Source of the DNA: Blastocatellia bacterium
Lineage (GTDB): Bacteria > Acidobacteriota > Blastocatellia > UBA7656 > JADIYM01
Direction of reading: 5' to 3'
NCBI GenBank assembly: GCA_021463145.1
Contig: JAJTWZ010000016.1
Location: 1-64,000, forward strand
DNA: 64,000 bases
Shown: positions 1-64,000 of the stretch, in pieces
Layout: each line of letters opens with the position of its first letter
Numbering within the stretch: position 1 is the first letter of the stretch
Program-made: the position numbers and the translations under genes
The notes under the pieces: generated by a model
What the model was told of the DNA's origin: nothing
The model's database searches: none
What the model saw: only the letters and a program-made list of their open reading frames with translations

Positions 1-91
1 CTTTCACATCGGGAGGGAACAGGCTCGACTTCACACCACGACATGGCGCATTGCCGCGTGATCTCTCACTCAAGCCGTCGTCGCAAAACAG

Positions 92-481
92 TTACACCCG
101 ATCAAAAGAGGCTCGTGCAAATATGCAGAGATGACCGATTGGGATATGTCCAAACCGAGGTGCAAGCCTGTGCAAACTGCGGGCAAAGGCGTACCTCCCA
201 TCGGCAGCTTGCTTGAACGGTGATCTCGTTATTGTCGACGGCCACCATCTGTCACTCACGAAGCTGATTTCCTCATGAGACTTCACCTCGATGCATAGAA
301 TGCCCGCAGTGGGCACGAATACGACAAAGTCGAGCTCTGTCCTGAGATTTCTATTCCAAGGAGCTAAGTCGAGCGAGTGCAGGGCAACCCAGTCATCCGG
401 GCCGCTTGCGAGCATACTGAACACGGCTCGCTCGCCGGGCGGCGTATGATCGTCCATGAATGCAGGTATCATTCGCGCCAT
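92..481 (-). CDS. NERD nuclease-related domain protein, interrupted or truncated
   Basis: The 129 residues match the start of a NERD (nuclease-related, PD-(D/E)XK-like) domain: an early conserved Glu (GERAVFSML), then RTELDFVVF, then EVKSHEE, which gives the E...D...ExK pattern of that fold. NERD domains usually continue for longer and are often fused to a DEAD/UvrD-type helicase. Here a TAA at 92-94 ends the frame, but the same frame stays open from that stop to the window edge and still reads like NERD continuation (RSRGNAPCRGVKSS). So the gene may carry a nonsense mutation, or a sequencing error may hide a longer protein. The start overlaps the end of the preceding gene by 13 bases, which implies co-transcription. 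Nuclease activity is inferred from family only. Confidence 0.6.
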   Translation of the reverse strand: MARMIPAFMDDHTPPGERAVFSMLASGPDDWVALHSLDLAPWNRNLRTELDFVVFVPTAGILCIEVKSHEEISFVSDRWWPSTITRSPFKQAADGRYAFARSLHRLAPRFGHIPIGHLCIFARASFDRV

Positions 482-2043
482 TGCTCAGCCCTCTCCAGTT
501 CGATTACCTGCTTTAGCTCGCCTTCAGGTACGCAAAAGTCGTCCTCCACGGCCTGAACTGCCTCAAACATGACTGATCCCTGCAGTGCGCAGTCTTCCGG
601 AAGAGCCAGAAGGAACGAACGTCCTGGTGCGGCGAGGTCGCGAAGCTCGTCCAGCATCGTCTTAAGGATAGACAACAGTTCGTCTTCAAGAATCTCCTGT
701 TCCTGTACCCCAGTCCGGATAGCTATGCCGCGTGATCGCTGAACCTCTCTCCACGCGAGCGTCCAATGGAACTCTAGGTCAAGGGCTTCAATCAAGCTTC
801 TAAAGTGTCGCTGCTTCTGCGGGGCGCGAATGACGGTAGTCGGCGGCTTGAGCCAATTCCGAATTCCGCTACGCAGGCGCAACAAGTCTAGACCGCCATC
901 GGTGAGTCTTCTTACTAAGGCGTCTTCATTGGAGAGAAGCCTCTCCATGAGCCTCTGCTTCCAAAGCTGGCTGTAGTACCCGTGGCTTGCCTGAACCTCT
1001 CCAAAATCTACATCGGCGATATTCGGTCTAACTAGAAACGTTCCTTCGATGAATGATTCATCCGGCACTCGACGCTTCAGTGGCTCATCCGAGTTAGGTG
1101 AAGCTTCATAGCTCAGCACCCTTGCCATTCTAGGAAAGAGAATGCCGTGAACGTCATCGATGTGAACTAGAGTCGATGGGCGCGATCTCTCTCGATTCGG
1201 CTGTAATGACAAGAATGCCCGCAACTCGTCGTCATCAGGACTGTACTCCACAGGCGCGGCAATCGGGGCGCCTGCGATTGTTCCTACGTGGCGACGCGAG
1301 TGCCGAACAGGCAGTCCTGGCGAGAGCCTTGAAGAGTTGGTTGCTCCAGTCGCTGACTGAACCGGATCGTAGCCGAACCCCTCGTCGTCTGCGCATCCTT
1401 CCCATACGATATGCACCAGTCTGCAATACCGCGGCGCAGTCACAAGTGCATCCGGCAGAGCCCCCCAACCTCGCGACCGCAGCGGTCCTACTTTGAAAAG
1501 GACATCAAATGGACTCGTGTCACGGTAGTCACTGACGGAATGCAGGAATCGGTTGTCCTCGATTGCTGCATCCACGCCTCCTAACAGCAGTTCCTGGAAC
1601 GCGAGCCTCGCCCACCTCTGACAGTAGATTCGGAAGTCGCCGCCGAGTTCAAGCTCTGCCGTGATTCTATCGCGGAGTTCCTTCCGGAGCGGGTTCTCGC
1701 TTCGAGCCATTTCGTCGGCTGCTCGTAATGCCGACTCATAAGAGCCTCGTGCATCTGCTCCCCACCTCGCCTGTACGTCACGCGGTTCCCCGAGAATCCT
1801 TAGAGATTCTCGAATCGAATGATCGAACTCAGCGGGACCTGTGAGCCATCCCGACATTGCCACACGCAGCTTGTCTCCTAAGTCCCTCGATCCCTGGTCA
1901 TCGCCTTCGTGCAGTGTACGTAAGATTGACCGGACGCCGCGCCGAAGATCTCCGAATGCAGATGACGTGACTTCAACTGTTTCGATCGAGAAACCGCTTG
2001 CTCCATCGAGCCAATCGAACATATCCATTGCCGTAACGACCAT
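469..2043 (-). CDS. Uncharacterised 524-residue protein of a low-GC three-gene cassette
   Basis: I do not recognise this protein. It has no signal peptide or membrane segment. The N-terminal half is acidic and helical. The middle carries a Pro/Ser/Arg-rich stretch (about residues 235-285). A better-ordered C-terminal region contains STLVHIDDVHGILFPRMARV, then GTFLVRP and HGYYSQLWKQRL, which look like a conserved beta-rich plus helical domain. It begins 3 bases after the stop of the 316-residue gene upstream and overlaps the NERD gene downstream by 13 bases, so the three genes form one transcription unit. Base composition is near 50-55% GC against the low 60s elsewhere, which fits horizontal transfer. 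A role in phage or plasmid defence is a guess from the NERD partner. Confidence 0.7.
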   Translation of the reverse strand: MVVTAMDMFDWLDGASGFSIETVEVTSSAFGDLRRGVRSILRTLHEGDDQGSRDLGDKLRVAMSGWLTGPAEFDHSIRESLRILGEPRDVQARWGADARGSYESALRAADEMARSENPLRKELRDRITAELELGGDFRIYCQRWARLAFQELLLGGVDAAIEDNRFLHSVSDYRDTSPFDVLFKVGPLRSRGWGALPDALVTAPRYCRLVHIVWEGCADDEGFGYDPVQSATGATNSSRLSPGLPVRHSRRHVGTIAGAPIAAPVEYSPDDDELRAFLSLQPNRERSRPSTLVHIDDVHGILFPRMARVLSYEASPNSDEPLKRRVPDESFIEGTFLVRPNIADVDFGEVQASHGYYSQLWKQRLMERLLSNEDALVRRLTDGGLDLLRLRSGIRNWLKPPTTVIRAPQKQRHFRSLIEALDLEFHWTLAWREVQRSRGIAIRTGVQEQEILEDELLSILKTMLDELRDLAAPGRSFLLALPEDCALQGSVMFEAVQAVEDDFCVPEGELKQVIELERAEQWRE

Positions 2044-2046
2044 AGT

Positions 2047-2997
2047 CTACCTCTGCCTCAGACGCAGTACCGCGATGCCGCGTGGGATCGCAGATAGGTT
2101 CTCAGCTGCATCATCAATGACCTCATACCACTGACTGAGCTGACCAAGTTTCGTGCCAAGCTCGTCGAGGCGCGTACGCTCCATCACGCGGCTGTAAACG
2201 CCAATGACATCACAGTGCCCAAACTCAGCGCGATCGATGGCATTGAGGAATGCTGCGTCGCCATCTGCAACGAGTAGTTGAGGGCGTCCGGAGTGTCGAT
2301 CAATCGTGTCCGTCCTAGAGTTGAAGAAAGATACACGCGAGACCGAGCCCGGCAGCCAGTCCTGAATGGCGAGGAGCTGTCCAAGATCAGCCGTGGCATC
2401 CGAGACGTCAATGGAAAGCGCTTGCATCCGCGCGCGGGTCCAGCGCGCTCCCCTGACGTGACCGGCAAGGCAGATGCTTGAGTCGGAATGCCTGAGGTTG
2501 GAATCTTCTATAGAGCCACTTTCTCCTATTATCGCTTCATAATGCTTGCGGAATGGAAGCTGGTTGCCCTGTTGTACTTCTACGGGCGCTTCGCCTGAAA
2601 ACTGCCAATCCACTGAGTTGCGACGTGAGACAAAATGGCGCTCGTCCGTCGCATCCAGACGCCTTATCCAGACAGTTCCGTCGTTTCGGATTTCATCGGC
2701 GACGTAGCGACCGGTTCTGCCACGAAGTCTAAGCTCGGTGTTCCTGTCTCTCGTCCTTGCAAGAGTCTCGATTCGGCGAAAGTGCTCTGTAAGGTCGTTC
2801 GAGCCTGGCGTGGCGATACGTCGACACATTGCTCCCAGCGCAACCAGTCCAGCCGCAGGAGAGTCACACGGCATGGAGATCAAGCCAATTCTGCGCTTGC
2901 CAAAGTCGTTAGCGCGCCAGTTAAAGCCGACGTTGATTAGATAGGACATCCACGTTGGCATTGTCCGCTGGATCCTTCTTGCCTCAGCTACTTGCAT
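2047..2997 (-). CDS. Uncharacterised 316-residue protein, first complete gene of the low-GC cassette
   Basis: Family not recognised. The sequence is soluble and mixed alpha/beta. A stretch near residues 36-60 (RRIGLISMPCDSPAAGLVALG) resembles a conserved nucleotide- or ligand-pocket start, and a later block (RVSFFNSRTDTIDRH, then PQLLVADGDAAFLNAI and DVIGVYSR) looks like an alternating strand-helix fold with conserved Asp residues. The ATG is followed directly by a well-formed protein, and the stop lies 3 bases before the next gene. It shares the lower GC of its neighbours. A coupled three-gene set ending in a NERD-like nuclease is the kind of arrangement seen in restriction-like systems, but I cannot assign it to a named system. 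Confidence 0.7.
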   Translation of the reverse strand: MQVAEARRIQRTMPTWMSYLINVGFNWRANDFGKRRIGLISMPCDSPAAGLVALGAMCRRIATPGSNDLTEHFRRIETLARTRDRNTELRLRGRTGRYVADEIRNDGTVWIRRLDATDERHFVSRRNSVDWQFSGEAPVEVQQGNQLPFRKHYEAIIGESGSIEDSNLRHSDSSICLAGHVRGARWTRARMQALSIDVSDATADLGQLLAIQDWLPGSVSRVSFFNSRTDTIDRHSGRPQLLVADGDAAFLNAIDRAEFGHCDVIGVYSRVMERTRLDELGTKLGQLSQWYEVIDDAAENLSAIPRGIAVLRLRQR

Positions 2998-3215
2998 GAG
3001 CTCAGTTCATCTTCCTTCTTCGTCGTTATATTCGCGTCCTCGACGACAAGTCTCGCGAAGTTGCCGCCAAGCTCGAACCGTCTGGGCCGCTAATGTAGCT
3101 TTGCCGAAGTCTGAGGACCTACCCCCACTCATCGAAGAATCGGCAATACGTGTAAAGAGTCTTAGGGGCAGGCTGAATCGCCCTCTCACTTGACGCCCGG
3201 CTGCGTCCCCCGAAC
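2998..3215. other. Gap holding the GC boundary of the island
   Basis: The low-GC composition of the first three genes continues to about 3190 and then changes abruptly to the high-GC background at the end of the SNF2 gene. On the minus strand a frame (3007-3222) runs up to 9 bases before the 316-residue gene. It could be the tail of a further cassette gene whose front was lost at the junction, but 71 codons are too few to be sure. I see no tRNA or obvious direct-repeat attachment site here. Confidence 0.4.
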
Positions 3216-5084
3216 TCACCACCCCACCACCCGCTCATACCCCGCCGGCACCGGCCTCCCTGCCGCGAGCGCGGCCTTCAGCACGCGTGCGTGCGAGCAC
3301 ATCCCGCGGTACTCGAAGCCCCAGCACGAACACGTAACGTCTCCGTCGCCCGCCACCACGATGTCGTAGGTCGTGCCCCTCCCGCTCGTGCTCGCCGCCT
3401 TGAATCGCTGCTCCGTCGGTGCGCCATCTCCCGCCGGTCCACCGAGCGCCTTCACAAGACCCTCGAGCGCTCGCTTCCAGGCTTCGCCTCCCTCGACCGC
3501 AGACCGCCGCACCGCCGGGTCGACGAAAACTCCCTCCGCACGAGACGCCGCCGTCGCCTTCGCGATCAACTGCCGCAATTGCGCGTCATTGAGTTCCTTC
3601 GAACCCGCCTCTGCCAGGCCAGGTGAAATCGCGCGCATCAGCCGCTCCAGCTCGCCAAGCACCGAGTCCGAAGCCTCCCCGAGCGCCGCACCGTCGATCA
3701 CCGCGTCCACCAGCGCCGATTTCGTCTCGAGCACCGTCTGCACGAAGTCGTCGATCGTCCCCGCGCCGACCATGTACGTCACGTTCACCGCACCCGTCTG
3801 CCCGATACGGTACGCCCGGTCCTCCGCCTGCCAGTGATTCGCCGGTACCCAGTCCAGGTCGTTGAACACAACCTGGCGCGCCGCCGTCAGGTTCAATCCG
3901 ACACCGCCCGCCTGGATGTTCGCCACGAACACCCTCACCGCCTCGTCGCTCTGGAAGCGGTCCACAAGCCCCTGGCGCTTGCCGGTCGGCGTCGCTCCCG
4001 TCACCGAAACCGCCGCCTTGCCGAAATGCTTCACCATCCGCTTCACCGGTTCGTCGAAGCACGAGTACACAAGTACCCGCTCGCCCTGCTCGACCGCCGA
4101 CTCCACGAACTCGATCGTCGATGCGACCTTCGCAACCGCCAGCTTCTGCCGCGCGACAGCCAGATTCGCAAGCAGCTGTCCACGGCTCGCGTCCTGGACC
4201 GCGCCCTTCGCCCGCGCGCGAGCCCGCGGCGCAACCTGCCCGGCCTGTCCGGCGACAAGCGTCAGGAGCACCCTGCGGATCTCGGCACGCGCCGTCGAGT
4301 CCGGTACCTCGACCGGATTCCACGTCCTGATCTTCGGCGGCAGGTCGAGCACCTCAGTCTTCGTCCGGCGCAGCATCACGCCGCGCAGCTGCACGGCGAG
4401 CTCCTCGAGGTTCGAAGCCCCGTCCGTCACCCAGCCGTAACCGTTCTGCTCTGCCGCACAGTACCGCTTCGCGAAGCTCAGGAAGCTGCGGCCCATCGCG
4501 TGATCGCACAGTTTCAAAAGCGGGAACAGGTCGCGCGGACGGTTCGTCAGCGGCGTGCCGGTCAGCAGGTAGACGACCGGTTTCCGCTCGGCCGCGCTCG
4601 CTGAGTCCACGATCCGGAACGCGTGCTTCGATCGCGCGGCCGTGCGGTTTTTCAGGTAATGCGCCTCGTCGAAGACGATCCCGCCCCAGCGGACGCGCTC
4701 GAGCTCGCCAATCCTGCGCGACAGAATGTCGTAGTTGACGACGGTCCATTGAGGGTCCGCGATCTCGCCGGCGCTGTCCTTTCCACCGAGCACGGAGACC
4801 CGTGCGCCAGGCATCACGACCGCGATCTCTCGCGCCCAGTTGCACTTCACGGACGCCGGCGAAACGACGAGCCAGGGGCCGGCGGGCGCGGCTTCAGTCA
4901 GCGCGACGATCGCCTGTCGCGTCTTGCCGAGTCCCATGTCGTCGGCAAGGATCGCCCGGCGGTGGCCGAGCAGGAACGCAAGTCCCTCTACCTGGTGCGG
5001 GAACAGTCCCTCGGCGAGCGCGCGCGCCCGGGCGACTGGGTTCAGGGACGGATCGGTCTTCGGCTGCGCTTTCTTTGCGGGCAT
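3216..5084 (-). CDS. SNF2-family helicase-like ATPase with C-terminal SWIM zinc finger
   Basis: This is a 622-residue SNF2/Rad54-type double-stranded-DNA translocase. Visible motifs are Walker A DDMGLGKT (about residue 48-55), DEAH in VVFDEAHYLKN (about 135), LLTGTP, and the C-terminal helicase motifs GGVGLNLTAA and QAEDRAYRIGQ. The last 40 residues hold a SWIM zinc finger (CSCWGFEYRGMCSHA, pattern CxC...CxH), thought to bind DNA or partner proteins. I chose the ATG at 5084 because an AAGGAG lies 7 bases upstream and the helicase homology begins at once; the frame is open further upstream (to 5303) but reads as non-coding. A second SNF2 plus SWIM set, there as two genes, sits at 22.6-26.6 kb. 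Confidence 0.92.
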   Translation of the reverse strand: MPAKKAQPKTDPSLNPVARARALAEGLFPHQVEGLAFLLGHRRAILADDMGLGKTRQAIVALTEAAPAGPWLVVSPASVKCNWAREIAVVMPGARVSVLGGKDSAGEIADPQWTVVNYDILSRRIGELERVRWGGIVFDEAHYLKNRTAARSKHAFRIVDSASAAERKPVVYLLTGTPLTNRPRDLFPLLKLCDHAMGRSFLSFAKRYCAAEQNGYGWVTDGASNLEELAVQLRGVMLRRTKTEVLDLPPKIRTWNPVEVPDSTARAEIRRVLLTLVAGQAGQVAPRARARAKGAVQDASRGQLLANLAVARQKLAVAKVASTIEFVESAVEQGERVLVYSCFDEPVKRMVKHFGKAAVSVTGATPTGKRQGLVDRFQSDEAVRVFVANIQAGGVGLNLTAARQVVFNDLDWVPANHWQAEDRAYRIGQTGAVNVTYMVGAGTIDDFVQTVLETKSALVDAVIDGAALGEASDSVLGELERLMRAISPGLAEAGSKELNDAQLRQLIAKATAASRAEGVFVDPAVRRSAVEGGEAWKRALEGLVKALGGPAGDGAPTEQRFKAASTSGRGTTYDIVVAGDGDVTCSCWGFEYRGMCSHARVLKAALAAGRPVPAGYERVVGW

Positions 5085-5385
5085 CCTGGTGCTCCTTCGG
5101 GTTTCGATTCGTGGATTTCGTACGGTTTCCATTGTGAACGGGCCGGTCGGACATGCAGTGGGGCAGGTCTTCGAATGCCGAACCCCGGGCACGCGCTTGT
5201 TTCGAAGAAGGCGCGACGAACCTTCGCGGCGGCCGATCCGCTCGCTACTCCTGAACGCGCAATGTGCGGGTGAAGTGGCTGGCGCCATTTCTCTGCCGTC
5301 CATTGATCCGTCATCCCCCCATCCGGCAGTCGCAGTACTCGCGGCCGTGTTGCGGAACGTGGCGGCAACAGACTAGTCTGCCCTC
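5085..5385. other. Intergenic region between divergent genes
   Basis: These 300 bases separate the SNF2 gene (leftward) from the Phd/Doc pair (rightward) and must hold both promoters. I see no convincing sigma-70 hexamers, repeats or RNA structure. Confidence 0.4.
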
Positions 5386-5583
5386 GTGAAGACGCTCGAG
5401 GTACAACTGGACGAGCAGGAAGCGAGCCGCCTTGAAGCGATCGCCAGCCGGCTGGGTGTGACGTCCGAGGAACTTGCGAAGCGCAGCATCCTGCAGACAC
5501 TCGCGCGTGTTGACGACGATTTTGCGTCGGCAGCCGAATACGTTCTGTCCAAGAACCGGGAACTCTATCGTCGTCTGTCATGA
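5386..5583 (+). CDS. Phd-type small antitoxin, partner of Doc
   Basis: This 65-residue protein begins at a GTG (MKTLEVQLDEQEASRLEAIA). It is a short ribbon-helix-helix-like N-terminus followed by an acidic helical tail, the usual size and shape for an antitoxin encoded in front of a Doc toxin. Its stop overlaps the toxin ATG (ATGA), so translation is coupled. By family knowledge it would bind and inhibit the toxin and repress the shared promoter. The assignment rests mainly on size, order and overlap; the sequence itself has little diagnostic content. Confidence 0.75.
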   Translation: MKTLEVQLDEQEASRLEAIASRLGVTSEELAKRSILQTLARVDDDFASAAEYVLSKNRELYRRLS

Positions 5584-5975
5584 CGATCTTCCTGGAGCTC
5601 GACCACGTTCTCGCTCTCCACGCGTTCGTGATCGTTCAATCCGGCGGTGCGACCGGTGTTCGAAACCGTGACGGGCTCGAATCGGCTGTCGCAACTCCGA
5701 GAATGACCTTCGATGGCGAAGATCTCTACACGAGCCTCGTTGCGAAGGCGGCCGCACTTGGGTTCGCGCTCGTGTCGAACCATCCTTTTGTCGACGGAAA
5801 CAAGCGCGCAGGACACGCAGCCATGGAAGTGATGCTCGTGCTGAACGGCTTCGAAATCGTGGCGTCCGACGAAGAACAGGAGAAGGTGATTCTCGCCGTG
5901 GCTGCCGGACGGATGTCGCGCGAAGAGTTTACCGGCTGGCTCGGCGCGCACGTCGAACCTTACGACGGCTCGTAG
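5580..5975 (+). CDS. doc: Death-on-curing (Doc) Fic-fold toxin
   Basis: This is a 131-residue Fic/Doc protein. The signature HPFVDGNKRAGHAA (HxFxDGNKR) is intact, with the catalytic His, acidic residue and Lys/Arg that position nucleotide. Doc enzymes of this length phosphorylate or AMP-ylate translation factors (EF-Tu in the P1 prototype). The N-terminus (LELDHVLALHAFVI) and the GVRNRDGLESAVATPR segment are typical of the Doc subgroup. It overlaps its antitoxin by 4 bases. The intact motif suggests an active toxin. Confidence 0.9.
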   Translation: MTIFLELDHVLALHAFVIVQSGGATGVRNRDGLESAVATPRMTFDGEDLYTSLVAKAAALGFALVSNHPFVDGNKRAGHAAMEVMLVLNGFEIVASDEEQEKVILAVAAGRMSREEFTGWLGAHVEPYDGS

Positions 5976-6087
5976 TGCCGTAGGCTCTTTGTGAGCCTCG
6001 ACCGGCTTAACCAGAGTCGTGCTGGAGAATCTGAGAGTCGCGCCCGTCCTTGCCGGACTGCTCCTCTGATTCGACGTCTTTTCATTC

Positions 6088-7188
6088 TCAAGACGACCCT
6101 TCCCCGACGAACGCGTCGAGCGCCTCGTCGACGAGCCGGAACACCGCGCCGTCGTCGCTCTCGCGCGTCCGGCCAAGCAGGCCGTCGATCCAGTGCTCAG
6201 GGAGCGCCGACCGGCCGTGCAGCGCTCCGACCGCCGCACCGATGATCGCCGCGACCGTGTCGTTGTCCCACGTGTCGTTCACCGCGCGGACGATTGCCTC
6301 CTCGGGGTCGTCAGCGTGACGTTCGAGGATCGCGAGAACGCTCGGCACTGTTTCGAGCAGGTACGCGCCCGAACCCCACATCTCGCACGCGTCAGGCGCG
6401 TCGAGATCCTTCGCTTCGCCGATCATCTCTTCGACGAGTTGCCAGAGGAACCCCGTGCGCCCCGAGTAGTGCCCGTGTCGCGCCCGATACGAATCGCCGC
6501 TTTCGACTTCCTTCGCGAGCTCGACGAACCGCGTCGTCCACCAGGTCCGCGGCGGGGGCTCCTTCATCCCGAGCAGTTCCCAGAGCATTCCCGTGAACGC
6601 GACGCAACTCGCGATCGACGCCGAGTCGTTGTGCGTGATCGCGGACAGGAGTGCCGCGTCGATCCACAGATCGGCGGACTGCAGGCGGAGGTGCGGCAGG
6701 AGCGCCGGCGCGATCCGCATCAGCGCTCCGTTGCCCGCAGACTTTCGCCCCCACGTGTGCCAGGCGCCGCCGTTGCGCTTCGCCACGGTCACGAATGCCC
6801 TCATCGTGCTGCCGATGCCGAAGATGTGCTCTCGCGTGAAGGTCGTGCTCACGGCCTCGGGATCGAAGCCGCCCGCACGCAGCATCTCTTCAATCGCCCA
6901 GAACGTGAGCTGCGTGTCGTCCGTCGGTGTCCCGACGTTCGCGTTCAAATACCTGTTGTACTGGTACTCGCGGATCTCGCCGAACCGTGCGCGACGCTGC
7001 CTCGGCGACACGCCCTCTGACGAGTTGCCGAGCGAATCGCCGATCGCGACCCCGAGCAGCATGCCGGCGACGCGGTCCGGATCGACGCGCGGCAGCGGCG
7101 GCGGCGCCGTGGCGAAAAAGCCGTTGTCGCTGACGGCAAGAGAGCCGTTCCGAATGAGGCCTTCGAAGATTTCACGGTTGGTGGGCAC
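6088..7188 (-). CDS. ADP-ribosylglycohydrolase family protein
   Basis: This 366-residue protein is of the DraG/ARH family, which removes ADP-ribose from proteins or nucleic acids using a di-magnesium site. Visible are GVAIGDSLGNSSEG near residue 47, TDDTQLTFWA (the TDD metal ligands), SAGNGALMRIAP, THND, and the C-terminal DTWDNDTVAAIIGAAVGAL block carrying the second set of metal-binding Asp residues. The start is a GTG at 7188 with a purine-rich site (AGGGAGAG) about 8 bases upstream. It lies between two toxin-antitoxin pairs. Such enzymes can be housekeeping or can counter ADP-ribosylating toxins; I cannot tell which here. Confidence 0.92.
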   Translation of the reverse strand: MPTNREIFEGLIRNGSLAVSDNGFFATAPPPLPRVDPDRVAGMLLGVAIGDSLGNSSEGVSPRQRRARFGEIREYQYNRYLNANVGTPTDDTQLTFWAIEEMLRAGGFDPEAVSTTFTREHIFGIGSTMRAFVTVAKRNGGAWHTWGRKSAGNGALMRIAPALLPHLRLQSADLWIDAALLSAITHNDSASIASCVAFTGMLWELLGMKEPPPRTWWTTRFVELAKEVESGDSYRARHGHYSGRTGFLWQLVEEMIGEAKDLDAPDACEMWGSGAYLLETVPSVLAILERHADDPEEAIVRAVNDTWDNDTVAAIIGAAVGALHGRSALPEHWIDGLLGRTRESDDGAVFRLVDEALDAFVGEGSS

Positions 7189-7315
7189 GCAGATCTCTCC
7201 CTGGTCGAAAGCGTGCTCGCCTGGCGGCGCCGACGGCAGTAGCGTTCGTCAGCATGGGGATACTCCTCCGGTGGAAGCAGTGCGCGGGTTCAGCTTGAAT
7301 GGGCGGGTGGAGCCC

Positions 7316-7738
7316 TCAGTCGTGCCAGTTCTCGATCGAAAGGCCGGAAAACTGTTCGTAGTCTGCGACATTGGAGGTCACCAGTATGAGTCCGTTCATC
7401 GCCGCGATCGCCGCTATCTGTCCGTCTGCGAAAGGTGGCGTCTTGCCAATCGCGACGAGCCTCGCTCGCTCGCTCGCGTGCCAGTCAGCAGCGCTCTGTC
7501 CATATGGAAGGATCGGCACCGTAGGTCGAAGTACGTCCTCGAGATACGCTTCGATGGTCCGTCGTTTCCTGGAAGGACTCAGGCGAGCGGCCCCAAAGCG
7601 GAGTTCGTGCCACACGAGTGCCGCCGTCGCGACCGACGTGTCGGCCTCGCGGAGTCTCTCCATCACGCGCTCGTTCGGCTTCGGCCGAAGGGGCTCGGAG
7701 AGAACGCTCGTGTCGAGCAGATAGCGAAGCGTCACCAT
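7316..7738 (-). CDS. vapC: VapC-type PIN-domain toxin
   Basis: This 140-residue PIN ribonuclease has the acidic residues of the family in place: LLDTSV (Asp9), the Glu of WHEL, FADGQIAA and TSNVADY. VapC toxins cleave tRNA or rRNA in a magnesium-dependent manner. The ATG at 7738 gives the normal VapC N-terminus and overlaps the antitoxin stop by 7 bases; a longer reading to 7798 would place 20 unlikely residues in front. It is co-transcribed with the preceding Phd/YefM-like antitoxin. Confidence 0.92.
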   Translation of the reverse strand: MVTLRYLLDTSVLSEPLRPKPNERVMERLREADTSVATAALVWHELRFGAARLSPSRKRRTIEAYLEDVLRPTVPILPYGQSAADWHASERARLVAIGKTPPFADGQIAAIAAMNGLILVTSNVADYEQFSGLSIENWHD

Positions 7739-8007
7739 TGCACCTCGCGACCGACACTCCGATCTCGGACCCCGTCGAAGGTGTCCGTCTCTACGCATTC
7801 ACGCTCGATGTCCTCGCGATCACGGAACCGACCGAGTTCCTCCCAGAAGCTTCGGCTGCGCCCCAGTAGCCGCTCGTACTCGCTCAGAGACACAAGTACG
7901 GCAACCGGGCGACCGCGCCGCGTCAATTCGACGGGCCCGCGCTCGGCTTCGTGGACGATCTTTGCGAGATTGTCTCGTGCTTCGGCTATCGAGTACTTGC
8001 CTGACAT
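7732..8007 (-). CDS. Phd/YefM-family antitoxin of the VapC pair
   Basis: This 91-residue antitoxin begins MSGKYSIAEARDNLAKIVHE and continues with VELTRRGRPVAVLVSLSEYE, the standard Phd/YefM DNA-binding N-terminal domain. The C-terminal 35 residues are charged and would wrap the toxin. I place the start at the ATG at 8007 because AAGGAG sits 6 bases upstream; a TTG two codons earlier is the alternative. Family members repress their own operon, and a candidate operator lies directly in front. Confidence 0.92.
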   Translation of the reverse strand: MSGKYSIAEARDNLAKIVHEAERGPVELTRRGRPVAVLVSLSEYERLLGRSRSFWEELGRFRDREDIERECVETDTFDGVRDRSVGREVQW

Positions 8008-8019
8008 ATCCAACTCCTT

Positions 8020-8039
8020 ATGGCCATTTAGATAGCCAT
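8020..8039 (-). promoter_or_regulatory. Candidate autoregulatory operator of the VapBC-type pair
   Basis: Just upstream of the antitoxin ribosome site the minus strand reads ATGGCTAT CTAA ATGGCCAT: two ATGGCYAT boxes 12 bases apart, the second a perfect palindrome. Its position suits a Phd-type repressor site. This is inferred from position and symmetry only. Confidence 0.45.
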
Positions 8040-8146
8040 CCTACGGCGATAGGGGGGACTGCGCAAGGCACCGTGGGTGTCGTTCACCGCAGGTACACGG
8101 CGGAACCGAGCTCTTTGCAAGCGCGTAGCGCGTCGAGGACGGCGAT

Positions 8147-8234
8147 GCGCGAAGCGCTTTGGACTGCGCCGTGAAGCGCCGCTTTGGACCGACTGAAAGC
8201 GGCGCTTCACGCCGCACTCCAAGGCGCTTCGCGC
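8147..8234. repeat. REP-like long hairpin (GCGAAGCGC family)
   Basis: Two 40-base arms (8147-8186 and 8195-8234) are inverted copies with about four mismatches around an 8-base loop. The sequence carries the GCGCGAAGCGC, ACTGCGCC and GAAGCGCCGCTTT blocks seen in dispersed bacterial palindromes. A degenerate half copy occurs at 12221-12256. It lies between the divergently placed ends of two operons and has no T-tract, so it looks more like a mobile REP/BIME unit than a simple terminator. Confidence 0.85.
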
Positions 8235-8311
8235 ACGGAGCGTCGTCGTTCTCTCACGTCCGGCCAAGGAGTCGTCAGCGAATCAGTTCACGTTCACCAG
8301 GAGGCCGGGCC

Positions 8312-10324
8312 TTACCACACATACGCATCCGCCCAGGAACGCGCGTATCGACTCGAGAGGATGTGCAGCACGCGGATGCGCTTGAGCGTGACCGGCGAGA
8401 ACTGGCCGATCGGAAGGTAGACGATCTTCTTGCCGAATCTGGCTGCGTACGTCTTCATCGCCGACCGTGGAGGCTTCGCCGCGACGTACGTCACCAGGCG
8501 CTCCGCCGTGTGGTCCACCGCCGCCATCAGCAGTACCTCCGCCTTCGTCCGTGCCGCCGCATAGGCGGGATCCTGCCAGATCCCATGAAGCTGTCCCGGC
8601 GGGTACACCATCAGCAGCCCGCCGTACTCGCATCGCCGGATTCCCGGCCCCACGATCGTCTCATCGAGCGCCGTCGCGTAAAAGCCGATGTCCGACTCCG
8701 CGTCGTGCTCTCCCTGCCAGTCCATCCGCCACGGATACCGCGCGTCGTCCGGATCTTCGTCGAACACGATCACCACCGACGTCGCCTTCCCCCGCTCTCG
8801 CAACAGGCTGCGCACCCAGATCGTCCCCTCGTGCCAGTGGCGGATCGTCTCGCGCACGTCGATCCCGTCGAGGATCGAGGTCCGGAAAGGCTCGACACGC
8901 GCGCTCTCTTCCGAGAAGCGCGTCACCGCCCGGCGGCGCAGGTGGTTCGCGAAATTCTCGATCACGATGCTCTCCGGTTCGTGCGAACAGATGTGGTAAC
9001 CCGGCACCCTGGCCCATTCGCCGGCCACCGACTCGCGATGCCGGACGCGCTTCGGCACCGCCACCGGGCGGCGGCGTCTCGTTCTCTCACGACGGTGGAA
9101 CCGCATCGTCCGCTTGCCGTCGTAGAGGTCGTCGATCGTGAGTCTCAGCACCGGCAGCGCGCCGCGCCCGTCCTGCCAGGGATAGTGCGTCGCGAGCTCC
9201 CAGACCTCGTAGGCGTAGTTGTCGTCGACCGACCCACGCGCCCCTACGACGATCTGGTAGAGGTCCGGCTGCAGTCTTCCCTTCACGAGCGCGTAGTTGC
9301 GCAGGAACTTCATCATCGTGCGCAGGTCGCCCGGACGCACTTCGTCGCCCGTGTCCTCGGTGTATCGGCGCGCCGCTGCCCGCAACAACTGCACGAGCAC
9401 GCGCTGCCGGTCGACTGGCAGCCCGGACTTCGCTTCCGGCTCGGCGACGGACGCCGCGGTCGACTCGACGAGTCGACGACTTGCCATCGAAATGATTCGC
9501 GGCGCCGGCAGCTCGATGACCGGAAGTGCACCGGTGCCGAGTTCGACCCCGCGGGCTCGCTCATAAGCCGCCGACAGGAAGGGCGCCTCGGGCAGCACTT
9601 CACGCGATGCATCGGGATGCAGATCGTAGAGTTTCGTACGGCCCCGGTGAATCCGCGCCGCTCCGCTCCGTTCGCCGAACGGCGTGCGTCCGGCAGTCAG
9701 ACGCTTCGCCACGCGCGCCGCGTGCGCGATCCCGCCGACGTAGAGCACGCGCTCGTGGTCGGCTGCCAACTCGCGCAACCGGTGCGCGATGATAGCCTCG
9801 CGCTCGCGGTCTTCCGGCCCGGCGTCCTCCTGGTCGAACCGGTGCGCCTGGACTGCCTCGACGTACGACCGATGGCCGATGCGAAGCACCGCATAGGCAT
9901 CGGGCAATCCATCCCCGGGACCCGAGTTCTCGAAGAGGTCCGCATCGACACACGAGACCGGAATGCCGAGCTCGCGACCGCGTCTGACAGCTTCGGCGAG
10001 CGGGTCCGCCGGCTCGACGAGCAGATAGCCGCGCTCCTCCGTCCGATCGCGCGCCGTCGGTGCATAGACGACGACCGACAGCATCGGCAGCCTGTCGACC
10101 GCTGCAACGAAGGCCGTCTCGAGGGCAGCCGGGATCTCGACGGCGATCGCGTCGGGCTCGAGCCGGCGGATCGCCTCGACGACGAGTTGCGCAAACTCGA
10201 GCCGGTTGTGGCAGACCGGCAGAATGTGCACGTTGCCAGCGACGAGCAGATGCGGCTCGATGCAAGGCGCACCGTCGATCAGGCTCGCGGCTTCCGCGAC
10301 GTTCGTATCCGCGTCACTCGACAT
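8312..10324 (-). CDS. TraB/ChaN-like domain protein of a MoxR-vWA locus
   Basis: This 670-residue protein has no signal peptide. Its first 230 residues (NVHILPVCHNRLEFAQLV, then EPDAIAVEIPAALE and RVLYVGGIAHAARV) follow the layout of TraB/GumN/ChaN-like domains, with a conserved His near the first strand and an acidic VEIP motif. The C-terminal 400 residues are not recognised; they contain a highly basic patch (about residues 420-450) and VVIVFDEDPDDARYPWRMDW. The start overlaps the end of the MoxR-type ATPase gene by 11 bases, so the two are co-translated. TraB-like proteins next to MoxR and vWA genes are known in predicted conflict loci. The catalytic role is unknown. Confidence 0.7.
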   Translation of the reverse strand: MSSDADTNVAEAASLIDGAPCIEPHLLVAGNVHILPVCHNRLEFAQLVVEAIRRLEPDAIAVEIPAALETAFVAAVDRLPMLSVVVYAPTARDRTEERGYLLVEPADPLAEAVRRGRELGIPVSCVDADLFENSGPGDGLPDAYAVLRIGHRSYVEAVQAHRFDQEDAGPEDREREAIIAHRLRELAADHERVLYVGGIAHAARVAKRLTAGRTPFGERSGAARIHRGRTKLYDLHPDASREVLPEAPFLSAAYERARGVELGTGALPVIELPAPRIISMASRRLVESTAASVAEPEAKSGLPVDRQRVLVQLLRAAARRYTEDTGDEVRPGDLRTMMKFLRNYALVKGRLQPDLYQIVVGARGSVDDNYAYEVWELATHYPWQDGRGALPVLRLTIDDLYDGKRTMRFHRRERTRRRRPVAVPKRVRHRESVAGEWARVPGYHICSHEPESIVIENFANHLRRRAVTRFSEESARVEPFRTSILDGIDVRETIRHWHEGTIWVRSLLRERGKATSVVIVFDEDPDDARYPWRMDWQGEHDAESDIGFYATALDETIVGPGIRRCEYGGLLMVYPPGQLHGIWQDPAYAAARTKAEVLLMAAVDHTAERLVTYVAAKPPRSAMKTYAARFGKKIVYLPIGQFSPVTLKRIRVLHILSSRYARSWADAYVW

Positions 10325-11156
10325 GGTCGACGGCCTCTTCGCCGACCGTCATCCGGACGGCCGTCTCGAACGCGCCTTTCGAGCGAACCCGGTCGCCCTG
10401 CGAGAGCTTCATCGCGTACCGCGCGATGTTGATGCCGTCGCGGACGCTGAATGCCTCGTTCGCCGCGTGCGCCCGCTGCAGAAACGCGACAACGTACCCG
10501 AGGATCTGGTCGTCGGCGAACGGCAGGTTCTCACGCAGGATCGCGAGCTCCTCGTCGGCTTCGGGAAACTCGATGAGGATCTGCGGCTGGAGCCGCGAGT
10601 GGATGTACTCCGGTATCTCGAACGTCGACGCGTCGTCGTTCATCGTCGCGCAGATGCGGAAATCGGGGTGCGCCGGAATCTTGATCCCCGCGACGATCGA
10701 CTCGACGTAGCGGCGCGCGTCGAGAAGCGGCGCAAGCGACGCCCACGACTTCTCGCTCATGCGGTTCCCTTCGTCGAGCACGCACACTCCGCCACGGATC
10801 ATCGCCGTTACGAGCGGACTTGCGACGTACTCTATCTGGCCCGCTCCCGCGACGACCGGGGTCACGATGAGGTCTTCGGGGCGCGTGTCCATCGTCGCCT
10901 GGAAGATGTAGACGTCGCGTCCGAGCGCCTCACCGGCCGCATACGCGAGCGTCGTCTTGCCGACGCCCGGCTTGCCGATGAGCCGCGGATTGAGCGGCAG
11001 GTCGCGTTCGTCGAGCACGAACCAGGCAGCGAGCAGTTGGTCGAGGACGTCGCGCTGACCGACCCAGCGGAAGGGAAGGCGGTCGGGGTGACCGAGGCGC
11101 AGGCGTACGCCGTCGATGTCGGCGTGCGAAGCGAGTTGGGTATGTGTGGCGGTCAT
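10314..11156 (-). CDS. MoxR/CbbQ-like AAA+ ATPase
   Basis: This 280-residue AAA+ protein has Walker A GKPGVGKTTL (61-70), Walker B CVLDEGNRM (about 130), a sensor region ATMNDD and the ARIPEYIHSRL-like arginine-finger segment EIPEYIHSRLQPQ. Insertions typical of the MoxR clade are present around TRPEDLIVTPV. MoxR proteins act as chaperone ATPases that load metals or remodel partner complexes, generally with a vWA protein. It overlaps the downstream TraB-like gene, and a vWA gene lies 1.2 kb away on the opposite strand. The ribosome site GGAGG is 12 bases from the ATG, somewhat far. Confidence 0.9.
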   Translation of the reverse strand: MTATHTQLASHADIDGVRLRLGHPDRLPFRWVGQRDVLDQLLAAWFVLDERDLPLNPRLIGKPGVGKTTLAYAAGEALGRDVYIFQATMDTRPEDLIVTPVVAGAGQIEYVASPLVTAMIRGGVCVLDEGNRMSEKSWASLAPLLDARRYVESIVAGIKIPAHPDFRICATMNDDASTFEIPEYIHSRLQPQILIEFPEADEELAILRENLPFADDQILGYVVAFLQRAHAANEAFSVRDGINIARYAMKLSQGDRVRSKGAFETAVRMTVGEEAVDHVE

Positions 11157-11356
11157 GGTGTCGGGCTACCTCCGGGTTGGTGCGAATCGTTGCGGATTCC
11201 GATTCCGCGCCGAGGGCGGATCGGTCCGTCGAAAGCGGGCGTGGCCGGTGCCGCGGCCGTGGGGGTCGTCGATTGTGTTCGTCCTTCCATCTCGAGTTGA
11301 ATGAGCCTGTCTGTAACGCGAAATCTGCGAATACTCCGGCTGGTCTCCTTCGCGGT

Positions 11357-12112
11357 CTATCCTCGCTGACCGAAGAGCAGCGCCCCGCGCCAGGCTGTCT
11401 CCATCTCGCCCATCTCCACTCGCACGTGTTCCGGGTTCGATGCGATTCGCCACCACCGGTCATAGTCCGCCGGCGAGTTGACTGGCGGCGCGGATGCGGT
11501 TTCTGACCCGGCCATTCGCGTTTGCACGTAGCTTCTAGCGGCGATGGCCATCTCTTCGGTCGCCCGGTCCCAGGGCCGTCCCGCGAACTGCTCGAGGAGT
11601 TCAGCCGATTCGCCGATCCCCTCGATGCCCGCGGCCTCGAGCAATCCGAGCACGAACTGACGAAGGAAGTCGATCGTCAGGTTCGACTCTCTCGGAAGCA
11701 GCACGTACGTTGGCTCGCTTGCGAGCAGGATCGGAAACTCAGGATGACCATTGCGCTTCGACAGGATGGTCAGGCAGTGCCGGAGAGGCTCGGGATCTCC
11801 ACTCGACGATGCCGGCAGGATCGCGTACGCCGTCGCCGTCGATTGAAACGGATTCAGCATCGTCGACGTGATCAGCGCCTCGCCCGTGCCCGCAACACGG
11901 ATGAGGTCGATGGAGAACATCGTCGGACCGTACGGATTGAAGATTCCGAAGGCGATGACCTGGGTCACGTCCGATTCCGGCGCCGCGGCCAGGGCCTGCG
12001 ACACGTCTGGAATCGGGTCGCCAAGAACCCCGGTCTCGGCGTCTGCCAGCGCGCGGGCCGCCGTCGCGAGTCGAAGTAGAGGGTCACGATCGTTTCTGGG
12101 TCTTGGGCTCAT
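11357..12112 (-). CDS. Hypothetical protein upstream of the MoxR-like gene
   Basis: This 251-residue soluble protein has an unrecognised family. It has a central alpha/beta region (ESDVTQVIAFGIFNPYGPTM, then GEALITSTMLNPFQSTATAY) and a C-terminal helical part ending in DYDRWWRIASNPEHVRV. The ATG at 12112 is preceded by AGGAGG at 5 bases, which decides the start over the GTG/ATG further out. It is co-oriented with the MoxR-type gene but separated from it by 200 bases that hold nothing I recognise, so co-transcription is likely but not certain. Confidence 0.75.
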   Translation of the reverse strand: MSPRPRNDRDPLLRLATAARALADAETGVLGDPIPDVSQALAAAPESDVTQVIAFGIFNPYGPTMFSIDLIRVAGTGEALITSTMLNPFQSTATAYAILPASSSGDPEPLRHCLTILSKRNGHPEFPILLASEPTYVLLPRESNLTIDFLRQFVLGLLEAAGIEGIGESAELLEQFAGRPWDRATEEMAIAARSYVQTRMAGSETASAPPVNSPADYDRWWRIASNPEHVRVEMGEMETAWRGALLFGQRG

Positions 12113-12220
12113 TTCATCCTCCTGCACGACGTGCCTGCGAGCGCTTCGCGATGAGCGCCCGGTCGAGCCTGCTTATTCCTGAACGCGCAATCCTTGGACG
12201 AACCGGCTAATGGTGACTGC

Positions 12221-12256
12221 GGCGGCGCTCCACACCGCACTCCAATGCGCTTCGCA
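12221..12256. repeat. Half copy of the GCGAAGCGC-family palindrome
   Basis: The 36 bases GGCGGCGCTCCACACCGCAC and onward to GCGCTTCGCA match the right arm of the hairpin at 8195-8234 with a few changes. The left arm is missing. It sits in the divergent promoter region between the hypothetical gene at 11357-12112 and the vWA gene. Confidence 0.6.
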
Positions 12257-12376
12257 ATAGGGATTCACGATACGACACCTCCTGGGACATGCAGCGGGGG
12301 AGCAGATTCGCAAGCCGATCTCGCGCCGAATGGCGCGTTTCCTCTTGAAGGCAATTCACCCAGGAGGATCCCGCCC

Positions 12377-13660
12377 ATGTCCACGCACCCAATCCCGGCC
12401 ATCGAGCGAATACTCGTCCGATCCCGTGTCGCCGCCGGCACGCGTCAGATCGTCGACCTGCTCGTCCGTATCGTCACGCCCGAAAACGACGCGCCGCAGG
12501 CAGCACGTCCGCCGCTCAACGTCGGGCTCGCCATCGACCGGTCCGGAAGCATGTCGGGCTCGAAGCTCGCGCAGGCCTGCGAGGCCGCGCGGTACTGCGT
12601 CCGCCAGCTCGGAAGCCGAGATCGCGTCAGCATCGTCGACTTCGACGACGAGGTCCGGACGCTCGTCCACGGTCGACCAGTCGCCGATGCGGCTTCGATC
12701 GAGCAGGCAATCGGCTCGATCGAGGCGGGCGGTTCCACCGCCCTCTTCGACGGATGGACGCGCTGTGTCGATGAGGTCGGCTCGGGACTCTCCAAACACG
12801 GCATCAACCGTGTCATCCTCCTGACCGACGGCCAGGCAAACGTCGGCGTCACCGACCCGCGCGCTTTCGAGCACTGGGCGGGCCTACTCGCAGCGCGCGG
12901 CGTCGAGACGTCGACCATCGGCATCGGAAGCGACTTCGCGGAAGACCTGCTCGAAGCGGTTGCGCGGCTCGGCGGCGGAACGAGCTGGTACGTCGAGACA
13001 CCCGAGGACTTCCACCGCATCTTCGAGCACGAGTTCGGCCGGCTCGCGGCGCAGATGGGTCACCGCGTCAGTCTCGGTATCGAGCCGGAGCCCGGCGTTC
13101 GCGTCGTCGGCGTTCACAACGGCTTCGCGACGAACTCGCTCGGCCGGTTTCAGCTTCCGAACCTGGTGCACGGCACGACGCTCGACGTCGTCATCCGCCT
13201 CGAGCTCCCGGAGCTCGCCGAGTGCAAAGGTCGCAAGCTGGCGTCGCTGCGACTGGCGTGGATGCCGCAGTCGAACCGGACCGGACGCCGCCTCGTCCTG
13301 CGTAAGTCGGTGCGCGCCGACGTCGTGTCGCCGGAGGTCGCGGCGGGCATCCCGGCCGATGCGCGCGTCGTGAAGGCGACGGAGTTCCTGCTCGGCGTCG
13401 GCGTGCGGCGCCGGGCCATCGAGCTGCTCGACCGCGGAGACGTCGCAGGCGCGATCGAGGTCGTGCGCGAAGCCCGGCAGCGAGCCGCGGAGGCGCTCGC
13501 CGCGTGCGCCGACGAGCCTGACGTCGTCGGGCATCTCGCGCGACTCGACGACCTTCTCGCCGAGCTCGCGGAACGCGCTGACCTCGTGCTCAGCCGCAAG
13601 CGCATGCGCAACGAGACGCACCTGATGGCGCGATCGATCCCTGCGAAGGGCTGGCGATGA
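12377..13660 (+). CDS. vWA-domain protein with intact MIDAS
   Basis: This 427-residue protein has an N-terminal region followed by a von Willebrand factor A domain. The metal-ion-dependent adhesion site is complete: DRSGSMSGSK (54-63), the conserved Thr in GGSTALFDGW and the Asp in LLTDGQANVG. A C-terminal helical region (residues about 330-427) is rich in Arg and Ala. There is no signal peptide, so it is probably cytoplasmic. The ATG at 12377 has AGGAGG 8 bases upstream. It faces away from the MoxR-type gene cluster and most likely is the substrate-recruiting partner of that ATPase. Confidence 0.9.
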   Translation: MSTHPIPAIERILVRSRVAAGTRQIVDLLVRIVTPENDAPQAARPPLNVGLAIDRSGSMSGSKLAQACEAARYCVRQLGSRDRVSIVDFDDEVRTLVHGRPVADAASIEQAIGSIEAGGSTALFDGWTRCVDEVGSGLSKHGINRVILLTDGQANVGVTDPRAFEHWAGLLAARGVETSTIGIGSDFAEDLLEAVARLGGGTSWYVETPEDFHRIFEHEFGRLAAQMGHRVSLGIEPEPGVRVVGVHNGFATNSLGRFQLPNLVHGTTLDVVIRLELPELAECKGRKLASLRLAWMPQSNRTGRRLVLRKSVRADVVSPEVAAGIPADARVVKATEFLLGVGVRRRAIELLDRGDVAGAIEVVREARQRAAEALAACADEPDVVGHLARLDDLLAELAERADLVLSRKRMRNETHLMARSIPAKGWR

Positions 13661-13686
13661 GGCGGCGCCGCAAGCGCCGCGTGCAC

Positions 13687-15465
13687 TCACGTGGGCGGGT
13701 CCTGCCGGTCGCGGGCGGCGAACTCTCGGCTGCGTGCGGATGGCAGATATCGGTCGATGCTGCGGAGTTCCCGGCGGAGGTCATCCGCCCTCCCATCGTC
13801 CCGTTCGACGACCAGCAGCCGTTCGACGTTCAAGCCCGTCTCGAGCTCGCGGGTAGCGCGCATCAGCAATGGCGGCACAAGATTTCGCACCATCCCCATT
13901 TTCGCTCCCGTCCCGAGCAGCGGCATTGCCACGATCGCCGGCTTCGCCTTGCCGTCGATCGCGAACCGCAAGAATCGAAAAAAATCGTCGATCTTGTCCG
14001 CCGCCGTGTACATGCCCTCGGGCTCGAACCCGATGATTCGCTTCACGGGAATCGTTCGCCTACCGCCCTCGATCCGGCGAGAGAGCCAGCACGAAGACTC
14101 TTTCCGCAAGTCCAACTCCTTGTCACGAGCCAACCGGTCCACGCTCACGCCCCGCTCGTCGAGCGATCCGATCAGCGAGCCGGCGACTGGCCAGTAGTCG
14201 TCCCGATCCGAGGACACGATCAGATAGTCGACGCCCCAGTCACGCGGCATCGCCATCAGATCGCCGTAGTAGAACTCGATTGTCGCTCCATCACGACCGT
14301 GCCAGCGGCGCACGTCGATGCGCTCGATTGGTACGAGGCTCTCCGGGACCACGACTTGGCGTTCCCGCATCGGCTGTTGTTCTCTCGCCTGTCCCTTGAG
14401 CAGGGCGACGAACTCGCCCGCGCTCGCCGGTCGTCCGACTGGATCGGCCGAGAGGGCACGCGAAACGGCATCGTGGACGTGTGCCGGCAGCTCAGGGGCA
14501 AACTCCGAAAGCCGATGGTTCTGACCGGCGAGTATGAGCTTGCGAAGCTGTTCAACGGTACCCTCGACCGGACGCCTCCCCGTGATCAACTCGAAGAAAA
14601 CAACCGCCAGGCTGTAGACGTCGGTTCGCAACGAGATACTGCCCAGGTTCTCTTCCTCGTCGTGGTGCCATTGCTCGGGCGACATATACGCGGGCGTTCC
14701 GATGCCGAGCCCGGTCAGTTCGGGGTCCTCGAGCAACCGCGTCGGGCTTTCGTACCCCGCGATACCGAAGTCGATGATGCGGACTTTTCCCGTGTCCGGG
14801 CCGCTACCGACGATCATGATGTTCTCAGGCTTGATGTCGCGGTGGACGAAGCCCGCCTCGTGGGCAGCATCCAGCGCGTCGGCAACCTGCGCAACGATGT
14901 CGCGTGCCTCGCTGAGTCCGAGTTGCCCCCGAGCCTCGAGGACTTCCCGAAGCGACGGGCCCTCCACGTAATCCATCGCAAGATAGGCGTCTCCGCTCGG
15001 GAGTATCTTGTGGTCCGTGATCGCGACGACTGCCGGATGATGGATCAGGGATCCGGCGGCCCCTTCGACACCGACCTTGTCGCTGACGCTCGCCGGGATC
15101 ACCTTGATGGCGAAGTGGCGTGGCAACGTCACGTGCTTGGCCTTGTACACGGCGCCGACGCCGCCCTCGCCGATCAGGCTTTCGACGACGTAGGTGTTGT
15201 CGAGCGTGTGGCCGATCAACCCAAACGGATCCTGCGCGAAGAGAGCGATTCCGAGGCCTGCGGCTGACGTTTCGAGGAAGCCACCGGCCACATCGACGTC
15301 GGCGAGAAGCTGAATCGCAACCTGGGCGACTTCCGGGTCGTCGCGACTGACATCGCCGAGCGCGGACGCGCGCCCGGCGGGATCGAGATCGAGCAGCCGC
15401 CCGACGAGATCGGACGCCTTCACATAGAGTTCAGGCGTCACCGTCACCGCGTTCTGCCCCTTCAA
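13687..15465 (-). CDS. Ser/Thr protein kinase with a C-terminal macro-like domain
   Basis: The protein has 592 residues. After an 80-residue helical N-terminus comes a complete Hanks-type kinase domain (residues about 90-360): GEGGVGAVYKA glycine loop, AIKVI Lys, HRDIKPENIM catalytic loop, DFGIAG, and APE replaced by SPEQW, as in many bacterial kinases. The C-terminal 190 residues start at EFYYGDLMAMPRDWGVDYLI and contain AMPLLGTGAKMGMV, which has the look of a macro-domain-type ADP-ribose pocket; this part is tentative. There is no transmembrane segment, unlike PknB. Its gene overlaps the ECF sigma gene by 35 bases, so the kinase probably controls, or is controlled with, that sigma factor. 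Confidence 0.88.
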   Translation of the reverse strand: MKGQNAVTVTPELYVKASDLVGRLLDLDPAGRASALGDVSRDDPEVAQVAIQLLADVDVAGGFLETSAAGLGIALFAQDPFGLIGHTLDNTYVVESLIGEGGVGAVYKAKHVTLPRHFAIKVIPASVSDKVGVEGAAGSLIHHPAVVAITDHKILPSGDAYLAMDYVEGPSLREVLEARGQLGLSEARDIVAQVADALDAAHEAGFVHRDIKPENIMIVGSGPDTGKVRIIDFGIAGYESPTRLLEDPELTGLGIGTPAYMSPEQWHHDEEENLGSISLRTDVYSLAVVFFELITGRRPVEGTVEQLRKLILAGQNHRLSEFAPELPAHVHDAVSRALSADPVGRPASAGEFVALLKGQAREQQPMRERQVVVPESLVPIERIDVRRWHGRDGATIEFYYGDLMAMPRDWGVDYLIVSSDRDDYWPVAGSLIGSLDERGVSVDRLARDKELDLRKESSCWLSRRIEGGRRTIPVKRIIGFEPEGMYTAADKIDDFFRFLRFAIDGKAKPAIVAMPLLGTGAKMGMVRNLVPPLLMRATRELETGLNVERLLVVERDDGRADDLRRELRSIDRYLPSARSREFAARDRQDPPT

Positions 15466-15970
15466 GCTCCCGGCGGAGGAACGCCCGTGCGATCGCCCAG
15501 TCGGTCTTTACCGTAGCCAAGGAGATCCCGAGCTCGGCGGCGACCTCCTCGATCGTCATCCCGAGGCAGTACTTGAGGTCAACGACTTGTGCCTGACGTT
15601 CGTGAAGCTCTCGCAGCTTTTCGATGGCTCGGTCGAGCCCGATGTAGTCGACGTCTGGAATCTTCACCTCGATGACTGCGTCGTCGAGCTCGACGTGGAC
15701 GGCACCGCCGCCGCGCACGACCGCCGAACGCATGCGCTGATAGTCCATGAGCTTCCTGCGGATGATCATTGCAGCCACACCGAGGAACTGGCTCCGGTTT
15801 GAAGGGTCGATGTTCCGCTGACGCACGATCTTCGTGAAGGCCTCGTTGACGAGCGCCGTGGGCTGAAGGGTGTGGTCTGCAGGGTTGTAGTGGAAGCAGC
15901 GCCTCGCGATCCGGCGCAGTTCGTCGTACTCCTCGGCAAACATCCGGGCGTTCTCGGTGTACTGCGGCAT
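15431..15970 (-). CDS. ECF-type sigma factor, kinase-linked
   Basis: This 179-residue sigma factor belongs to the ECF group common in Acidobacteriota and Planctomycetota. Region 2 is ELRRIARRCFHYNPADHTLQ...LVNEAFTKI...FLGVAAMIIRRKLMDYQR. Region 4 is the helix-turn-helix LGMTIEEVAAELGISLATVK. The ATG at 15970 has GAGGG 8 bases upstream. No anti-sigma gene is visible; instead the next gene is a Ser/Thr kinase overlapping by 35 bases, an arrangement in which phosphorylation is thought to replace anti-sigma control. Targets cannot be read from this window. Confidence 0.93.
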   Translation of the reverse strand: MPQYTENARMFAEEYDELRRIARRCFHYNPADHTLQPTALVNEAFTKIVRQRNIDPSNRSQFLGVAAMIIRRKLMDYQRMRSAVVRGGGAVHVELDDAVIEVKIPDVDYIGLDRAIEKLRELHERQAQVVDLKYCLGMTIEEVAAELGISLATVKTDWAIARAFLRRELEGAERGDGDA

Positions 15971-16295
15971 TCTCGTACCCTCGTAGTCTCGAAATACCGG
16001 CCAGCCACCTTCGGAACATTCTGCGCGTTCCAACTGACGGCCGGGAAGGCCCTCCCGCGAGAGGCTATCACACGAGGTGAGCCCTCGGACGCAGCCTCGC
16101 GTCCTGTTCTCGATCGAGCCACGCCTCTAGCAGACCTCTGCTTCCTCACCGAACTCCCGTCAGTGTAATTTGGAAGTCAGAGTAGAATTCCTGTGCCCGA
16201 AATTGACCCGAACACAGGACTGCACCTCACGATCCTACGCCGGAGCAATGTCGGTGGTTCGGGAGTGGCACGTCACCGGGAGGGACCACATGTAG
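15971..16295. other. Intergenic region, nothing recognised
   Basis: About 325 bases between the leftward sigma factor gene and the rightward small gene. It must contain the sigma gene promoter. I see no repeat, RNA structure or credible small gene. Confidence 0.4.
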
Positions 16296-16313
16296 GACGG
16301 AATTCGGCAGATC

Positions 16314-16535
16314 GTGGGCAAGACCATTTCGGGCGTCCTCGTGAAGGAGTCTGATCGTCTGCCCCGCCTCCAGCTCTTTCTGATATTCGAGGACGATACG
16401 TACTTCGAGATCTACAGCCAGACGGGCGACATGAGCGGAGCGAGTCGTCTCAGCTTCGGAGGTGGCGCCGACGCTCGCCGGTACTTGAGCTCGACGCACA
16501 CCATTGTCCTCGAGGAACCCCAGCCCGAGCCGTAG
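16314..16535 (+). CDS. Small hypothetical protein
   Basis: This 73-residue acidic protein (QLFLIFEDDTYFEIYS, then SGASRLSFGGGADARRYL) looks like a compact beta-rich domain seen as short hypothetical proteins in many soil bacteria. I give the GTG at 16314. The frame is open a few codons further (IRQIVGKTISGV also fits), so a non-ATG start slightly upstream is possible. It is followed after 22 bases by the hydrolase-like gene on the same strand. Confidence 0.6.
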   Translation: MGKTISGVLVKESDRLPRLQLFLIFEDDTYFEIYSQTGDMSGASRLSFGGGADARRYLSSTHTIVLEEPQPEP

Positions 16536-16557
16536 CCGTATCACACGGCCATCAAAC

Positions 16558-17310
16558 GTGACCACGCACCTGAAGATCAGCGTTCCGGACAGTGTCGTGT
16601 GTGCGGACGCCTTCGGGGATGCGTATCGGTTCGAGGCGGGCGCCGACACGTCTCCGAGTCTCGACGTCCCGCTCGTCGTCTACTTCGGCGGAGCGATCTC
16701 GACGGCGACCTACCACGCGCGCCGGGATACGGAACCCGCGCCGATTCGCGAACTCTTTGAGCGTGCGCTGGCCGAAGTAGGACACGACGTCGCGGCCACG
16801 GTCGACGCCACAGCCGCAGCCACGGTCGCGGCAAACACCGTGGATCTGCTCGTCGTTCCGTGTCCACCGATTGGTCGGTCCGAGCCCGACTTCCGGGCCC
16901 GAATCTTCGCCTTCGTCCACGACGAACTACTTCCCCGCACGCCGAACCCAACTCCGTCCCGCGTGGCGTTCGTCGGCAACTCGGCCGGAGCGCACCTCGC
17001 AGCGATGCTCGCGTTCGAGTCCGACGCCGTCCGCGCGCTCGCGACGACCGGCGGCGTCGGCATGCTGGAGGCCGCACAGGAGAGCGAACGCCGGCTCCTC
17101 ACCGGAAAACGCTATCGCTGCTTTGCGAATCTCGACGATCCGCGCGCGCCGCACGCCCACGCGTTCTGGGACGAGATGCTCTCGCACCTCGTCAGTATCG
17201 ACGTCATCGAGCGACCTGGCGGCCACGCGTTCGACGACTACATCGCGAACGGCTCGGCGCTCGACGCCTTCCGCTTCGCGCTCGCGGCAGCTCGCGAAAC
17301 TCCGGCGTGA
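16558..17310 (+). CDS. Alpha/beta-hydrolase-like protein
   Basis: The protein has about 250 residues from a GTG at 16558. A VVYFGGAIST segment near the front and GNSAGAHLAAML (GxSxG nucleophile elbow, Ser in GNSAG) point to an esterase-like alpha/beta-hydrolase fold; PGGHAFDDY near the end could supply the catalytic His. No signal peptide is seen. The substrate is unknown. There is no strong ribosome site in front of any candidate start, so the N-terminus is uncertain by up to 18 residues. Confidence 0.65.
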   Translation: MTTHLKISVPDSVVCADAFGDAYRFEAGADTSPSLDVPLVVYFGGAISTATYHARRDTEPAPIRELFERALAEVGHDVAATVDATAAATVAANTVDLLVVPCPPIGRSEPDFRARIFAFVHDELLPRTPNPTPSRVAFVGNSAGAHLAAMLAFESDAVRALATTGGVGMLEAAQESERRLLTGKRYRCFANLDDPRAPHAHAFWDEMLSHLVSIDVIERPGGHAFDDYIANGSALDAFRFALAAARETPA

Positions 17311-17326
17311 CGGTTGGGATTGCGGT

Positions 17327-18430
17327 ATGATGCACGGCGTGAACTTCGTCGTTCGACGGCTCGCGTTCTCGGTTGGATTCGGCTTCGCCTGCATCATCAC
17401 ACTCGCAGGAACCGACGCGATGGCTGCGGCGGCCGGGCATCACGTTCAAGACGCTGCACCGCAGGCCGTGGTACCGCAGACGGCTGCACCGGACCTTCGA
17501 CCGGCGCAGGACATCGACGCCTTGAAGAAGGAATTCGACGCCGGCATCGAGCGGCTGAAGAAGGGCGATGCGACCGTCGACGTGCGGCGTCTGCGGATGC
17601 TTGCGACCGAACTGCCGGGGTACCGCCCGGACGCGCGCGGCGCCAGTGCAACGGCGATGATCGAAGCGATACAGCGCGGGGAGATGCAACAGGTACTCGA
17701 CCTCGCCCTTACGGACCTCGGTGTGGACTATCTCGACATCGACGCGCACCTCGTCGCGGTCGTCGCAAGTCAGGCGCTCGGTGATGCGCCGGCAGCGGCG
17801 CATCATGAATTCGTCGTTCGTCGCATTCTCGAGTCGATGACGTCCGCAGGCGACGGATCGACACCGGCGCAGGCGTTCTCCGTCATCACGATCCGCGAGC
17901 AGGACGCGCTGCTTCGCGTCCTTGGCCTGCAGGTCACGTCGCAGACCGCCGAGGACGCCGACAAACACTTCTTCGACGTCCTCGTCGTACTCGACCGGAA
18001 GACGAATGCCGAACGGCGCGTCTACTTCAACATCGACCCGATCGTGAAGTACCGACGTGCGCGCGCCGCTTCCCCGCCCGCCGACGGTCGTGCCGCAGAC
18101 GGACAGACTCTCGACGGATTGACGGTCCAGTCCGGCACGACCGGCGCGACCGGCGCGCCGGAAGTCGTCGCCGGGCGCGTACTCGTGCGACGTCCAGCTC
18201 AATATCCGAACGAAGCCCGCAGCCAGCGCCTAGCGGATGACGTCATCGTCGAAGTCGACGTGGACGAGACCGGAAACGTGACCGGCGCCCGTGTTCTGAA
18301 GGGACTTCTCGTCTTCCGACCTGCTGCGATTGCGGCCGCGCGACAGTGGGTGTTCGAGCCGACGCTGCTCCTCGGCACGCCAGTGAAGGTGCGGGGCACG
18401 ATCACGTTCCGGTTCCGCGCGTCGATGTGA
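17327..18430 (+). CDS. Secreted TonB C-terminal-domain protein, paralogue 1
   Basis: This 367-residue exported protein has an N-terminal hydrophobic segment (LAFSVGFGFACIITLAGTDAMA) as signal peptide. Next comes a DUF4919-like region (EFDAGIERLKKGDATVDVRRL, then YLDIDAHLVAVVASQALGD and SVITIREQDALLRVLG). A low-complexity Gly/Thr/Ala linker follows, then a C-terminal TonB-like domain (QYPNEARSQRLADDVIVEVDVDE, ending FRPAAIAAARQWVFEPTLL). Two close paralogues lie at 26794-27939 and 28276-29469, and the tail of a fourth at 21258-21386. Unlike true TonB there is no energising TM anchor other than the cleavable one, so a periplasmic role outside siderophore uptake is likely. Confidence 0.85.
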   Translation: MMHGVNFVVRRLAFSVGFGFACIITLAGTDAMAAAAGHHVQDAAPQAVVPQTAAPDLRPAQDIDALKKEFDAGIERLKKGDATVDVRRLRMLATELPGYRPDARGASATAMIEAIQRGEMQQVLDLALTDLGVDYLDIDAHLVAVVASQALGDAPAAAHHEFVVRRILESMTSAGDGSTPAQAFSVITIREQDALLRVLGLQVTSQTAEDADKHFFDVLVVLDRKTNAERRVYFNIDPIVKYRRARAASPPADGRAADGQTLDGLTVQSGTTGATGAPEVVAGRVLVRRPAQYPNEARSQRLADDVIVEVDVDETGNVTGARVLKGLLVFRPAAIAAARQWVFEPTLLLGTPVKVRGTITFRFRASM

Positions 18431-18458
18431 ATGGACGGGACGGACCGAACCGCCGCCG

Positions 18459-19535
18459 CTACGGCGCGGCCTCGAGCCCGGCGCGGAGCGTGATCTCGGA
18501 GCCGGAGGTCACCTCGATCGTGCGCGTCCATTCGGCGTAGCCCTTCGCCGTCACGCGGATCACGTGGCGGCCGGGCGCAAGCTTCAGGCTCGACGGCGTA
18601 TTCCCGACGAAGACATCGTCGACGTAGATGTCGCCGATCACGTCTCCCGAGTCCACGCGGATGGTCGCGGGCGCAGGAGGCGGACCAGGAGTCGTGGTCG
18701 GCGGACCGGGCACGGCTGACGGACCGGGCGCCGCGGACGGCGGCACCCCTGACGGAGCCGGCGACACCGCAGGCGCATCGGTTTCCGGCGGTGCGCTGGA
18801 CGCCGGCGGCGCTCCCGATGGCGGCGCTCCCGCCGATGGCGGCGCCGCACTCGACGATGGCGGCTCGACCACCGTCGGGACCGTGTCCACTCCCACACCT
18901 TCCTCGCTCCGCGCCGTCGATCTTCCCGCCTTCTCGTCGTTGCCCGCCGTCCGCTGCACCGTCGCCGCCTTCGCGGCGTCGTCGACCTCCTTCAGTTCCT
19001 TCTCCGTCGGCTGCGCCACTTCCGTGATGGCGACGTTCGCCGGCACCTCGTCGCGATCCTTCGGACTCACCGCCACGGGCTGTCCCGTCACGCTGCTCAG
19101 CGCGAGCAGGATCGCTCGGAAGTTGTCCTTGTGGCCCTGCAGCAGCATGCCCGCGCGCTTGCCGTCCGCCGTCGAGTAATCCACGCCGATGAAGTGCTTC
19201 TTCGTCTTGTGGAACAGCCCGAACAGCGCGAGCGGCGCCACGAGGATCCCGAGCGCGATCATCGTCCCGACACGCCGATGTGCTTCCTGCCCGTAGCTGA
19301 TGCTCGACACGCGCGCGGGATCGATCACGAGCCGCTGGCCGTCCTTCAGCTCGATCGTGATGTCGGACGACGTGATCGTCAGCTGGTTGTCCCAGTCGTC
19401 GGGCTTCGTCTTCGTCGCGACCGTGCCGCCGTTGTACCGGACCTTGTCCCAGGTGTTGCCCTGCGCGCGCACCGGCTGCGCCGTCAAGAGCACGAAGGCG
19501 AGCAGCGTCGCAGCGGCAGTCGCGTTTGTCAGCAT
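18459..19535 (-). CDS. Secreted PEGA-domain protein
   Basis: The protein has 358 residues with a clear signal peptide (ATLLAFVLLTAQPVRAQG). The N-terminal part (VRYNGGTVATKTKPDDWDNQ, KDGQRLVIDPARVSSISYGQ) resembles a small beta-barrel of unknown role, followed by a single membrane-like stretch (GTMIALGILVAPLALFGLFH). A 100-residue Pro/Ala/Ser-rich linker leads to a PEGA domain at the end (GDIYVDDVFVGNTPSSLKLA, GRHVIRVTAKGYAEW). The ATG at 19535 has GGAGG 9 bases upstream. PEGA domains occur in surface proteins and beside Ser/Thr kinases; the function is otherwise unknown. Confidence 0.88.
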   Translation of the reverse strand: MLTNATAAATLLAFVLLTAQPVRAQGNTWDKVRYNGGTVATKTKPDDWDNQLTITSSDITIELKDGQRLVIDPARVSSISYGQEAHRRVGTMIALGILVAPLALFGLFHKTKKHFIGVDYSTADGKRAGMLLQGHKDNFRAILLALSSVTGQPVAVSPKDRDEVPANVAITEVAQPTEKELKEVDDAAKAATVQRTAGNDEKAGRSTARSEEGVGVDTVPTVVEPPSSSAAPPSAGAPPSGAPPASSAPPETDAPAVSPAPSGVPPSAAPGPSAVPGPPTTTPGPPPAPATIRVDSGDVIGDIYVDDVFVGNTPSSLKLAPGRHVIRVTAKGYAEWTRTIEVTSGSEITLRAGLEAAP

Positions 19536-19604
19536 GGCGATGGTCCTCCGGTGGGAGTGTACACCCGGAGAACGTGGCCGATCGTCCGATCGCAGTGCCC
19601 GGTC

Positions 19605-19713
19605 GGAACGATCAGAGCAGGGAGCGGTAGCGACCTGGTGGTGGTCCGGGGCATTCGACGTGGAATGACCGCACGACCACCAGGTCGCTACCGCTCCCTG
19701 CTCTGATCGTTCC
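19605..19713. repeat. Palindromic element with 38-base perfect arms (GGGAGCGGTAGCGACC family)
   Basis: The arms 19605-19642 and 19676-19713 are perfect inverted copies around a 33-base centre. The core of the arm is CAGGGAGCGGTAGCGACCTG. A second copy lies at 21396-21507 and a divergent relative at 39538-39620. It sits between the PEGA gene (leftward) and the TPR gene (rightward), so it does not act as a simple terminator there; it most resembles a MITE or REP element. Confidence 0.9.
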
Positions 19714-19795
19714 TTCGAAAGCACGCGTCCTAGAGAAATTGATGTACGCTGTGCGAACGGGTCACACTCCCACGACCACGCCGAAAGGACTCGCA

Positions 19796-20824
19796 ATGAA
19801 GAGACCGAAGCGAGAGAGAACGCCGAAGCGGAGCGGCGTTGCGCAGCCTCCACCCGGCCCGCCGCTCGGCCGCCTCGGCTCGGAGCGAATCATGGCCGAC
19901 ATCACTCGGGCCCTTGGATCGCGGAACTTCTCCTCGTTCGAAGAGGTGAACGCCTTCCTGGCTGGTGCGACGCAGGCCGAAGTCGTTGCTCCCGAACCGG
20001 CAACGCCTCTCGAGAGGGCACAGAGCCTCGTCTATGACGCGTGGGACGCCGTGGGTCCCCGGCGGATCGAGCTCGCCCGCGAAGCACTCGCCATCTCCGA
20101 AGACTGCGCCGATGCGTGGATCGTCCTCGCCACCGACGACGCGACGACGATCGACGATGCAAGGGTGTTGATCGAACGCGCGGTCGCGGCCGGCGAACGG
20201 GCGCTCGGCGTCGCGTTCTTCGAGGAAAATGTCGGACATTTCTGGGGCATCCTCGAGACGCGTCCTTACATGCGCGCCCGCCGAGAGTTGGCCAACCTGT
20301 ACCTCGCCTCCGGCGAGCACGAGATCGCCTCCGTTCTCCTGGAGGACCTGCTTCGGCTCAACCCGGGCGATAACCAGGGCAACCGATACGAACTCCTGGA
20401 GTGCTTCCAGTTGATGGGCGACGACGTTCGCGTCGGCCACCTTCTCGATCGTTACGACGACGATTCGGCGGCCGAGTGGGTGTACGGTCGAGCGCTCTGG
20501 GCGTATCGCGTGTATGGCGATGGGCCGTTCGCGATCGCTGCGCTCGAAGAAGCGTTCGCCGCGAATCCCTACATCGCACCATACATGTTCGGTCTCTGGA
20601 GAGTACCTGCCGAACCGCCGGACAGCTACACGCCCGGGAGCGTGGACGAAGCAGCGCTCTATGTCGGCTATTTCGGCCAGCTCTGGAGCGACACGCCGGG
20701 CGCGTCGGAGTGGCACTACGAGTTCGTCAACAAGAAGATCGAGCGTTCAGGGGCGGGGAACCGGAGGAAATCGAAGAAGCCACGCCTGAAGTCGGTGCCG
20801 ACGAAGAAAGGCACCGGCAGGTAA
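19796..20824 (+). CDS. TPR-like hypothetical protein
   Basis: This 342-residue soluble protein starts with a basic tail (MKRPKRERTPKRSG). The body is helical and contains tetratricopeptide-like repeats, visible as LAREALAISEDCADAWIVLA, RRELANLYLASGEHEIASVL and GDGPFAIAALEEAFAANPYI. The segment GHFWGILETRPYMRARRELA followed by LLRLNPGDNQGNRYELLE is a signature found in a widespread family of TPR proteins resembling ST7. AAAGGA lies 7 bases before the ATG at 19796, which favours it over the ATG at 19739. The C-terminus is again Lys/Arg rich. The role is unknown. Confidence 0.85.
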   Translation: MKRPKRERTPKRSGVAQPPPGPPLGRLGSERIMADITRALGSRNFSSFEEVNAFLAGATQAEVVAPEPATPLERAQSLVYDAWDAVGPRRIELAREALAISEDCADAWIVLATDDATTIDDARVLIERAVAAGERALGVAFFEENVGHFWGILETRPYMRARRELANLYLASGEHEIASVLLEDLLRLNPGDNQGNRYELLECFQLMGDDVRVGHLLDRYDDDSAAEWVYGRALWAYRVYGDGPFAIAALEEAFAANPYIAPYMFGLWRVPAEPPDSYTPGSVDEAALYVGYFGQLWSDTPGASEWHYEFVNKKIERSGAGNRRKSKKPRLKSVPTKKGTGR

Positions 20825-20884
20825 GTCGGACGACCTCGGCACTTGCCTGGCTCGTGAAGTCCGCGACCGGAGGTACTCGACACG

Positions 20885-21217
20885 ATGAAAGGATTGGATC
20901 CGATACCCGAGAAGGACTGGAAGGTTCTCCGCTCGCTGAAGGACGACGCCCTCGAGCGGTACTTCGAGGGTGTGCTCGCCGAGGTCGCCGCGTGTGCGGC
21001 GGGTGACGGCGGAACGGCGAAGGAGCGCTACCACGCGCTCTGGAAGTTGCTCGAAGAGCGGGACGAACTGATCGAGGTGGCGTTCGACGACCATCGTCGC
21101 TCGAATGCGCACATGAAACTGCTGGCCTTGCGCGGACGCGGATTGCTCACCGAGGAGGAGTTCCAGCGGTTCAGCGCGGAGACACGCGAATGGGTGCAGT
21201 CTGTTCTCAATAGGTGA
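20885..21217 (+). CDS. Small helical hypothetical protein
   Basis: This 110-residue, charged, all-helical protein (DPIPEKDWKVLRSLKDDALE, then KERYHALWKLLEERDELIEV) has no signal peptide. It follows the TPR gene by 60 bases on the same strand and may be co-transcribed. I do not recognise the family. Confidence 0.75.
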   Translation: MKGLDPIPEKDWKVLRSLKDDALERYFEGVLAEVAACAAGDGGTAKERYHALWKLLEERDELIEVAFDDHRRSNAHMKLLALRGRGLLTEEEFQRFSAETREWVQSVLNR

Positions 21218-21257
21218 GTCCGCACGCCTCGGTAGAACTCACGCGCCGCGCTCTTCG

Positions 21258-21386
21258 ATGAGCCATCCGTTGTTGCGTGACGCGGCGGTCGAGGCCGCAC
21301 GGGGATGGGTCTTCACGCCGACGGTGATTCAGGGATTTCCGGTGAAGGTCATCGGAACGATCACGTTCAACTTCCGGAGGGGCTGA
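21258..21386 (+). pseudogene. Detached C-terminal fragment of a fourth TonB-tail paralogue
   Basis: The 42 codons read MSHPLLRDAAVEAARGWVFT and end FPVKVIGTITFNFRRG. They are nearly identical to the last 42 residues of the paralogue at 26794-27939 (GHPLLRDAAVKAARGWVFTP...VKVIGTITLNFRQG). Traces of the preceding codons are visible for about 20 bases upstream but out of frame, and the rest of the gene is absent. The fragment is followed within 10 bases by the palindromic element at 21396-21507, which suggests that the element, or recombination at it, was involved in the loss. Confidence 0.85.
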
Positions 21387-21395
21387 AGGCCGAAT

Positions 21396-21507
21396 GCAGC
21401 GACTATCAGGGCAGGGAGCGGTAGCGACCTGGTGGTCGTTCGGTCTAACAACGTTGAACGCATCGAACGGCCACCAGGTCGCTACCGCTCCCTGCTCTGA
21501 TCGTTCC
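21396..21507. repeat. Second copy of the GGGAGCGGTAGCGACC palindrome
   Basis: Arms at 21411-21435 and 21471-21495 are perfect inverted copies, and weaker pairing extends outward to both ends. The right arm with its CTCTGATCGTTCC end is the same as in the copy at 19605-19713. The centre differs. It lies between a gene fragment and the nucleotidyltransferase pair. Confidence 0.88.
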
Positions 21508-21544
21508 GGTGAAGGCACACGAGTAGAATGGTCCTCGACACGCG

Positions 21545-22057
21545 ATGCCGATCGATCGACCAACCTGGACACCCGTTTTCGAAGCGCTCAACCGCGCCGG
21601 CGTGCGTTACGTCGTCGTCGGCGGGCTTGCGGTCGTCCTCCACGGCTACGTGCGGCTCACGGCGGATGTCGATCTGCTGATCGACCTCGACGAAACGGCG
21701 GCTCGCAATGCCATCACCGCGCTCGTCGGCATCGGACTTCGGCCCACGCTGCCCGTCGATCCTATCGGATTCGCGGACCCGGAAGTCCGGCGACAGTGGC
21801 GGGAGCGAAACATGGTCGTCTTCAACCTGATCGATCCCGAAGCCGGTCGCGCCGTCGACCTCTTCATCGAACCGCCCCTGGAGTTCGACGGCGTGTGGAG
21901 GAGATCGGATGCGAGGGAGTATCACGGCGTCCCGATTCGGATCGCTTCCATTCCCGACCTCATCGACATGAAGCGCCAATCGGGTCGTCCCGAGGATCTG
22001 CTCGACATCGCGCACCTGTCGGCCATCGAACTGGGGCGATCGGAGGAGCCGTCGTGA
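21545..22057 (+). CDS. Nucleotidyltransferase-fold protein of a toxin-antitoxin-like pair
   Basis: This 170-residue protein is of the polymerase-beta/AbiEii-like nucleotidyltransferase superfamily: VRYVVVGGLAVVLHGYVRLT with the GG motif, TADVDLLIDLD with the DxD metal ligands, and a third acidic strand AVDLFIEP. The C-terminal DLIDMKRQSGRPEDLLDIAH is the usual Lys/Arg-rich helix. Relatives act as toxins that modify tRNA ends or proteins, or as resistance-type transferases. It overlaps the next gene by 4 bases (GTGA), which fits a two-gene module. Similar pairs occur at 38.6-39.5 kb and, broken, at 48.7 kb. Confidence 0.88.
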   Translation: MPIDRPTWTPVFEALNRAGVRYVVVGGLAVVLHGYVRLTADVDLLIDLDETAARNAITALVGIGLRPTLPVDPIGFADPEVRRQWRERNMVVFNLIDPEAGRAVDLFIEPPLEFDGVWRRSDAREYHGVPIRIASIPDLIDMKRQSGRPEDLLDIAHLSAIELGRSEEPS

Positions 22058-22503
22058 CACGTTCACCCGGCGGACGCGTGCGCAAGTCCGAATCGGATGC
22101 GTGGAGCGCGCATCGCGAGCTGCAGCATTCGTTCTGGCGCTCGATGCCGGCGAGCCTTCGGATTGCGTGGCTCGAAGAGGCCGTCGGTGCGGCCTACCGC
22201 GCCGGAACGTTGCCGCGTCTGGAAGGTGTCGACCGGGACGCCGCACCCGTCGTTCCACTCATCGGTTCGAGCGAAGACGTCGCGCGCGCCGACGTTGCCC
22301 GCGCGGAGATCCTCGAACGCGTGCGGACGTACTGTCGTGGACCGGTGCCGGGCGGTGTCGAGCCGATGGCGTTCGCGGCGTTCGGCGCCGAATTGCAGTT
22401 CGCCCTCTGGCGCGAAGCGGACGCGCGGTTCTGGATCGATATCGAGGACGCCTCGATCGACGCCATCGCGGCGCGCGTGATTGTGCCGCCCGTGGAACCG
22501 TAG
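22054..22503 (+). CDS. Partner gene of the nucleotidyltransferase, with a C-terminal extension
   Basis: The 149 residues start at a GTG overlapping the upstream stop; CGGAGGAG precedes it. The first 60 residues (ESDAWSAHRELQHSFWRSMP, ASLRIAWLEEAVGAAYRAG) resemble the short helical partners that accompany AbiEii-like transferases. The remainder (residues 65-149) is an acidic region I do not recognise; partners are usually shorter. It may neutralise or scaffold the transferase; this is inferred from the gene pair. Confidence 0.65.
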   Translation: MTRSPGGRVRKSESDAWSAHRELQHSFWRSMPASLRIAWLEEAVGAAYRAGTLPRLEGVDRDAAPVVPLIGSSEDVARADVARAEILERVRTYCRGPVPGGVEPMAFAAFGAELQFALWREADARFWIDIEDASIDAIAARVIVPPVEP

Positions 22504-22597
22504 GCCGCACTCGCGATCCGCGATCGGCCGGACGTGTTCGGGCTCCGTCCTGAAAATCCTGTAACCTCGCCCGCTCTTTCCTGTAGAAACCTCCGCG

Positions 22598-25720
<3,123 letters not shown>

Positions 25721-25724
25721 CGGT

Positions 25725-26606
25725 ATGTGGAGACGAGGTTGGCGGGGACGGGGGTATTCCGGAACCCGGTACGCGACGAATGCTCCGGTCGACGTCCGGG
25801 GCGGAATCAAGGCGCAGGCGCAGAGCGGCAGCTTCGGAAAGAGCTGGTGGGCGAAGCGTTGGATCGACGTGCTCGAGGGGTTCGACATCGGCCCGCGATT
25901 GTCGCGCGGCAAGAGCTATGCGCGGCGCGGACAGGTCACGTCGATCGAGGTGACGAAGGGCCGCGTCGTGGCATCCGTCCAGGGTTCGCGGTTGAGTCCG
26001 TACGAAGTAGAGATCACGGTGAAGGCGCTTGCGGGCGAGGAATGGGAGCGTGTGGCCGCGGCGCTCGCGTCCGAGGTGTTCTTCGCGGCGAAGCTGCTTG
26101 GCGGGGAGATGCCGGACGAGATCGAGCGTGTCTTTACCGCGGCCGGATCGGCGTTGTTTCCGGCGGCGCTGCAGGATCTGGAGACGCGATGTTCGTGTCC
26201 GGACTGGTCGAATCCCTGCAAGCACGTCGCGGCGGTCTACTACCTGCTGGGTGAAGAGTTCGATCGAGATCCGTTTCTCGTCTTCACGTTGAGGGGCATG
26301 TCACGGACGGAGTTCGTCGGTCTGCTTGGGGGATCGGCGGGTGACGGTGGAGAGTCGCCGGCGCTCGGTCATCGCGCGTCCGAGCCGCTCGCTTCCGATC
26401 CGGAGTCGTTCTGGGAAGGCGGGGCACTGCCGGACGACGTGTATGGAGTCGTGCAGGCGCCGCCCGTCGGCGCCGCGCTTGTGCGGCGGCTGGGCGGCTT
26501 CCCGTTCTGGCGTGGTAAGGAGCCGTTCATCGAGTCGGTCGAACCGCTGTACCAGCGTGCGACGGAACGCGCGATCGGCGAGCTGGCCGGGGAGCGGGAT
26601 AGCTGA
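25725..26606 (+). CDS. SWIM zinc-finger protein, partner of the SNF2 helicase
   Basis: The protein has 293 residues from the ATG at 25725; an in-frame ATG at 25704 overlapping the helicase is the alternative. The N-terminus WWAKRWIDVLEGFDIGPRLS and the SWIM finger CSCPDWSNPCKHVAAVYYLL (CxC...CxH) are typical of the family encoded next to SNF2 helicases. The C-terminal part is variable. The tight coupling suggests it forms a complex with the preceding helicase and supplies DNA or protein binding. In the locus at 3.2-5.1 kb the SWIM finger is fused to the helicase instead. Confidence 0.92.
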   Translation: MWRRGWRGRGYSGTRYATNAPVDVRGGIKAQAQSGSFGKSWWAKRWIDVLEGFDIGPRLSRGKSYARRGQVTSIEVTKGRVVASVQGSRLSPYEVEITVKALAGEEWERVAAALASEVFFAAKLLGGEMPDEIERVFTAAGSALFPAALQDLETRCSCPDWSNPCKHVAAVYYLLGEEFDRDPFLVFTLRGMSRTEFVGLLGGSAGDGGESPALGHRASEPLASDPESFWEGGALPDDVYGVVQAPPVGAALVRRLGGFPFWRGKEPFIESVEPLYQRATERAIGELAGERDS

Positions 26607-26623
26607 CGCCGAGGACCGCTGCA

Positions 26624-26708
26624 AGTAGACAGGATTACGGGGATTGTCAGGATTAACAGGACTTCGCCCTGCATTTCAATCCTTTAAGTCCTGCAATCCT
26701 GTCTTCTC
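26624..26708. repeat. ACAGGATT palindromic element, copy 1
   Basis: Left arm AGTAGACAGGATTACGGGG and right arm ...GCAATCCTGTCTTCTCT are imperfect inverted copies around a centre starting CTTCGCCCTGCATTTCAA. It lies 18 bases after the SWIM gene stop. The centre is shared with copy 2 at 29720-29807, so these two are recent relatives. Confidence 0.88.
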
Positions 26709-26793
26709 TCCGCAACCGTTCTTTTCGAATCCCGTGAATTCTCCACACTCCCGATCTCTTTCGTGGCAGGCTCCGGAGGCGCACAATGCCAGC

Positions 26794-27939
26794 ATGATCA
26801 CTCCATCCCGAGCGTTAGTCGCCGTTGCGGCCTTCGCCGTGATCGCAACCCCGTCGAACGCCGAAATCGCGCGTGCGCAGAACGAAGCGAAAGCGCCGGG
26901 CGCAATTTCGAAACGACCGGACACGGAAGCGATTCAGCGAGCCTACGACGACGGGATCGCGCGACTGAAGCGGTCCGACACTACCGTCGACTTTCAAGCG
27001 CTTCGAATGCTGGCGACCGAACTCCCGGGCTACGAACCGTATGCCCCTGGGCGCAATCGGGCCGAAACGAACGCCGCGTCGAACCGTGGCGATTACAGGG
27101 AGGTCCTGAGGCTTGCGAAAATCGACCTCGAATCCGATTACCTCGACATAGACGCGCACCTCGATGCGATGGTCGCCACCAAAACGCTCGGCGACCTTAC
27201 AGCGTATGCGCACCATCGCTTCGTCGCTTTCGGGATCGTCTTTTCGATCCTTACCGCCGGTGACGGAAAGAAGCCCGAGTCCGCTTTCACCGTCATCTCG
27301 GTACGCGAACAGACTGCCGTACTCGCATCGCTCAAGCTGCAACGGAAGAGTCAGACGTTCGATCGTGTCGGAGAACACACGCTCGACGTACTCACCGTTA
27401 TCGATCCCGAAACCAAGTCCGAATCGAAGCTCTACTTCAACGTCGACACTCTCGTAGCGCACCAGACGAAACAGTTCGGGCCGGGCAGGGATGCGCCGAT
27501 GTTGTCGAGCGGGGTCATCGGAGGCGTACCGGGTGGCGTGCCCGGCGGAGTGCCTGGTGGCGTGCCTGGTGGTGTGCCTGGCGGGGTCGTCGGTGGCGAA
27601 CCTGTGTCGCCGTACCCGGACACCCCGGCCGGAGAGCCGCCGCCTCGTCCCAGAGTTATGCGGGTCAGCGGCGGTGTGCTCGCCGGAAAAGCTGTAGAGC
27701 GGCCGCAACCGGAGTATCCGCCGATGGCGAAGGCTGCCGGGATCGAAGGCGCTGTAGTCGTCGAGGTCGTCGTCAACGAGCGGGGTCTGATCGAGTCGGC
27801 GCGCGCCGTTTCCGGACATCCACTACTGCGCGACGCCGCAGTGAAAGCCGCACGCGGATGGGTCTTTACTCCGACGTTGTTCGAAGGAGTACCAGTGAAG
27901 GTCATTGGTACGATCACGCTCAACTTCCGGCAGGGCTGA
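26794..27939 (+). CDS. Secreted TonB C-terminal-domain protein, paralogue 2
   Basis: The 381 residues have the same order as paralogue 1: signal peptide (RALVAVAAFAVIATPSNAE), DUF4919-like region (AYDDGIARLKRSDTTVDFQA, YLDIDAHLDAMVATKTLGD, FTVISVREQTAVLASL), linker, and TonB-like C-terminus (PPMAKAAGIEGAVVVEVVVN...GWVFTPTLFEGVPVK). The linker contains five near-perfect GGVP units encoded by a 12-base tandem repeat at about 27525-27590. GGAGG lies 14 bases before the ATG, rather far. The next gene is paralogue 3. Confidence 0.87.
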   Translation: MITPSRALVAVAAFAVIATPSNAEIARAQNEAKAPGAISKRPDTEAIQRAYDDGIARLKRSDTTVDFQALRMLATELPGYEPYAPGRNRAETNAASNRGDYREVLRLAKIDLESDYLDIDAHLDAMVATKTLGDLTAYAHHRFVAFGIVFSILTAGDGKKPESAFTVISVREQTAVLASLKLQRKSQTFDRVGEHTLDVLTVIDPETKSESKLYFNVDTLVAHQTKQFGPGRDAPMLSSGVIGGVPGGVPGGVPGGVPGGVPGGVVGGEPVSPYPDTPAGEPPPRPRVMRVSGGVLAGKAVERPQPEYPPMAKAAGIEGAVVVEVVVNERGLIESARAVSGHPLLRDAAVKAARGWVFTPTLFEGVPVKVIGTITLNFRQG

Positions 27940-27961
27940 CGGCAGCCAACTGCGATCGCAT

Positions 27962-27987
27962 CCCGGGTCAGTGAAAGGGGAGTAGAA
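27962..27987. repeat. 26-base direct repeat, copy A
   Basis: CCCGGGTCAGTGAAAGGGGA and the following GTAGAA occur identically at 29693-29718. The two copies bracket paralogue 3 and its flanks, so they may mark the ends of a duplicated or inserted segment. Confidence 0.85.
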
Positions 27988-28003
27988 AGAAATCCCTATA
28001 TGT

Positions 28004-28092
28004 GTTTCGCCCCTCCGGGGCCCGACCGAAATTGGGCGCCTTACCCACGGCTTGCGCCGTGGGCTCTGGTGCTTTCGCGCCTACGGCGCTTC
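28004..28092. repeat. Cluster of three GC-rich hairpins, REP/BIME-like
   Basis: In 90 bases there are three short perfect palindromes: GCCCCTCCGGGGC, CCCACGGCTTGCGCCGTGGG, and the stem in GCTTTCGCGCCTACGGCGCT. Strings of this type recur in many Planctomycetota, Verrucomicrobiota and Acidobacteriota genomes. The region between paralogue 2 and paralogue 3 (27940-28275) otherwise holds no gene that I can support. Confidence 0.7.
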
Positions 28093-28275
28093 AGAATGGC
28101 TCGCGGGCCGTGATGCACCGACCGCGAAGCGAGCGCTGACAGCGCCACGACCCAGCCGGCCCCGCAGCTGCTGGCCGCTTCGGAGCCCTGGCCCTTCATC
28201 GAGACTCGAGAACCGTCGTTTCACTCAGCCTGTCCAACTCTTTCGCTGTAGGCTAGGAGGGAGCAGTATGTCCTC

Positions 28276-29469
28276 ATGGTCAAATCATCCCAGACGCTCA
28301 TCGCATCTGCCGCCTGCGCATTGCTCGCAGTTCTGGTCTCCACGGGAACCGTATTCGCCCAAGGCGACGCGAAGCCGTCTGACGCCGGGACAGGCGCGAA
28401 TCAAGTCAGCCTCGACTCCAAGCAGCGCGAGTTCGACGACGGGATCGCGCGGATGAAGAAGGGCGATGCAGCCGTCGATATCAGGAAACTCCGGATGCTG
28501 GCGACCGAACTCCCGAACTACGCGCCATACGCCCGGGGCCGCAACCAGAAGGAGATGAACGAAGCGGCGAACCGCGGCGAAGCGAAGGAAGCCCTGAGGC
28601 TAGCGAACGTCGACCTCGAAGCCGACTACCTCGACATCGACGCGCACGTCGTCGCAATGGTCTCCAGCCAGACTCTCGGCGACACGAGAGCCTTCGAGCA
28701 CCATCGCTCCGTCGCTTTCGGCATTGTCGATTCGATCGTCGACTTCGGCGACGGAAAGTCGCCCGAAACGGCCTTCACCGTCACCACGGTTCGTGAGGAG
28801 TACGCCGTGCTTGGAGCGTTCGGACTCCGGCGGAAGAGCCAGTCTCTGGACCACATCGGCGGGCATTCGTTCGACGTCCTGACCGTTGTCGATCCCGACA
28901 CCAACGTCGAGTACAAGATCTACTTCAACATCGACACGATCTGGAAGCATCAACTGAAACTATTCGGGGGTGGGAAGGGGTCCGTACCGAAGGAGGGGGC
29001 TGGCGCAGCAGTGCCGGGTGGCGAGCCTCGCGTTGTGATAAGAGGAGTGCCCGGCGGAGTGCCCGTTGGAGTGCCCATTGGAGAGCCCGGCGGTTCACCG
29101 CCAGCAGACATACCTAAAGGAGAGTTGCCACCGCTGCCCGAAGCTCCGCCCGCCCCCGCGCCGATTGAGCCGCCGGCACCGAAGGTAATCAGGGTTAGCG
29201 GTAGCGTCCTCGAGGGGAAGGCGAAGCGGCGGGTGATGCCCGAGTATCCCAAGTTGGCGAGGGCGGCGGGAATCGGGGGAGCCGTCGTCGTCGAAGTGAC
29301 TGTCAACGAGAAGGGCGTTGTTGTGTCGGCGCGCGCGGTCTCGGGGCATCAATTGCTTCACCAAGCTGCAATCGCGGCCGCACGGGAATGGATCTTCGAG
29401 CCGACGGTGATCCAAGGCTCACTTGTAAAGGTCGTCGGGACGATCACGTTCAACTTCGAGAGGGGATGA
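28276..29469 (+). CDS. Secreted TonB C-terminal-domain protein, paralogue 3
   Basis: The 397 residues begin with a signal peptide (TLIASAACALLAVLVSTGTVFAQ). The DUF4919-like region (EFDDGIARMKKGDAAVDIRK, YLDIDAHVVAMVSSQTLGD, FTVTTVREEYAVLGAF) is followed by a Gly/Pro/Val linker (GVPGGVPVGVPIGEPGG) that then becomes Pro-rich, and by the TonB-like end (EYPKLARAAGIGGAVVVEV...REWIFEPTVIQGSLVK). It is a little longer than its paralogues owing to the linker. An ATG is preceded by TAGGAGGGAGCAGT, a usable ribosome site. It lies between 26-base direct repeats. Confidence 0.88.
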   Translation: MVKSSQTLIASAACALLAVLVSTGTVFAQGDAKPSDAGTGANQVSLDSKQREFDDGIARMKKGDAAVDIRKLRMLATELPNYAPYARGRNQKEMNEAANRGEAKEALRLANVDLEADYLDIDAHVVAMVSSQTLGDTRAFEHHRSVAFGIVDSIVDFGDGKSPETAFTVTTVREEYAVLGAFGLRRKSQSLDHIGGHSFDVLTVVDPDTNVEYKIYFNIDTIWKHQLKLFGGGKGSVPKEGAGAAVPGGEPRVVIRGVPGGVPVGVPIGEPGGSPPADIPKGELPPLPEAPPAPAPIEPPAPKVIRVSGSVLEGKAKRRVMPEYPKLARAAGIGGAVVVEVTVNEKGVVVSARAVSGHQLLHQAAIAAAREWIFEPTVIQGSLVKVVGTITFNFERG

Positions 29470-29692
29470 CGGCGCGGCGGTGATGGCGCACGCGATACCA
29501 ACTCCGATGAGACAGGCCTCTGGGAGAACCCGCAGGTCCCGTCTCCAGAAGGTGAACACCAAGAGGCCGGGACTGGCACCGGGAACGCTTTGCCGGCTGA
29601 AAGTCACCCTAAATGGCGCTTATCCAACACCCTGGCGCCGGATCCTCGTTCGCCCGGCGATGCCGCTATCGAAGCTCCACGGTGTGCTTCAG

Positions 29693-29718
29693 CCCGGGTC
29701 AGTGAAAGGGGAGTAGAA
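29693..29718. repeat. 26-base direct repeat, copy B
   Basis: Identical to 27962-27987 and directly abutting ACAGGATT element copy 2. The preceding 220 bases after paralogue 3 contain no gene that I can support. Confidence 0.85.
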
Positions 29719-29719
29719 G

Positions 29720-29807
29720 TGTAGACAGGATTACAGGGACTGTCAGGACTAACAGGACTGCGCCCTGCTTTTCAAGCCTTTAAATCCTGTAATCCTGTCT
29801 ACTCTCC
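29720..29807. repeat. ACAGGATT palindromic element, copy 2
   Basis: Arms GTGTAGACAGGATTACAGGG and ...AATCCTGTAATCCTGTCTACTC pair across a centre starting CTGCGCCCTGCTTTTCAAG, nearly the same as in copy 1. The TAG inside its outer arm (GAGTAGACAGG on the minus strand) is the stop codon of the secreted protein gene that ends at 29799. Confidence 0.9.
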
Positions 29808-32066
29808 TCTGCACGCTTCGAGCGCGCCGGTGTCGACGACGAGGACGAGCGTGTCGACCGACGTCAGGCGGCGGAGCTTCTTCGGGAACGCGAGGTCGGT
29901 GCCGATCGGCGTCTCGGCGTCGCCAGGACCCACGTTGAACACGCTGTAGCGGTGCGTCGCAAGATCAACGCGGAAGCGCAGCACGGAAGGCACGCCCGCC
30001 TGGTACGACGCCGTGCCGGCGACGAACTTCTTCCCGTTGCGCGGGTCGATCGTCCCCGCGGGACCGAACCGCACGCCGCACGCCAGTCCCCTGAGCTTCG
30101 TCTGCGGCCCTGACGCGAGTCCGACAGTTCCATCCATCCCTGCCGCGCCCGGTGTCACGGTCACGTCGAACGTGAAGCTCCCGGTTTCGGCCGCAACTGG
30201 GATGTTGCGCACCGCGCCCGCCCCCGCCGATTCGCAGTCGGGTCCGGTATCGCCGCCGAGCTGCCCCATCACCCACGAGAGACTCCCCGCCGGTCGATGC
30301 TCCCACCCGAACTTCCTCCAGGGCGACACGCGAAACGCGGGCAATCCAAGCGGAGGCGCCGCCGGCCGAGTCCAGTAGTTCACGCCGATGTCGTACGCGA
30401 AGTACAGATCCGTCGCCGCGTCCGCGAGCGCCGGGTCCGGCGCGCCAGTGAGGTCCGCAAAATACGCGCCCCACGCCACCGCCATCGCAACTTCGAGCGA
30501 GTGGTCGATCACGTCGCCCTCGCCGCCGTCGAAGCGGTCGGGCGTGCCATCGGCCCGCACCATGTACGCCGGATACCGCAGCGGCCCGTCGAATGTGTCG
30601 TAGAGATGGTCCGCGTCGTTTTTCAGGACGGTCGCTTCCCATCGTCCGGCGCGGCGAACGAACCCGGCGATCTCCGGCGATTCAGTGAACGCGTACGCCC
30701 GCACCATCGCGTCGACCGTGAGCGCGGTCATCCACGTGGACGCGACGAGCTCGTCCTCTTCGCCGTCGCCGTGCTGTGCGCCGAAGTGGTAGAGCCCGCC
30801 GTCGACGCGGCTGGCCGGCAACTGTCCGTCGGCGCCGTTCTGGTGCCAGATGAAGTCCGCCGACTGCGCGAGCATCCGGTCGCGATAGACCGTCTCGCCG
30901 GTCACCTCGTAAGCGACCGTGTTCGCGAGAAGCCGGAACGCCGTGTGACGCTCGGTCCAGCCAGAGAGCGCGGGGCTCCAACGTGTCGGTTCGTCGTTGA
31001 GCTCGTGCGCGGACGCGACCCACGGGATGGCTTCGAGCACGGCGTCGTCGCCCGTAAGCCAGGCGTCGTACGCGAGGCACTCGGCGTAGCTGTACATCGC
31101 GCTGTTGCCGCCGCCCGAACCGAACGGATCGGGATCCTTCAGCTTGAACAATCCGACGGCGTTCTCCGGCGCCGTCCCAGCGGGCCAGAGCCGGTCCTTG
31201 TAGAACTGTGTGTTCCGCACGGCTTCGCGCAGCGGCTTAAGCGTGCCGCTGCGCATCGCGACGACGAACATCGCCGCCGCGCGGTCGTAGAGCCACGGCT
31301 CGAAGTCTGCCTTGTAGGGACAGTCGAACTCGTCCGTTACCCGCGGGTCGTCTTCGTTGACGACCGTGAAGAGGTTGTTCTTCGATGCTCGGTCCAGCTC
31401 GACGAAACCGTCGTAATGCTCGGTCGCGTCGAGGATCTCGGGATCGTCGCGGCCTTCGGCGACCGCGCCGTCGAATTCTGCCATTCGCGCGGCGCGCAGC
31501 ACGCCTTTCGACGTGTGCTCTTTCGGGAGGACCGCGTAGACGTCGGGCTCGAGGACGTTGTCGGCCGCCTCGAACGAACCCGTCGTCACGAGGTGCCAGG
31601 CCGAGCGCGGATTCACGATCGACGCGACGTTACGCGTCCGCGCGCGCGAGCCCCACTCGACCGTAACAGTCTCGAAGTTCGGGAAGGCCGTCGCGAACGT
31701 GTGGCGGATCTGGATGCGGGCGACGCGCACGGACCGGCCGTCGACGGATGCGTCAGTCGCGTGGCGCCAAGGCGTCCGCTGCTCGACGAACGCGGGTACT
31801 TCGGTATTCCCGTCGAGCACGCGCACGGTCGAGAGCTGCGCCGCGGTGAGCGATCCCCGCGTGAACGGCACGCCGAACGTGACGAGCGTCGCCACCCCGG
31901 TCCGAACGTTCTCCGTCGGATGGAGCTTGACGACGATACTGCCCGCCGTCTCCGCCGGTGCATGGAAGGCCGCCACTTCCGCCCGCACGGGAAGAGTAGA
32001 CAGGATTAACAGGATTGGCAGGATTAACAGGATTCTGATTGGGTGCGTAGAACGCCGTTTGTTCAT
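29799..32066 (-). CDS. Large secreted protein with PcRGLX-like front, probably carbohydrate-active
   Basis: The protein has 755 residues. The first 28 residues form a signal peptide whose hydrophobic core (IRILLILPILLILSTL) is encoded entirely by ACAGGATT repeat DNA; cleavage after PVRA is likely. Residues about 45-140 (GVATLVTFGVPFTRGSLTAA) resemble the N-terminal beta-sandwich of PcRGLX/YetA-type polysaccharide lyases. The middle (DRAAAMFVVAMRSGTLKPLR to WGAYFADLTGAPDPA) has the repeated helix-hairpin look of an (alpha/alpha)6 barrel. The C-terminal 200 residues are beta-rich. The stop codon lies in repeat copy 2. The substrate cannot be assigned. Confidence 0.8.
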   Translation of the reverse strand: MNKRRSTHPIRILLILPILLILSTLPVRAEVAAFHAPAETAGSIVVKLHPTENVRTGVATLVTFGVPFTRGSLTAAQLSTVRVLDGNTEVPAFVEQRTPWRHATDASVDGRSVRVARIQIRHTFATAFPNFETVTVEWGSRARTRNVASIVNPRSAWHLVTTGSFEAADNVLEPDVYAVLPKEHTSKGVLRAARMAEFDGAVAEGRDDPEILDATEHYDGFVELDRASKNNLFTVVNEDDPRVTDEFDCPYKADFEPWLYDRAAAMFVVAMRSGTLKPLREAVRNTQFYKDRLWPAGTAPENAVGLFKLKDPDPFGSGGGNSAMYSYAECLAYDAWLTGDDAVLEAIPWVASAHELNDEPTRWSPALSGWTERHTAFRLLANTVAYEVTGETVYRDRMLAQSADFIWHQNGADGQLPASRVDGGLYHFGAQHGDGEEDELVASTWMTALTVDAMVRAYAFTESPEIAGFVRRAGRWEATVLKNDADHLYDTFDGPLRYPAYMVRADGTPDRFDGGEGDVIDHSLEVAMAVAWGAYFADLTGAPDPALADAATDLYFAYDIGVNYWTRPAAPPLGLPAFRVSPWRKFGWEHRPAGSLSWVMGQLGGDTGPDCESAGAGAVRNIPVAAETGSFTFDVTVTPGAAGMDGTVGLASGPQTKLRGLACGVRFGPAGTIDPRNGKKFVAGTASYQAGVPSVLRFRVDLATHRYSVFNVGPGDAETPIGTDLAFPKKLRRLTSVDTLVLVVDTGALEACRGE

Positions 32067-32115
32067 CCTGAATAGAATCCTGTTAATCCTGAAATCCTGA
32101 AATCCTGTCTACTCT
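31993..32115. repeat. ACAGGATT palindromic element, copy 3, overlapping a gene start
   Basis: Arm AGAGTAGACAGGATTAACAG (31993 on) pairs with ...AATCCTGTCTACTCT ending 32115. The left arm and the centre are translated on the minus strand as the first 25 residues of the secreted protein gene; the ATG lies in the centre of the element. Confidence 0.92.
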
Positions 32116-32255
32116 TCCTTGCGGATGAGCCTGGTAAGAGCCACACGGTCGGACGAGAGCAGTTCCGCGATGCGGGCGCGGCTCACGTCCGCGACGATGA
32201 TCTGCCCGCCGCCTCCGCCGGTGCATGGAACGCCGCCACTTCCGCCCGCACGGGA
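32112..32255 (-). pseudogene. Chimeric duplication: aceA tail joined to the start of the secreted-protein gene
   Basis: Bases 32112-32206 repeat the last 95 bases of aceA (compare 32485-32579) with four changes, ending at GATCTGCCCG. At that point the sequence switches to a copy of codons 28-43 of the secreted-protein gene (CCGCCTCCGCCGGTGCATGG, compare 31947-31966), which runs on into its repeat-derived signal-peptide region at 32256. The two sources share only the short CTGCCCG at the join. Neither part is a working gene: the aceA part has no front and the signal-peptide part has no body. Confidence 0.88.
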
Positions 32256-32380
32256 AGAGTAGACAGGATTAACAGGATTGGCAGGATTAACAGGATTCTG
32301 AATGGGAGCATCGAACCCCGTTTGTTCATCATGATGAAAATCCTGTAATCCTCTTCAATCCTGTAATCCTGTCTACTCTT
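32256..32380. repeat. ACAGGATT palindromic element, copy 4
   Basis: The left arm is the same as copy 3 (AGAGTAGACAGGATTAACAG, then a GGCAGGATTAACAGGATT unit) and the right arm ends CCTGTCTACTCT. The minus strand again encodes a methionine start and ILLILPILLILSTLPVRAE, the duplicated signal peptide of the secreted protein gene, with nothing useful behind it. Confidence 0.9.
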
Positions 32381-32389
32381 CCTTATTGG

Positions 32390-32489
32390 CAGGATTAACA
32401 GGATTCGAAACTGGCACGGTTTCGTTGTCACGGAAACTACCTCGAAGAATCCTGTAATCCTCTTCAATCCTGTAATCCTGTCTACTCTT
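32390..32489. repeat. ACAGGATT palindromic element, copy 5, abutting aceA
   Basis: Left arm CAGGATTAACAGGATTC and right arm AATCCTGTAATCCTGTCTAC enclose a 40-base centre. The aceA stop codon (TAG at 32482-32484 on the minus strand) lies in the outer arm. Confidence 0.88.
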
Positions 32490-34758
32490 CCTTGCGGATG
32501 AGCCTGGTAAGAGCCACGCGGTCGGACGAGAGCAGTTCCGCGATGCGGGCGTGGTTCACGTCCGCGACGATGATCTGCCCGATCTCCGTGTTCGCGCCCG
32601 AGAAAATGCCGTGCGACTTCATCTTCTCCACCTGGTACGAGTTGTCCTCAGTCGGCGTGACGTAGTGCACCGTGTCCGCGCGGAAGCGATGCACCAGGAA
32701 CAGGTGAACGAGCGTCATGAGCCGCTTCTGCCGCAGCTTTTCGGAGAACGTGTTCTGGTCGCGCACAGAGAGTATCGAACGCCCGCGCCGGTCGTGGATC
32801 GGCGCGAAGATCACGTTCGCCACCTTGTTCTCGTCACCGTCGTAGAGGCCGAGCTCGAGCAGCTCGGACCCCGCGCGCTGCGGCCGCAGGTGCACGCGCA
32901 ACGTCGCGTCGAGCTCGTAGTGCGCGAGCCACATCGCGAGCCAGTCCTCGAGCAGCTTCTTCGGCACTTCCGTCTGCACGAGGTGCTGGTGCTGCGTCGA
33001 GCCCTTGCCCATCGCCATCGTCGTCGCCGTACGTCCCGACGTCGCCGTCAGCGCCGCGTCGGAGCGAGGTCCGCCGACGAGCGTCTGCGGCGTGCGATAC
33101 GGCGATTCGACCATGCGGAGCTTCCGCTGCAGCCTCGCGAGCGCGAGCATTCCGTCCTGCTTGAGCGCCGTCGCGAACTCTTCCGACGCAAGTCCGTCGA
33201 TCTGGTGACCGCCGTACGTGATGAAGTTGAACACGAAGCCGAGCTTGCCGAGCTCTTCCGGGAAGCGCCGCATCTCGTCGTCCGTCATCCCGGTCGTGTC
33301 CCAGCTGAAGGACGGCGACAGATTGTAGGCGAGCATCTTCTCGGGGAAGACGGCGTGGATCGCTTCGGCAAACTCGCGTGCTTCCTTCAGGTCTGCAGTC
33401 TTCGTCTCCATCCAAAGTATGTCGGCAAACGGCGCCGCCGCGAGCGACTTCGCGATCGAGTACGGCACGCCGCCACGCACCTGGTAGTAGCCCTCGGGCG
33501 TCTTCGCCGCTTCGCAGTCCCAGTCGACGTCGATCCCGATCTCGCGGGCGCGCGCGGCCGCCGACGCAAGCGACGCGGTTGCCGCGAACGCGCGCCAGTC
33601 CTCGACCGGCATCTCGCCCGGATCGCCCTCGCTTGCGCGGAACTCGAGCACCTCCGCGACGGCGTCGCCGTAGGTCTGGAGGTTCGCTTCCTCCTCCCAC
33701 GCTTCGAGGAACGCATTCGCCACGCCGTCGAACAGCTTGTCGAGCGACGTCGCCGTGCCCGCGTGCCAGGCGTCGGCAGCGTCGGCGGCGACGGCGAAGA
33801 GGCCGCGGCGTTCGAGCCAGGCCATCGATGCGGCCGTTTCCGAGTCGGGAATCGCGTAGAGCAGATGGCCGTTGAGCTCGTGGATGCCGAGGTCGTGCAG
33901 GTGCCGGATGAGCGCGAGGAACGCCGGCTTGTACGCCGGGACGTCGCGGTTCGTCACGCCAAGCAGGAACGGTTGGTCACGCTCGTCGCCGCGTCCGTCG
34001 ATGAGGTTCGCGGCTTCGGCGTCCGTGCGCGCGACGATGATGCCGGCGACGCCCATGACGTCGAGCTGGAACCGCGCCGCGTTGAGCCGCTTGATCTGCT
34101 CGTCGGACGGCACGAGCACCTTGCCGCCCTGGTGGCCGCATTTCTTCGTGCCCGGCCGCTGGTCCTCGATGTGGTAGCCCGGGACTCCCACCTCGACGAA
34201 CCGGCGAACGAGATTCCGCACGTGGGGATCGCCGCCGTGGCCCGTGTCGGCGTCGGCGATGATGAACGGCCGGAAGTCGATCTCGGGCGAGGCCGCGCGC
34301 TGCGCGTCCGTCATCCGCAGACGCTGGAAGTACTGATTCCGGTCCGCCGTCAGCAGCGCGCGTACGAGCGTAGCGGCTTCGTCGGGCACCTGGCTGAGCG
34401 GGTAACTTGCAAGGTCGGGGCCGGGATCCTCCGACGTGTTCCCCTTCGCCGACGTCGCCCACCCGCCGAGGTAGATGCCCTCGATGCCCATCCGCTTCAT
34501 CGCGACGGCCTGGCCGGGCGAGTACGGACCGAACGTCGTGATGGACTTCCGCTCGGCGAAGAGCGCGAGCAATCGATCGTAGAAGGCGCTCGCCGCGTCG
34601 CGGGCAACCGTGTGGTCGGACGCGATCGTGCCGCGCTGTTCGGCGACCTGGCGCGCCGTGTAGAGACGCGTGATGCCGGTGAAGCGCGGGCCGTCGAACC
34701 ACTCCTGGATGGCCCGCACATTGCGGTCGAACGTCGTGGCGTGTTCCGGCTTCGTCAT
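32482..34758 (-). CDS. aceA: Isocitrate lyase, large (AceA2/ICL2-like) form
   Basis: The enzyme splits isocitrate into glyoxylate and succinate, the first step of the glyoxylate shunt. At 758 residues it is of the long type known from actinobacteria, not the 430-residue E. coli type. The catalytic loop KKCGHQGGK (205-213), the metal site [12 protein letters not shown] and [17 protein letters not shown] are intact; an inserted helical domain and a C-terminal domain (from about residue 600) distinguish this form and in mycobacterial ICL2 mediate acetyl-CoA activation. ATGA overlap with the malate synthase gene upstream shows an aceB-aceA operon. A fragment of its 3' end is duplicated just downstream. 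Confidence 0.97.
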
Positions 34759-36653
34759 GGTGTGACTCCTTCGTTTCGCGCGGCAAAGTCGGGATTGGCG
34801 GTCAGGCGCGTCCCGTCACGTTCGAACGCCTCGAGGTATGCACGAATGCGGGCTTTGGCCGTCTCGAGGCCGGAGCTGCCGAGGTTGAGGTTCAAGAGGT
34901 CGATGTACCAGGGCGGCTTCACGGCGTCCGCAACGTAGGCCGCGACGATCTCGCGCGCAATCGGCAGCGTCGTCGCCTTCGAGTCGTCGTGGACGTCCTT
35001 GTTTCCGGCCGCGAGAAGCTTCGCGTACTCCTCGTCGAGCAGCCGAGCGAAGAGCGCTGCGTCGATCGGCTCGCCGGCGCGGGCACCCGTCTCGGCGTCG
35101 TCCTCGGTGAGCGGCGCGCGTTTGTGCAGCCACTCCCAGAGAATGGACACGCGGATTTCGCCCGTCGCCATGTCTTCCATGAGGTAGAGCACGTCGTCGT
35201 TGCCGAAGAAGTCCGCGGGCTTGAGCGCCGCCGCCTGGAAGCCGCGCAGGAACGCGTTGCCGTACTGGAGCGCGACGCTCAGCAGGTCGCGCGCACCGCG
35301 GATCGTGCGCGGCGCCGGCTCGAGCATCGCGAGCGCGGCGGCGTCCTCGTCCGTGTACGTGAGCGCCGGAAACACGCGGCCGAGCTGGTTCGCGTCGCCG
35401 GCCTTCTCCCATATCGGCCGCACGATGTGGACCATCTTCCAGTGCGCGACCCACTTCCCGCTCGCGCCGGCCTGCTGCTCGCGCTCGCCGCCGGCTTTCG
35501 CCCTCGTCATCCCGGCGGTAACTCCGGCTTCCGAACCGACGGGGATGTTCGGTTCCATGCCGCCCTGCCAGAGCGCGAACCGGCCGTTGCGGTCGGGGGT
35601 GTTCACCGCACGGCGCACGCGGTCCTCGTAGGTCCGCATGTAGCCGTAGGTCATCGTGATCGCGTCGATGTTCGGGTTCACGAACTGCTCGTCCCACGCG
35701 AACGCGTCCGCGACGCTGTTGATGTAGTCCCACCGCCCGGTGTTGAACCCGACGAAATGACGGCCGAGCGCGGCGCGGATCTCCATGAGCTGGAAGGCCT
35801 GCTCGATCTGCTCGACGAGCACGTACGCGCGGATCGTGCCGTCGTCGAGACCGAGGTGCCGCTCGAGCGTGGAGAGCGTGTCGTTCCAGAGCGCGGCTTC
35901 GCCTGCGGTCTGGATCTTCGGCAGGTAGACGACGACGGAGCGGCCGGCGTCGCGAAGTCGCGCGTGGTTGTTTGCGACGTAGAGCGCGAGGTCGACGATC
36001 GAAGCGGAAAGGCCCGTACCGTCCGATTCGCGGATGTGGCGGTCGTCGAGGTGCAGCCCGCGGCAGCGGAAGATCGTCGTCGTGAAGTCGAGCTGCTCGC
36101 GCCAGTCGTCGACGATCCGCCGTCCGAAGAAGCCCTCGGCCCAGCGGTTCATCTCGGCGGCGACCGTCTCGGCGACGCCGAGGAAAATCGCGTCTCGAGC
36201 GATCGCTAGCTTCAGGTTTCGCTGGTTGTCGAGCGACATCGTGTCGACCTGGCCGAGCGCGTCTTCGCCGTCGAACATCCAGCCGTCGGCTCCCGAGAGC
36301 AGGGCATAGGCCACGCTCCGCAGTCCTTCCTCGACTGTCGCGCGCGGCCGCGCGGCGGGGCCGGTGCCCTGGATCCACTGGCGCTCGAGGTCCGGTGGAA
36401 TCTCGCCGCCTTCGAAGTTGCCGGCGCGAGCATCGGCGACACGGATCGACGTGCGCTCGATGACCGCGTCGGGATCGAGGAACGCAATGCGCTTCCGTTC
36501 GTCGAAGCGCGCAAGCCGGCGGGCGGTTCGCGCCGCCATCATCGAGATGCGATCGCGATTGAGCGGCGCGAGCGCCTCGATGGCCGCGACGGCCTCGGGC
36601 GTGTACACGTCGGGATAGGCGTTTCGAACGCCTGCACGAAATTCGAGGGTCAT
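34755..36653 (-). CDS. aceB: Malate synthase, AceB-like
   Basis: This 632-residue enzyme condenses glyoxylate with acetyl-CoA to malate, the second step of the shunt. Typical segments are [72 protein letters not shown] and [20 protein letters not shown]. It is of the type A class but longer than the 530-residue E. coli AceB. The ATG at 36653 with GAGGAA 5 bases upstream is the start; the frame upstream is repeat DNA. The gene overlaps aceA by 4 bases. Palindromic copy 6 lies directly in front of its ribosome site. Confidence 0.95.
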
Positions 36654-36670
36654 TGGTTCCTCAAGGAGGA

Positions 36671-36790
36671 GAGTTGACAGGATTACAGGATTTACAGGAT
36701 TTACAGGATTCTTTTTGGTGGACCCTACGTGCTCGATCAACCCAGAAGAAATCCTGTTAATCCTGTAATCCTGTAATCCTGTCCAGCTCT
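36671..36790. repeat. ACAGGATT palindromic element, copy 6
   Basis: GAGTTGACAGGATTACAGGA with two ATTTACAGG units on the left pairs with four AATCCTGT units on the right ending CCAGCTCTTCC. It occupies the whole gap between the M49-like peptidase stop (2 bases away) and the aceB ribosome site, so any aceB promoter must lie within or upstream of it. Confidence 0.92.
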
Positions 36791-36792
36791 TC

Positions 36793-38493
36793 CTACTTCG
36801 CGAGCGGATAGATCGGTTCGATGTCGACCGGCACACCCTTTAATTTGTCGAGTCCCGCCTGCATTTCGGGCCGGATGACGCCGTACTTGTCGCGCAGCGC
36901 CTTCGCCTTCTCGTAGGACCCTTCCGCCTGGAGCGTAAGGATTTCGCCGGCAAGCTTCGCGACCGCGGCACGGATCTTATCGGGCACGACCGCGAACGTC
37001 CCGGTCTTTGCGTCGTAGCGGATCGCTCCCTCGTCCATCAGGTAGTTGAACTGGATCGCGACGCCCTTGCCGTGGGCCTCCTTTATGCCGAAGCGCACCG
37101 ACCGGAAGATGCTCGCGAGAAAAGTCGTGTACATCGTCTGCTCGAGCCGCTTGTCGAGCACGCCCTTATCGATGAGCGTCTGCAGCGCCCACAGTCCCGA
37201 GATGTCGGCCTTCGCTTCTTCGATCGCCGAGAACTGATCCTTGAGCTCGCCGCGGACCGTCGTCTGCCGGCCGTCGACGGCGATCACGTTCGGACCGAGA
37301 CCGTGCATCAGCTCGTGCATCAACACGTGCGTGAAGAACGCGTCGAAGTGCGCGTTCGCCCGGTCCTTCGGTGAAAGGACGACGCGAGAAATCGGCAGCA
37401 GGATCTTGTTGAACTTGGCTTCCTGCACGTTCTTGAGCATCACGCGCTTCGAGCCCTTCTCCGCCACGACGCGCTCGTCGTTCGGCAGGTTGAACGCGGC
37501 CGTCTGCACGCCGGCGTTGCCCTCGCCCGAGCTGTAGACCACGTTGACGACGCGGATGGGCGCGCTGCCGCCGAGCTTCGGGTTCCGGTACTTCGGATCG
37601 ATGGGCAGCACGTTCTCGAGGCCTTGCAGTTCGGCGCCGAACCTGGCGAGCTTCGCCGATTCGACGTCGTCACGGAGCGTGATGTACGCCTCGAACGCGG
37701 CCTTGTAACCGTAGAGCTCGTCGGAGTAGGTCTCGTAGGGCCCGATCGTGACGTCGATCGGCGCGTCGAGGTCCATCCAAGCCACGTCGCTCGCGTAGTA
37801 GTCGTCGGTGCCGAAAGCGTCGGCTCGCTTTTCGAGGTAACTGCGAAGCGAGGCGTTGCCGGTGAGAGCGGCGGCTTCGCGGAGGAGCTTCGCGGCGGGT
37901 ACGAGGAACTCCTTGTACTCCTCGGAGTACGGCGCGAGACGGAGCTTGCCGTCCGTGCCGCGGCGGATCGCGTAGAAGAAGCCCGTGGCCTTGGCCTTGT
38001 CGGACTCGGAAAGAGTTGCGACCCACGCGTCGAACTCGGCTTTGGTCATGTCGTCGGGATAGTGGGCGGCCTGCGGCGGCTTGTGCTCGGGCACGCCGTC
38101 GACGAAGGCCATGTTCTCGTCGAGCTGCGACCACGGTCCCTGGCTGATGGTGAGGAAGTGGTAGCGCGCTTTACCGAGCGGGGCCTTGTCGGCAGCGAGT
38201 TTCGCGAAGAGGGCAGCGTTTCCGCTCCAGACCTGGCGGCGGTAGAGCGGGTTGAAGAGCTTCGCGGCTTCGATGATCTTCGCGAGCGCCTTGCGGTCGC
38301 CGGCCGAGAGCTTGCGCGTATCGGCGGTGATCAGCGTCGGGGAGAAGCGGGCGATCCTGGCCTTCATCTCGGATAGCTCGGCGGCGGACGCCTTGGCGTC
38401 GGTCCGTCCTTTCTGGCCTGCGGGCACGCTCGACGAGAGCGCTGAAACGAGGAGGATGGCGGCCAGAGCCGCCGCGCGCCACGAATGTCGCAT
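36793..38493 (-). CDS. Secreted M49-like (dipeptidyl-peptidase III family) metallopeptidase
   Basis: The 566 residues start with a signal peptide (RAAALAAILLVSALSSSVPAG). The zinc motif is VLMHELMHGLGP and the second acidic motif is EEAKADISGLW, in the order and spacing of family M49. M49 enzymes normally have HEXXGH; here it is the shorter HELMH. The body (FNPLYRRQVWSGN, YYASDVAWMDLDAPIDVTIG, PYETYSDELYGYKAAFEAYI) also matches DPP III-like proteins. Expected to cut short peptides in the periplasm. The ATG at 38493 has AAGGAAG about 8 bases upstream. It is co-oriented with aceB across a palindromic element. Confidence 0.88.
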   Translation of the reverse strand: MRHSWRAAALAAILLVSALSSSVPAGQKGRTDAKASAAELSEMKARIARFSPTLITADTRKLSAGDRKALAKIIEAAKLFNPLYRRQVWSGNAALFAKLAADKAPLGKARYHFLTISQGPWSQLDENMAFVDGVPEHKPPQAAHYPDDMTKAEFDAWVATLSESDKAKATGFFYAIRRGTDGKLRLAPYSEEYKEFLVPAAKLLREAAALTGNASLRSYLEKRADAFGTDDYYASDVAWMDLDAPIDVTIGPYETYSDELYGYKAAFEAYITLRDDVESAKLARFGAELQGLENVLPIDPKYRNPKLGGSAPIRVVNVVYSSGEGNAGVQTAAFNLPNDERVVAEKGSKRVMLKNVQEAKFNKILLPISRVVLSPKDRANAHFDAFFTHVLMHELMHGLGPNVIAVDGRQTTVRGELKDQFSAIEEAKADISGLWALQTLIDKGVLDKRLEQTMYTTFLASIFRSVRFGIKEAHGKGVAIQFNYLMDEGAIRYDAKTGTFAVVPDKIRAAVAKLAGEILTLQAEGSYEKAKALRDKYGVIRPEMQAGLDKLKGVPVDIEPIYPLAK

Positions 38494-38644
38494 GATGATG
38501 GCTTCCTTGGGAATGGGATTGCGGACAGGGGGAAAGGATACCTGACTAACGACGGCGTCCAGAACCCCGAACGGCAGTGAGGGGCCGGGCCATCGCCTGC
38601 GCCCGGACTCGACGCTCGCCCGGGGTGCAGGGCATACTGCGGAC

Positions 38645-38899
38645 GTGGACGAAACGGACGACACGTCGCCGGAAGTCCGGCGCATGATGCTCGAGCACAA
38701 CCGGCGATCGACGCCCGGTGAACGACTCGAGCGGACGTTCAATCTCACGCACCTCGTCCGGACGATTGCGATCGACTTTCTACGCCAGCAGTATCCGGCC
38801 GCGACGGAGGCGGAATGGCGCCGGGCCATGGCACGCCGCTTCCTCGCACGTGACGTTGCGGACGCAGTGATTCTGGACCTCGACCGACGCGGATTGTGA
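38645..38899 (+). CDS. Small partner gene of a nucleotidyltransferase pair
   Basis: This 84-residue helical protein starts at a GTG (EVRRMMLEHNRRSTPGERLE, then EWRRAMARRFLARDVADAVI). The size and its 4-base overlap with the transferase gene match the short partner of AbiEii/MNT-like modules. Here the partner comes first, opposite to the order at 21.5 kb. The function is inferred from the gene pair. Confidence 0.75.
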   Translation: MDETDDTSPEVRRMMLEHNRRSTPGERLERTFNLTHLVRTIAIDFLRQQYPAATEAEWRRAMARRFLARDVADAVILDLDRRGL

Positions 38900-39492
38900 A
38901 CTCGTACCTTCAGACGGTTGTTGCCTTCGCCACGACGCTGAAGGAGCTCGGCATTCCATATGCGATCGTCGGATCCGTAGCGAGTTCCGCGCACGGCGAG
39001 CAGAGGGCTACAAACGACGCGGATTTCCTCGCCGACCTTCGTGACGAGCAGGCCGTCGCGCTGGTCGCTCGCCTTGGCGACGAGTACTACATCGACCTGG
39101 CGTCCGTACGCCGCGCGATTTCCCACTCGAGATCGTTCAATGTCATCGAGCTTGCCTCCATGTTCAAGATCGACGTATTCGTCGTGGGAGGCCGGGCGTC
39201 GAGGCAGGTGGAGCTCGCGAACGCGCGCGCTGCGTCGCTTGGCGCGGAGGCGCCCGGTGACGTCATGGTCGCCTCTCCCGAGGACACCGTCGTCGCGAAG
39301 CTCCAGTGGTACCGGAAGGGCGGCGAGGTCTCGGAAAAGCAGTGGAACGACGTGCTCGGCGTGTTGCGGGTGCAGCGGGGACGGCTCGATGACGACTACC
39401 TGTTCGCCACGGCCGACGAGCAGCGCGTGCGGGACCTGCTGGATCGCGCGGTCGCGCAGGTCGAGGCCGAGGAGCGGGCACTTGGCGAGTGA
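38896..39492 (+). CDS. Nucleotidyltransferase-fold protein
   Basis: The 198 residues start at a GTG. GIPYAIVGSVASSAHGEQRA and TNDADFLADL provide the GS and DxD motifs of the polymerase-beta-like fold, with FKIDVFVVG as the third acidic strand. The tail SPEDTVVAKLQWYRKGGEVS and EKQWNDVLGVLRVQ is the signature of a subgroup found in many soil bacteria. Toxin or tRNA-modifying activity is possible from the superfamily. It is followed by a palindromic element and by pckA on the other strand. Confidence 0.87.
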   Translation: MNSYLQTVVAFATTLKELGIPYAIVGSVASSAHGEQRATNDADFLADLRDEQAVALVARLGDEYYIDLASVRRAISHSRSFNVIELASMFKIDVFVVGGRASRQVELANARAASLGAEAPGDVMVASPEDTVVAKLQWYRKGGEVSEKQWNDVLGVLRVQRGRLDDDYLFATADEQRVRDLLDRAVAQVEAEERALGE

Positions 39493-39537
39493 CGGCCGTC
39501 TGGTCGTCGCCATCGCCCCCTCCCAGGGGCCAACCGG

Positions 39538-39620
39538 GATCAGTACCGTGAGCGCCAGCGGCCGTGTCGACGGTCCGCGTCACACGGCTGACCCGGTCGC
39601 TGACGCTCCCGGTACTGATC
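39538..39620. repeat. Divergent GGGAGCG-AGCGACC palindrome, between convergent genes
   Basis: Arms 39538-39567 and 39591-39620 pair with about five mismatches: GATCAGTACCGTGAGCGCCA against the reverse of ...GCTCCCGGTACTGATC. The arm shares the GATCAG, GGAGCG, AGCGACC and GGT blocks of the elements at 19605 and 21396. It may end transcripts from both sides (nucleotidyltransferase and pckA). Confidence 0.75.
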
Positions 39621-39638
39621 GACGCCGCTGCGCCAGGG

Positions 39639-41243
39639 CTAACTGGCCGCGGCGCCGCCTTCCTTGGGCGCGGCCGAGCGCACGCCGTCCGACACGCCCG
39701 CCTCGTACGCCTTGAAGTTCTTGTTGAACAGATGAGCCAGCTTGTTGGCGGTCGCGTCGTACGCCGCCTTGTCCGCCCACGAGTTCCGCGGGATGAGGAT
39801 CTCCGAAGGCACGTTCGAGCACTCGGACACGACCTCGAATCCGAACACCGGATCCGTGACGGTCGGCGCCTTCGCCAGCTCGCCCGAGTAGATCGCATCC
39901 AGGATCGCGCGGCTGTACTTCAACTTCACACGGCTGCCGACGCCGTAGGATCCGCCGCTCCAGCCCGTGTTCACGAGCCAGACGTTCGCCTTGTGCTGCT
40001 TCATCTTTTCCGCAAGCAGTTCGGCGTATTTGGCCGGGTGCCACACGAGGAACGGTCCGCCGAAGCACGGCGAGAACGTCGCCGTAGGTTCCGTAACACC
40101 GACCTCGGTGCCCGCGACCTTCGCCGTGTAGCCGCTAATGAAATGGTACATCGCCTGCTCGGCCGTCAGTCTGCTGACGGGCGGCAACACGCCGTAGGCG
40201 TCGCACGTGAGGAAGATCACGTCGGTCGGGTGGCCGGCGATGCACGGGAGCTTCGCGTTCGGAATGAACTCGATCGGATAACAGCCGCGCGTGTTCTCGG
40301 TGATGGACGTATCGGTGTAATCGACTTCGTGCGTCGACTTGTCGTACACGACGTTCTCGAGGATCGAGCCGAAGCGCAGCGCCTGGAAGATGTCCGGTTC
40401 GGTCTCGGCGCTCAGGTTGATCGCCTTCGCGTAGCACCCGCCTTCGATGTTGAACACTCCCTCGTCGGTCCAGCAGTGCTCGTCGTCTCCGATGAGCAGC
40501 CTGTTCGGGTCGGCCGAAAGGGTAGTCTTGCCCGTGCCCGACAGCCCGAACAGGATCGACGACGCTCCGTTCTCCTTGTCGGCAGTCGCAGAGCAGTGCA
40601 TCGACAGCACCCCGCGTTTAGGCATGAAATAGTTCATCATCGTGAGCACGCCCTTCTTCATTTCGCCCGCGTACTCGGTGCCGAGGATGACCAGCTCACG
40701 CGATTCGAGCGAAAGGTCGATCGAGGTTTTCGAGGTCATTCCGGGCGTGAGGCGGTTTGCGGGGAAACGGCCGGCGTTGTAGATGACGGCATCCGGCTCG
40801 CCGAACTCGGCTAACTGCCCGGCCGTCGGCCTGATCAGCATGTTGTGCATGAAGAGCGCGTGGTACGGACGCGCACAGATCACCCGGATCTTCAAACGGT
40901 ACTTAGGATCCCAGCCGGCGAATGCGTCGACGATGTAGAGGTGATCGCACGTGTTCAGGTAGTCCTTCGCACGCTCCAGGTTGATGTCGAAAGTATTCCG
41001 GTCGATCTCGATGTTGACCGGACCCCACCAGACTTCGCTCTCGGTGGCCGGGTCGCGCACGACGCGCTTGTCCTTCGGCGATCTTCCGGTCCGTTCGCCG
41101 GAGAACGCGATGAGCGCGCCGGAACTCGACAGGGCGGGGTCGTCGTCATATTGAAGCGATTCGGCATAGAGCCTGGCTGGGGACAGGTTGCGTCGCGTGT
41201 CGGCTACGGTAATTCCGTATGCGTTGAGATCAATGCTGCTCAT
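39639..41243 (-). CDS. pckA: Phosphoenolpyruvate carboxykinase (ATP)
   Basis: This 534-residue ATP-type PEPCK turns oxaloacetate into phosphoenolpyruvate, the first gluconeogenic step after the glyoxylate shunt. Visible: [14 protein letters not shown] kinase-1a loop (233-246), [14 protein letters not shown] at 47-60, [14 protein letters not shown], and [13 protein letters not shown]. The length is normal. The start [11 protein letters not shown] with GGAGATGACG just upstream is clear. With aceA and aceB 2-5 kb away this gives a complete acetate-to-sugar route. Confidence 0.98.
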
Positions 41244-41432
41244 CTCGTCATCTCCTTGGAGCGTGCACTAAGGCGGATAATCAGGCGGCTCAGAGCTGGT
41301 CGCCGTGCGCTGACTGCGCGGACTGCCAATGTACCAGCATGCGGCGGCCATGAGCGAGCGGGCGAGGGCGGCCGCGGGGCTTTGCCGGTCGCAAGAGAAG
41401 GTCGCAGCTGTGGGAAAGCGAAGGGATCGTGT

Positions 41433-41759
41433 ATGGTCTCTGCCGTGCGGCTTCCTGTTCGAGACGACACACTGGCGGAGTTCGCGAGATCCAAGTTCGC
41501 GAAACACGGCCGCGGTGCGGTCGTCGTCATGGAAGGTGGAGTCGTCTGGACGAAAGAGGGCGAGAAGTTCGGCACGGCGCTGGCGTACTTCCATGAGGGA
41601 ACGGAGCTGTTCCATCAGGCGGGCGGGCATTGGCCCGGCAAGACGAAGCTCGCAGTCGAAACCTACGACCCGGAGCGCGAGATCGTGGTGATCACCATCG
41701 ATATGGGAAACAAGATCGAGGCGTTCCTGATCTCGATGCCGGACCTCGACGAGCACTGA
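41433..41759 (+). CDS. Small hypothetical protein
   Basis: The protein has 108 residues from the ATG at 41433 (MVSAVRLPVRDDTLAEFARS). The pattern is alpha/beta: GRGAVVVMEGGVVWTKEGE, LAVETYDPEREIVVITIDMG and IEAFLISMPDLDEH. No signal peptide, no known family. Codon use is like that of its neighbours. The ribosome site is weak, so the start may be a few codons later. Confidence 0.65.
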   Translation: MVSAVRLPVRDDTLAEFARSKFAKHGRGAVVVMEGGVVWTKEGEKFGTALAYFHEGTELFHQAGGHWPGKTKLAVETYDPEREIVVITIDMGNKIEAFLISMPDLDEH

Positions 41760-41869
41760 AGTTCGCGCGGCGAACGTGTCAGCCGAGCCTGGATCGGTCC
41801 ACAGTCCGATTCGAAGCCGGAGAACCGGTAACAACCGCCGTTCCCTCGGCCCGAACGTCCTTTAATCGT

Positions 41870-42292
41870 TCAGTCAGGGCAGTCTTCATAGAATTGATAT
41901 CCCTTCCGATGACACGAATAGGCCACTACTGCGCGCTCCAGGGCGATTCGGTTGAGAGGCGACAGGCTGAAAAATATATCGGCCTCGTCAGGCGGTATCT
42001 GCCCGCTGGTACTCCGCGCCGCTGTAACTTTACGGGCTTCTTTGGCAAGGATCTCAGCCGCTTCCGGTACGGTGGCGAGCTGACTCGCGAAACACGCACA
42101 GTCGTAGGTGAGTGTAGTACGGCCCGAGTTTCCGCCTTCCGCGCTCGGCAAAGTAATGGTCTGCATGCCCTTCAAGGGGCGAATGCAACCGGATGCCGCA
42201 AGAACCGCAAAGAACACGACGATGGCACGGCAATGCGTCAACCGTCGCCTCGTCGTCGTCGAGACACCTGTTTCGCGTCCGGTTCGATTCAC
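41870..42292 (-). CDS. Small lipoprotein
   Basis: Reading from the GTG at 42292, about 140 residues. A basic N-region is followed by the hydrophobic stretch AIVVFFAVLAASGC, a good lipobox with Cys as the lipidated residue, and then a short mature domain (TLTYDCACFASQLATVPEAA, VVAYSCHRKGYQFYEDCPD) with several Cys. The frame is open upstream into the tyrA gene, but those residues look non-coding. GC is lower than around it (about 52-55%). The function is unknown. Confidence 0.6.
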   Translation of the reverse strand: MNRTGRETGVSTTTRRRLTHCRAIVVFFAVLAASGCIRPLKGMQTITLPSAEGGNSGRTTLTYDCACFASQLATVPEAAEILAKEARKVTAARSTSGQIPPDEADIFFSLSPLNRIALERAVVAYSCHRKGYQFYEDCPD

Positions 42293-42320
42293 GGTTTGTT
42301 TCAAGACATTCCCCAGTAAG

Positions 42321-43109
42321 TTATCGATTCCAAGTACGGCTTGAACGTAGTCCCTCGCGAAGCCGGGCAAGCTCCGCGATGATCTCGTCGAGCGGGACCG
42401 CAATCGCGTCGGCGTTCGCTTCGAACACATCGCGCCAGACGGACCAGGGACTCGCCGCCAGCCGCGTCATCGAAGCGTGGCCCGTGCCCGCCGCCCACGT
42501 CGTGGCGCCGGCAGGTGCAACATTCGACAGAGCGTAGGCCACAACCTGCGGCGCGTGGCTGAATCGCGCGGCCTCTCGATCGTGCTCGTCCGCAGTGACC
42601 CGAACCGGAACCGCTCCTAGCGCCTCGACCATTTCGATTACACGCGACATCGCCTCGCCGTCTTCCCCGGCTAGCGCCCACGCCGCGCCGTCGAAGAGGT
42701 CCCCGCGCGCCGCGCTCGCTCCCGCCTGCTCCGAGCCAGCCATCGGATGCCCGCCTACGAATCGCCCGCCGAGCCCTCGAGCGGCAGCGACGATCGTCCG
42801 CTTCGTAGAACCGGCGTCCGTCACGACGACGCGACGGCCCGAAAGCTCGCCTAACGTCTCGAGCGTCGCAACGATCGCGCCGACCGGTGCGGCCAGCACC
42901 ACTAGATCGCCGTCGGCGACATCTGCCGCTTCGAGACCACGCCCGTGCACGCACTCGAACGCGCCCGTCGCGCGTGCCTCGGCCGCGCGCGTATGCGAGG
43001 GCTCGAATGCGACTATCGGGGGCGCCCAACCGGCGCGTCTCAACCCCAGCGCGACCGATCCGCCAATGAGTCCCGCACCCGAGACGACGATTCGCTCAAC
43101 ACGCCGCAT
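42321..43109 (-). CDS. tyrA: Prephenate dehydrogenase
   Basis: This 262-residue monofunctional enzyme makes 4-hydroxyphenylpyruvate for tyrosine. It has the Rossmann start GAGLIGGSVALGLRR (11-25), the catalytic-site segment VTDAGSTKRTIV, GGHPMAGSEQAGASAA and SHAPQVVAYALSN. It is the last gene of the aromatic operon and overlaps the pheA stop by 14 bases. No ACT domain is present, so feedback control by tyrosine through this protein is not expected in the usual way. Confidence 0.95.
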   Translation of the reverse strand: MRRVERIVVSGAGLIGGSVALGLRRAGWAPPIVAFEPSHTRAAEARATGAFECVHGRGLEAADVADGDLVVLAAPVGAIVATLETLGELSGRRVVVTDAGSTKRTIVAAARGLGGRFVGGHPMAGSEQAGASAARGDLFDGAAWALAGEDGEAMSRVIEMVEALGAVPVRVTADEHDREAARFSHAPQVVAYALSNVAPAGATTWAAGTGHASMTRLAASPWSVWRDVFEANADAIAVPLDEIIAELARLREGLRSSRTWNR

Positions 43110-44010
43110 CGCGCGTCACCCCCGCGGAGTCGCTCTCGTACGAGCCCAGCACGCGCACCGTGCGGGTCAGTACAGCGAGTTCCGCGAGCGCGGCGCCAAC
43201 ATCGGTGTCCGTGGTGTCGCCGACGAGATCGACGAGAAAAGCGTATTCGAATGGCGAGCCCCGAAGCGGACGGCTCTCCAGCTTCGCCAGGTCGATGCCA
43301 CGGTCCGCAAAGGGGCGCAGGCAATCGAGCAGCGCGCCCGGGCGGTTCGCCACCGTAAAGACGAGCGTCGTCTTCACCGTGCCGGCCGCGTCAGCTGGAA
43401 TCGGTTCGGCGAATCGCGGCACAACTCTGACGAATCTGGTGAAATTCGCCGCGTCGTCCTCGAGGCCCGTCGCCAGGACCCGGGCGCCGTACACCGCCGC
43501 CGAGTGCGCCCCGGCGATTGCCGCATCGGCAGGATCGCCCGAGCGCATCACCATATCGACCGCGCCCGCGGTGTCGAAAACGGGCACGGCCTCGACATCG
43601 GGCCGGCCGGCGAAAAACGACGTGCACTGCTGGAGCGCGACCGGATGCGACAGCACCCTTCGCACCCCGTCGAGCGTCGCCTCCGTGGTTCCGATCAGCG
43701 CGTGCGAGATTCGCAGGACCGTCTCGCCGACTATGGAAAGGTCTCGAGCCACGAGCAGGTCGATGACCGGATGGACGGTACCGGCGAGCGTGTTCTCGAC
43801 CGGCACGATGCCGCACGCGACCTTTCCCGACGCGACCGCGTCGAACACGTCCTCGAATCGCGGACACGGCAGAGTCGATACTCCCACACCCAACAGCGCA
43901 ATGGCCGCCGATTCGGAAAACGCCCCCGCCGCGCCCTGGAATGCGGCGTCGAACGCTGCCCGCCTGGGGCCGCCCGCTTCGCCAATCGGGTTTGCGCTGA
44001 TGACTCCCAC
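43096..44010 (-). CDS. pheA: Prephenate dehydratase with ACT domain
   Basis: This 304-residue enzyme converts prephenate to phenylpyruvate. The catalytic domain shows FQGAAGAFSESAA, VPVENTLAGTVHPVIDLL, and DAAIAGAHSAAVYGARVLA; TRF in NFTRFVRVV is the conserved catalytic Thr-Arg-Phe. The ACT domain follows (TTLVFTVANRPGALLDCLRP, LAKLESRPLRGSPFEYAFLV) with ESRP for phenylalanine feedback. The chosen start is a GTG at 44010, 10 bases after the aroF stop; an AGGA overlapping that stop gives a spacing of 8. Confidence 0.94.
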   Translation of the reverse strand: MGVISANPIGEAGGPRRAAFDAAFQGAAGAFSESAAIALLGVGVSTLPCPRFEDVFDAVASGKVACGIVPVENTLAGTVHPVIDLLVARDLSIVGETVLRISHALIGTTEATLDGVRRVLSHPVALQQCTSFFAGRPDVEAVPVFDTAGAVDMVMRSGDPADAAIAGAHSAAVYGARVLATGLEDDAANFTRFVRVVPRFAEPIPADAAGTVKTTLVFTVANRPGALLDCLRPFADRGIDLAKLESRPLRGSPFEYAFLVDLVGDTTDTDVGAALAELAVLTRTVRVLGSYESDSAGVTRDAAC

Positions 44011-44020
44011 CTCCTTGTTC

Positions 44021-45151
44021 CTACGCCGCTGGCCGGGTTTCGCGTGACTCCGCCGCGCGAGTCTCCGCAATGATTGCGCGGAACAATCGCTCGACCGCTT
44101 CGCCACCGAGAGGTCCGTCCGCCGCCTGACCGACGCGGCCAAGAACCTGCGCCTCCCGTGCCGGCGCGTGGATGTCGTGGCCCGCCGCTCGCTTGATGCG
44201 GCCGACGCGCAGCGCCATACGGACTCGCTCTTCGAGAAGGGCGACGATTGCGTCGTCGATTGCATCGATCCGGTCGCGATACGCGCCCATCGGCGCACCG
44301 TCTCCGCCTCCGGCGCCCGCGACCGTCCGGCCCTCGACCGCGAGATGGCCGACGAGATCGCGCATCAGGTCGGCGAACATCGACGGAGTCAGTGACTGGG
44401 CTCCGTCCGAAAGCGCGGTTTCCGGAGCGGGGTGAACTTCGATTATCAATCCATCGGCGCCGGCGGCCGCGGCGGCCTTCGAAAGAGGCGCGATGAGCTG
44501 ACGGTGCCCCGTTCCGTGGCTCGGATCGACGAGCACGGGCAGATGGGTGCGGCTTTTCAAGACCGGCACCGCGTTGAGGTCGAGCGTGTTCCGCGTCGCC
44601 GTCTCGAACGTGCGGATGCCGCGCTCGCACAGAACCACGTCCGGATTGCCGCTTGCCAGCACGTATTCGGCCGACTGCAGCAGCTCGTCGATCGTCGTCG
44701 ACATTCCCCGCTTCAGCAGCACGGGCTTCCCGATCCGTCCAAGCGCCTTGAGCAGTGCGAAGTTCTGTGTGTTACGCGCTCCAACCTGCAGGACGTCGGC
44801 ATAGCGGGCGACGAGCTCGACGTCTTCCGGCGCAACGACCTCGGTGACCGTAGGCAGGTTCACGGCCCGGCCCGCCTCCGCGAGCAGTTCCAGTCCTTCC
44901 TCGCCGAGTCCCTGGAACGAATAGGGCGAGGTGCGGGGCTTGAACGCGCCGCCTCTGAGCACCCGCGCGCCAGCGGCGGCTACGCCGTGCGCCGCGGCGA
45001 GCATCTGTTCACGCGTTTCGACAGCGCAGGGTCCTGCGGCGACGACGAATTCCGGCCCGCCGACCTCCGCGCGGCCGAGGCGCACGCGCGTGCCCTCGGG
45101 CCGCGCGTCGCGGGCGACGAGACGGAATGGCGATTCGGATGAATTCAACAT
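44021..45151 (-). CDS. aroF: DAHP synthase (type I beta) fused to chorismate mutase
   Basis: The protein has 376 residues. Residues 1-270 are 3-deoxy-D-arabino-heptulosonate-7-phosphate synthase of the I-beta class: [66 protein letters not shown] and [17 protein letters not shown]. After an Ala/Gly linker, residues 290-376 are an AroQ-class chorismate mutase ([20 protein letters not shown], and [20 protein letters not shown]). In other bacteria this fusion allows prephenate or chorismate to feed back on DAHP synthase. It is the first structural gene behind the attenuator; AGGA lies 5 bases before the ATG. Confidence 0.95.
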
Positions 45152-45180
45152 GGCGGTCCTCTCGAGTGTGCTGAAAATGG

Positions 45181-45212
45181 AAAAAGGCCCGCTCTCCGGA
45201 AGAGAGCGGGCC
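45181..45212 (-). terminator. Attenuator terminator hairpin in front of aroF
   Basis: On the minus strand GGCCCGCTCTC pairs perfectly with GAGAGCGGGCC (11 base pairs, 45186-45196 with 45202-45212) around a 5-base loop and is followed at once by five T. It ends 30 bases before the aroF ATG. An alternative pairing of its first half with 45253-45261, inside the leader-peptide gene, would prevent it (GGGAGCGGG with CCCGCTCTC, nine pairs including one G-U). Confidence 0.93.
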
Positions 45213-45238
45213 TGGTTGAAGTCCTTTTGGCGATGCGC

Positions 45239-45352
45239 CTAGACCACGGTTCCACCCGCTCCCATGGAGTACGTAAATCCGTAGCTAAACACGAACGCAT
45301 ACACGCCGACGCCACTCGGACGGGAAATACCGGCCGGGGAATTCGTCGCCAT
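45239..45352 (-). CDS. Aromatic-amino-acid leader peptide of the aroF-pheA-tyrA operon
   Basis: The 37-codon frame (ATG to TAG) has residues 17-28 VYAFVFSYGFTY: seven Phe or Tyr codons in a run of eleven (Tyr18, Phe20, Phe22, Tyr24, Phe26, Tyr28). Directly after this cluster the codons for Met-Gly-Ala-Gly form the antiterminator strand, and the stop lies 12 bases beyond it, as in classical attenuators. A stalled ribosome at the Phe/Tyr codons would free the antiterminator; a ribosome reaching the stop would cover it and let the terminator form. No strong ribosome site is visible. The role is inferred from sequence, not shown. Confidence 0.85.
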   Translation of the reverse strand: MATNSPAGISRPSGVGVYAFVFSYGFTYSMGAGGTVV

Positions 45353-45381
45353 GTGTCGGGTGCGGTTCATTGCCGGGCCGC

Positions 45382-45410
45382 AGTATCTATGCCAAGTGGT
45401 CATACGTCAA
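45382..45410 (-). promoter_or_regulatory. Sigma-70-type promoter of the attenuated aromatic operon
   Basis: On the minus strand TTGACG (45405-45410), a 17-base spacer and GATACT (45382-45387) form a good housekeeping promoter. Transcription would begin about 45372-45375, some 20 bases before the leader-peptide ATG. Confidence 0.75.
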
Positions 45411-45430
45411 GCAGGAAATTTTTCGGTGTG

Positions 45431-45563
45431 GGGAGAGGGTGACAGGAATGAATGGATCCGCCGGGGACTCGCAGTAGCGCGAACCCTGGAAAGACCTCGC
45501 GCGCGAAAGGCTCGAGCGTCCCGTCAATCCGTAGCCAAATCCCGTCATTCCTGTCCATTCTCC
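45431..45563. repeat. Variant palindrome (GACAGGAATG) at the M28 peptidase stop
   Basis: GGGAGAGGGTGACAGGAATG (left) pairs with the reverse of CATTCCTGTCCATTCTCCC (right) with few mismatches around a 95-base centre. The outer sequence resembles the ACAGGATT family, with GAATG in place of GATTA. It begins at the very base after the stop codon of the peptidase gene. Confidence 0.75.
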
Positions 45564-47192
45564 CTACGGCTTCAGAGCAGGCAGCGGCTTTCGTGGCAGC
45601 ATCTCGTCACGCATCGCCGCGTTGTACAGGAACGCCGCAACGACGACCGATGCCTGCATCAGGTCTTCGCGCTGCGCCCGGTCGTAGACGTCCATGTTCG
45701 AGTGGTGCGTCAGGCCGTTCGCTCCGCTCACCGAGTACTCGACTTCGTCCTGTACGAACTGGAATCCCGGCAGACCCACTTCCTTGAACGAGTCGTGATC
45801 CGTCGAGCCCGTAGAGCGCGACGTCACCGTCGTCACACCGAGATCCTGAAGGGGCTCGATCCACGCCCGGAAGATCGGCTCGATTGCGGTGTTGCCCTCG
45901 GCGTAGATGCCGCGGATCCGGCCCGTGCCGTTGTCGACGTTGAAGTATGCGGACAGCTTGCCGTGATCCGGCTTGAGTTGTAGCGGCCCGGTCGGCTTGC
46001 GCATGAACCGTGGCTTCGCGATTTCGGCGGGATCGGTTGGCTCGGGCCACTCCGCGAAATTTTTCGCGACATACGCTTCCGATCCGAGAAGTCCCTGCTC
46101 CTCTCCCGTCCAGAGCGCGATCCGGATGGTCCGGCGCGGCGTCAGCCCGGTCGCCTTCAGAATCCTCATCGCTTCCAGCATCACCGCGCTGCCCGCCGCG
46201 TTGTCGGTCGCTCCCGTGCCCGAATGCCACGAGTCGAGGTGCGCGCCGCACATCACGATCTCGTCCTTCTTGTCCGTCCCCGGGATTTCGGCAACGGTGT
46301 TGTAGGCCATCGTGTCGGCGGTATGAAACGTTGCGCGGATGTCGAGCTCGAGCTCGACGTCGATCTTACGGTCGATGAGGCGCGCGATCCGGTTGAAGTG
46401 CTCGATGCTCATCACGAGCGCGGGCACGCCGTCAGGCTCGCCGGCCCTGTAGGCTCGCGTTCCCGAGACACGGACGACGCCGCGGTCCCAGCCGCTCGGC
46501 TCCACGACGGCGACGACGCCCTCGTCCTGCAGGAATTTGGTCCAGGTCGCGCTGAACGCCATTCGCTTCGCAAACGAGGAGAAGTCGAACTGCCGGCCCG
46601 ACCGGCCGAACTCGACGGCGGTCAGTTCGTCAAGCTCCTCGCCGGTGTAGCGCGACAGGAGCGGCTTGTCGAGCGGCTTCAGTTCGCGCTCGTTTCCGGT
46701 CATCACGATAGCGCCGGTCAGCTTGCCCTTCAGCGCCGCGAGGTCGGCTTCCGACTCGGGCTGCTTGGGAACTCGGACGATCTTGCCTCGCTTGACGCCA
46801 TTCGTGCCCGGCGACCAGGCTTTCGGGATCGCGATCAGCGGCGCGGCCTGCGGCACGACCATGTGAACCGAGCAATGCTCCAGCGACCAGCCTCGGCCGA
46901 ACGGACCCCACGCTTCGAGATGCGCGTTCGACATGCCCCACGTGGTCAGCTGGTCCCGCGTCCACTCGTTCGCGCGCTTGAGCGATGGCGAGCCGGTAAG
47001 GCGCGGGCCGATGACGTCGGTCAACATGCCGATCGTCTCCATCACCTTCGAGTTAGTGAGCCCCTCCTGCCGGATGCGCGTCATCGCGCCAAGATCGACG
47101 CGTTCCGGAGACTGAGCCAGCGCCACGGGCGAAACCGCGACGGTGGCAATCAGGGCCAGGGCCGTCACAGCCAGACATCTGCTTATTTTCAT
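45564..47192 (-). CDS. Secreted M28 family aminopeptidase-like metallopeptidase
   Basis: The 542 residues have a signal peptide (CLAVTALALIATVAVSPVALAQ). A PA-type insert (residues about 120-260) precedes the catalytic core: CGAHLDSWHSGTGATDNAAG (first zinc His and bridging Asp), LWTGEEQGLLGSEAYVAKNF (Glu-Glu) and STDHDSFKEVGLPGFQFVQD. The final HHSNMDVYDR holds the last zinc His. The full ligand set is present, so it should be active, probably cleaving N-terminal residues from peptides outside the cytoplasm. The gene ends directly at a variant palindrome and lies upstream of the aromatic operon promoter. Confidence 0.94.
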   Translation of the reverse strand: MKISRCLAVTALALIATVAVSPVALAQSPERVDLGAMTRIRQEGLTNSKVMETIGMLTDVIGPRLTGSPSLKRANEWTRDQLTTWGMSNAHLEAWGPFGRGWSLEHCSVHMVVPQAAPLIAIPKAWSPGTNGVKRGKIVRVPKQPESEADLAALKGKLTGAIVMTGNERELKPLDKPLLSRYTGEELDELTAVEFGRSGRQFDFSSFAKRMAFSATWTKFLQDEGVVAVVEPSGWDRGVVRVSGTRAYRAGEPDGVPALVMSIEHFNRIARLIDRKIDVELELDIRATFHTADTMAYNTVAEIPGTDKKDEIVMCGAHLDSWHSGTGATDNAAGSAVMLEAMRILKATGLTPRRTIRIALWTGEEQGLLGSEAYVAKNFAEWPEPTDPAEIAKPRFMRKPTGPLQLKPDHGKLSAYFNVDNGTGRIRGIYAEGNTAIEPIFRAWIEPLQDLGVTTVTSRSTGSTDHDSFKEVGLPGFQFVQDEVEYSVSGANGLTHHSNMDVYDRAQREDLMQASVVVAAFLYNAAMRDEMLPRKPLPALKP

Positions 47193-47284
47193 GAATTCAG
47201 TTCCTTTCGTGCGGGTGGTGAGTCGATGGCCATTCGCGCCGATCCGCGTTGATCTGCACGGATCAAACAGGCAGACTCCGGCGC

Positions 47285-48490
47285 ATGAGCGACGAACCGC
47301 CCCTCACCGTCATTTGTCTGTCCAGTTCAGAGAAAGGCCACGCGTTCATACGTGAGTGCCGGGCGCAAGGTTGCTACGTGATTCTGCTGACGCGCGACAA
47401 GTGGGCGCACGCCACCTGGCCGTGGGAATCGATCGATCAACTCGAGACGCTTCCGTCGCTCGACGAATGGACCGAGGTGATGGCCGTCGTCAACAGGCTG
47501 GCCCGCGACCGGCACATCGATCGTATCGCCGCACTGGACGACTTCGACGTCGAATGCGCGGCGATGATGCGCGAGCATCTGCGAATGCCAGGGATGAGTT
47601 ATTCGACGTCCCGCCGCTTCCGCGACAAGCTCGCGATGCGGGTGGCGGCCGCCGAACATGGCATCGTCGTTCCCGACTTCGTCCACACGCTCAACGCGGC
47701 CGACATCGCGGCGTTCGTCGAGCGCGTTCCCCCGCCGTGGATTCTCAAACCTCGGGGAGAAGCCGCCGCCGTCGGCATCCGGAAGATCGAATCGGCCGAC
47801 CTGCTCTGGTCAGCCCTGAACGAGCTCGACGACCGTCATCCCTATTTTCTGGTCGAGCAATACGTGCCCGGCGACATCTTTCACGTCGACTCGATCGTCT
47901 CGGAGCGCGACGTGGTCTTTGCGCTTCCCAGCCGCTACGGAAAGCCGCCGTTTGACGTCGCGCACGGCGGGGGGATCTTCACGACGCGGACGCTCGCGCC
48001 GGAGTCGGGCGACGCGCAGACGCTGCGCGCGCTCAATCGAGACCTGATCCAGGGGCTCGGCCTCGTCCGCGGCGTGACGCACACCGAGTTCATCCGGAGC
48101 CACGAGCACGGACAGTTCTACTTTCTGGAGACGGCGCCCCGGGTCGGTGGCGCGAACATCGCGGAACTTGTCGAGGCCGCCTCGGGCATCAACCTCTGGC
48201 AGGAGTGGGCGAGGATCGACCTGTCCGAAGGCCGATTCGGCTACGAGCTGCCAGAGCAACTGGACAGGCGTGCCGGCATCATCATCTCGCTCGCGCACCA
48301 GCAACACCCGGACACGTCGGCTTTCGACGATCCCGAAATCGTCTGGCGCCTGCAGAAGGACTACCACGCGGGTCTCATCGTGGCCTCGGACTCGAACGAG
48401 CGCGTCGAGGAACTGCTTGAAAGTTACAGCCGCCGCTTCGTGGAAGATTTTACGGTGACGTTGCCGGCACCCGACTCGCTCCGGACGTGA
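47285..48490 (+). CDS. ATP-grasp family protein
   Basis: The protein has 401 residues from the ATG at 47285. An N-terminal Rossmann-like region (VICLSSSEKGHAFIRECRAQ, GCYVILLTRDKWAHATWP) is followed by an ATP-grasp fold: PPWILKPRGEAAAVGIRKIE (nucleotide-binding Lys), YFLVEQYVPGDIFHVDSIVS, and HTEFIRSHEHGQFYFLETAP with VGGANIAEL (metal site). It resembles ligases that join carboxylates to amines, such as the carbamoyl-phosphate-synthase-like and L-amino-acid ligase groups. Neighbours give no substrate clue. GGATC repeat-like sequence precedes it at 47235-47270. Confidence 0.9.
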   Translation: MSDEPPLTVICLSSSEKGHAFIRECRAQGCYVILLTRDKWAHATWPWESIDQLETLPSLDEWTEVMAVVNRLARDRHIDRIAALDDFDVECAAMMREHLRMPGMSYSTSRRFRDKLAMRVAAAEHGIVVPDFVHTLNAADIAAFVERVPPPWILKPRGEAAAVGIRKIESADLLWSALNELDDRHPYFLVEQYVPGDIFHVDSIVSERDVVFALPSRYGKPPFDVAHGGGIFTTRTLAPESGDAQTLRALNRDLIQGLGLVRGVTHTEFIRSHEHGQFYFLETAPRVGGANIAELVEAASGINLWQEWARIDLSEGRFGYELPEQLDRRAGIIISLAHQQHPDTSAFDDPEIVWRLQKDYHAGLIVASDSNERVEELLESYSRRFVEDFTVTLPAPDSLRT

Positions 48491-48721
48491 TGAACCGCCG
48501 GAGTTCGCGGGAACGATGGGATTCTCGACGGTATGACGGCGACGCCCTCACGCCCCGGGCGGATCGTGTGAACTCTGCAATCCTTCCAGCCCTACTTCCC
48601 GGAACAAGATGTTTGCCGGCGACGAGGAAGCGAGCAAGCGAGAGCCCCCTGGCGATTCTGCTCCCTCATTACGTCTCGTCTTTTCCAGTGTTGGTATCAT
48701 CTGCACGACGCGGGGGACGCC

Positions 48722-48991
48722 GTGATCGACTTCCTCGACGAGTTCATTCGGATCGTCGCCGCGCTCGAAGCATCGGGCGTCGAGTACGCGGTGTGCGGAG
48801 GGTGGGCTCTCGCGTTGCACGGAGCGGCACGAGCCACTGACGACATAGACCTCGTAGTGACGGCCTCCGGCGTTGACGCAGCGAGAGAGACGGCGCGCGG
48901 AGTCCTTCAGGAAGAGCTGGACAGGATTACAGGATTATCAGGATTATCAGGATCGATTTGGGTGGAGCATTGCACGAACCAACCATCATGA
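48722..48991 (+). pseudogene. Nucleotidyltransferase gene truncated by an ACAGGATT element
   Basis: From a GTG, 65 codons encode a normal front of an AbiEii/MNT-like transferase: SGVEYAVCGGWALALHGAAR with the GG motif and TDDIDLVVTAS with the DxD ligands. At codon 66 (LQEEL) the frame runs into palindromic copy 7 and continues as translated repeat (DRITGLSGLSGS) to a stop at 48991. The C-terminal acidic strand and helix are gone and no partner gene remains. The preceding 230 bases after the ATP-grasp gene contain nothing I can support. Confidence 0.88.
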
Positions 48992-49032
48992 ATCCTGTAA
49001 ATCCTGATAATCCTGTAATCCTGTCCAGCTCT
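48913..49032. repeat. ACAGGATT palindromic element, copy 7
   Basis: The most regular copy: AGAGCTGGACAGGATTACAG and two ATTATCAGG units pair with the reverse in ...CCTGTAATCCTGTCCAGCTCT. It separates the truncated transferase from the VOC gene, whose stop lies 4 bases from its right end. Confidence 0.95.
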
Positions 49033-49035
49033 CGT

Positions 49036-49440
49036 TCAGCTCTTACCGAGGTCGGAGGCGATGCCGTCGTACTCGTACGACGTTATTTCGAACGGATTGC
49101 CGTCCGGGTCACGGAAGTAGATCGACCAGGACATCCCGTGATCCTCGGGTTCGATCGACGCGTCGATCTCGGCGCGGGCGTGCGACAGCCATTGCGAGAA
49201 GCCCTCGCGCGAGACCAGTAGCGCGAGCGTGGCGTGCCTGGCGCTTGCGGGACGCTCGAAGAGCGCGATGTGCACGGAACCGGATGCGTTCGCGATGGTA
49301 AGCGGACCGCCGTCAGCGGCCCAATGCTCGTACTCCGGAATACGCCGAAAGCCGAGAACGCGGTCGTACCAGACTTCGGCCGCGACGCGATCCGAGACGT
49401 ACACGTGCAGATGGTCGAACCGTTCAATCGTGGGTGCCAT
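49036..49440 (-). CDS. VOC (glyoxalase/bleomycin-resistance/dioxygenase) superfamily protein
   Basis: This 134-residue single-domain protein is DHLHVYVSDRVAAEVWYDRV, then VHIALFERPASARHATLALL and MSWSIYFRDPDGNPFEITSY, the paired beta-alpha-beta-beta-beta modules with metal-binding His and Glu. VOC proteins of this length have varied roles (glyoxalase, antibiotic binding, dioxygenase); none is suggested by the neighbours. ATG at 49440, with another three codons upstream. Confidence 0.93.
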   Translation of the reverse strand: MAPTIERFDHLHVYVSDRVAAEVWYDRVLGFRRIPEYEHWAADGGPLTIANASGSVHIALFERPASARHATLALLVSREGFSQWLSHARAEIDASIEPEDHGMSWSIYFRDPDGNPFEITSYEYDGIASDLGKS

Positions 49441-49461
49441 GCCGCGCATTGTATCGCTTCA

Positions 49462-49503
49462 GAAATCCCGTGAATCCCGAAAATCCTGTAATCCTGTCAA
49501 CTC
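49462..49503. repeat. ACAGGATT element, copy 8, single arm
   Basis: GAATCCCGAAAATCCTGTAA and TCCTGTCAACTCTCC match the right arm of the family, with no left arm. It lies 20 bases before the start of the giant kinase gene, in its presumed promoter/leader region. Confidence 0.75.
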
Positions 49504-49521
49504 TCCTTTCATAATCGCCGC

Positions 49522-52500
49522 GTGGATCCGGACCGACACGCGTTCCTTCTGGAACTTATTCGGAAAGCCCGCGCGCTCCACTCCGCGGAACGCGACGCCT
49601 TTCTCGCGCAAGCGTGCGCCGGCGACCCGCAGCTGCAGGCCGACCTGGCCCGAATCCGATTTGAAATCGAAGAAGCGATACTGGAAACTACCGGCCCGGA
49701 TCCCGATGCCGTGAGCCTCGATTCGCTGTCGTCTGGAGAGACGATTGCCGATCTGTCGCCGCCGTTCGATCCTAATGCGTCGACCATGGCCACCAGGGCG
49801 GGTCCGGCTCGAATGTCTCGTTCGTGTCCGGTCTGCCACGCGGTGTTCCCGCGCGACGTCATCGTCTGCCCGCACGACGGCGAGCCGCTGGAGAACGATC
49901 CGACGCTCATGGTCGGCACGATTCTCGACGGCATCTACCACGTCGAAGCCCTGATCGGGAGCGGAGGAATGGGCACGGTCTTCCGCGCCCGTCACGTCCT
50001 GCTCGGCGACATCGTCGCAATCAAGGTGCTGCTCGATACATCCACGGGAAGCGCGCACTGGCTGAAGCGGTTCCTGCGCGAGGGCCAGGCGGCGCGGCGG
50101 TTCCGTCATCCCAACGCCGTCGTTGTCCACGACCTGCGCGTATCGAACGACGGACCGGTCTATCTCGTGCTCGAGTACGTCGACGGCGTGACCCTGCGAA
50201 CGGAACTCCAGCGGAGGTCTCGCTTCAAGCCGGCCGATGCGCTGGAGATTCTCGAACAGATAGCCGGTGCACTCGACACAGCCCACGCGGCCGGCGTGGT
50301 CCATCGCGATCTGAAGCCCGAGAACGTGATGCTCGGCACCACTGATGGCTCCCCTGTCGCCAAGGTCGTCGATCTCGGCCTCGCGAGACTGGTCGAAGAG
50401 AGCTCCGAGATCACAGCAAACCTGACCCAGAAGGGCACGATGCTCGGGACGCCCCGTTACATGTCGCCGGAGCAGTGGGGCCACCCGCAACGGGACGGCA
50501 ATCCGGGAATCGACGGCCGGTCCGACGTCTACAGTCTCGCGGTCACGGCCTTCGAGATGTTGAGCGGGCGACCACCGTTCGACGCGCGCAACAAGTATTC
50601 CCTTCGTGATCTTCACATCGGCGCAGTGCCGCCGTTGCTGAACTCGGTGCTTCCGGGCGAAAGCGAGCTCCTGGCGCGGGCGGTGGACTCCGGACTGGCC
50701 AAAGACCGAGCCGATCGACCCCAGTCGGCCGGTGCTTTCGTCGGACTCGTCCGTGCTGCCGTCGAGATGTCGGCCCTGTCCGCTCACGAGACCTTGGGCC
50801 GCTCGGCTCCGGCTCGACGGACGACCTCGAAGCTGACGTTCGTCGAGGAAGCCGCCGCGGACGGTTGGAACCTCTCCACGATCGGAGGACGAAACGAAAC
50901 CGTCGATCAAGTCACCACGCGGCTGCCGCACGAGGCGACCACCTACGTCGGCCGCCGTGACCAGATCGACGCCGTTTGCGAGCTGGAGCCTTTTCCGCGG
51001 ATCCTGACGCTGGTCGGCGCGGGTGGGATCGGCAAGACCCGGATGGCCCTGCAGGCCGCTCGAGAACGGGGACGAATTTACGCCGATGGCGTAGCATTCG
51101 TGGATCTCGCCGCCGTCACCGATCCTGGAAGGACGGCATCGGCTATTGCCGCCGCGGCCGGGGTTTCAGAGCAGCCGGATCGGCCGATGCTCGAGGTTCT
51201 GACCGCCGAGCTCGCCGGCCGCTCGATGTTGCTCATCCTGGACAACTGCGAACACCTGCGAGCTTCCTGCGCACGTATCGCGGGAATGCTGGCCGCGTCG
51301 TGCCCGCGGCTCGACATCGTTGCCACGAGTCGTGAGCCGCTCGGTCTGGCCACCGAGCGTGTGTGGCCTGTGGTTCCTCTCGCCGTGCCGGATGCGGCGG
51401 CCAGGTCATTGCGCGACGTCGCGGGAGTCGAGTCGGTGGCTCTATTCGTCGACCGAGTCAGGCAGCAGCGGCCCGCGTTCGCCTTGACCGAAGAGAACTG
51501 CATCGCGATCGCGGCGCTGTGCGTCCGGCTCGACGGACTTCCGCTCGCAATCGAGCTCGCGGCGGCGCGTTGCGGAGTGCTCACACCGGCACAAGTACTC
51601 GACAGGTTGACTGGATCCCTCGATCTGCTTGCGACCAGGCAGGCCGACGTCCCGGCGCGTCAGCGCACGTTGCGGGCCTCGATCGATTGGAGCGTCCACT
51701 TACTCGAAGTGCCGGTCCGTCGTGTTCTCGCCGGCCTCTCTGTGTTTCGTGGCGGCTGGACACTCGAATCCGCCGAAGCCGTCTGCGGCGCCGAGGCCGA
51801 TGTGGTCGATGCGCTCGAACGGCTATGCGAGGCCTCGCTGGTGATCGCGGACGACGCCGGTGACGGCATTCGCTTCCGGATGCTCGAGATGATTCGAGAG
51901 TACGCCCAGGATCAATTCACCGAGCCGGCGCAGCACGCGTTGTCGCGCCGTCACGCGACGTGGATCGCCGATCTCGTCGATGCCGCCGGTCTGAGCGACA
52001 GGAACGAGAAGCCAGAGGCGATGGCGAAGCTGGACGCGGAGATCGCCAACATCTGGACGGCCGTCGCCTTTGGCATGACGCCCGCGTGCGATCCCCATAC
52101 GGCGGTGCGGCTCGTTGCAGGCGTTCTTCCGTATTGGGCTTTTCGCGGGCAACTTCGGGAAGGCCGCGCCGCGACCGAAGCCGCGCTGTCGCTGCATCCT
52201 CTCGTCGGGGGCGGAACTCGCGCGACGGCGCTAAATGGGCTGTCGATGATTGCCCTGATCCAGTCGGAGCCGGTTGCGGCGCGGCAGTTTGCGAACGAGG
52301 CGCTGGAGCTGTTTCGGGCTACCGGGGACGAACGCGGCGCCGCCGACGCGCTCGAGAGGCTCGCGCGCGTCGCACTGACGTCGGCGGACTACCGCGAGGC
52401 GCGCGCATTTGCGGAATCGAGCGCCGCGATCTGGGAGCGGCTCGGGCTGGAGGAGCGACTCGCCTCGATGTGGGTTACGTTCGGCTGGATTTCGCAGGAA

Positions 52501-53235
52501 CTCGGCGAGTTCGAGCGCTCGAGGACCGAGCTCGAGCGAGCGATCGAGCCCATTCGGCGCGCCGACAACCGCCGTGGCATCGCCGTGACTCTGGTCGTTC
52601 TCAGCGAGACGCTCCATCATCTCGGCGAGTCGGACCGCGGACTCGACAGCCTGCGGGAATGCTCCACAATTGCCGCCGCCATCGGGCATCGGTTCCTGCT
52701 GGCCAGCGCGGAGTTCGCGCGGGGGCTCATCGAGCGCGACTGTGCGGACTTCGAGACTGGCGAACGCTCGAGCGACCGGCTGGCCCGTGCGGAGATTGCA
52801 GCGGACCGGGCAATCGCCATGGACCGGGAGCTGGAGGTTCCGGATTCGCTCGGCGCTTCTCTCGTCCTGCGGGGGTCGATAGCGTTGCGCCGGGGCGACA
52901 TCGACGGGGCAGCGGATCGTATTCGGGAGGGCACGCTGATGCGATACAAGTCATCGGGGAGACGGGGCGCTGCACTGGGGCTCGAAGCGATGGCAGACGT
53001 AGCAGCCGCACAGGGGGCGTTCGAGCGGGCGGCGAGGCTGCTCGGAGCGGCGGACGCGGAGCGATCGGCCGTCAGTGCGGCTCGGTCCGCTATCGAGTCG
53101 AGACAGATGGCAGTGCTGGAGACCAGGCTGGTACGCGAGATCGGGCCGGAGGCGTTCGCGGCCAAACGCAAGGACGGCCGGATGCTCTCGATCGACGAGG
53201 CGATCGAGGAGGCTACGCGGATACCCGGCAACTGA
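49522..53235 (+). CDS. Ser/Thr kinase - STAND NTPase - TPR signalling protein
   Basis: The protein has 1237 residues from a GTG. Order: a helical N-terminal region; a zinc ribbon (CPVCHAVFPRDVIVCPHDG, about 103-121); a complete Hanks kinase (about 137-410) with GSGGMGTVFRARH, AIKVL, HRDLKPENVM, DLGLAR in place of DFG, and SPEQW; a STAND/NB-ARC-like ATPase (about 465-790) with YVGRRDQIDAV, LVGAGGIGKTRMAL, LLILDNCEH, TSREPLG and GLPLAIELAAAR; and TPR-like helices (about 850-1200). It joins a kinase with a transcription-factor-type ATPase sensor, as in AfsR-like regulators, but lacks a visible DNA-binding domain. DLG for DFG is seen in other bacterial kinases. Confidence 0.95.
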   Translation: MDPDRHAFLLELIRKARALHSAERDAFLAQACAGDPQLQADLARIRFEIEEAILETTGPDPDAVSLDSLSSGETIADLSPPFDPNASTMATRAGPARMSRSCPVCHAVFPRDVIVCPHDGEPLENDPTLMVGTILDGIYHVEALIGSGGMGTVFRARHVLLGDIVAIKVLLDTSTGSAHWLKRFLREGQAARRFRHPNAVVVHDLRVSNDGPVYLVLEYVDGVTLRTELQRRSRFKPADALEILEQIAGALDTAHAAGVVHRDLKPENVMLGTTDGSPVAKVVDLGLARLVEESSEITANLTQKGTMLGTPRYMSPEQWGHPQRDGNPGIDGRSDVYSLAVTAFEMLSGRPPFDARNKYSLRDLHIGAVPPLLNSVLPGESELLARAVDSGLAKDRADRPQSAGAFVGLVRAAVEMSALSAHETLGRSAPARRTTSKLTFVEEAAADGWNLSTIGGRNETVDQVTTRLPHEATTYVGRRDQIDAVCELEPFPRILTLVGAGGIGKTRMALQAARERGRIYADGVAFVDLAAVTDPGRTASAIAAAAGVSEQPDRPMLEVLTAELAGRSMLLILDNCEHLRASCARIAGMLAASCPRLDIVATSREPLGLATERVWPVVPLAVPDAAARSLRDVAGVESVALFVDRVRQQRPAFALTEENCIAIAALCVRLDGLPLAIELAAARCGVLTPAQVLDRLTGSLDLLATRQADVPARQRTLRASIDWSVHLLEVPVRRVLAGLSVFRGGWTLESAEAVCGAEADVVDALERLCEASLVIADDAGDGIRFRMLEMIREYAQDQFTEPAQHALSRRHATWIADLVDAAGLSDRNEKPEAMAKLDAEIANIWTAVAFGMTPACDPHTAVRLVAGVLPYWAFRGQLREGRAATEAALSLHPLVGGGTRATALNGLSMIALIQSEPVAARQFANEALELFRATGDERGAADALERLARVALTSADYREARAFAESSAAIWERLGLEERLASMWVTFGWISQELGEFERSRTELERAIEPIRRADNRRGIAVTLVVLSETLHHLGESDRGLDSLRECSTIAAAIGHRFLLASAEFARGLIERDCADFETGERSSDRLARAEIAADRAIAMDRELEVPDSLGASLVLRGSIALRRGDIDGAADRIREGTLMRYKSSGRRGAALGLEAMADVAAAQGAFERAARLLGAADAERSAVSAARSAIESRQMAVLETRLVREIGPEAFAAKRKDGRMLSIDEAIEEATRIPGN

Positions 53236-53302
53236 CCGCCTTGTTTTCATATCGGCCGCGAGTCGCGCGCAGGCGAGTCTGAGACCGCCGGCGCGCCCCG
53301 AT

Positions 53303-54067
53303 TCAATCGAGCAGGATACTCAGGCAGCTCAGTCCCCCCTCCGCCTTCTGAAATTCGCCGATGTCGAGCATCCGCACGTCGAAGCCCTCTGCGACAAGCA
53401 GTTCCGCCGTTTTCGGACAGGACTGCGAGACCAGGACCGTATCGCCGGCAAGCACGGTATTCGCGGCCCAGGGCTCGGAAGGGTCCACTTCGAGAACTCT
53501 TACCCCGTCGAGCTCTGAAACGCCCACCCACGCGGGATTGGCGAGCACCGTGTCGCGACCGATGTACGAAACTCCGCTCTTGTAGTGCAGGCATCCGTCC
53601 ACGCGTACGGGCCTGACCGTGTATCCGTGCGGCGCGACGATGTCCGCAAGCGTGGCGATGCCCGCGTCGTCGCTGCGCGGAGTTCGCCCAACGTAGAGTG
53701 ACTTCCCGATGTGCAGCACGTCGCCGCCGTCGATAGTGCCGCCCGGCTGCATCCGGACCACCGGCCGGAATGGAGCAAGAGCAGTGGCGACCGAATCGAG
53801 CTCGGGCCGGCGCGACCGGGCCCCTGGCATCGTGATCACCACGACGGCGTCGAGGACGATGGCGGTATCTTCCACGAAAACGGCGTCTGGGAGGTCAGCC
53901 TCCTCCTGCAGCACCACGACGTCGTAGCCGGCCGACCGGAGGGCCGCTACATAAGCGCCGTGCTGCTCGCGGGCGCGTTCGACGTCGATCGGTTGGCGGC
54001 CGATGTAGGAGAGTTCACAGTCGTTGATCGAACGGCTGACGTCGCGGGTAATGGCTTGTTTTTGCAT
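53303..54067 (-). CDS. Dimethylarginine dimethylaminohydrolase (DDAH)-like amidinohydrolase
   Basis: The 254 residues contain DAVFVEDTAIVLD (substrate-binding Asp/Glu), GGTIDGGDVLHIG, GCLHYKSGVSYIG (catalytic His) and near the end GGLSCLS with the nucleophile Cys248. This is the normal length for bacterial DDAH/ADI-like guanidino hydrolases, which release citrulline from methylated arginine or a similar compound. It carries no signal peptide. The start MQKQAITRDV is the only good one. Confidence 0.94.
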   Translation of the reverse strand: MQKQAITRDVSRSINDCELSYIGRQPIDVERAREQHGAYVAALRSAGYDVVVLQEEADLPDAVFVEDTAIVLDAVVVITMPGARSRRPELDSVATALAPFRPVVRMQPGGTIDGGDVLHIGKSLYVGRTPRSDDAGIATLADIVAPHGYTVRPVRVDGCLHYKSGVSYIGRDTVLANPAWVGVSELDGVRVLEVDPSEPWAANTVLAGDTVLVSQSCPKTAELLVAEGFDVRMLDIGEFQKAEGGLSCLSILLD

Positions 54068-54100
54068 GTTCGAAGAACCGGACGCGAATTCGGACCGACA

Positions 54101-54137
54101 GGATTAACAGGATCCGGAGACGGGCTGTCAATCCTGT
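54101..54137. repeat. ACAGGATT element, copy 9, minimal
   Basis: ACAGGATTAACAGGATCC (left) and AATCCTGT (right) enclose 13 bases. This is the shortest full copy in the window, about 35 bases before the DDAH-like gene start. Confidence 0.65.
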
Positions 54138-54377
54138 TCGCCGATCGGGTTATCCGGGCCGGGAACGTCCGGTGCTACACATCCGCGAGATGAAGCAACG
54201 GGATCGACGTCAGGCTCCGCAGGACCAGCCGCTCTGTCCCCGCGTCGCGTCCGTGCTATGATGGCCGCCGTTTTCGAGCAGTATTCAATCCACAAGAATC
54301 GGTCGGTCGGAGGGGCGGCGCCTGGTGTGGCTGGCGACCGTCGGTCCGGGCGTCTCCGAATGAGGTAACGGTACCCA

Positions 54378-55349
54378 ATGGAGCCAACAACCCTGTTCGT
54401 TCTCGGCGTTATAGTCGCATCGGTCATCATCGTCGCTGCGGTCGTGATGCGAATGCGATCGTACGGTGGAAACGACGATCTCAGCCTTACGCACCTGATG
54501 GGGTCTCGTCCAGAAGGCAGCGCTGGCGCCGCGCCGGCGCCGGTCGAGCCGCCGTTTTCGGCGCCCGAGGAAGTCGCGCCCGCGCCTCCCAAGCCCGAAC
54601 CGAAGAAGCCCGAAGCGAAGAAGGCCGAGCCAAAGCCAAAATCGAAGCCGGCTCCGCCACCACCGCCCAAACCAAAGCCCGAGCCAAAGCCGGCGCCGCC
54701 GCCTCCTCCTCCGCCACCAAAGCCCGAGCCCAAGCCGGAGCCGCCGCCGCCTCCGCCTCCGCCACCAAAGCCCGAGCCTAAGCCGGAGCCGCCTCCGCCT
54801 CCGCCTCCGCCTCCGCCCGCGCCGGAGCCTCCTCCACCGCCGCCTCCGCCGCCACCAGCGCCGGAGCCACCTCCGCCTCCGCCTCCGCCGCCACCAGCGC
54901 CGGAGCCACCTCCGCCTCCGCCTCCGCCTCCGCCGCCACCAGCGCCGGAGCCACCTCCGCCTCCGCCGCCACCACCTCTACCACCTCCTCCACCAGCGCC
55001 GCCGAAGCCGGCGCCTGGTCCCGTCGTGTCCGGATCGGCGGCATCGCCTACGGCTGAGCTGGAAGAAGCCGACAAGCGCCACAAGGACGCTCGTCGCCTC
55101 GCCCGGCTGCTGGTGTCCGAGATCAAGCTCTACAACGAGAACGCCGTGACGCAAGGACGCGCGAACAAGGACCTTTACACGAGGCTCAAGAAGGATATCG
55201 ACCGCAGTGTCGACGTCTATCACCAGCGCGTTCCGGACGAAGTGCGAGCGCATTTCGACTACCTCTACGACGAGTTGCTGCGGCAGCTCGGCGACGGCGA
55301 TCCCTCGAGCCTCGGCAAGGATTGCCCGGAGCCCAACCCGCCTCGATAG
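54378..55349 (+). CDS. Membrane-anchored protein with long proline-rich rod
   Basis: The 323 residues start with a TM helix (LFVLGVIVASVIIVAAVVMR, about 5-24) with no cleavage site. Then come 180 residues of (PEPKP)n and PPPPPPAPEPPP repeats, made of CCTCCGCCT and CCGGAGCC tandem units. The C-terminal 90 residues (EEADKRHKDARRLARLLVSE, IKLYNENAVTQGRANKDLYT, VRAHFDYLYDELLRQLGDGD) are a conserved charged helical domain found in proteins of many Acidobacteriota and Deltaproteobacteria. The rod could span the periplasm as in TonB, but the tail is not TonB. An ATG stands after GAGGTAACGGTACCCA. Confidence 0.87.
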   Translation: MEPTTLFVLGVIVASVIIVAAVVMRMRSYGGNDDLSLTHLMGSRPEGSAGAAPAPVEPPFSAPEEVAPAPPKPEPKKPEAKKAEPKPKSKPAPPPPPKPKPEPKPAPPPPPPPPKPEPKPEPPPPPPPPPKPEPKPEPPPPPPPPPPAPEPPPPPPPPPPAPEPPPPPPPPPPAPEPPPPPPPPPPPPAPEPPPPPPPPPLPPPPPAPPKPAPGPVVSGSAASPTAELEEADKRHKDARRLARLLVSEIKLYNENAVTQGRANKDLYTRLKKDIDRSVDVYHQRVPDEVRAHFDYLYDELLRQLGDGDPSSLGKDCPEPNPPR

Positions 55350-55555
55350 CCGGCGGCTGCAAGCCAGCACCGATTGGGCGGATGGAACGGGCCTGAATTC
55401 GAATCGAGTTCGGGCCAGCTTCATCCGCCCCTTGCGCTTCGTGCGCCGGCCGCCTGCCTTGCCTGAGCGCTACATGACCGGCGCGGCGAGCCCGTGGTAC
55501 GATCAGTCGGTTCCACCCTCCGGAACAGACTGATCCATCAGGGTATCCATCGTTT

Positions 55556-58078
55556 ATGCGTCGTAAGTTCGCCTTCCCGCTCGTTCTTCTGCTCTGTCTA
55601 GCCGCTATCTCGGTTCCGGCCGGTGCGCGGGCCGGCTCCGGTCTGCAGCGGGGCTCGAATGCCGTCGTGGAAGACTTCGTCCCGGGCGACGTGCTCGTTC
55701 GCTTCCGGCCCGAATCCGCCGGCAAAGCCGACAGCCTCGCAGCCCAGTACGGCCTCGAGCGCGCCGGGCGGATCCGCAAGATCGGCGTCGAGCGTCTGCG
55801 CCTGCCGGCGGGCGGCGACGTGCTGGACACGGTCCGGCGGCTTTCCTGGGACCCGAACGTGCTCTACGCGGAGCCGAACTACGTCGCGCGCCTCGCCCTG
55901 TCGCCAAACGACTCGCTGTACGCGGGCGTCGACGGGTTTGCCAACGACATGCAGAAATGGATGTATGCCGGCGACGGCACCGATCAGGGCATCCGCGCAG
56001 AACCGGCGTGGGATCTGACGACAGGACGGCCCGACGTTACGATCGCGGTGATCGACTCTGGAGTTTTCCTTACGCATCCCGACCTGTCCGGCAATCTCTG
56101 GACGAACCCGGGTGAAGTCTCGGGAAACGGGATCGACGACGACGCGAACGGTTTCGCCGACGATGTCCACGGTTGGGACTTCTACGCGTCGGACGCCGAT
56201 CCGAACCCGGACCTCGGTAACGGAATCAACGACGACGGCTTCGGCATTGGCGACGACAACACCTACCACGGCACGTTCGCCGCGGCGCTGGCGGCCGGCC
56301 GCGGAAACGACGGCCGCGGCGTATGCGGAACCGCGTGGAACTGCTCAGTGATGGCGCTCAAGATCTTTACTGACGACGGCGTCGCCAACACCTTCCACAT
56401 CGCCGAAGCGCTCGAGTACGCAGCCGACAACGGCGCCGACATCGTCAATATGTCGCTCGAGACCCGAACCTCGAACACTACGCTGCAGGAGGGCGTCGCG
56501 TACGCGATTGCGCGCGACTGCGTCGTCGTTGCGGCCGCGGGTAACGACGGCTTCGCTAACACGGTTTATCCGGCGGGCTACAACGGGGTGCTCTCGGTCG
56601 GCGGATCGGGCCACGCGTTCGGTTCGCCTACCGTTGCGGGCTTCTTCGGCCCGCCGCGTCCGCAAGGCCGCCCCGGGTTCTCGAATTACGGACCGATCGC
56701 CGTCGATGTCGTCGCTCCGTCGATCGTTTTCTCGTCGAGTGTTGCAAGCGTCACGGACGCGAACGACAACCCTGGAATCGATGCCGGCGACGTAATCAGC
56801 TTTACGTCCTCGGGGACGTCGTTCTCGTGCCCGATAGTCGCCGGCGAGGCCGGGCTCATTCTTTCGCGAGACCGGGACCTCAATGGCGGCCAACGCACTC
56901 TGTCGAATGCCGAAGTCGTCGGGATCGTCGAGGGTCACACCCAGAACCTGCCAGACGATCCGCAGGATTCGCCGAACGGTGGCGAGACCTGGGACAACAA
57001 GGGCCGCGTCGACGTACGCGGCGCCGTTGAGAGCGTGACGGGTTCCGGCGGCGGCGATCGCTCCGTCAAGCTCACCTGGCAGGCTCCCGACGGTGGCGCC
57101 GGTGCGGCTCCGCGCAGTCTCGCGGTCGAGGATCTGGGCGCCCCCAAGGCGCTGGCGATCAACGAGACCGAGCCGAACAATTCGCGTGAGTCCGCCCAGG
57201 CCATCCCGGCTCCCGAGACCGTTAACGGCTCGATCGCGACGAATGACGACGGGCAGGTCGTGATCGTCTACGAAGCGGATCCGGATGACGTCGTCGAGGA
57301 TCTGTACAAGCTGACGCTCGAGACCGAACGGAGCCTGAACATCCGGCTCACCCCGAACGGAGACTCGGATCTGGACCTCGCGTTACTCACGGACATCGAC
57401 GGCGACGGAGAGTACACGTTCGAGCAGGAATATCTGCGGGCCAATCCCGCAACCGGTCCTCAGCAATCCGAAGGATTCACGAACCTGGTGCTGCCGGCAG
57501 GCACCTACTTCATCGCCTGCTCCATCTACGATGCCATTCCTCGCGTGCAGTCTGACACCTACACGCTCGCCGTGACGAACGGCGCCCCAATCGTGCAGGG
57601 CTATCGCATCTACCGGCAGACGACGCAGAACGTGGCGATCTCGATAGAGAACCGCGTTGCGCAGGTGAGCGGCGTCCAGCTCACCTTCACGGACACGACG
57701 GCGCCGGATGGCGACCTTTATTACGTCGTCACGGCCGTCTACTCTACCGGGGAGAGCGGTCCGTCCAACGAGGCCGGCACCGCCGATCCGGATCCGAACG
57801 CTCCGGTCGTCCTGAACCCGGTCTACAAAAAGGGCAAGCTCCAACTCACGGCCGAAGGCTCGAAGATCGTTGCGGGGAGCGTGCTTCTCGTCAACAACAC
57901 GGAGTCGTTCGGCCTTGTGCCGGCAAAGGCCGGCACGCGATGGGTGGTCAAGAAGAACACGCGCAGCACGCCGGGCAGTCTGAAGATCGGCGAAGCTCTG
58001 CCGTTCGGTCAGGACGTTACGCTCACAGTCGTTACGCCCACGGGTCTCAGGTCGGCGCCAGTCACGTTCCGCCGGTAA
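55556..58078 (+). CDS. Secreted subtilisin-like serine protease (S8) with PPC and C-terminal surface domains
   Basis: The 840 residues begin with a signal peptide (FPLVLLLCLAAISVPAGARA), an N-terminal inhibitor propeptide, then the S8 domain: AVIDSGVFLTHPDL (Asp about 165), DDNTYHGTFAAALA (His about 237), VVVAAAGNDGF and SSGTSFSCPIVAGEAGLIL (Ser about 421). Next come a PPC-type pre-peptidase domain (NETEPNNSRESAQAIPAPET...), a fibronectin-like segment, and a C-terminal 75-residue beta domain (GKLQLTAEGSKIVAGSVLLV) shared in form with the two following proteins. It is probably released or surface-attached. Confidence 0.95.
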   Translation: MRRKFAFPLVLLLCLAAISVPAGARAGSGLQRGSNAVVEDFVPGDVLVRFRPESAGKADSLAAQYGLERAGRIRKIGVERLRLPAGGDVLDTVRRLSWDPNVLYAEPNYVARLALSPNDSLYAGVDGFANDMQKWMYAGDGTDQGIRAEPAWDLTTGRPDVTIAVIDSGVFLTHPDLSGNLWTNPGEVSGNGIDDDANGFADDVHGWDFYASDADPNPDLGNGINDDGFGIGDDNTYHGTFAAALAAGRGNDGRGVCGTAWNCSVMALKIFTDDGVANTFHIAEALEYAADNGADIVNMSLETRTSNTTLQEGVAYAIARDCVVVAAAGNDGFANTVYPAGYNGVLSVGGSGHAFGSPTVAGFFGPPRPQGRPGFSNYGPIAVDVVAPSIVFSSSVASVTDANDNPGIDAGDVISFTSSGTSFSCPIVAGEAGLILSRDRDLNGGQRTLSNAEVVGIVEGHTQNLPDDPQDSPNGGETWDNKGRVDVRGAVESVTGSGGGDRSVKLTWQAPDGGAGAAPRSLAVEDLGAPKALAINETEPNNSRESAQAIPAPETVNGSIATNDDGQVVIVYEADPDDVVEDLYKLTLETERSLNIRLTPNGDSDLDLALLTDIDGDGEYTFEQEYLRANPATGPQQSEGFTNLVLPAGTYFIACSIYDAIPRVQSDTYTLAVTNGAPIVQGYRIYRQTTQNVAISIENRVAQVSGVQLTFTDTTAPDGDLYYVVTAVYSTGESGPSNEAGTADPDPNAPVVLNPVYKKGKLQLTAEGSKIVAGSVLLVNNTESFGLVPAKAGTRWVVKKNTRSTPGSLKIGEALPFGQDVTLTVVTPTGLRSAPVTFRR

Positions 58079-58094
58079 TCGCCGGTTTTTTTAT
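58070..58094 (+). terminator. Weak terminator behind the first subtilase
   Basis: CCGG TAATCG CCGG followed by eight T directly after the stop codon. The stem is only four to five pairs, so termination is uncertain. Confidence 0.4.
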
Positions 58095-58205
58095 CCAGGT
58101 TCGTTGCAACCCGCTGCGACGAGCGCTTCATCGAAGGCGGTTTCCAGTTCATTCATAGGGTCGAGCGGCGCGCCACGCGTCAGGTCTCGAAAGGAGTTTT
58201 ATCGT

Positions 58206-59936
58206 ATGCGTTCCTCAATGACCGTCTTCGCCCTGGCCGCTCTACTCGCCACTGGCGTCATCACGCCGCTGCATTCGGCCGTCGCCGATTCCGACGTTCC
58301 GCGCGCCAGGCTCGAGGCGCTTCCACATGCCAACCGTCACGTACTCGTAAAGTCAGGCCACGAGGTCGGCTGCCGTCACGCAACGGCGGAAGAAGCCGCT
58401 CTGCTCCTGGCTCCGGAGAAGTTCGGCGAGCCACTGCACTTCATCAAGACCGATCGCGCGGACAAGACGGCCGGAGCCGGCGGCCTGACGATCATGTTGA
58501 GGGCAACGAACCAACTCGAGCGCAACCAGGAAGCGAAGGCCGCATTCCTCGTTGCCGCCGCGCGCTGGGAATCTCTCATCGCAAACCCGATCACGATCGT
58601 CATCGACGTGGACTTCGGGACGAAATTCTTCGGACAGCAGTATCCGAATGGAGTGCTCGGAAGCACCAGCTCGCAGGACATCGGCGGGGATGACTCCTAT
58701 TCGGAAGTTCGAGACGGACTTGTGGGCGACGCGTCGAACGACCGCGAGAGGGCCATTTACCCGCTTCTTCCCGCAACGTCGGTTCCGACCGATCGCGGAA
58801 CTTCGGACTTCGTCTACGGCCCCTCGGCGAATTTCCGCGCGCTGGGTCTGCTCAATCCGGTCGCAAATCCCGCGACGGAGGGCAATCTCGGCGATCCACC
58901 AGCGATAGGCTTCAACTCCGCATTCGCTTTCGACTTCAACCCCAACAACGGTATATCGGCGAATGCTTCGGACTTCGACGCGGTCGTGATGCACGAGATC
59001 GGTCACGCCCTGGGCTTCGTGTCCAACACGGGGCTCGTCGAGCTGGATTCGTCGATCCCGAACGTCGTCTCCGTGCTGGACCTCTTTCGCTTCCGGCCGG
59101 GCGTGGACGGCACCAGTTTCCAGTCGTCGCAGCGCATCATGATGTCCGGCGGATCCCACGTGTACTTCGCTGGCGGCGCGACGCAGGCGCTGTCGACCGG
59201 GCGCCCGGACGGATCGGGCGGCGACTTCAACCAGGCAAGCCACTGGAAAGACGACGCGCTTTCGGGGCTGTTCATCGGCCTGATGGATCCCACCTTGCCC
59301 GACGGCGTTCGCGAAGAGCTTACGGCCGCCGATCTCGAGGCATTCAGCAGCATCGGCTACAGGCTGACGACCGAGTTGCCGATTTCGGTCGTTCAGTCCG
59401 CAGGCAGCCTCCGCGGTGACGTCCTGACGCTCATCGGGCAGGTGTCGACGACCGACGGAGCGGGACCGGTCACCAAGGCCGACGTGGCGTTGCTCGATAC
59501 GAACGGTGCAACGCTTCAGACGTTGCCAACGGTCGCCATCGCGACCGACGGTGCTGGATTTTTCGAGTTCACGGTGGCCGGTCTCGCGGCCGTGCCGGCG
59601 GCGATCCGAGCGTCCCTTACGCTTTCGGACGACGAAGGAAACCGCAGCGCCGCGCGCGTGATCGGATTCGGCGGCGCCGAATCCGGCGCTCCCAACATCG
59701 CGACCGCCAAGATGAAGGGCACGAAGCTCAAGCTCACCGGCTCGCTCTTCAGTATGTCGATGGGCGTCGAGGTGAACGGCACGCTCGTACCTCTTCCGCC
59801 CGGCAGCAAGGTGAAAGCGCCCGGCTCGAAGGCCACGATTCAGACGGCAGGGCTCACTCTGCGGACCGGCGCGAACCGCATCCGGCTCGTGTCGGCCGAG
59901 GGTCTGCAATCGAACATTCTCATACTCACCAGATAG
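58206..59936 (+). CDS. Secreted metalloprotease, NF038122-like (HEIGHALGF)
   Basis: The 576 residues begin with a signal peptide (MTVFALAALLATGVITPLHS). The zinc motif is VMHEIGHALGFVSNTG (HExxHxxGF). Conserved blocks before it are LLVAAARWESLIANPITIVIDV-type (WESLI...ITIVIDVDFG), GVLGSTSSQ and IGFNSAFAFDFNPNNG. After the protease come a small Ig-like region and an 80-residue C-terminal domain ending GANRIRLVSAEGLQSNILIL. AAGGAG is 9 bases before the ATG at 58206, so the frame extending to 58104 is not used. It is a paralogue of the next gene. Confidence 0.92.
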   Translation: MRSSMTVFALAALLATGVITPLHSAVADSDVPRARLEALPHANRHVLVKSGHEVGCRHATAEEAALLLAPEKFGEPLHFIKTDRADKTAGAGGLTIMLRATNQLERNQEAKAAFLVAAARWESLIANPITIVIDVDFGTKFFGQQYPNGVLGSTSSQDIGGDDSYSEVRDGLVGDASNDRERAIYPLLPATSVPTDRGTSDFVYGPSANFRALGLLNPVANPATEGNLGDPPAIGFNSAFAFDFNPNNGISANASDFDAVVMHEIGHALGFVSNTGLVELDSSIPNVVSVLDLFRFRPGVDGTSFQSSQRIMMSGGSHVYFAGGATQALSTGRPDGSGGDFNQASHWKDDALSGLFIGLMDPTLPDGVREELTAADLEAFSSIGYRLTTELPISVVQSAGSLRGDVLTLIGQVSTTDGAGPVTKADVALLDTNGATLQTLPTVAIATDGAGFFEFTVAGLAAVPAAIRASLTLSDDEGNRSAARVIGFGGAESGAPNIATAKMKGTKLKLTGSLFSMSMGVEVNGTLVPLPPGSKVKAPGSKATIQTAGLTLRTGANRIRLVSAEGLQSNILILTR

Positions 59937-59964
59937 CCGTCCGAACCGGCAAGGAGGTATTGCC

Positions 59965-61725
59965 ATGATTGATCGGATTCGTCGATTCGCCGCCTTCACG
60001 ACGGCCGCACTGCTTCTGGTGCCGCTTGCCGGCACCGCCTCGGGCGTTCACGCACAGGATCGCCAGACCGAGCCCGCGGCTGTCGAGGAGTTTCCGGTTC
60101 CTTTCGAGCTCAACCGCGGGCAGGTCTTCACGATGGAGAACGGCGTGCGCACCTGCCGCACGGCCGGTCACGAAGAGACGCTCGCCATGAAGCGGCGGAC
60201 GCCGGGTGAGGAACTGAAAGTCATCAACGAGGCGTCGATCTCGAAAGTGCGGAGGGGTGGATCGCCCGGGTTCACGATAGTCCTCCGGGGTACGGCGCAA
60301 CTGGATGGGTTCCCGCTTGCGAAGTCGGCACTGATCCGCGCCGCGGAAACGTGGATGGCCCTGATCCGGACGCCGGCAACCGTTTACATCGACGTCGATT
60401 TCGGCCCGACGAGGTTCGGCGATCCTTATCCGTCCGGCGTTCTTGGCAGCACGGATTCGAACTTTCCCGACACGGCCAGCACCTGGTCCGCGATGCGCGC
60501 GAGACTGCTTACCAAGTCGAACAGCCAGGCCGAGACAGATCTGCTCAACCTGATGCCGGCCGCCGCGGGCATTCCCACGACCGAGGGTACTGCGACTCTC
60601 GTGTACATTTCCGAGATCCCGCGCCGCGCGCTAGAGATAATCGGATCGACGGCGCCCGCACCCTCTTGCGACGAGGGAGAAGGCTGCGTCTCGTCCGTTG
60701 GCTTCAACTCGGCGTTTCCGTACGACTTCGATCCGCTCAACGGCGTTGACTCGAACAAGCAGGACTTCAACGCGACGGCGCTGCACGAGTTCGGCCACGC
60801 CCTGGGCTTCGTGTCGCACGCTGGCTTCAAGGAGCTCGTTCCGTCTAATCCGGTGGTGCTGACGACATGGGACCTCTTCCGATTCCGCACCGGAATCGGG
60901 ACTGGCACGTTTGCGACGGCCCAGCGTGTGACGTCGTCGGGCGGCGAGCAGGTCCAGTTCACCGGCGGATCCACGACCCGGCTGTCGACGGGGCGGCCCG
61001 ACGGATCGGGCGGCGACAACAACCAGGCCAGCCACTGGAAGGACAACGTCCTGAACGGGGGCAGCTACCTCGGCATCATGGATCCGACCGGTGCGGACGG
61101 CGACCGCGACGAACTTCGCCAGGTCGATCTCGACACGTTGGACTTCATCGGCTACGACGTGAAGGACATCATCACGGTCGACTCGGTCACGGCCGCCACT
61201 GCCGGAACGACCCTGAACGTGAACGTTGCAATAACGTCGGCGAACCGGCGGATCGCTTCCGTGCGAGCGACGCTGCTCGACTCGGCCAGTCAACCGCTGG
61301 GCTCGCCGATCGAAACGGCGGTCAACTCGAGTGGCGAAGTGAGCGGAGACGTGGACATTCCGATCACCATCGGCAGCGTGCCGACGGTAACCAAGGTCTC
61401 GGTCACCGCAACGGACGGCGACGGCATCGTGAGCGCGCCGACGGTCCTCGACTTCAGCGTCGCGGAACCCGGCGGCGGCAACATTACCTCCGTCAAGCAC
61501 AACGGAAAGAAGCTGACGATCACGGGAACGGGCTTTACCGGAACGCTCGCGCTCGAGGTGAATGGCGTGATCGTCGCGCCGCCAATCGCGATCAAGATCA
61601 AGTCCGGGGGCGCCAAGCTCAACATCAAGGGCAACAACGCGACGCTAGGGCTCGTGACGGGGACGAACCGCATCCGCGTTTCGTCCAACGGGGCGTTCTC
61701 GAACCTCTTTTTCCTGAATCGATAA
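59965..61725 (+). CDS. Secreted metalloprotease, NF038122-like (HEFGHALGF), paralogue
   Basis: The 586 residues have a signal peptide (AAFTTAALLLVPLAGTASGV). The pattern is the same as in the previous gene: WMALIRTPATVYIDVDFG, GVLGSTDSN, VGFNSAFPYDFDPLNG, LHEFGHALGFVSHAG, and TGRPDGSGGDNNQASHWKD. The C-terminal domain GNITSVKHNGKKLTITGTGF ends GTNRIRVSSNGAFSNLFFL, closely related to that of its neighbour. AAGGAGG is 8 bases before the ATG. The 28-base gap to the preceding gene suggests one operon after a tandem duplication. Confidence 0.93.
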   Translation: MIDRIRRFAAFTTAALLLVPLAGTASGVHAQDRQTEPAAVEEFPVPFELNRGQVFTMENGVRTCRTAGHEETLAMKRRTPGEELKVINEASISKVRRGGSPGFTIVLRGTAQLDGFPLAKSALIRAAETWMALIRTPATVYIDVDFGPTRFGDPYPSGVLGSTDSNFPDTASTWSAMRARLLTKSNSQAETDLLNLMPAAAGIPTTEGTATLVYISEIPRRALEIIGSTAPAPSCDEGEGCVSSVGFNSAFPYDFDPLNGVDSNKQDFNATALHEFGHALGFVSHAGFKELVPSNPVVLTTWDLFRFRTGIGTGTFATAQRVTSSGGEQVQFTGGSTTRLSTGRPDGSGGDNNQASHWKDNVLNGGSYLGIMDPTGADGDRDELRQVDLDTLDFIGYDVKDIITVDSVTAATAGTTLNVNVAITSANRRIASVRATLLDSASQPLGSPIETAVNSSGEVSGDVDIPITIGSVPTVTKVSVTATDGDGIVSAPTVLDFSVAEPGGGNITSVKHNGKKLTITGTGFTGTLALEVNGVIVAPPIAIKIKSGGAKLNIKGNNATLGLVTGTNRIRVSSNGAFSNLFFLNR

Positions 61726-61742
61726 AGTCGACGGACTCACAC

Positions 61743-61780
61743 GGCTGAACACGGATCCGCGCCGATCCGTGTTCAGCCGC
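61743..61780. repeat. Perfect 16-base inverted repeat after the second metalloprotease
   Basis: CGGCTGAACACGGATC, six bases (CGCGCC), and GATCCGTGTTCAGCCG form a perfect hairpin. There is no T-tract. The GGATC/GATCC core resembles the stretch GCCGATCCGCGTTGATCTGC at 47236-47260, a dispersed-repeat style in this genome. Confidence 0.85.
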
Positions 61781-61788
61781 TGCTGCCG

Positions 61789-64000
61789 ATGGTATTCCGT
61801 TTCCTCATCGTCGGACTGCTCGCCGCGACGTGCTGCGCCGCTTCGGCGGCCGAGCGGGTGCGCGTTACGGTGTTGGTGGAGGCGCGAGAGGCGGATGCCG
61901 CGAAGCGCGTGATCGATTCGTCCGACGTCGTCCTGGCTGGACCGGGGCAGGTCGGACGCTTCTCGGCGGTCCGGATCGAGACGACCCCCGGCCGCGTCGA
62001 CGAGCTCAGCGCCGATCCGTCCGTCCGCGTCTGGCCGTGGGAGCCGCCACGGCCCCACGACGAGCGATCGGGACAGTTGATCGCCGGCGCAATCGACGAC
62101 GACGGCCAGCCGGCCGGACCTGGCTACGTGGCGTTCCTTGCCGCGCACGGCCTCGATGGACCGCTCGAGACGCTTGTTGACGTCACGGACTCGGGCTTCG
62201 ACCGGGGATCGGCCTCCGATGTGCCGTTCGAGCTTCAGGACGGCGGTGGAGCGTCGCGCGTCGCCTACGCGCGCGACTTCACGTTCGACGACGATCCGCA
62301 CGACCTGTCCGGTCACGGCACTCTGAACGTCTCGATAGTCGCGGGTCGCGCCGCGGGAGAGGCCGACGGCGGCGGCTACGACTACGGCCTGGGCATCGCA
62401 CCCGGCGCCCGCGCCGGCTCGTCGCGGATCTTCCGCAACAACGGTGCATTCGGACTCCAGGCCTTCTACTGGACGGTGACCGCGCCCGCCTGGCGCGACG
62501 GGGCGCGAGTGACGTCGAATTCGTGGGGATCGCCGGCAAACGTCTACACACCGGACGCAACCGAGTACGACGCGATAGTCCGCGACGCCGATCCCGGCAT
62601 GCCGGGAAACCAGGAGATGGTCGTCGTCTTCTCGGCCGGCAACCTCGGCCGCGGCGGGCGGATCGAGACGCCGGCCACGGCAAAGAACGTCATCACGGTT
62701 GGCGCGGCCGAGGGAGTGCGCGGGGGGACCGACGGCTGCGGGGCCGGCCCGGCGCTCGCCGACAGCGTCCTCGACATCGCCAGCTTTTCGGCTGGCGGAC
62801 CGGTCGACGACGGCCGGATCAAGCCCGACCTGGTAGCGCCCGGCACTCACATCGCCGGCACGAAAAGCCGAGCGGACGGTTACCGGGGCGACGGGGTCTG
62901 CATCGACGGCTTCCCTGGCGACAAGGAACGCTTCACGTGGTCGTCGGGAACAAGCCACGCTGCGCCAGCGGTAGCGGGCGCAGCGGCGCTCCTCATCGAG
63001 CACCTCACGCGGTCGCGCGGACTCGCGCCATCGCCCGCGCTCGTAAAGGCGTGGCTCTGCAACACCACGCGCTACCTGACCGGGGTCTCCGCGAACGACG
63101 ATCTGCCGTCACCGCGGCAGGGTTGGGGCCTCGTCGACCTCGGCCGGGCCCTCGGCGATGCGCCGCGCTTCGTGGTCGACCAGACGGTCCGCTTCGAGTC
63201 GAGCGGACAGTCGAGCGTCCACACGCTCGTCCCCGTCGATCTGGATTCGCCCGTGCGGGTCACTCTGGTGTGGACGGACGCGCCCGGCGCACCGGGGACG
63301 GCTCCGCTCGAGAATGACCTGGATCTGGAGGTCGAGGCCGCGGGTCAGATGTTCCGTGGAAATCGTTTTTCGCGCGACTTGTCGCTCGCCGGCGGAATCG
63401 CCGACACACGCAACACGATCGAGAGCGTCTGGCTGCCCGCCGGTGTCGGGCCGCTTCGTGTGCGCGTGCGCGCGACGCGCATCGCCGGCGACGGCGTGCC
63501 GGGTGCGGGAGCGCCGGCGGACCAGGACTACGCGCTCGTCGTCTCGAACGTCGAAGAGCGCAACGTGCCCCTGCTGCGTGTCTCTGAAGTGACGATCGAT
63601 TCCGCGAGCCCGGGTGGTGAAGGCACCGTGCGGCTTTCGTTCACCAATTCGGGAAATGCGTCTGCGCCGTCCGGGACGGTTGCGCTGGCAGGCGGACCGG
63701 GTGTGACGGTCCTCGACGGTGCGGAGGCGATTCCCGCACTTGCGCCGGAATCGACTGCGTCGCTCGCGAGGGGCTTCCGGATTCGCGTCGATGCGTCGGT
63801 GCCGTGCGGCGCGCCGCTCGGGCTCGTCGCGCGGGTCGGTGGCCTGACTATCCCAGTATCGGCCCAGGCAGGGCCGCTCGCGGAGTCGACACTCTTCGAA
63901 GACGACGTCGAGGGTGCGCCAATGTGGACGTTCGGAACCGACAACCGCGGCGCGACCTGGAACGTCGTCACGACGCGCGCCCGATCCGGCGAGAAATGCT
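61789..64000 (+). CDS. Secreted subtilisin-like serine protease (S8), cut by the window end
   Basis: The frame is open for 737 codons from the ATG at 61789 to the end of the window. Signal peptide FRFLIVGLLAATCCAASAA. The S8 domain follows a propeptide-like region: LVDVTDSGFDRGS (Asp about 134), DLSGHGTLNVSIVAGRAAG (His about 176), VVVFSAGNLGRGGRIETPAT and TWSSGTSHAAPAVAGAAALL (Ser about 387). From about residue 460 there is a beta-sandwich P-domain-like region (VRVTLVWTDAPGAPGTAPLE, NDLDLEVE) and then Ig-like repeats. It lies 63 bases behind the metalloprotease gene. The true C-terminus is outside. Confidence 0.92.
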   Translation, partial: MVFRFLIVGLLAATCCAASAAERVRVTVLVEAREADAAKRVIDSSDVVLAGPGQVGRFSAVRIETTPGRVDELSADPSVRVWPWEPPRPHDERSGQLIAGAIDDDGQPAGPGYVAFLAAHGLDGPLETLVDVTDSGFDRGSASDVPFELQDGGGASRVAYARDFTFDDDPHDLSGHGTLNVSIVAGRAAGEADGGGYDYGLGIAPGARAGSSRIFRNNGAFGLQAFYWTVTAPAWRDGARVTSNSWGSPANVYTPDATEYDAIVRDADPGMPGNQEMVVVFSAGNLGRGGRIETPATAKNVITVGAAEGVRGGTDGCGAGPALADSVLDIASFSAGGPVDDGRIKPDLVAPGTHIAGTKSRADGYRGDGVCIDGFPGDKERFTWSSGTSHAAPAVAGAAALLIEHLTRSRGLAPSPALVKAWLCNTTRYLTGVSANDDLPSPRQGWGLVDLGRALGDAPRFVVDQTVRFESSGQSSVHTLVPVDLDSPVRVTLVWTDAPGAPGTAPLENDLDLEVEAAGQMFRGNRFSRDLSLAGGIADTRNTIESVWLPAGVGPLRVRVRATRIAGDGVPGAGAPADQDYALVVSNVEERNVPLLRVSEVTIDSASPGGEGTVRLSFTNSGNASAPSGTVALAGGPGVTVLDGAEAIPALAPESTASLARGFRIRVDASVPCGAPLGLVARVGGLTIPVSAQAGPLAESTLFEDDVEGAPMWTFGTDNRGATWNVVTTRARSGEKC

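Follow-up and report, generated by a model that had tools for sequence, protein, structure and literature searches.

The low-GC cassette and its borders

The window, by which we mean the whole stretch of 64,000 nucleotides analyzed here from a Blastocatellia bacterium, starts at the left end of a 74.7-kb contig (C68) of a 5.28-Mb assembly in 173 contigs, and because its first base is the contig end, the gene cassette found there truly runs off the contig. A preliminary description of this DNA had reported three co-directional minus-strand open reading frames (ORFs), spaced by 3 bp at one junction and overlapping by 13 bp at the other, the third of them NERD-like and the other two unrecognized. 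The ORF list bears this out, with ORF A (316 aa, 2997-2047), ORF B (524 aa, 2043-469) and a NERD-containing ORF of 129 aa as read (481-92); Pfam NERD is matched by the third at 5.2e-12, whereas A and B have no Pfam match. The drop in GC content of about ten points is also real, as positions 104-3190 have 55.6% compared with 65.5% for the rest of the window, and the lowest value among 231 equal-length windows elsewhere was 0.622 against 0.556 for this stretch. The boundary, described as lying near 3190, has its best likelihood change point at 3164 (55.6% to 65.5%, log-likelihood gain of 51), which we take as the right border of the low-GC insert. A truncated fourth gene had been suspected at this junction (3007-3222), however, the ORF gave no Pfam match and no convincing PADLOC match. 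It was also considered as a methyltransferase or Vsr relic and set aside, having no resemblance to the genes that relatives carry at that place. The truncated gene of the cassette lies at the left end instead, and it is gene C.

Only the 5' part of gene C is present (104-481, minus strand), encoding ~127 N-terminal residues of a NERD-UvrD (SF1) helicase-nuclease as judged by Pfam and by relatives. Over these 127 residues it shows 62-71% identity to the start of NERD-UvrD proteins of 571-575 aa (loci L014-L020), which run on into a UvrD-type SF1 helicase after the NERD domain, and a full-length product of ~572 aa would be expected from these relatives. The best PADLOC match of gene C is RTasNERD-Hel. 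The NERD domain itself is complete, with an E-x-D...E-x-K pattern whose residues E49, D51, E65, and K67 are invariant in an alignment of ten, and this fits the PD-(D/E)xK motif of NERD nucleases. Gene C is interrupted by the 3' end of an ISKra4-family insertion sequence (1-103, plus strand), which comprises the last 19 transposase codons with their stop (2-61) followed by terminal sequence that stops near 103, inside the gene. Positions 1-103 are 78% identical to C151:16445-16547, where an element ends that encodes a transposase of 510 aa (NCBIfam ISKra4, 7e-89), and positions 2-61 translate on the plus strand to the transposase C-terminus FHIGREQARLHTTTWRIAA followed by the stop, as compared with FHIEREQARLRGGTKWQIAA in the C151 element. 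Since the window from 1 to ~103 is a transposon end, the stop at 92 is an accident of insertion and the NERD gene cannot be read as a complete gene of 129 codons. The overlap of B and C is exactly 13 bp in six loci (the window, L014, L015, L016, L017, and L020), which suggests that the two genes are translationally coupled.

To the right of the insert, positions 3216-5303 encode an SNF2 helicase with a C-terminal SWIM motif that matches the ZorD, DpdE, and DrmD models, and gene pairs at 5386-5975 and 7316-8013 resemble, by eye, Doc-type and VapC/Phd-type toxin-antitoxin genes. The preliminary description had called coupled gene sets beside such neighbors typical of defense islands. That setting stands in so far as the cassette belongs to a horizontally mobile defense-type operon, but the SNF2/SWIM gene and the toxin-antitoxin pairs are on the far side of the GC boundary.

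The intact operon in relatives

Relatives of protein A, sought from a two-sequence alignment, were found at eight loci in several phyla (L014-L021), where the orthologues of gene A have 32-39% identity and lie directly before B wherever the contig permits. One of these loci, L019, comes from an Acidobacteria genome that probably shares the window's phylum. Intact operons occur in metagenome-assembled genomes of Pyrinomonadaceae, Bradyrhizobium, Gammaproteobacteria, and Steroidobacteraceae, and the order A-B-C-D-E holds wherever the contig is long enough (L014, L016, L017, and L020, with the start of D also in L015). Gene C adjoins A/B in six of six assessable loci, the window included, so the proposed co-occurrence with a NERD-helicase gene is conserved, and DrmA comes next in five of five. 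Gene D is DrmA (PADLOC 2.8e-196; NCBIfam 1.3e-242) and gene E, a separate gene adjoining it in relatives, is DrmB (DUF1998/MZB; NCBIfam DrmB_fam 9.7e-114). While the relatives' DrmB proteins score 381-462 bits against a cut-off of 240, their DrmA proteins reach 808-919 bits with NCBIfam DISARM_DrmAS, below the equivalog cut-off of 950 bits, and by these DrmA scores the loci sit at the edge of the formal DISARM models.

A cytosine-5 methyltransferase, whose best PADLOC match is DrmMII (8.7e-85 in L016), lies beside the operon in four loci (L014, L016, L018, and L020), with a more distant methyltransferase-like gene in L017. Vsr is present in the same four loci, and housekeeping genes follow the operon in L017. 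By ORF reading or annotation, no PLD nuclease (DrmC) comes after DrmB in L014, L016, L017, L020, L048, L068, L072, or L073, and the Pyrinomonadaceae genome of L014 (G420) has no PLDc_2 match at all. No DrmD, DrmMI, or SNF2 gene was seen in the relatives' operons.

Two genes of the right size, then NERD-UvrD, DrmA, and DrmB, are also found on plasmid pROB02 of Rhodococcus opacus B4, in Deinococcus psychrotolerans (its NERD gene at the unannotated end of the plasmid record), and in an Acidobacteriota genome (G294), while Nostoc HK-01 has two genes followed by DrmA and DrmB without NERD. All four carry divergent orthologues of gene A at the same slot, and that of Nostoc matches the A profile of the window's family at 5.6e-10 in a small search set. 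Tblastn gave no match of A or B in plasmids, and A had no confirmed relative among viral contigs. Additionally, Vsr and the cytosine methyltransferase beside the pROB02 operon are separated by genes for a NaeI-type restriction enzyme and an HNH nuclease (L048:16612-19671).

Genes A and B and their relation to DrmE

The core families of A and B have no direct match in Pfam, PADLOC, or NCBIfam, DrmE_fam included, with A giving no significant NCBIfam match, and they are thus two protein groups missed by the current models. Comparison of the AlphaFold models of A (pLDDT 73) and B (pLDDT 64) with the PDB gave no significant match, and a helicase-like reading of B (e.g., XPF, TM 0.26) was left unused as the resemblance is weak. 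A weak match of A to the nitrous-oxide-stimulated promoter family (0.0025) was set aside as it probably comes from a Cys-rich insert. This insert is present in most A proteins (L014-L017 and L019-L021), is absent from those of the window and L018, and could possibly bind metal.

The identity of gene B (469-2043, minus strand) emerges through a chain of profiles. The B profile matches Nostoc B at 7.4e-10 (small search set), which in turn matches NCBIfam DrmE_fam (NF038316) at 3.6e-18 over positions 393-802 of 838, and the B protein of Acidobacteriota G294 matches the same model at 2.8e-12. Furthermore, the B profiles score above all 300 shuffles with the DrmE C-terminal halves of G716, G786, and Priestia, and with one of the two profiles the same holds for three more DrmE-like proteins, likewise in their C-terminal halves. 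Because of these Nostoc and G294 matches and the scores above shuffles, the assignment of B to the C-terminal half of DrmE is well supported at the level of sequence profiles.

For gene A (2047-2997, minus strand), the first gene of the operon, the case is drawn from slot, length, and the chain through Priestia. In two other genomes, the slot of A/B is taken by one DrmE gene that scores over the curated cut-off (G786, locus L072, 117 bits; G716, locus L073, 89 bits), and for this reason A is very probably the N-terminal half of DrmE. In both, NERD, DrmA, and DrmB come next and a cytosine methyltransferase is close by; the DrmE of G786 has 906 aa (L072:4509-7229). The lengths agree, as A (~340 aa) and B (~530 aa) together make ~860 aa compared with 838 for DrmE_fam. 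Neither HHalign nor shuffles gave significance for A against the N-termini of fused DrmE proteins, and when A and B of Nostoc, or the three pieces from Priestia, were concatenated, the DrmE_fam match reached no further into the N-terminal half. Should the assignment hold, the split of drmE would hint at where the two structural halves of DrmE lie. In G716, DrmE forms the C-terminal part of a 1792-aa protein (L073:4613-9991) with a weak AAA/P-loop match at its N-terminus, encoded upstream of NERD-DrmA-DrmB-Vsr-Dcm. The 1.2-Mb contig of G786 holds a complete operon with an unsplit DrmE, which is unusual in so small a genome.

Relation to DISARM and the state of the window's copy

Taken together, we read the cassette, with a probability of roughly 0.85, as what is left of the 5' part of a DISARM variant acquired by horizontal transfer. 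The composition of this variant, here called NERD-DISARM, is very likely a DrmMII-like methyltransferase, usually with Vsr, drmE split into A and B, NERD-UvrD, drmA, and drmB, without DrmC next to them. The preliminary description had proposed an undescribed defense system and had named a match to a DISARM component as the outcome that would speak against it, and such matches are largely what was found, in the form of DrmA, DrmB, the DrmMII-like methyltransferase, and a B protein resembling the C-terminal half of DrmE. The proposal therefore survives only in part, as this is a variant of known DISARM, yet a NERD-type DISARM with a split DrmE is not described in the open papers searched. In the open-access literature searched, NERD and DISARM came together only in the TALON study (PMC12458937) and in a domain table (PMC10952713). 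The DISARM-like clade of YprA helicases contains many uncharacterized classes, with the main text mentioning NERD for TALON only (PMC12458937).

Class 2 DISARM (drmMII, drmA, drmB, drmC, drmE) shares with these loci the separate adjacent DrmA and DrmB, the cytosine-5 methyltransferase, and probably DrmE, here apparently split. However, the present loci have no DrmC beside the operon, a NERD-UvrD helicase inside it, DrmE apparently as two genes, a commonly attached Vsr, and a DrmA just under the NCBIfam equivalog cut-off. Class 1 (drmD, drmMI, drmA, drmB, drmC) shares only DrmA and DrmB, whereas no DrmD, DrmMI adenine methyltransferase, or DrmC was recognized here and the DrmA clade is separate. 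TALON also pairs a YprA-family helicase with a NERD nuclease but is described with genes for TPR-CSD and TBP and with an RNase H-like domain fused to its helicase (PMC12458937), none of which was recognized by ORF reading of the relatives' operons, where DrmA and DrmB are separate genes accompanied by DrmE and a methyltransferase. The NERD-UvrD architecture recurs in RTasNERD-Hel of DRT loci and in Nhi-like NERD-helicases, although here there is no reverse transcriptase in the operon and the gene has a fixed place between drmE and drmA. Whether NERD-DISARM forms a distinct class, in which a NERD-SF1 helicase nuclease translationally coupled to a two-piece DrmE would be a built-in effector that the known classes lack or dispense with, is to our mind evenly balanced.

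A phylogeny of DrmA from 24 loci places Nostoc, Priestia, and the nine loci with NERD upstream of DrmA in a single clade (support 98/99), away from class 1 and from the remaining DISARM-like loci. Within it, every locus with a split DrmE belongs to the same subclade (100/99), whose sister is the pair of loci with an unsplit DrmE. This topology fits a history in which the order drmE-NERD-drmA-drmB arose once, drmE was later split once, and NERD was lost twice, although long branches make the positions of Priestia and G786 less certain. NERD-DISARM is rare, with the B profile matching one of 398 sampled genomes in the phylum of G426, that one being the seed genome itself.

In DISARM, DrmAB binds DNA that is single-stranded or has a 5' overhang; a trigger loop keeps it autoinhibited, and unmethylated DNA stimulates its ATPase more strongly (PMC9142583). 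By analogy, the methyltransferase of intact NERD-DISARM copies would mark host DNA, and the DrmA-DrmB helicase would load on and unwind phage DNA that is unprotected and either single-stranded or bears a 5' overhang. The NERD-SF1 helicase may replace DrmC as the source of nuclease activity, and the DrmE halves may come together again as a single accessory subunit by which the complex is coupled or licensed. DrmC is reported to be dispensable and is often missing (PMC9142583). A conserved NERD-helicase between drmE and drmA offers a testable candidate for the effector with which DISARM destroys phage DNA.

The window's own copy is very probably dead, because its genome is without the rest of the NERD helicase, including its motor part, and without DrmA and DrmB. 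The preliminary description had suggested that most of the cassette lies to the left of the window. Going by relatives, this is where the rest of the operon belongs, but it was not found anywhere in the assembly. An alternative is that the rest of the operon exists and was lost in an assembly gap at a repeated transposon, the system then being more complete than it appears. The contig does break off within a transposon end, which is how short-read assemblies behave at repeats, and the assembly is a draft of 173 contigs. Against this, neither the remainder of gene C (searched with a query whose N-terminus is 70% identical) nor DrmA or DrmB was found in an assembly rated 100% complete, the same DrmA and DrmB queries find the relatives' genes at 62-67% identity, ~7 kb would need to be missing, and gene C is interrupted in any case. 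We consider such a gap improbable. In two further loci (L019 and L021), gene B is cut as well and other genes come next, and by the same searches their genomes are without DrmA and DrmB, for which reason loss seems common in this lineage. The value of the window's broken copy is as a pointer only.

Two other readings bear on the system itself. If A and B were lineage-specific accessory proteins unrelated to DrmE, the operon would be DISARM-associated but a different system, and the lack of direct library matches for the core families and the non-significant comparison of A with fused DrmE N-termini would be expected. We think this unlikely, if slightly less so than the gap, as the B proteins of Nostoc and G294 match DrmE_fam and are linked by profiles to the B family, the B profiles match further DrmE C-terminal halves above all shuffles, and A and B together have the length and slot of fused DrmE. 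The locus could also be class 1 DISARM if the SNF2/SWIM gene (3216-5303) were its drmD, since that gene immediately precedes A, shares its strand, and has a DrmD score of 2.5e-32. It scores better, however, as ZorD (4e-53) and DpdE (1e-46), its GC content is host-like (67%, GC3 82%) across the boundary, no relative has an SNF2 gene there, and class 1 DrmA is separate in the tree. Scores, boundary, tree, and gene order together rule the gene out as drmD and leave a class 1 locus with next to no probability. Another gene order is seen on Azospirillum and Rhizobium plasmids (L050:1032-10551 and L051:1533-10569), with a UvrD helicase, DrmA, and DrmB followed by NERD as the last gene and with DrmA in a separate clade; in the Azospirillum arrangement, a DarT gene comes after.
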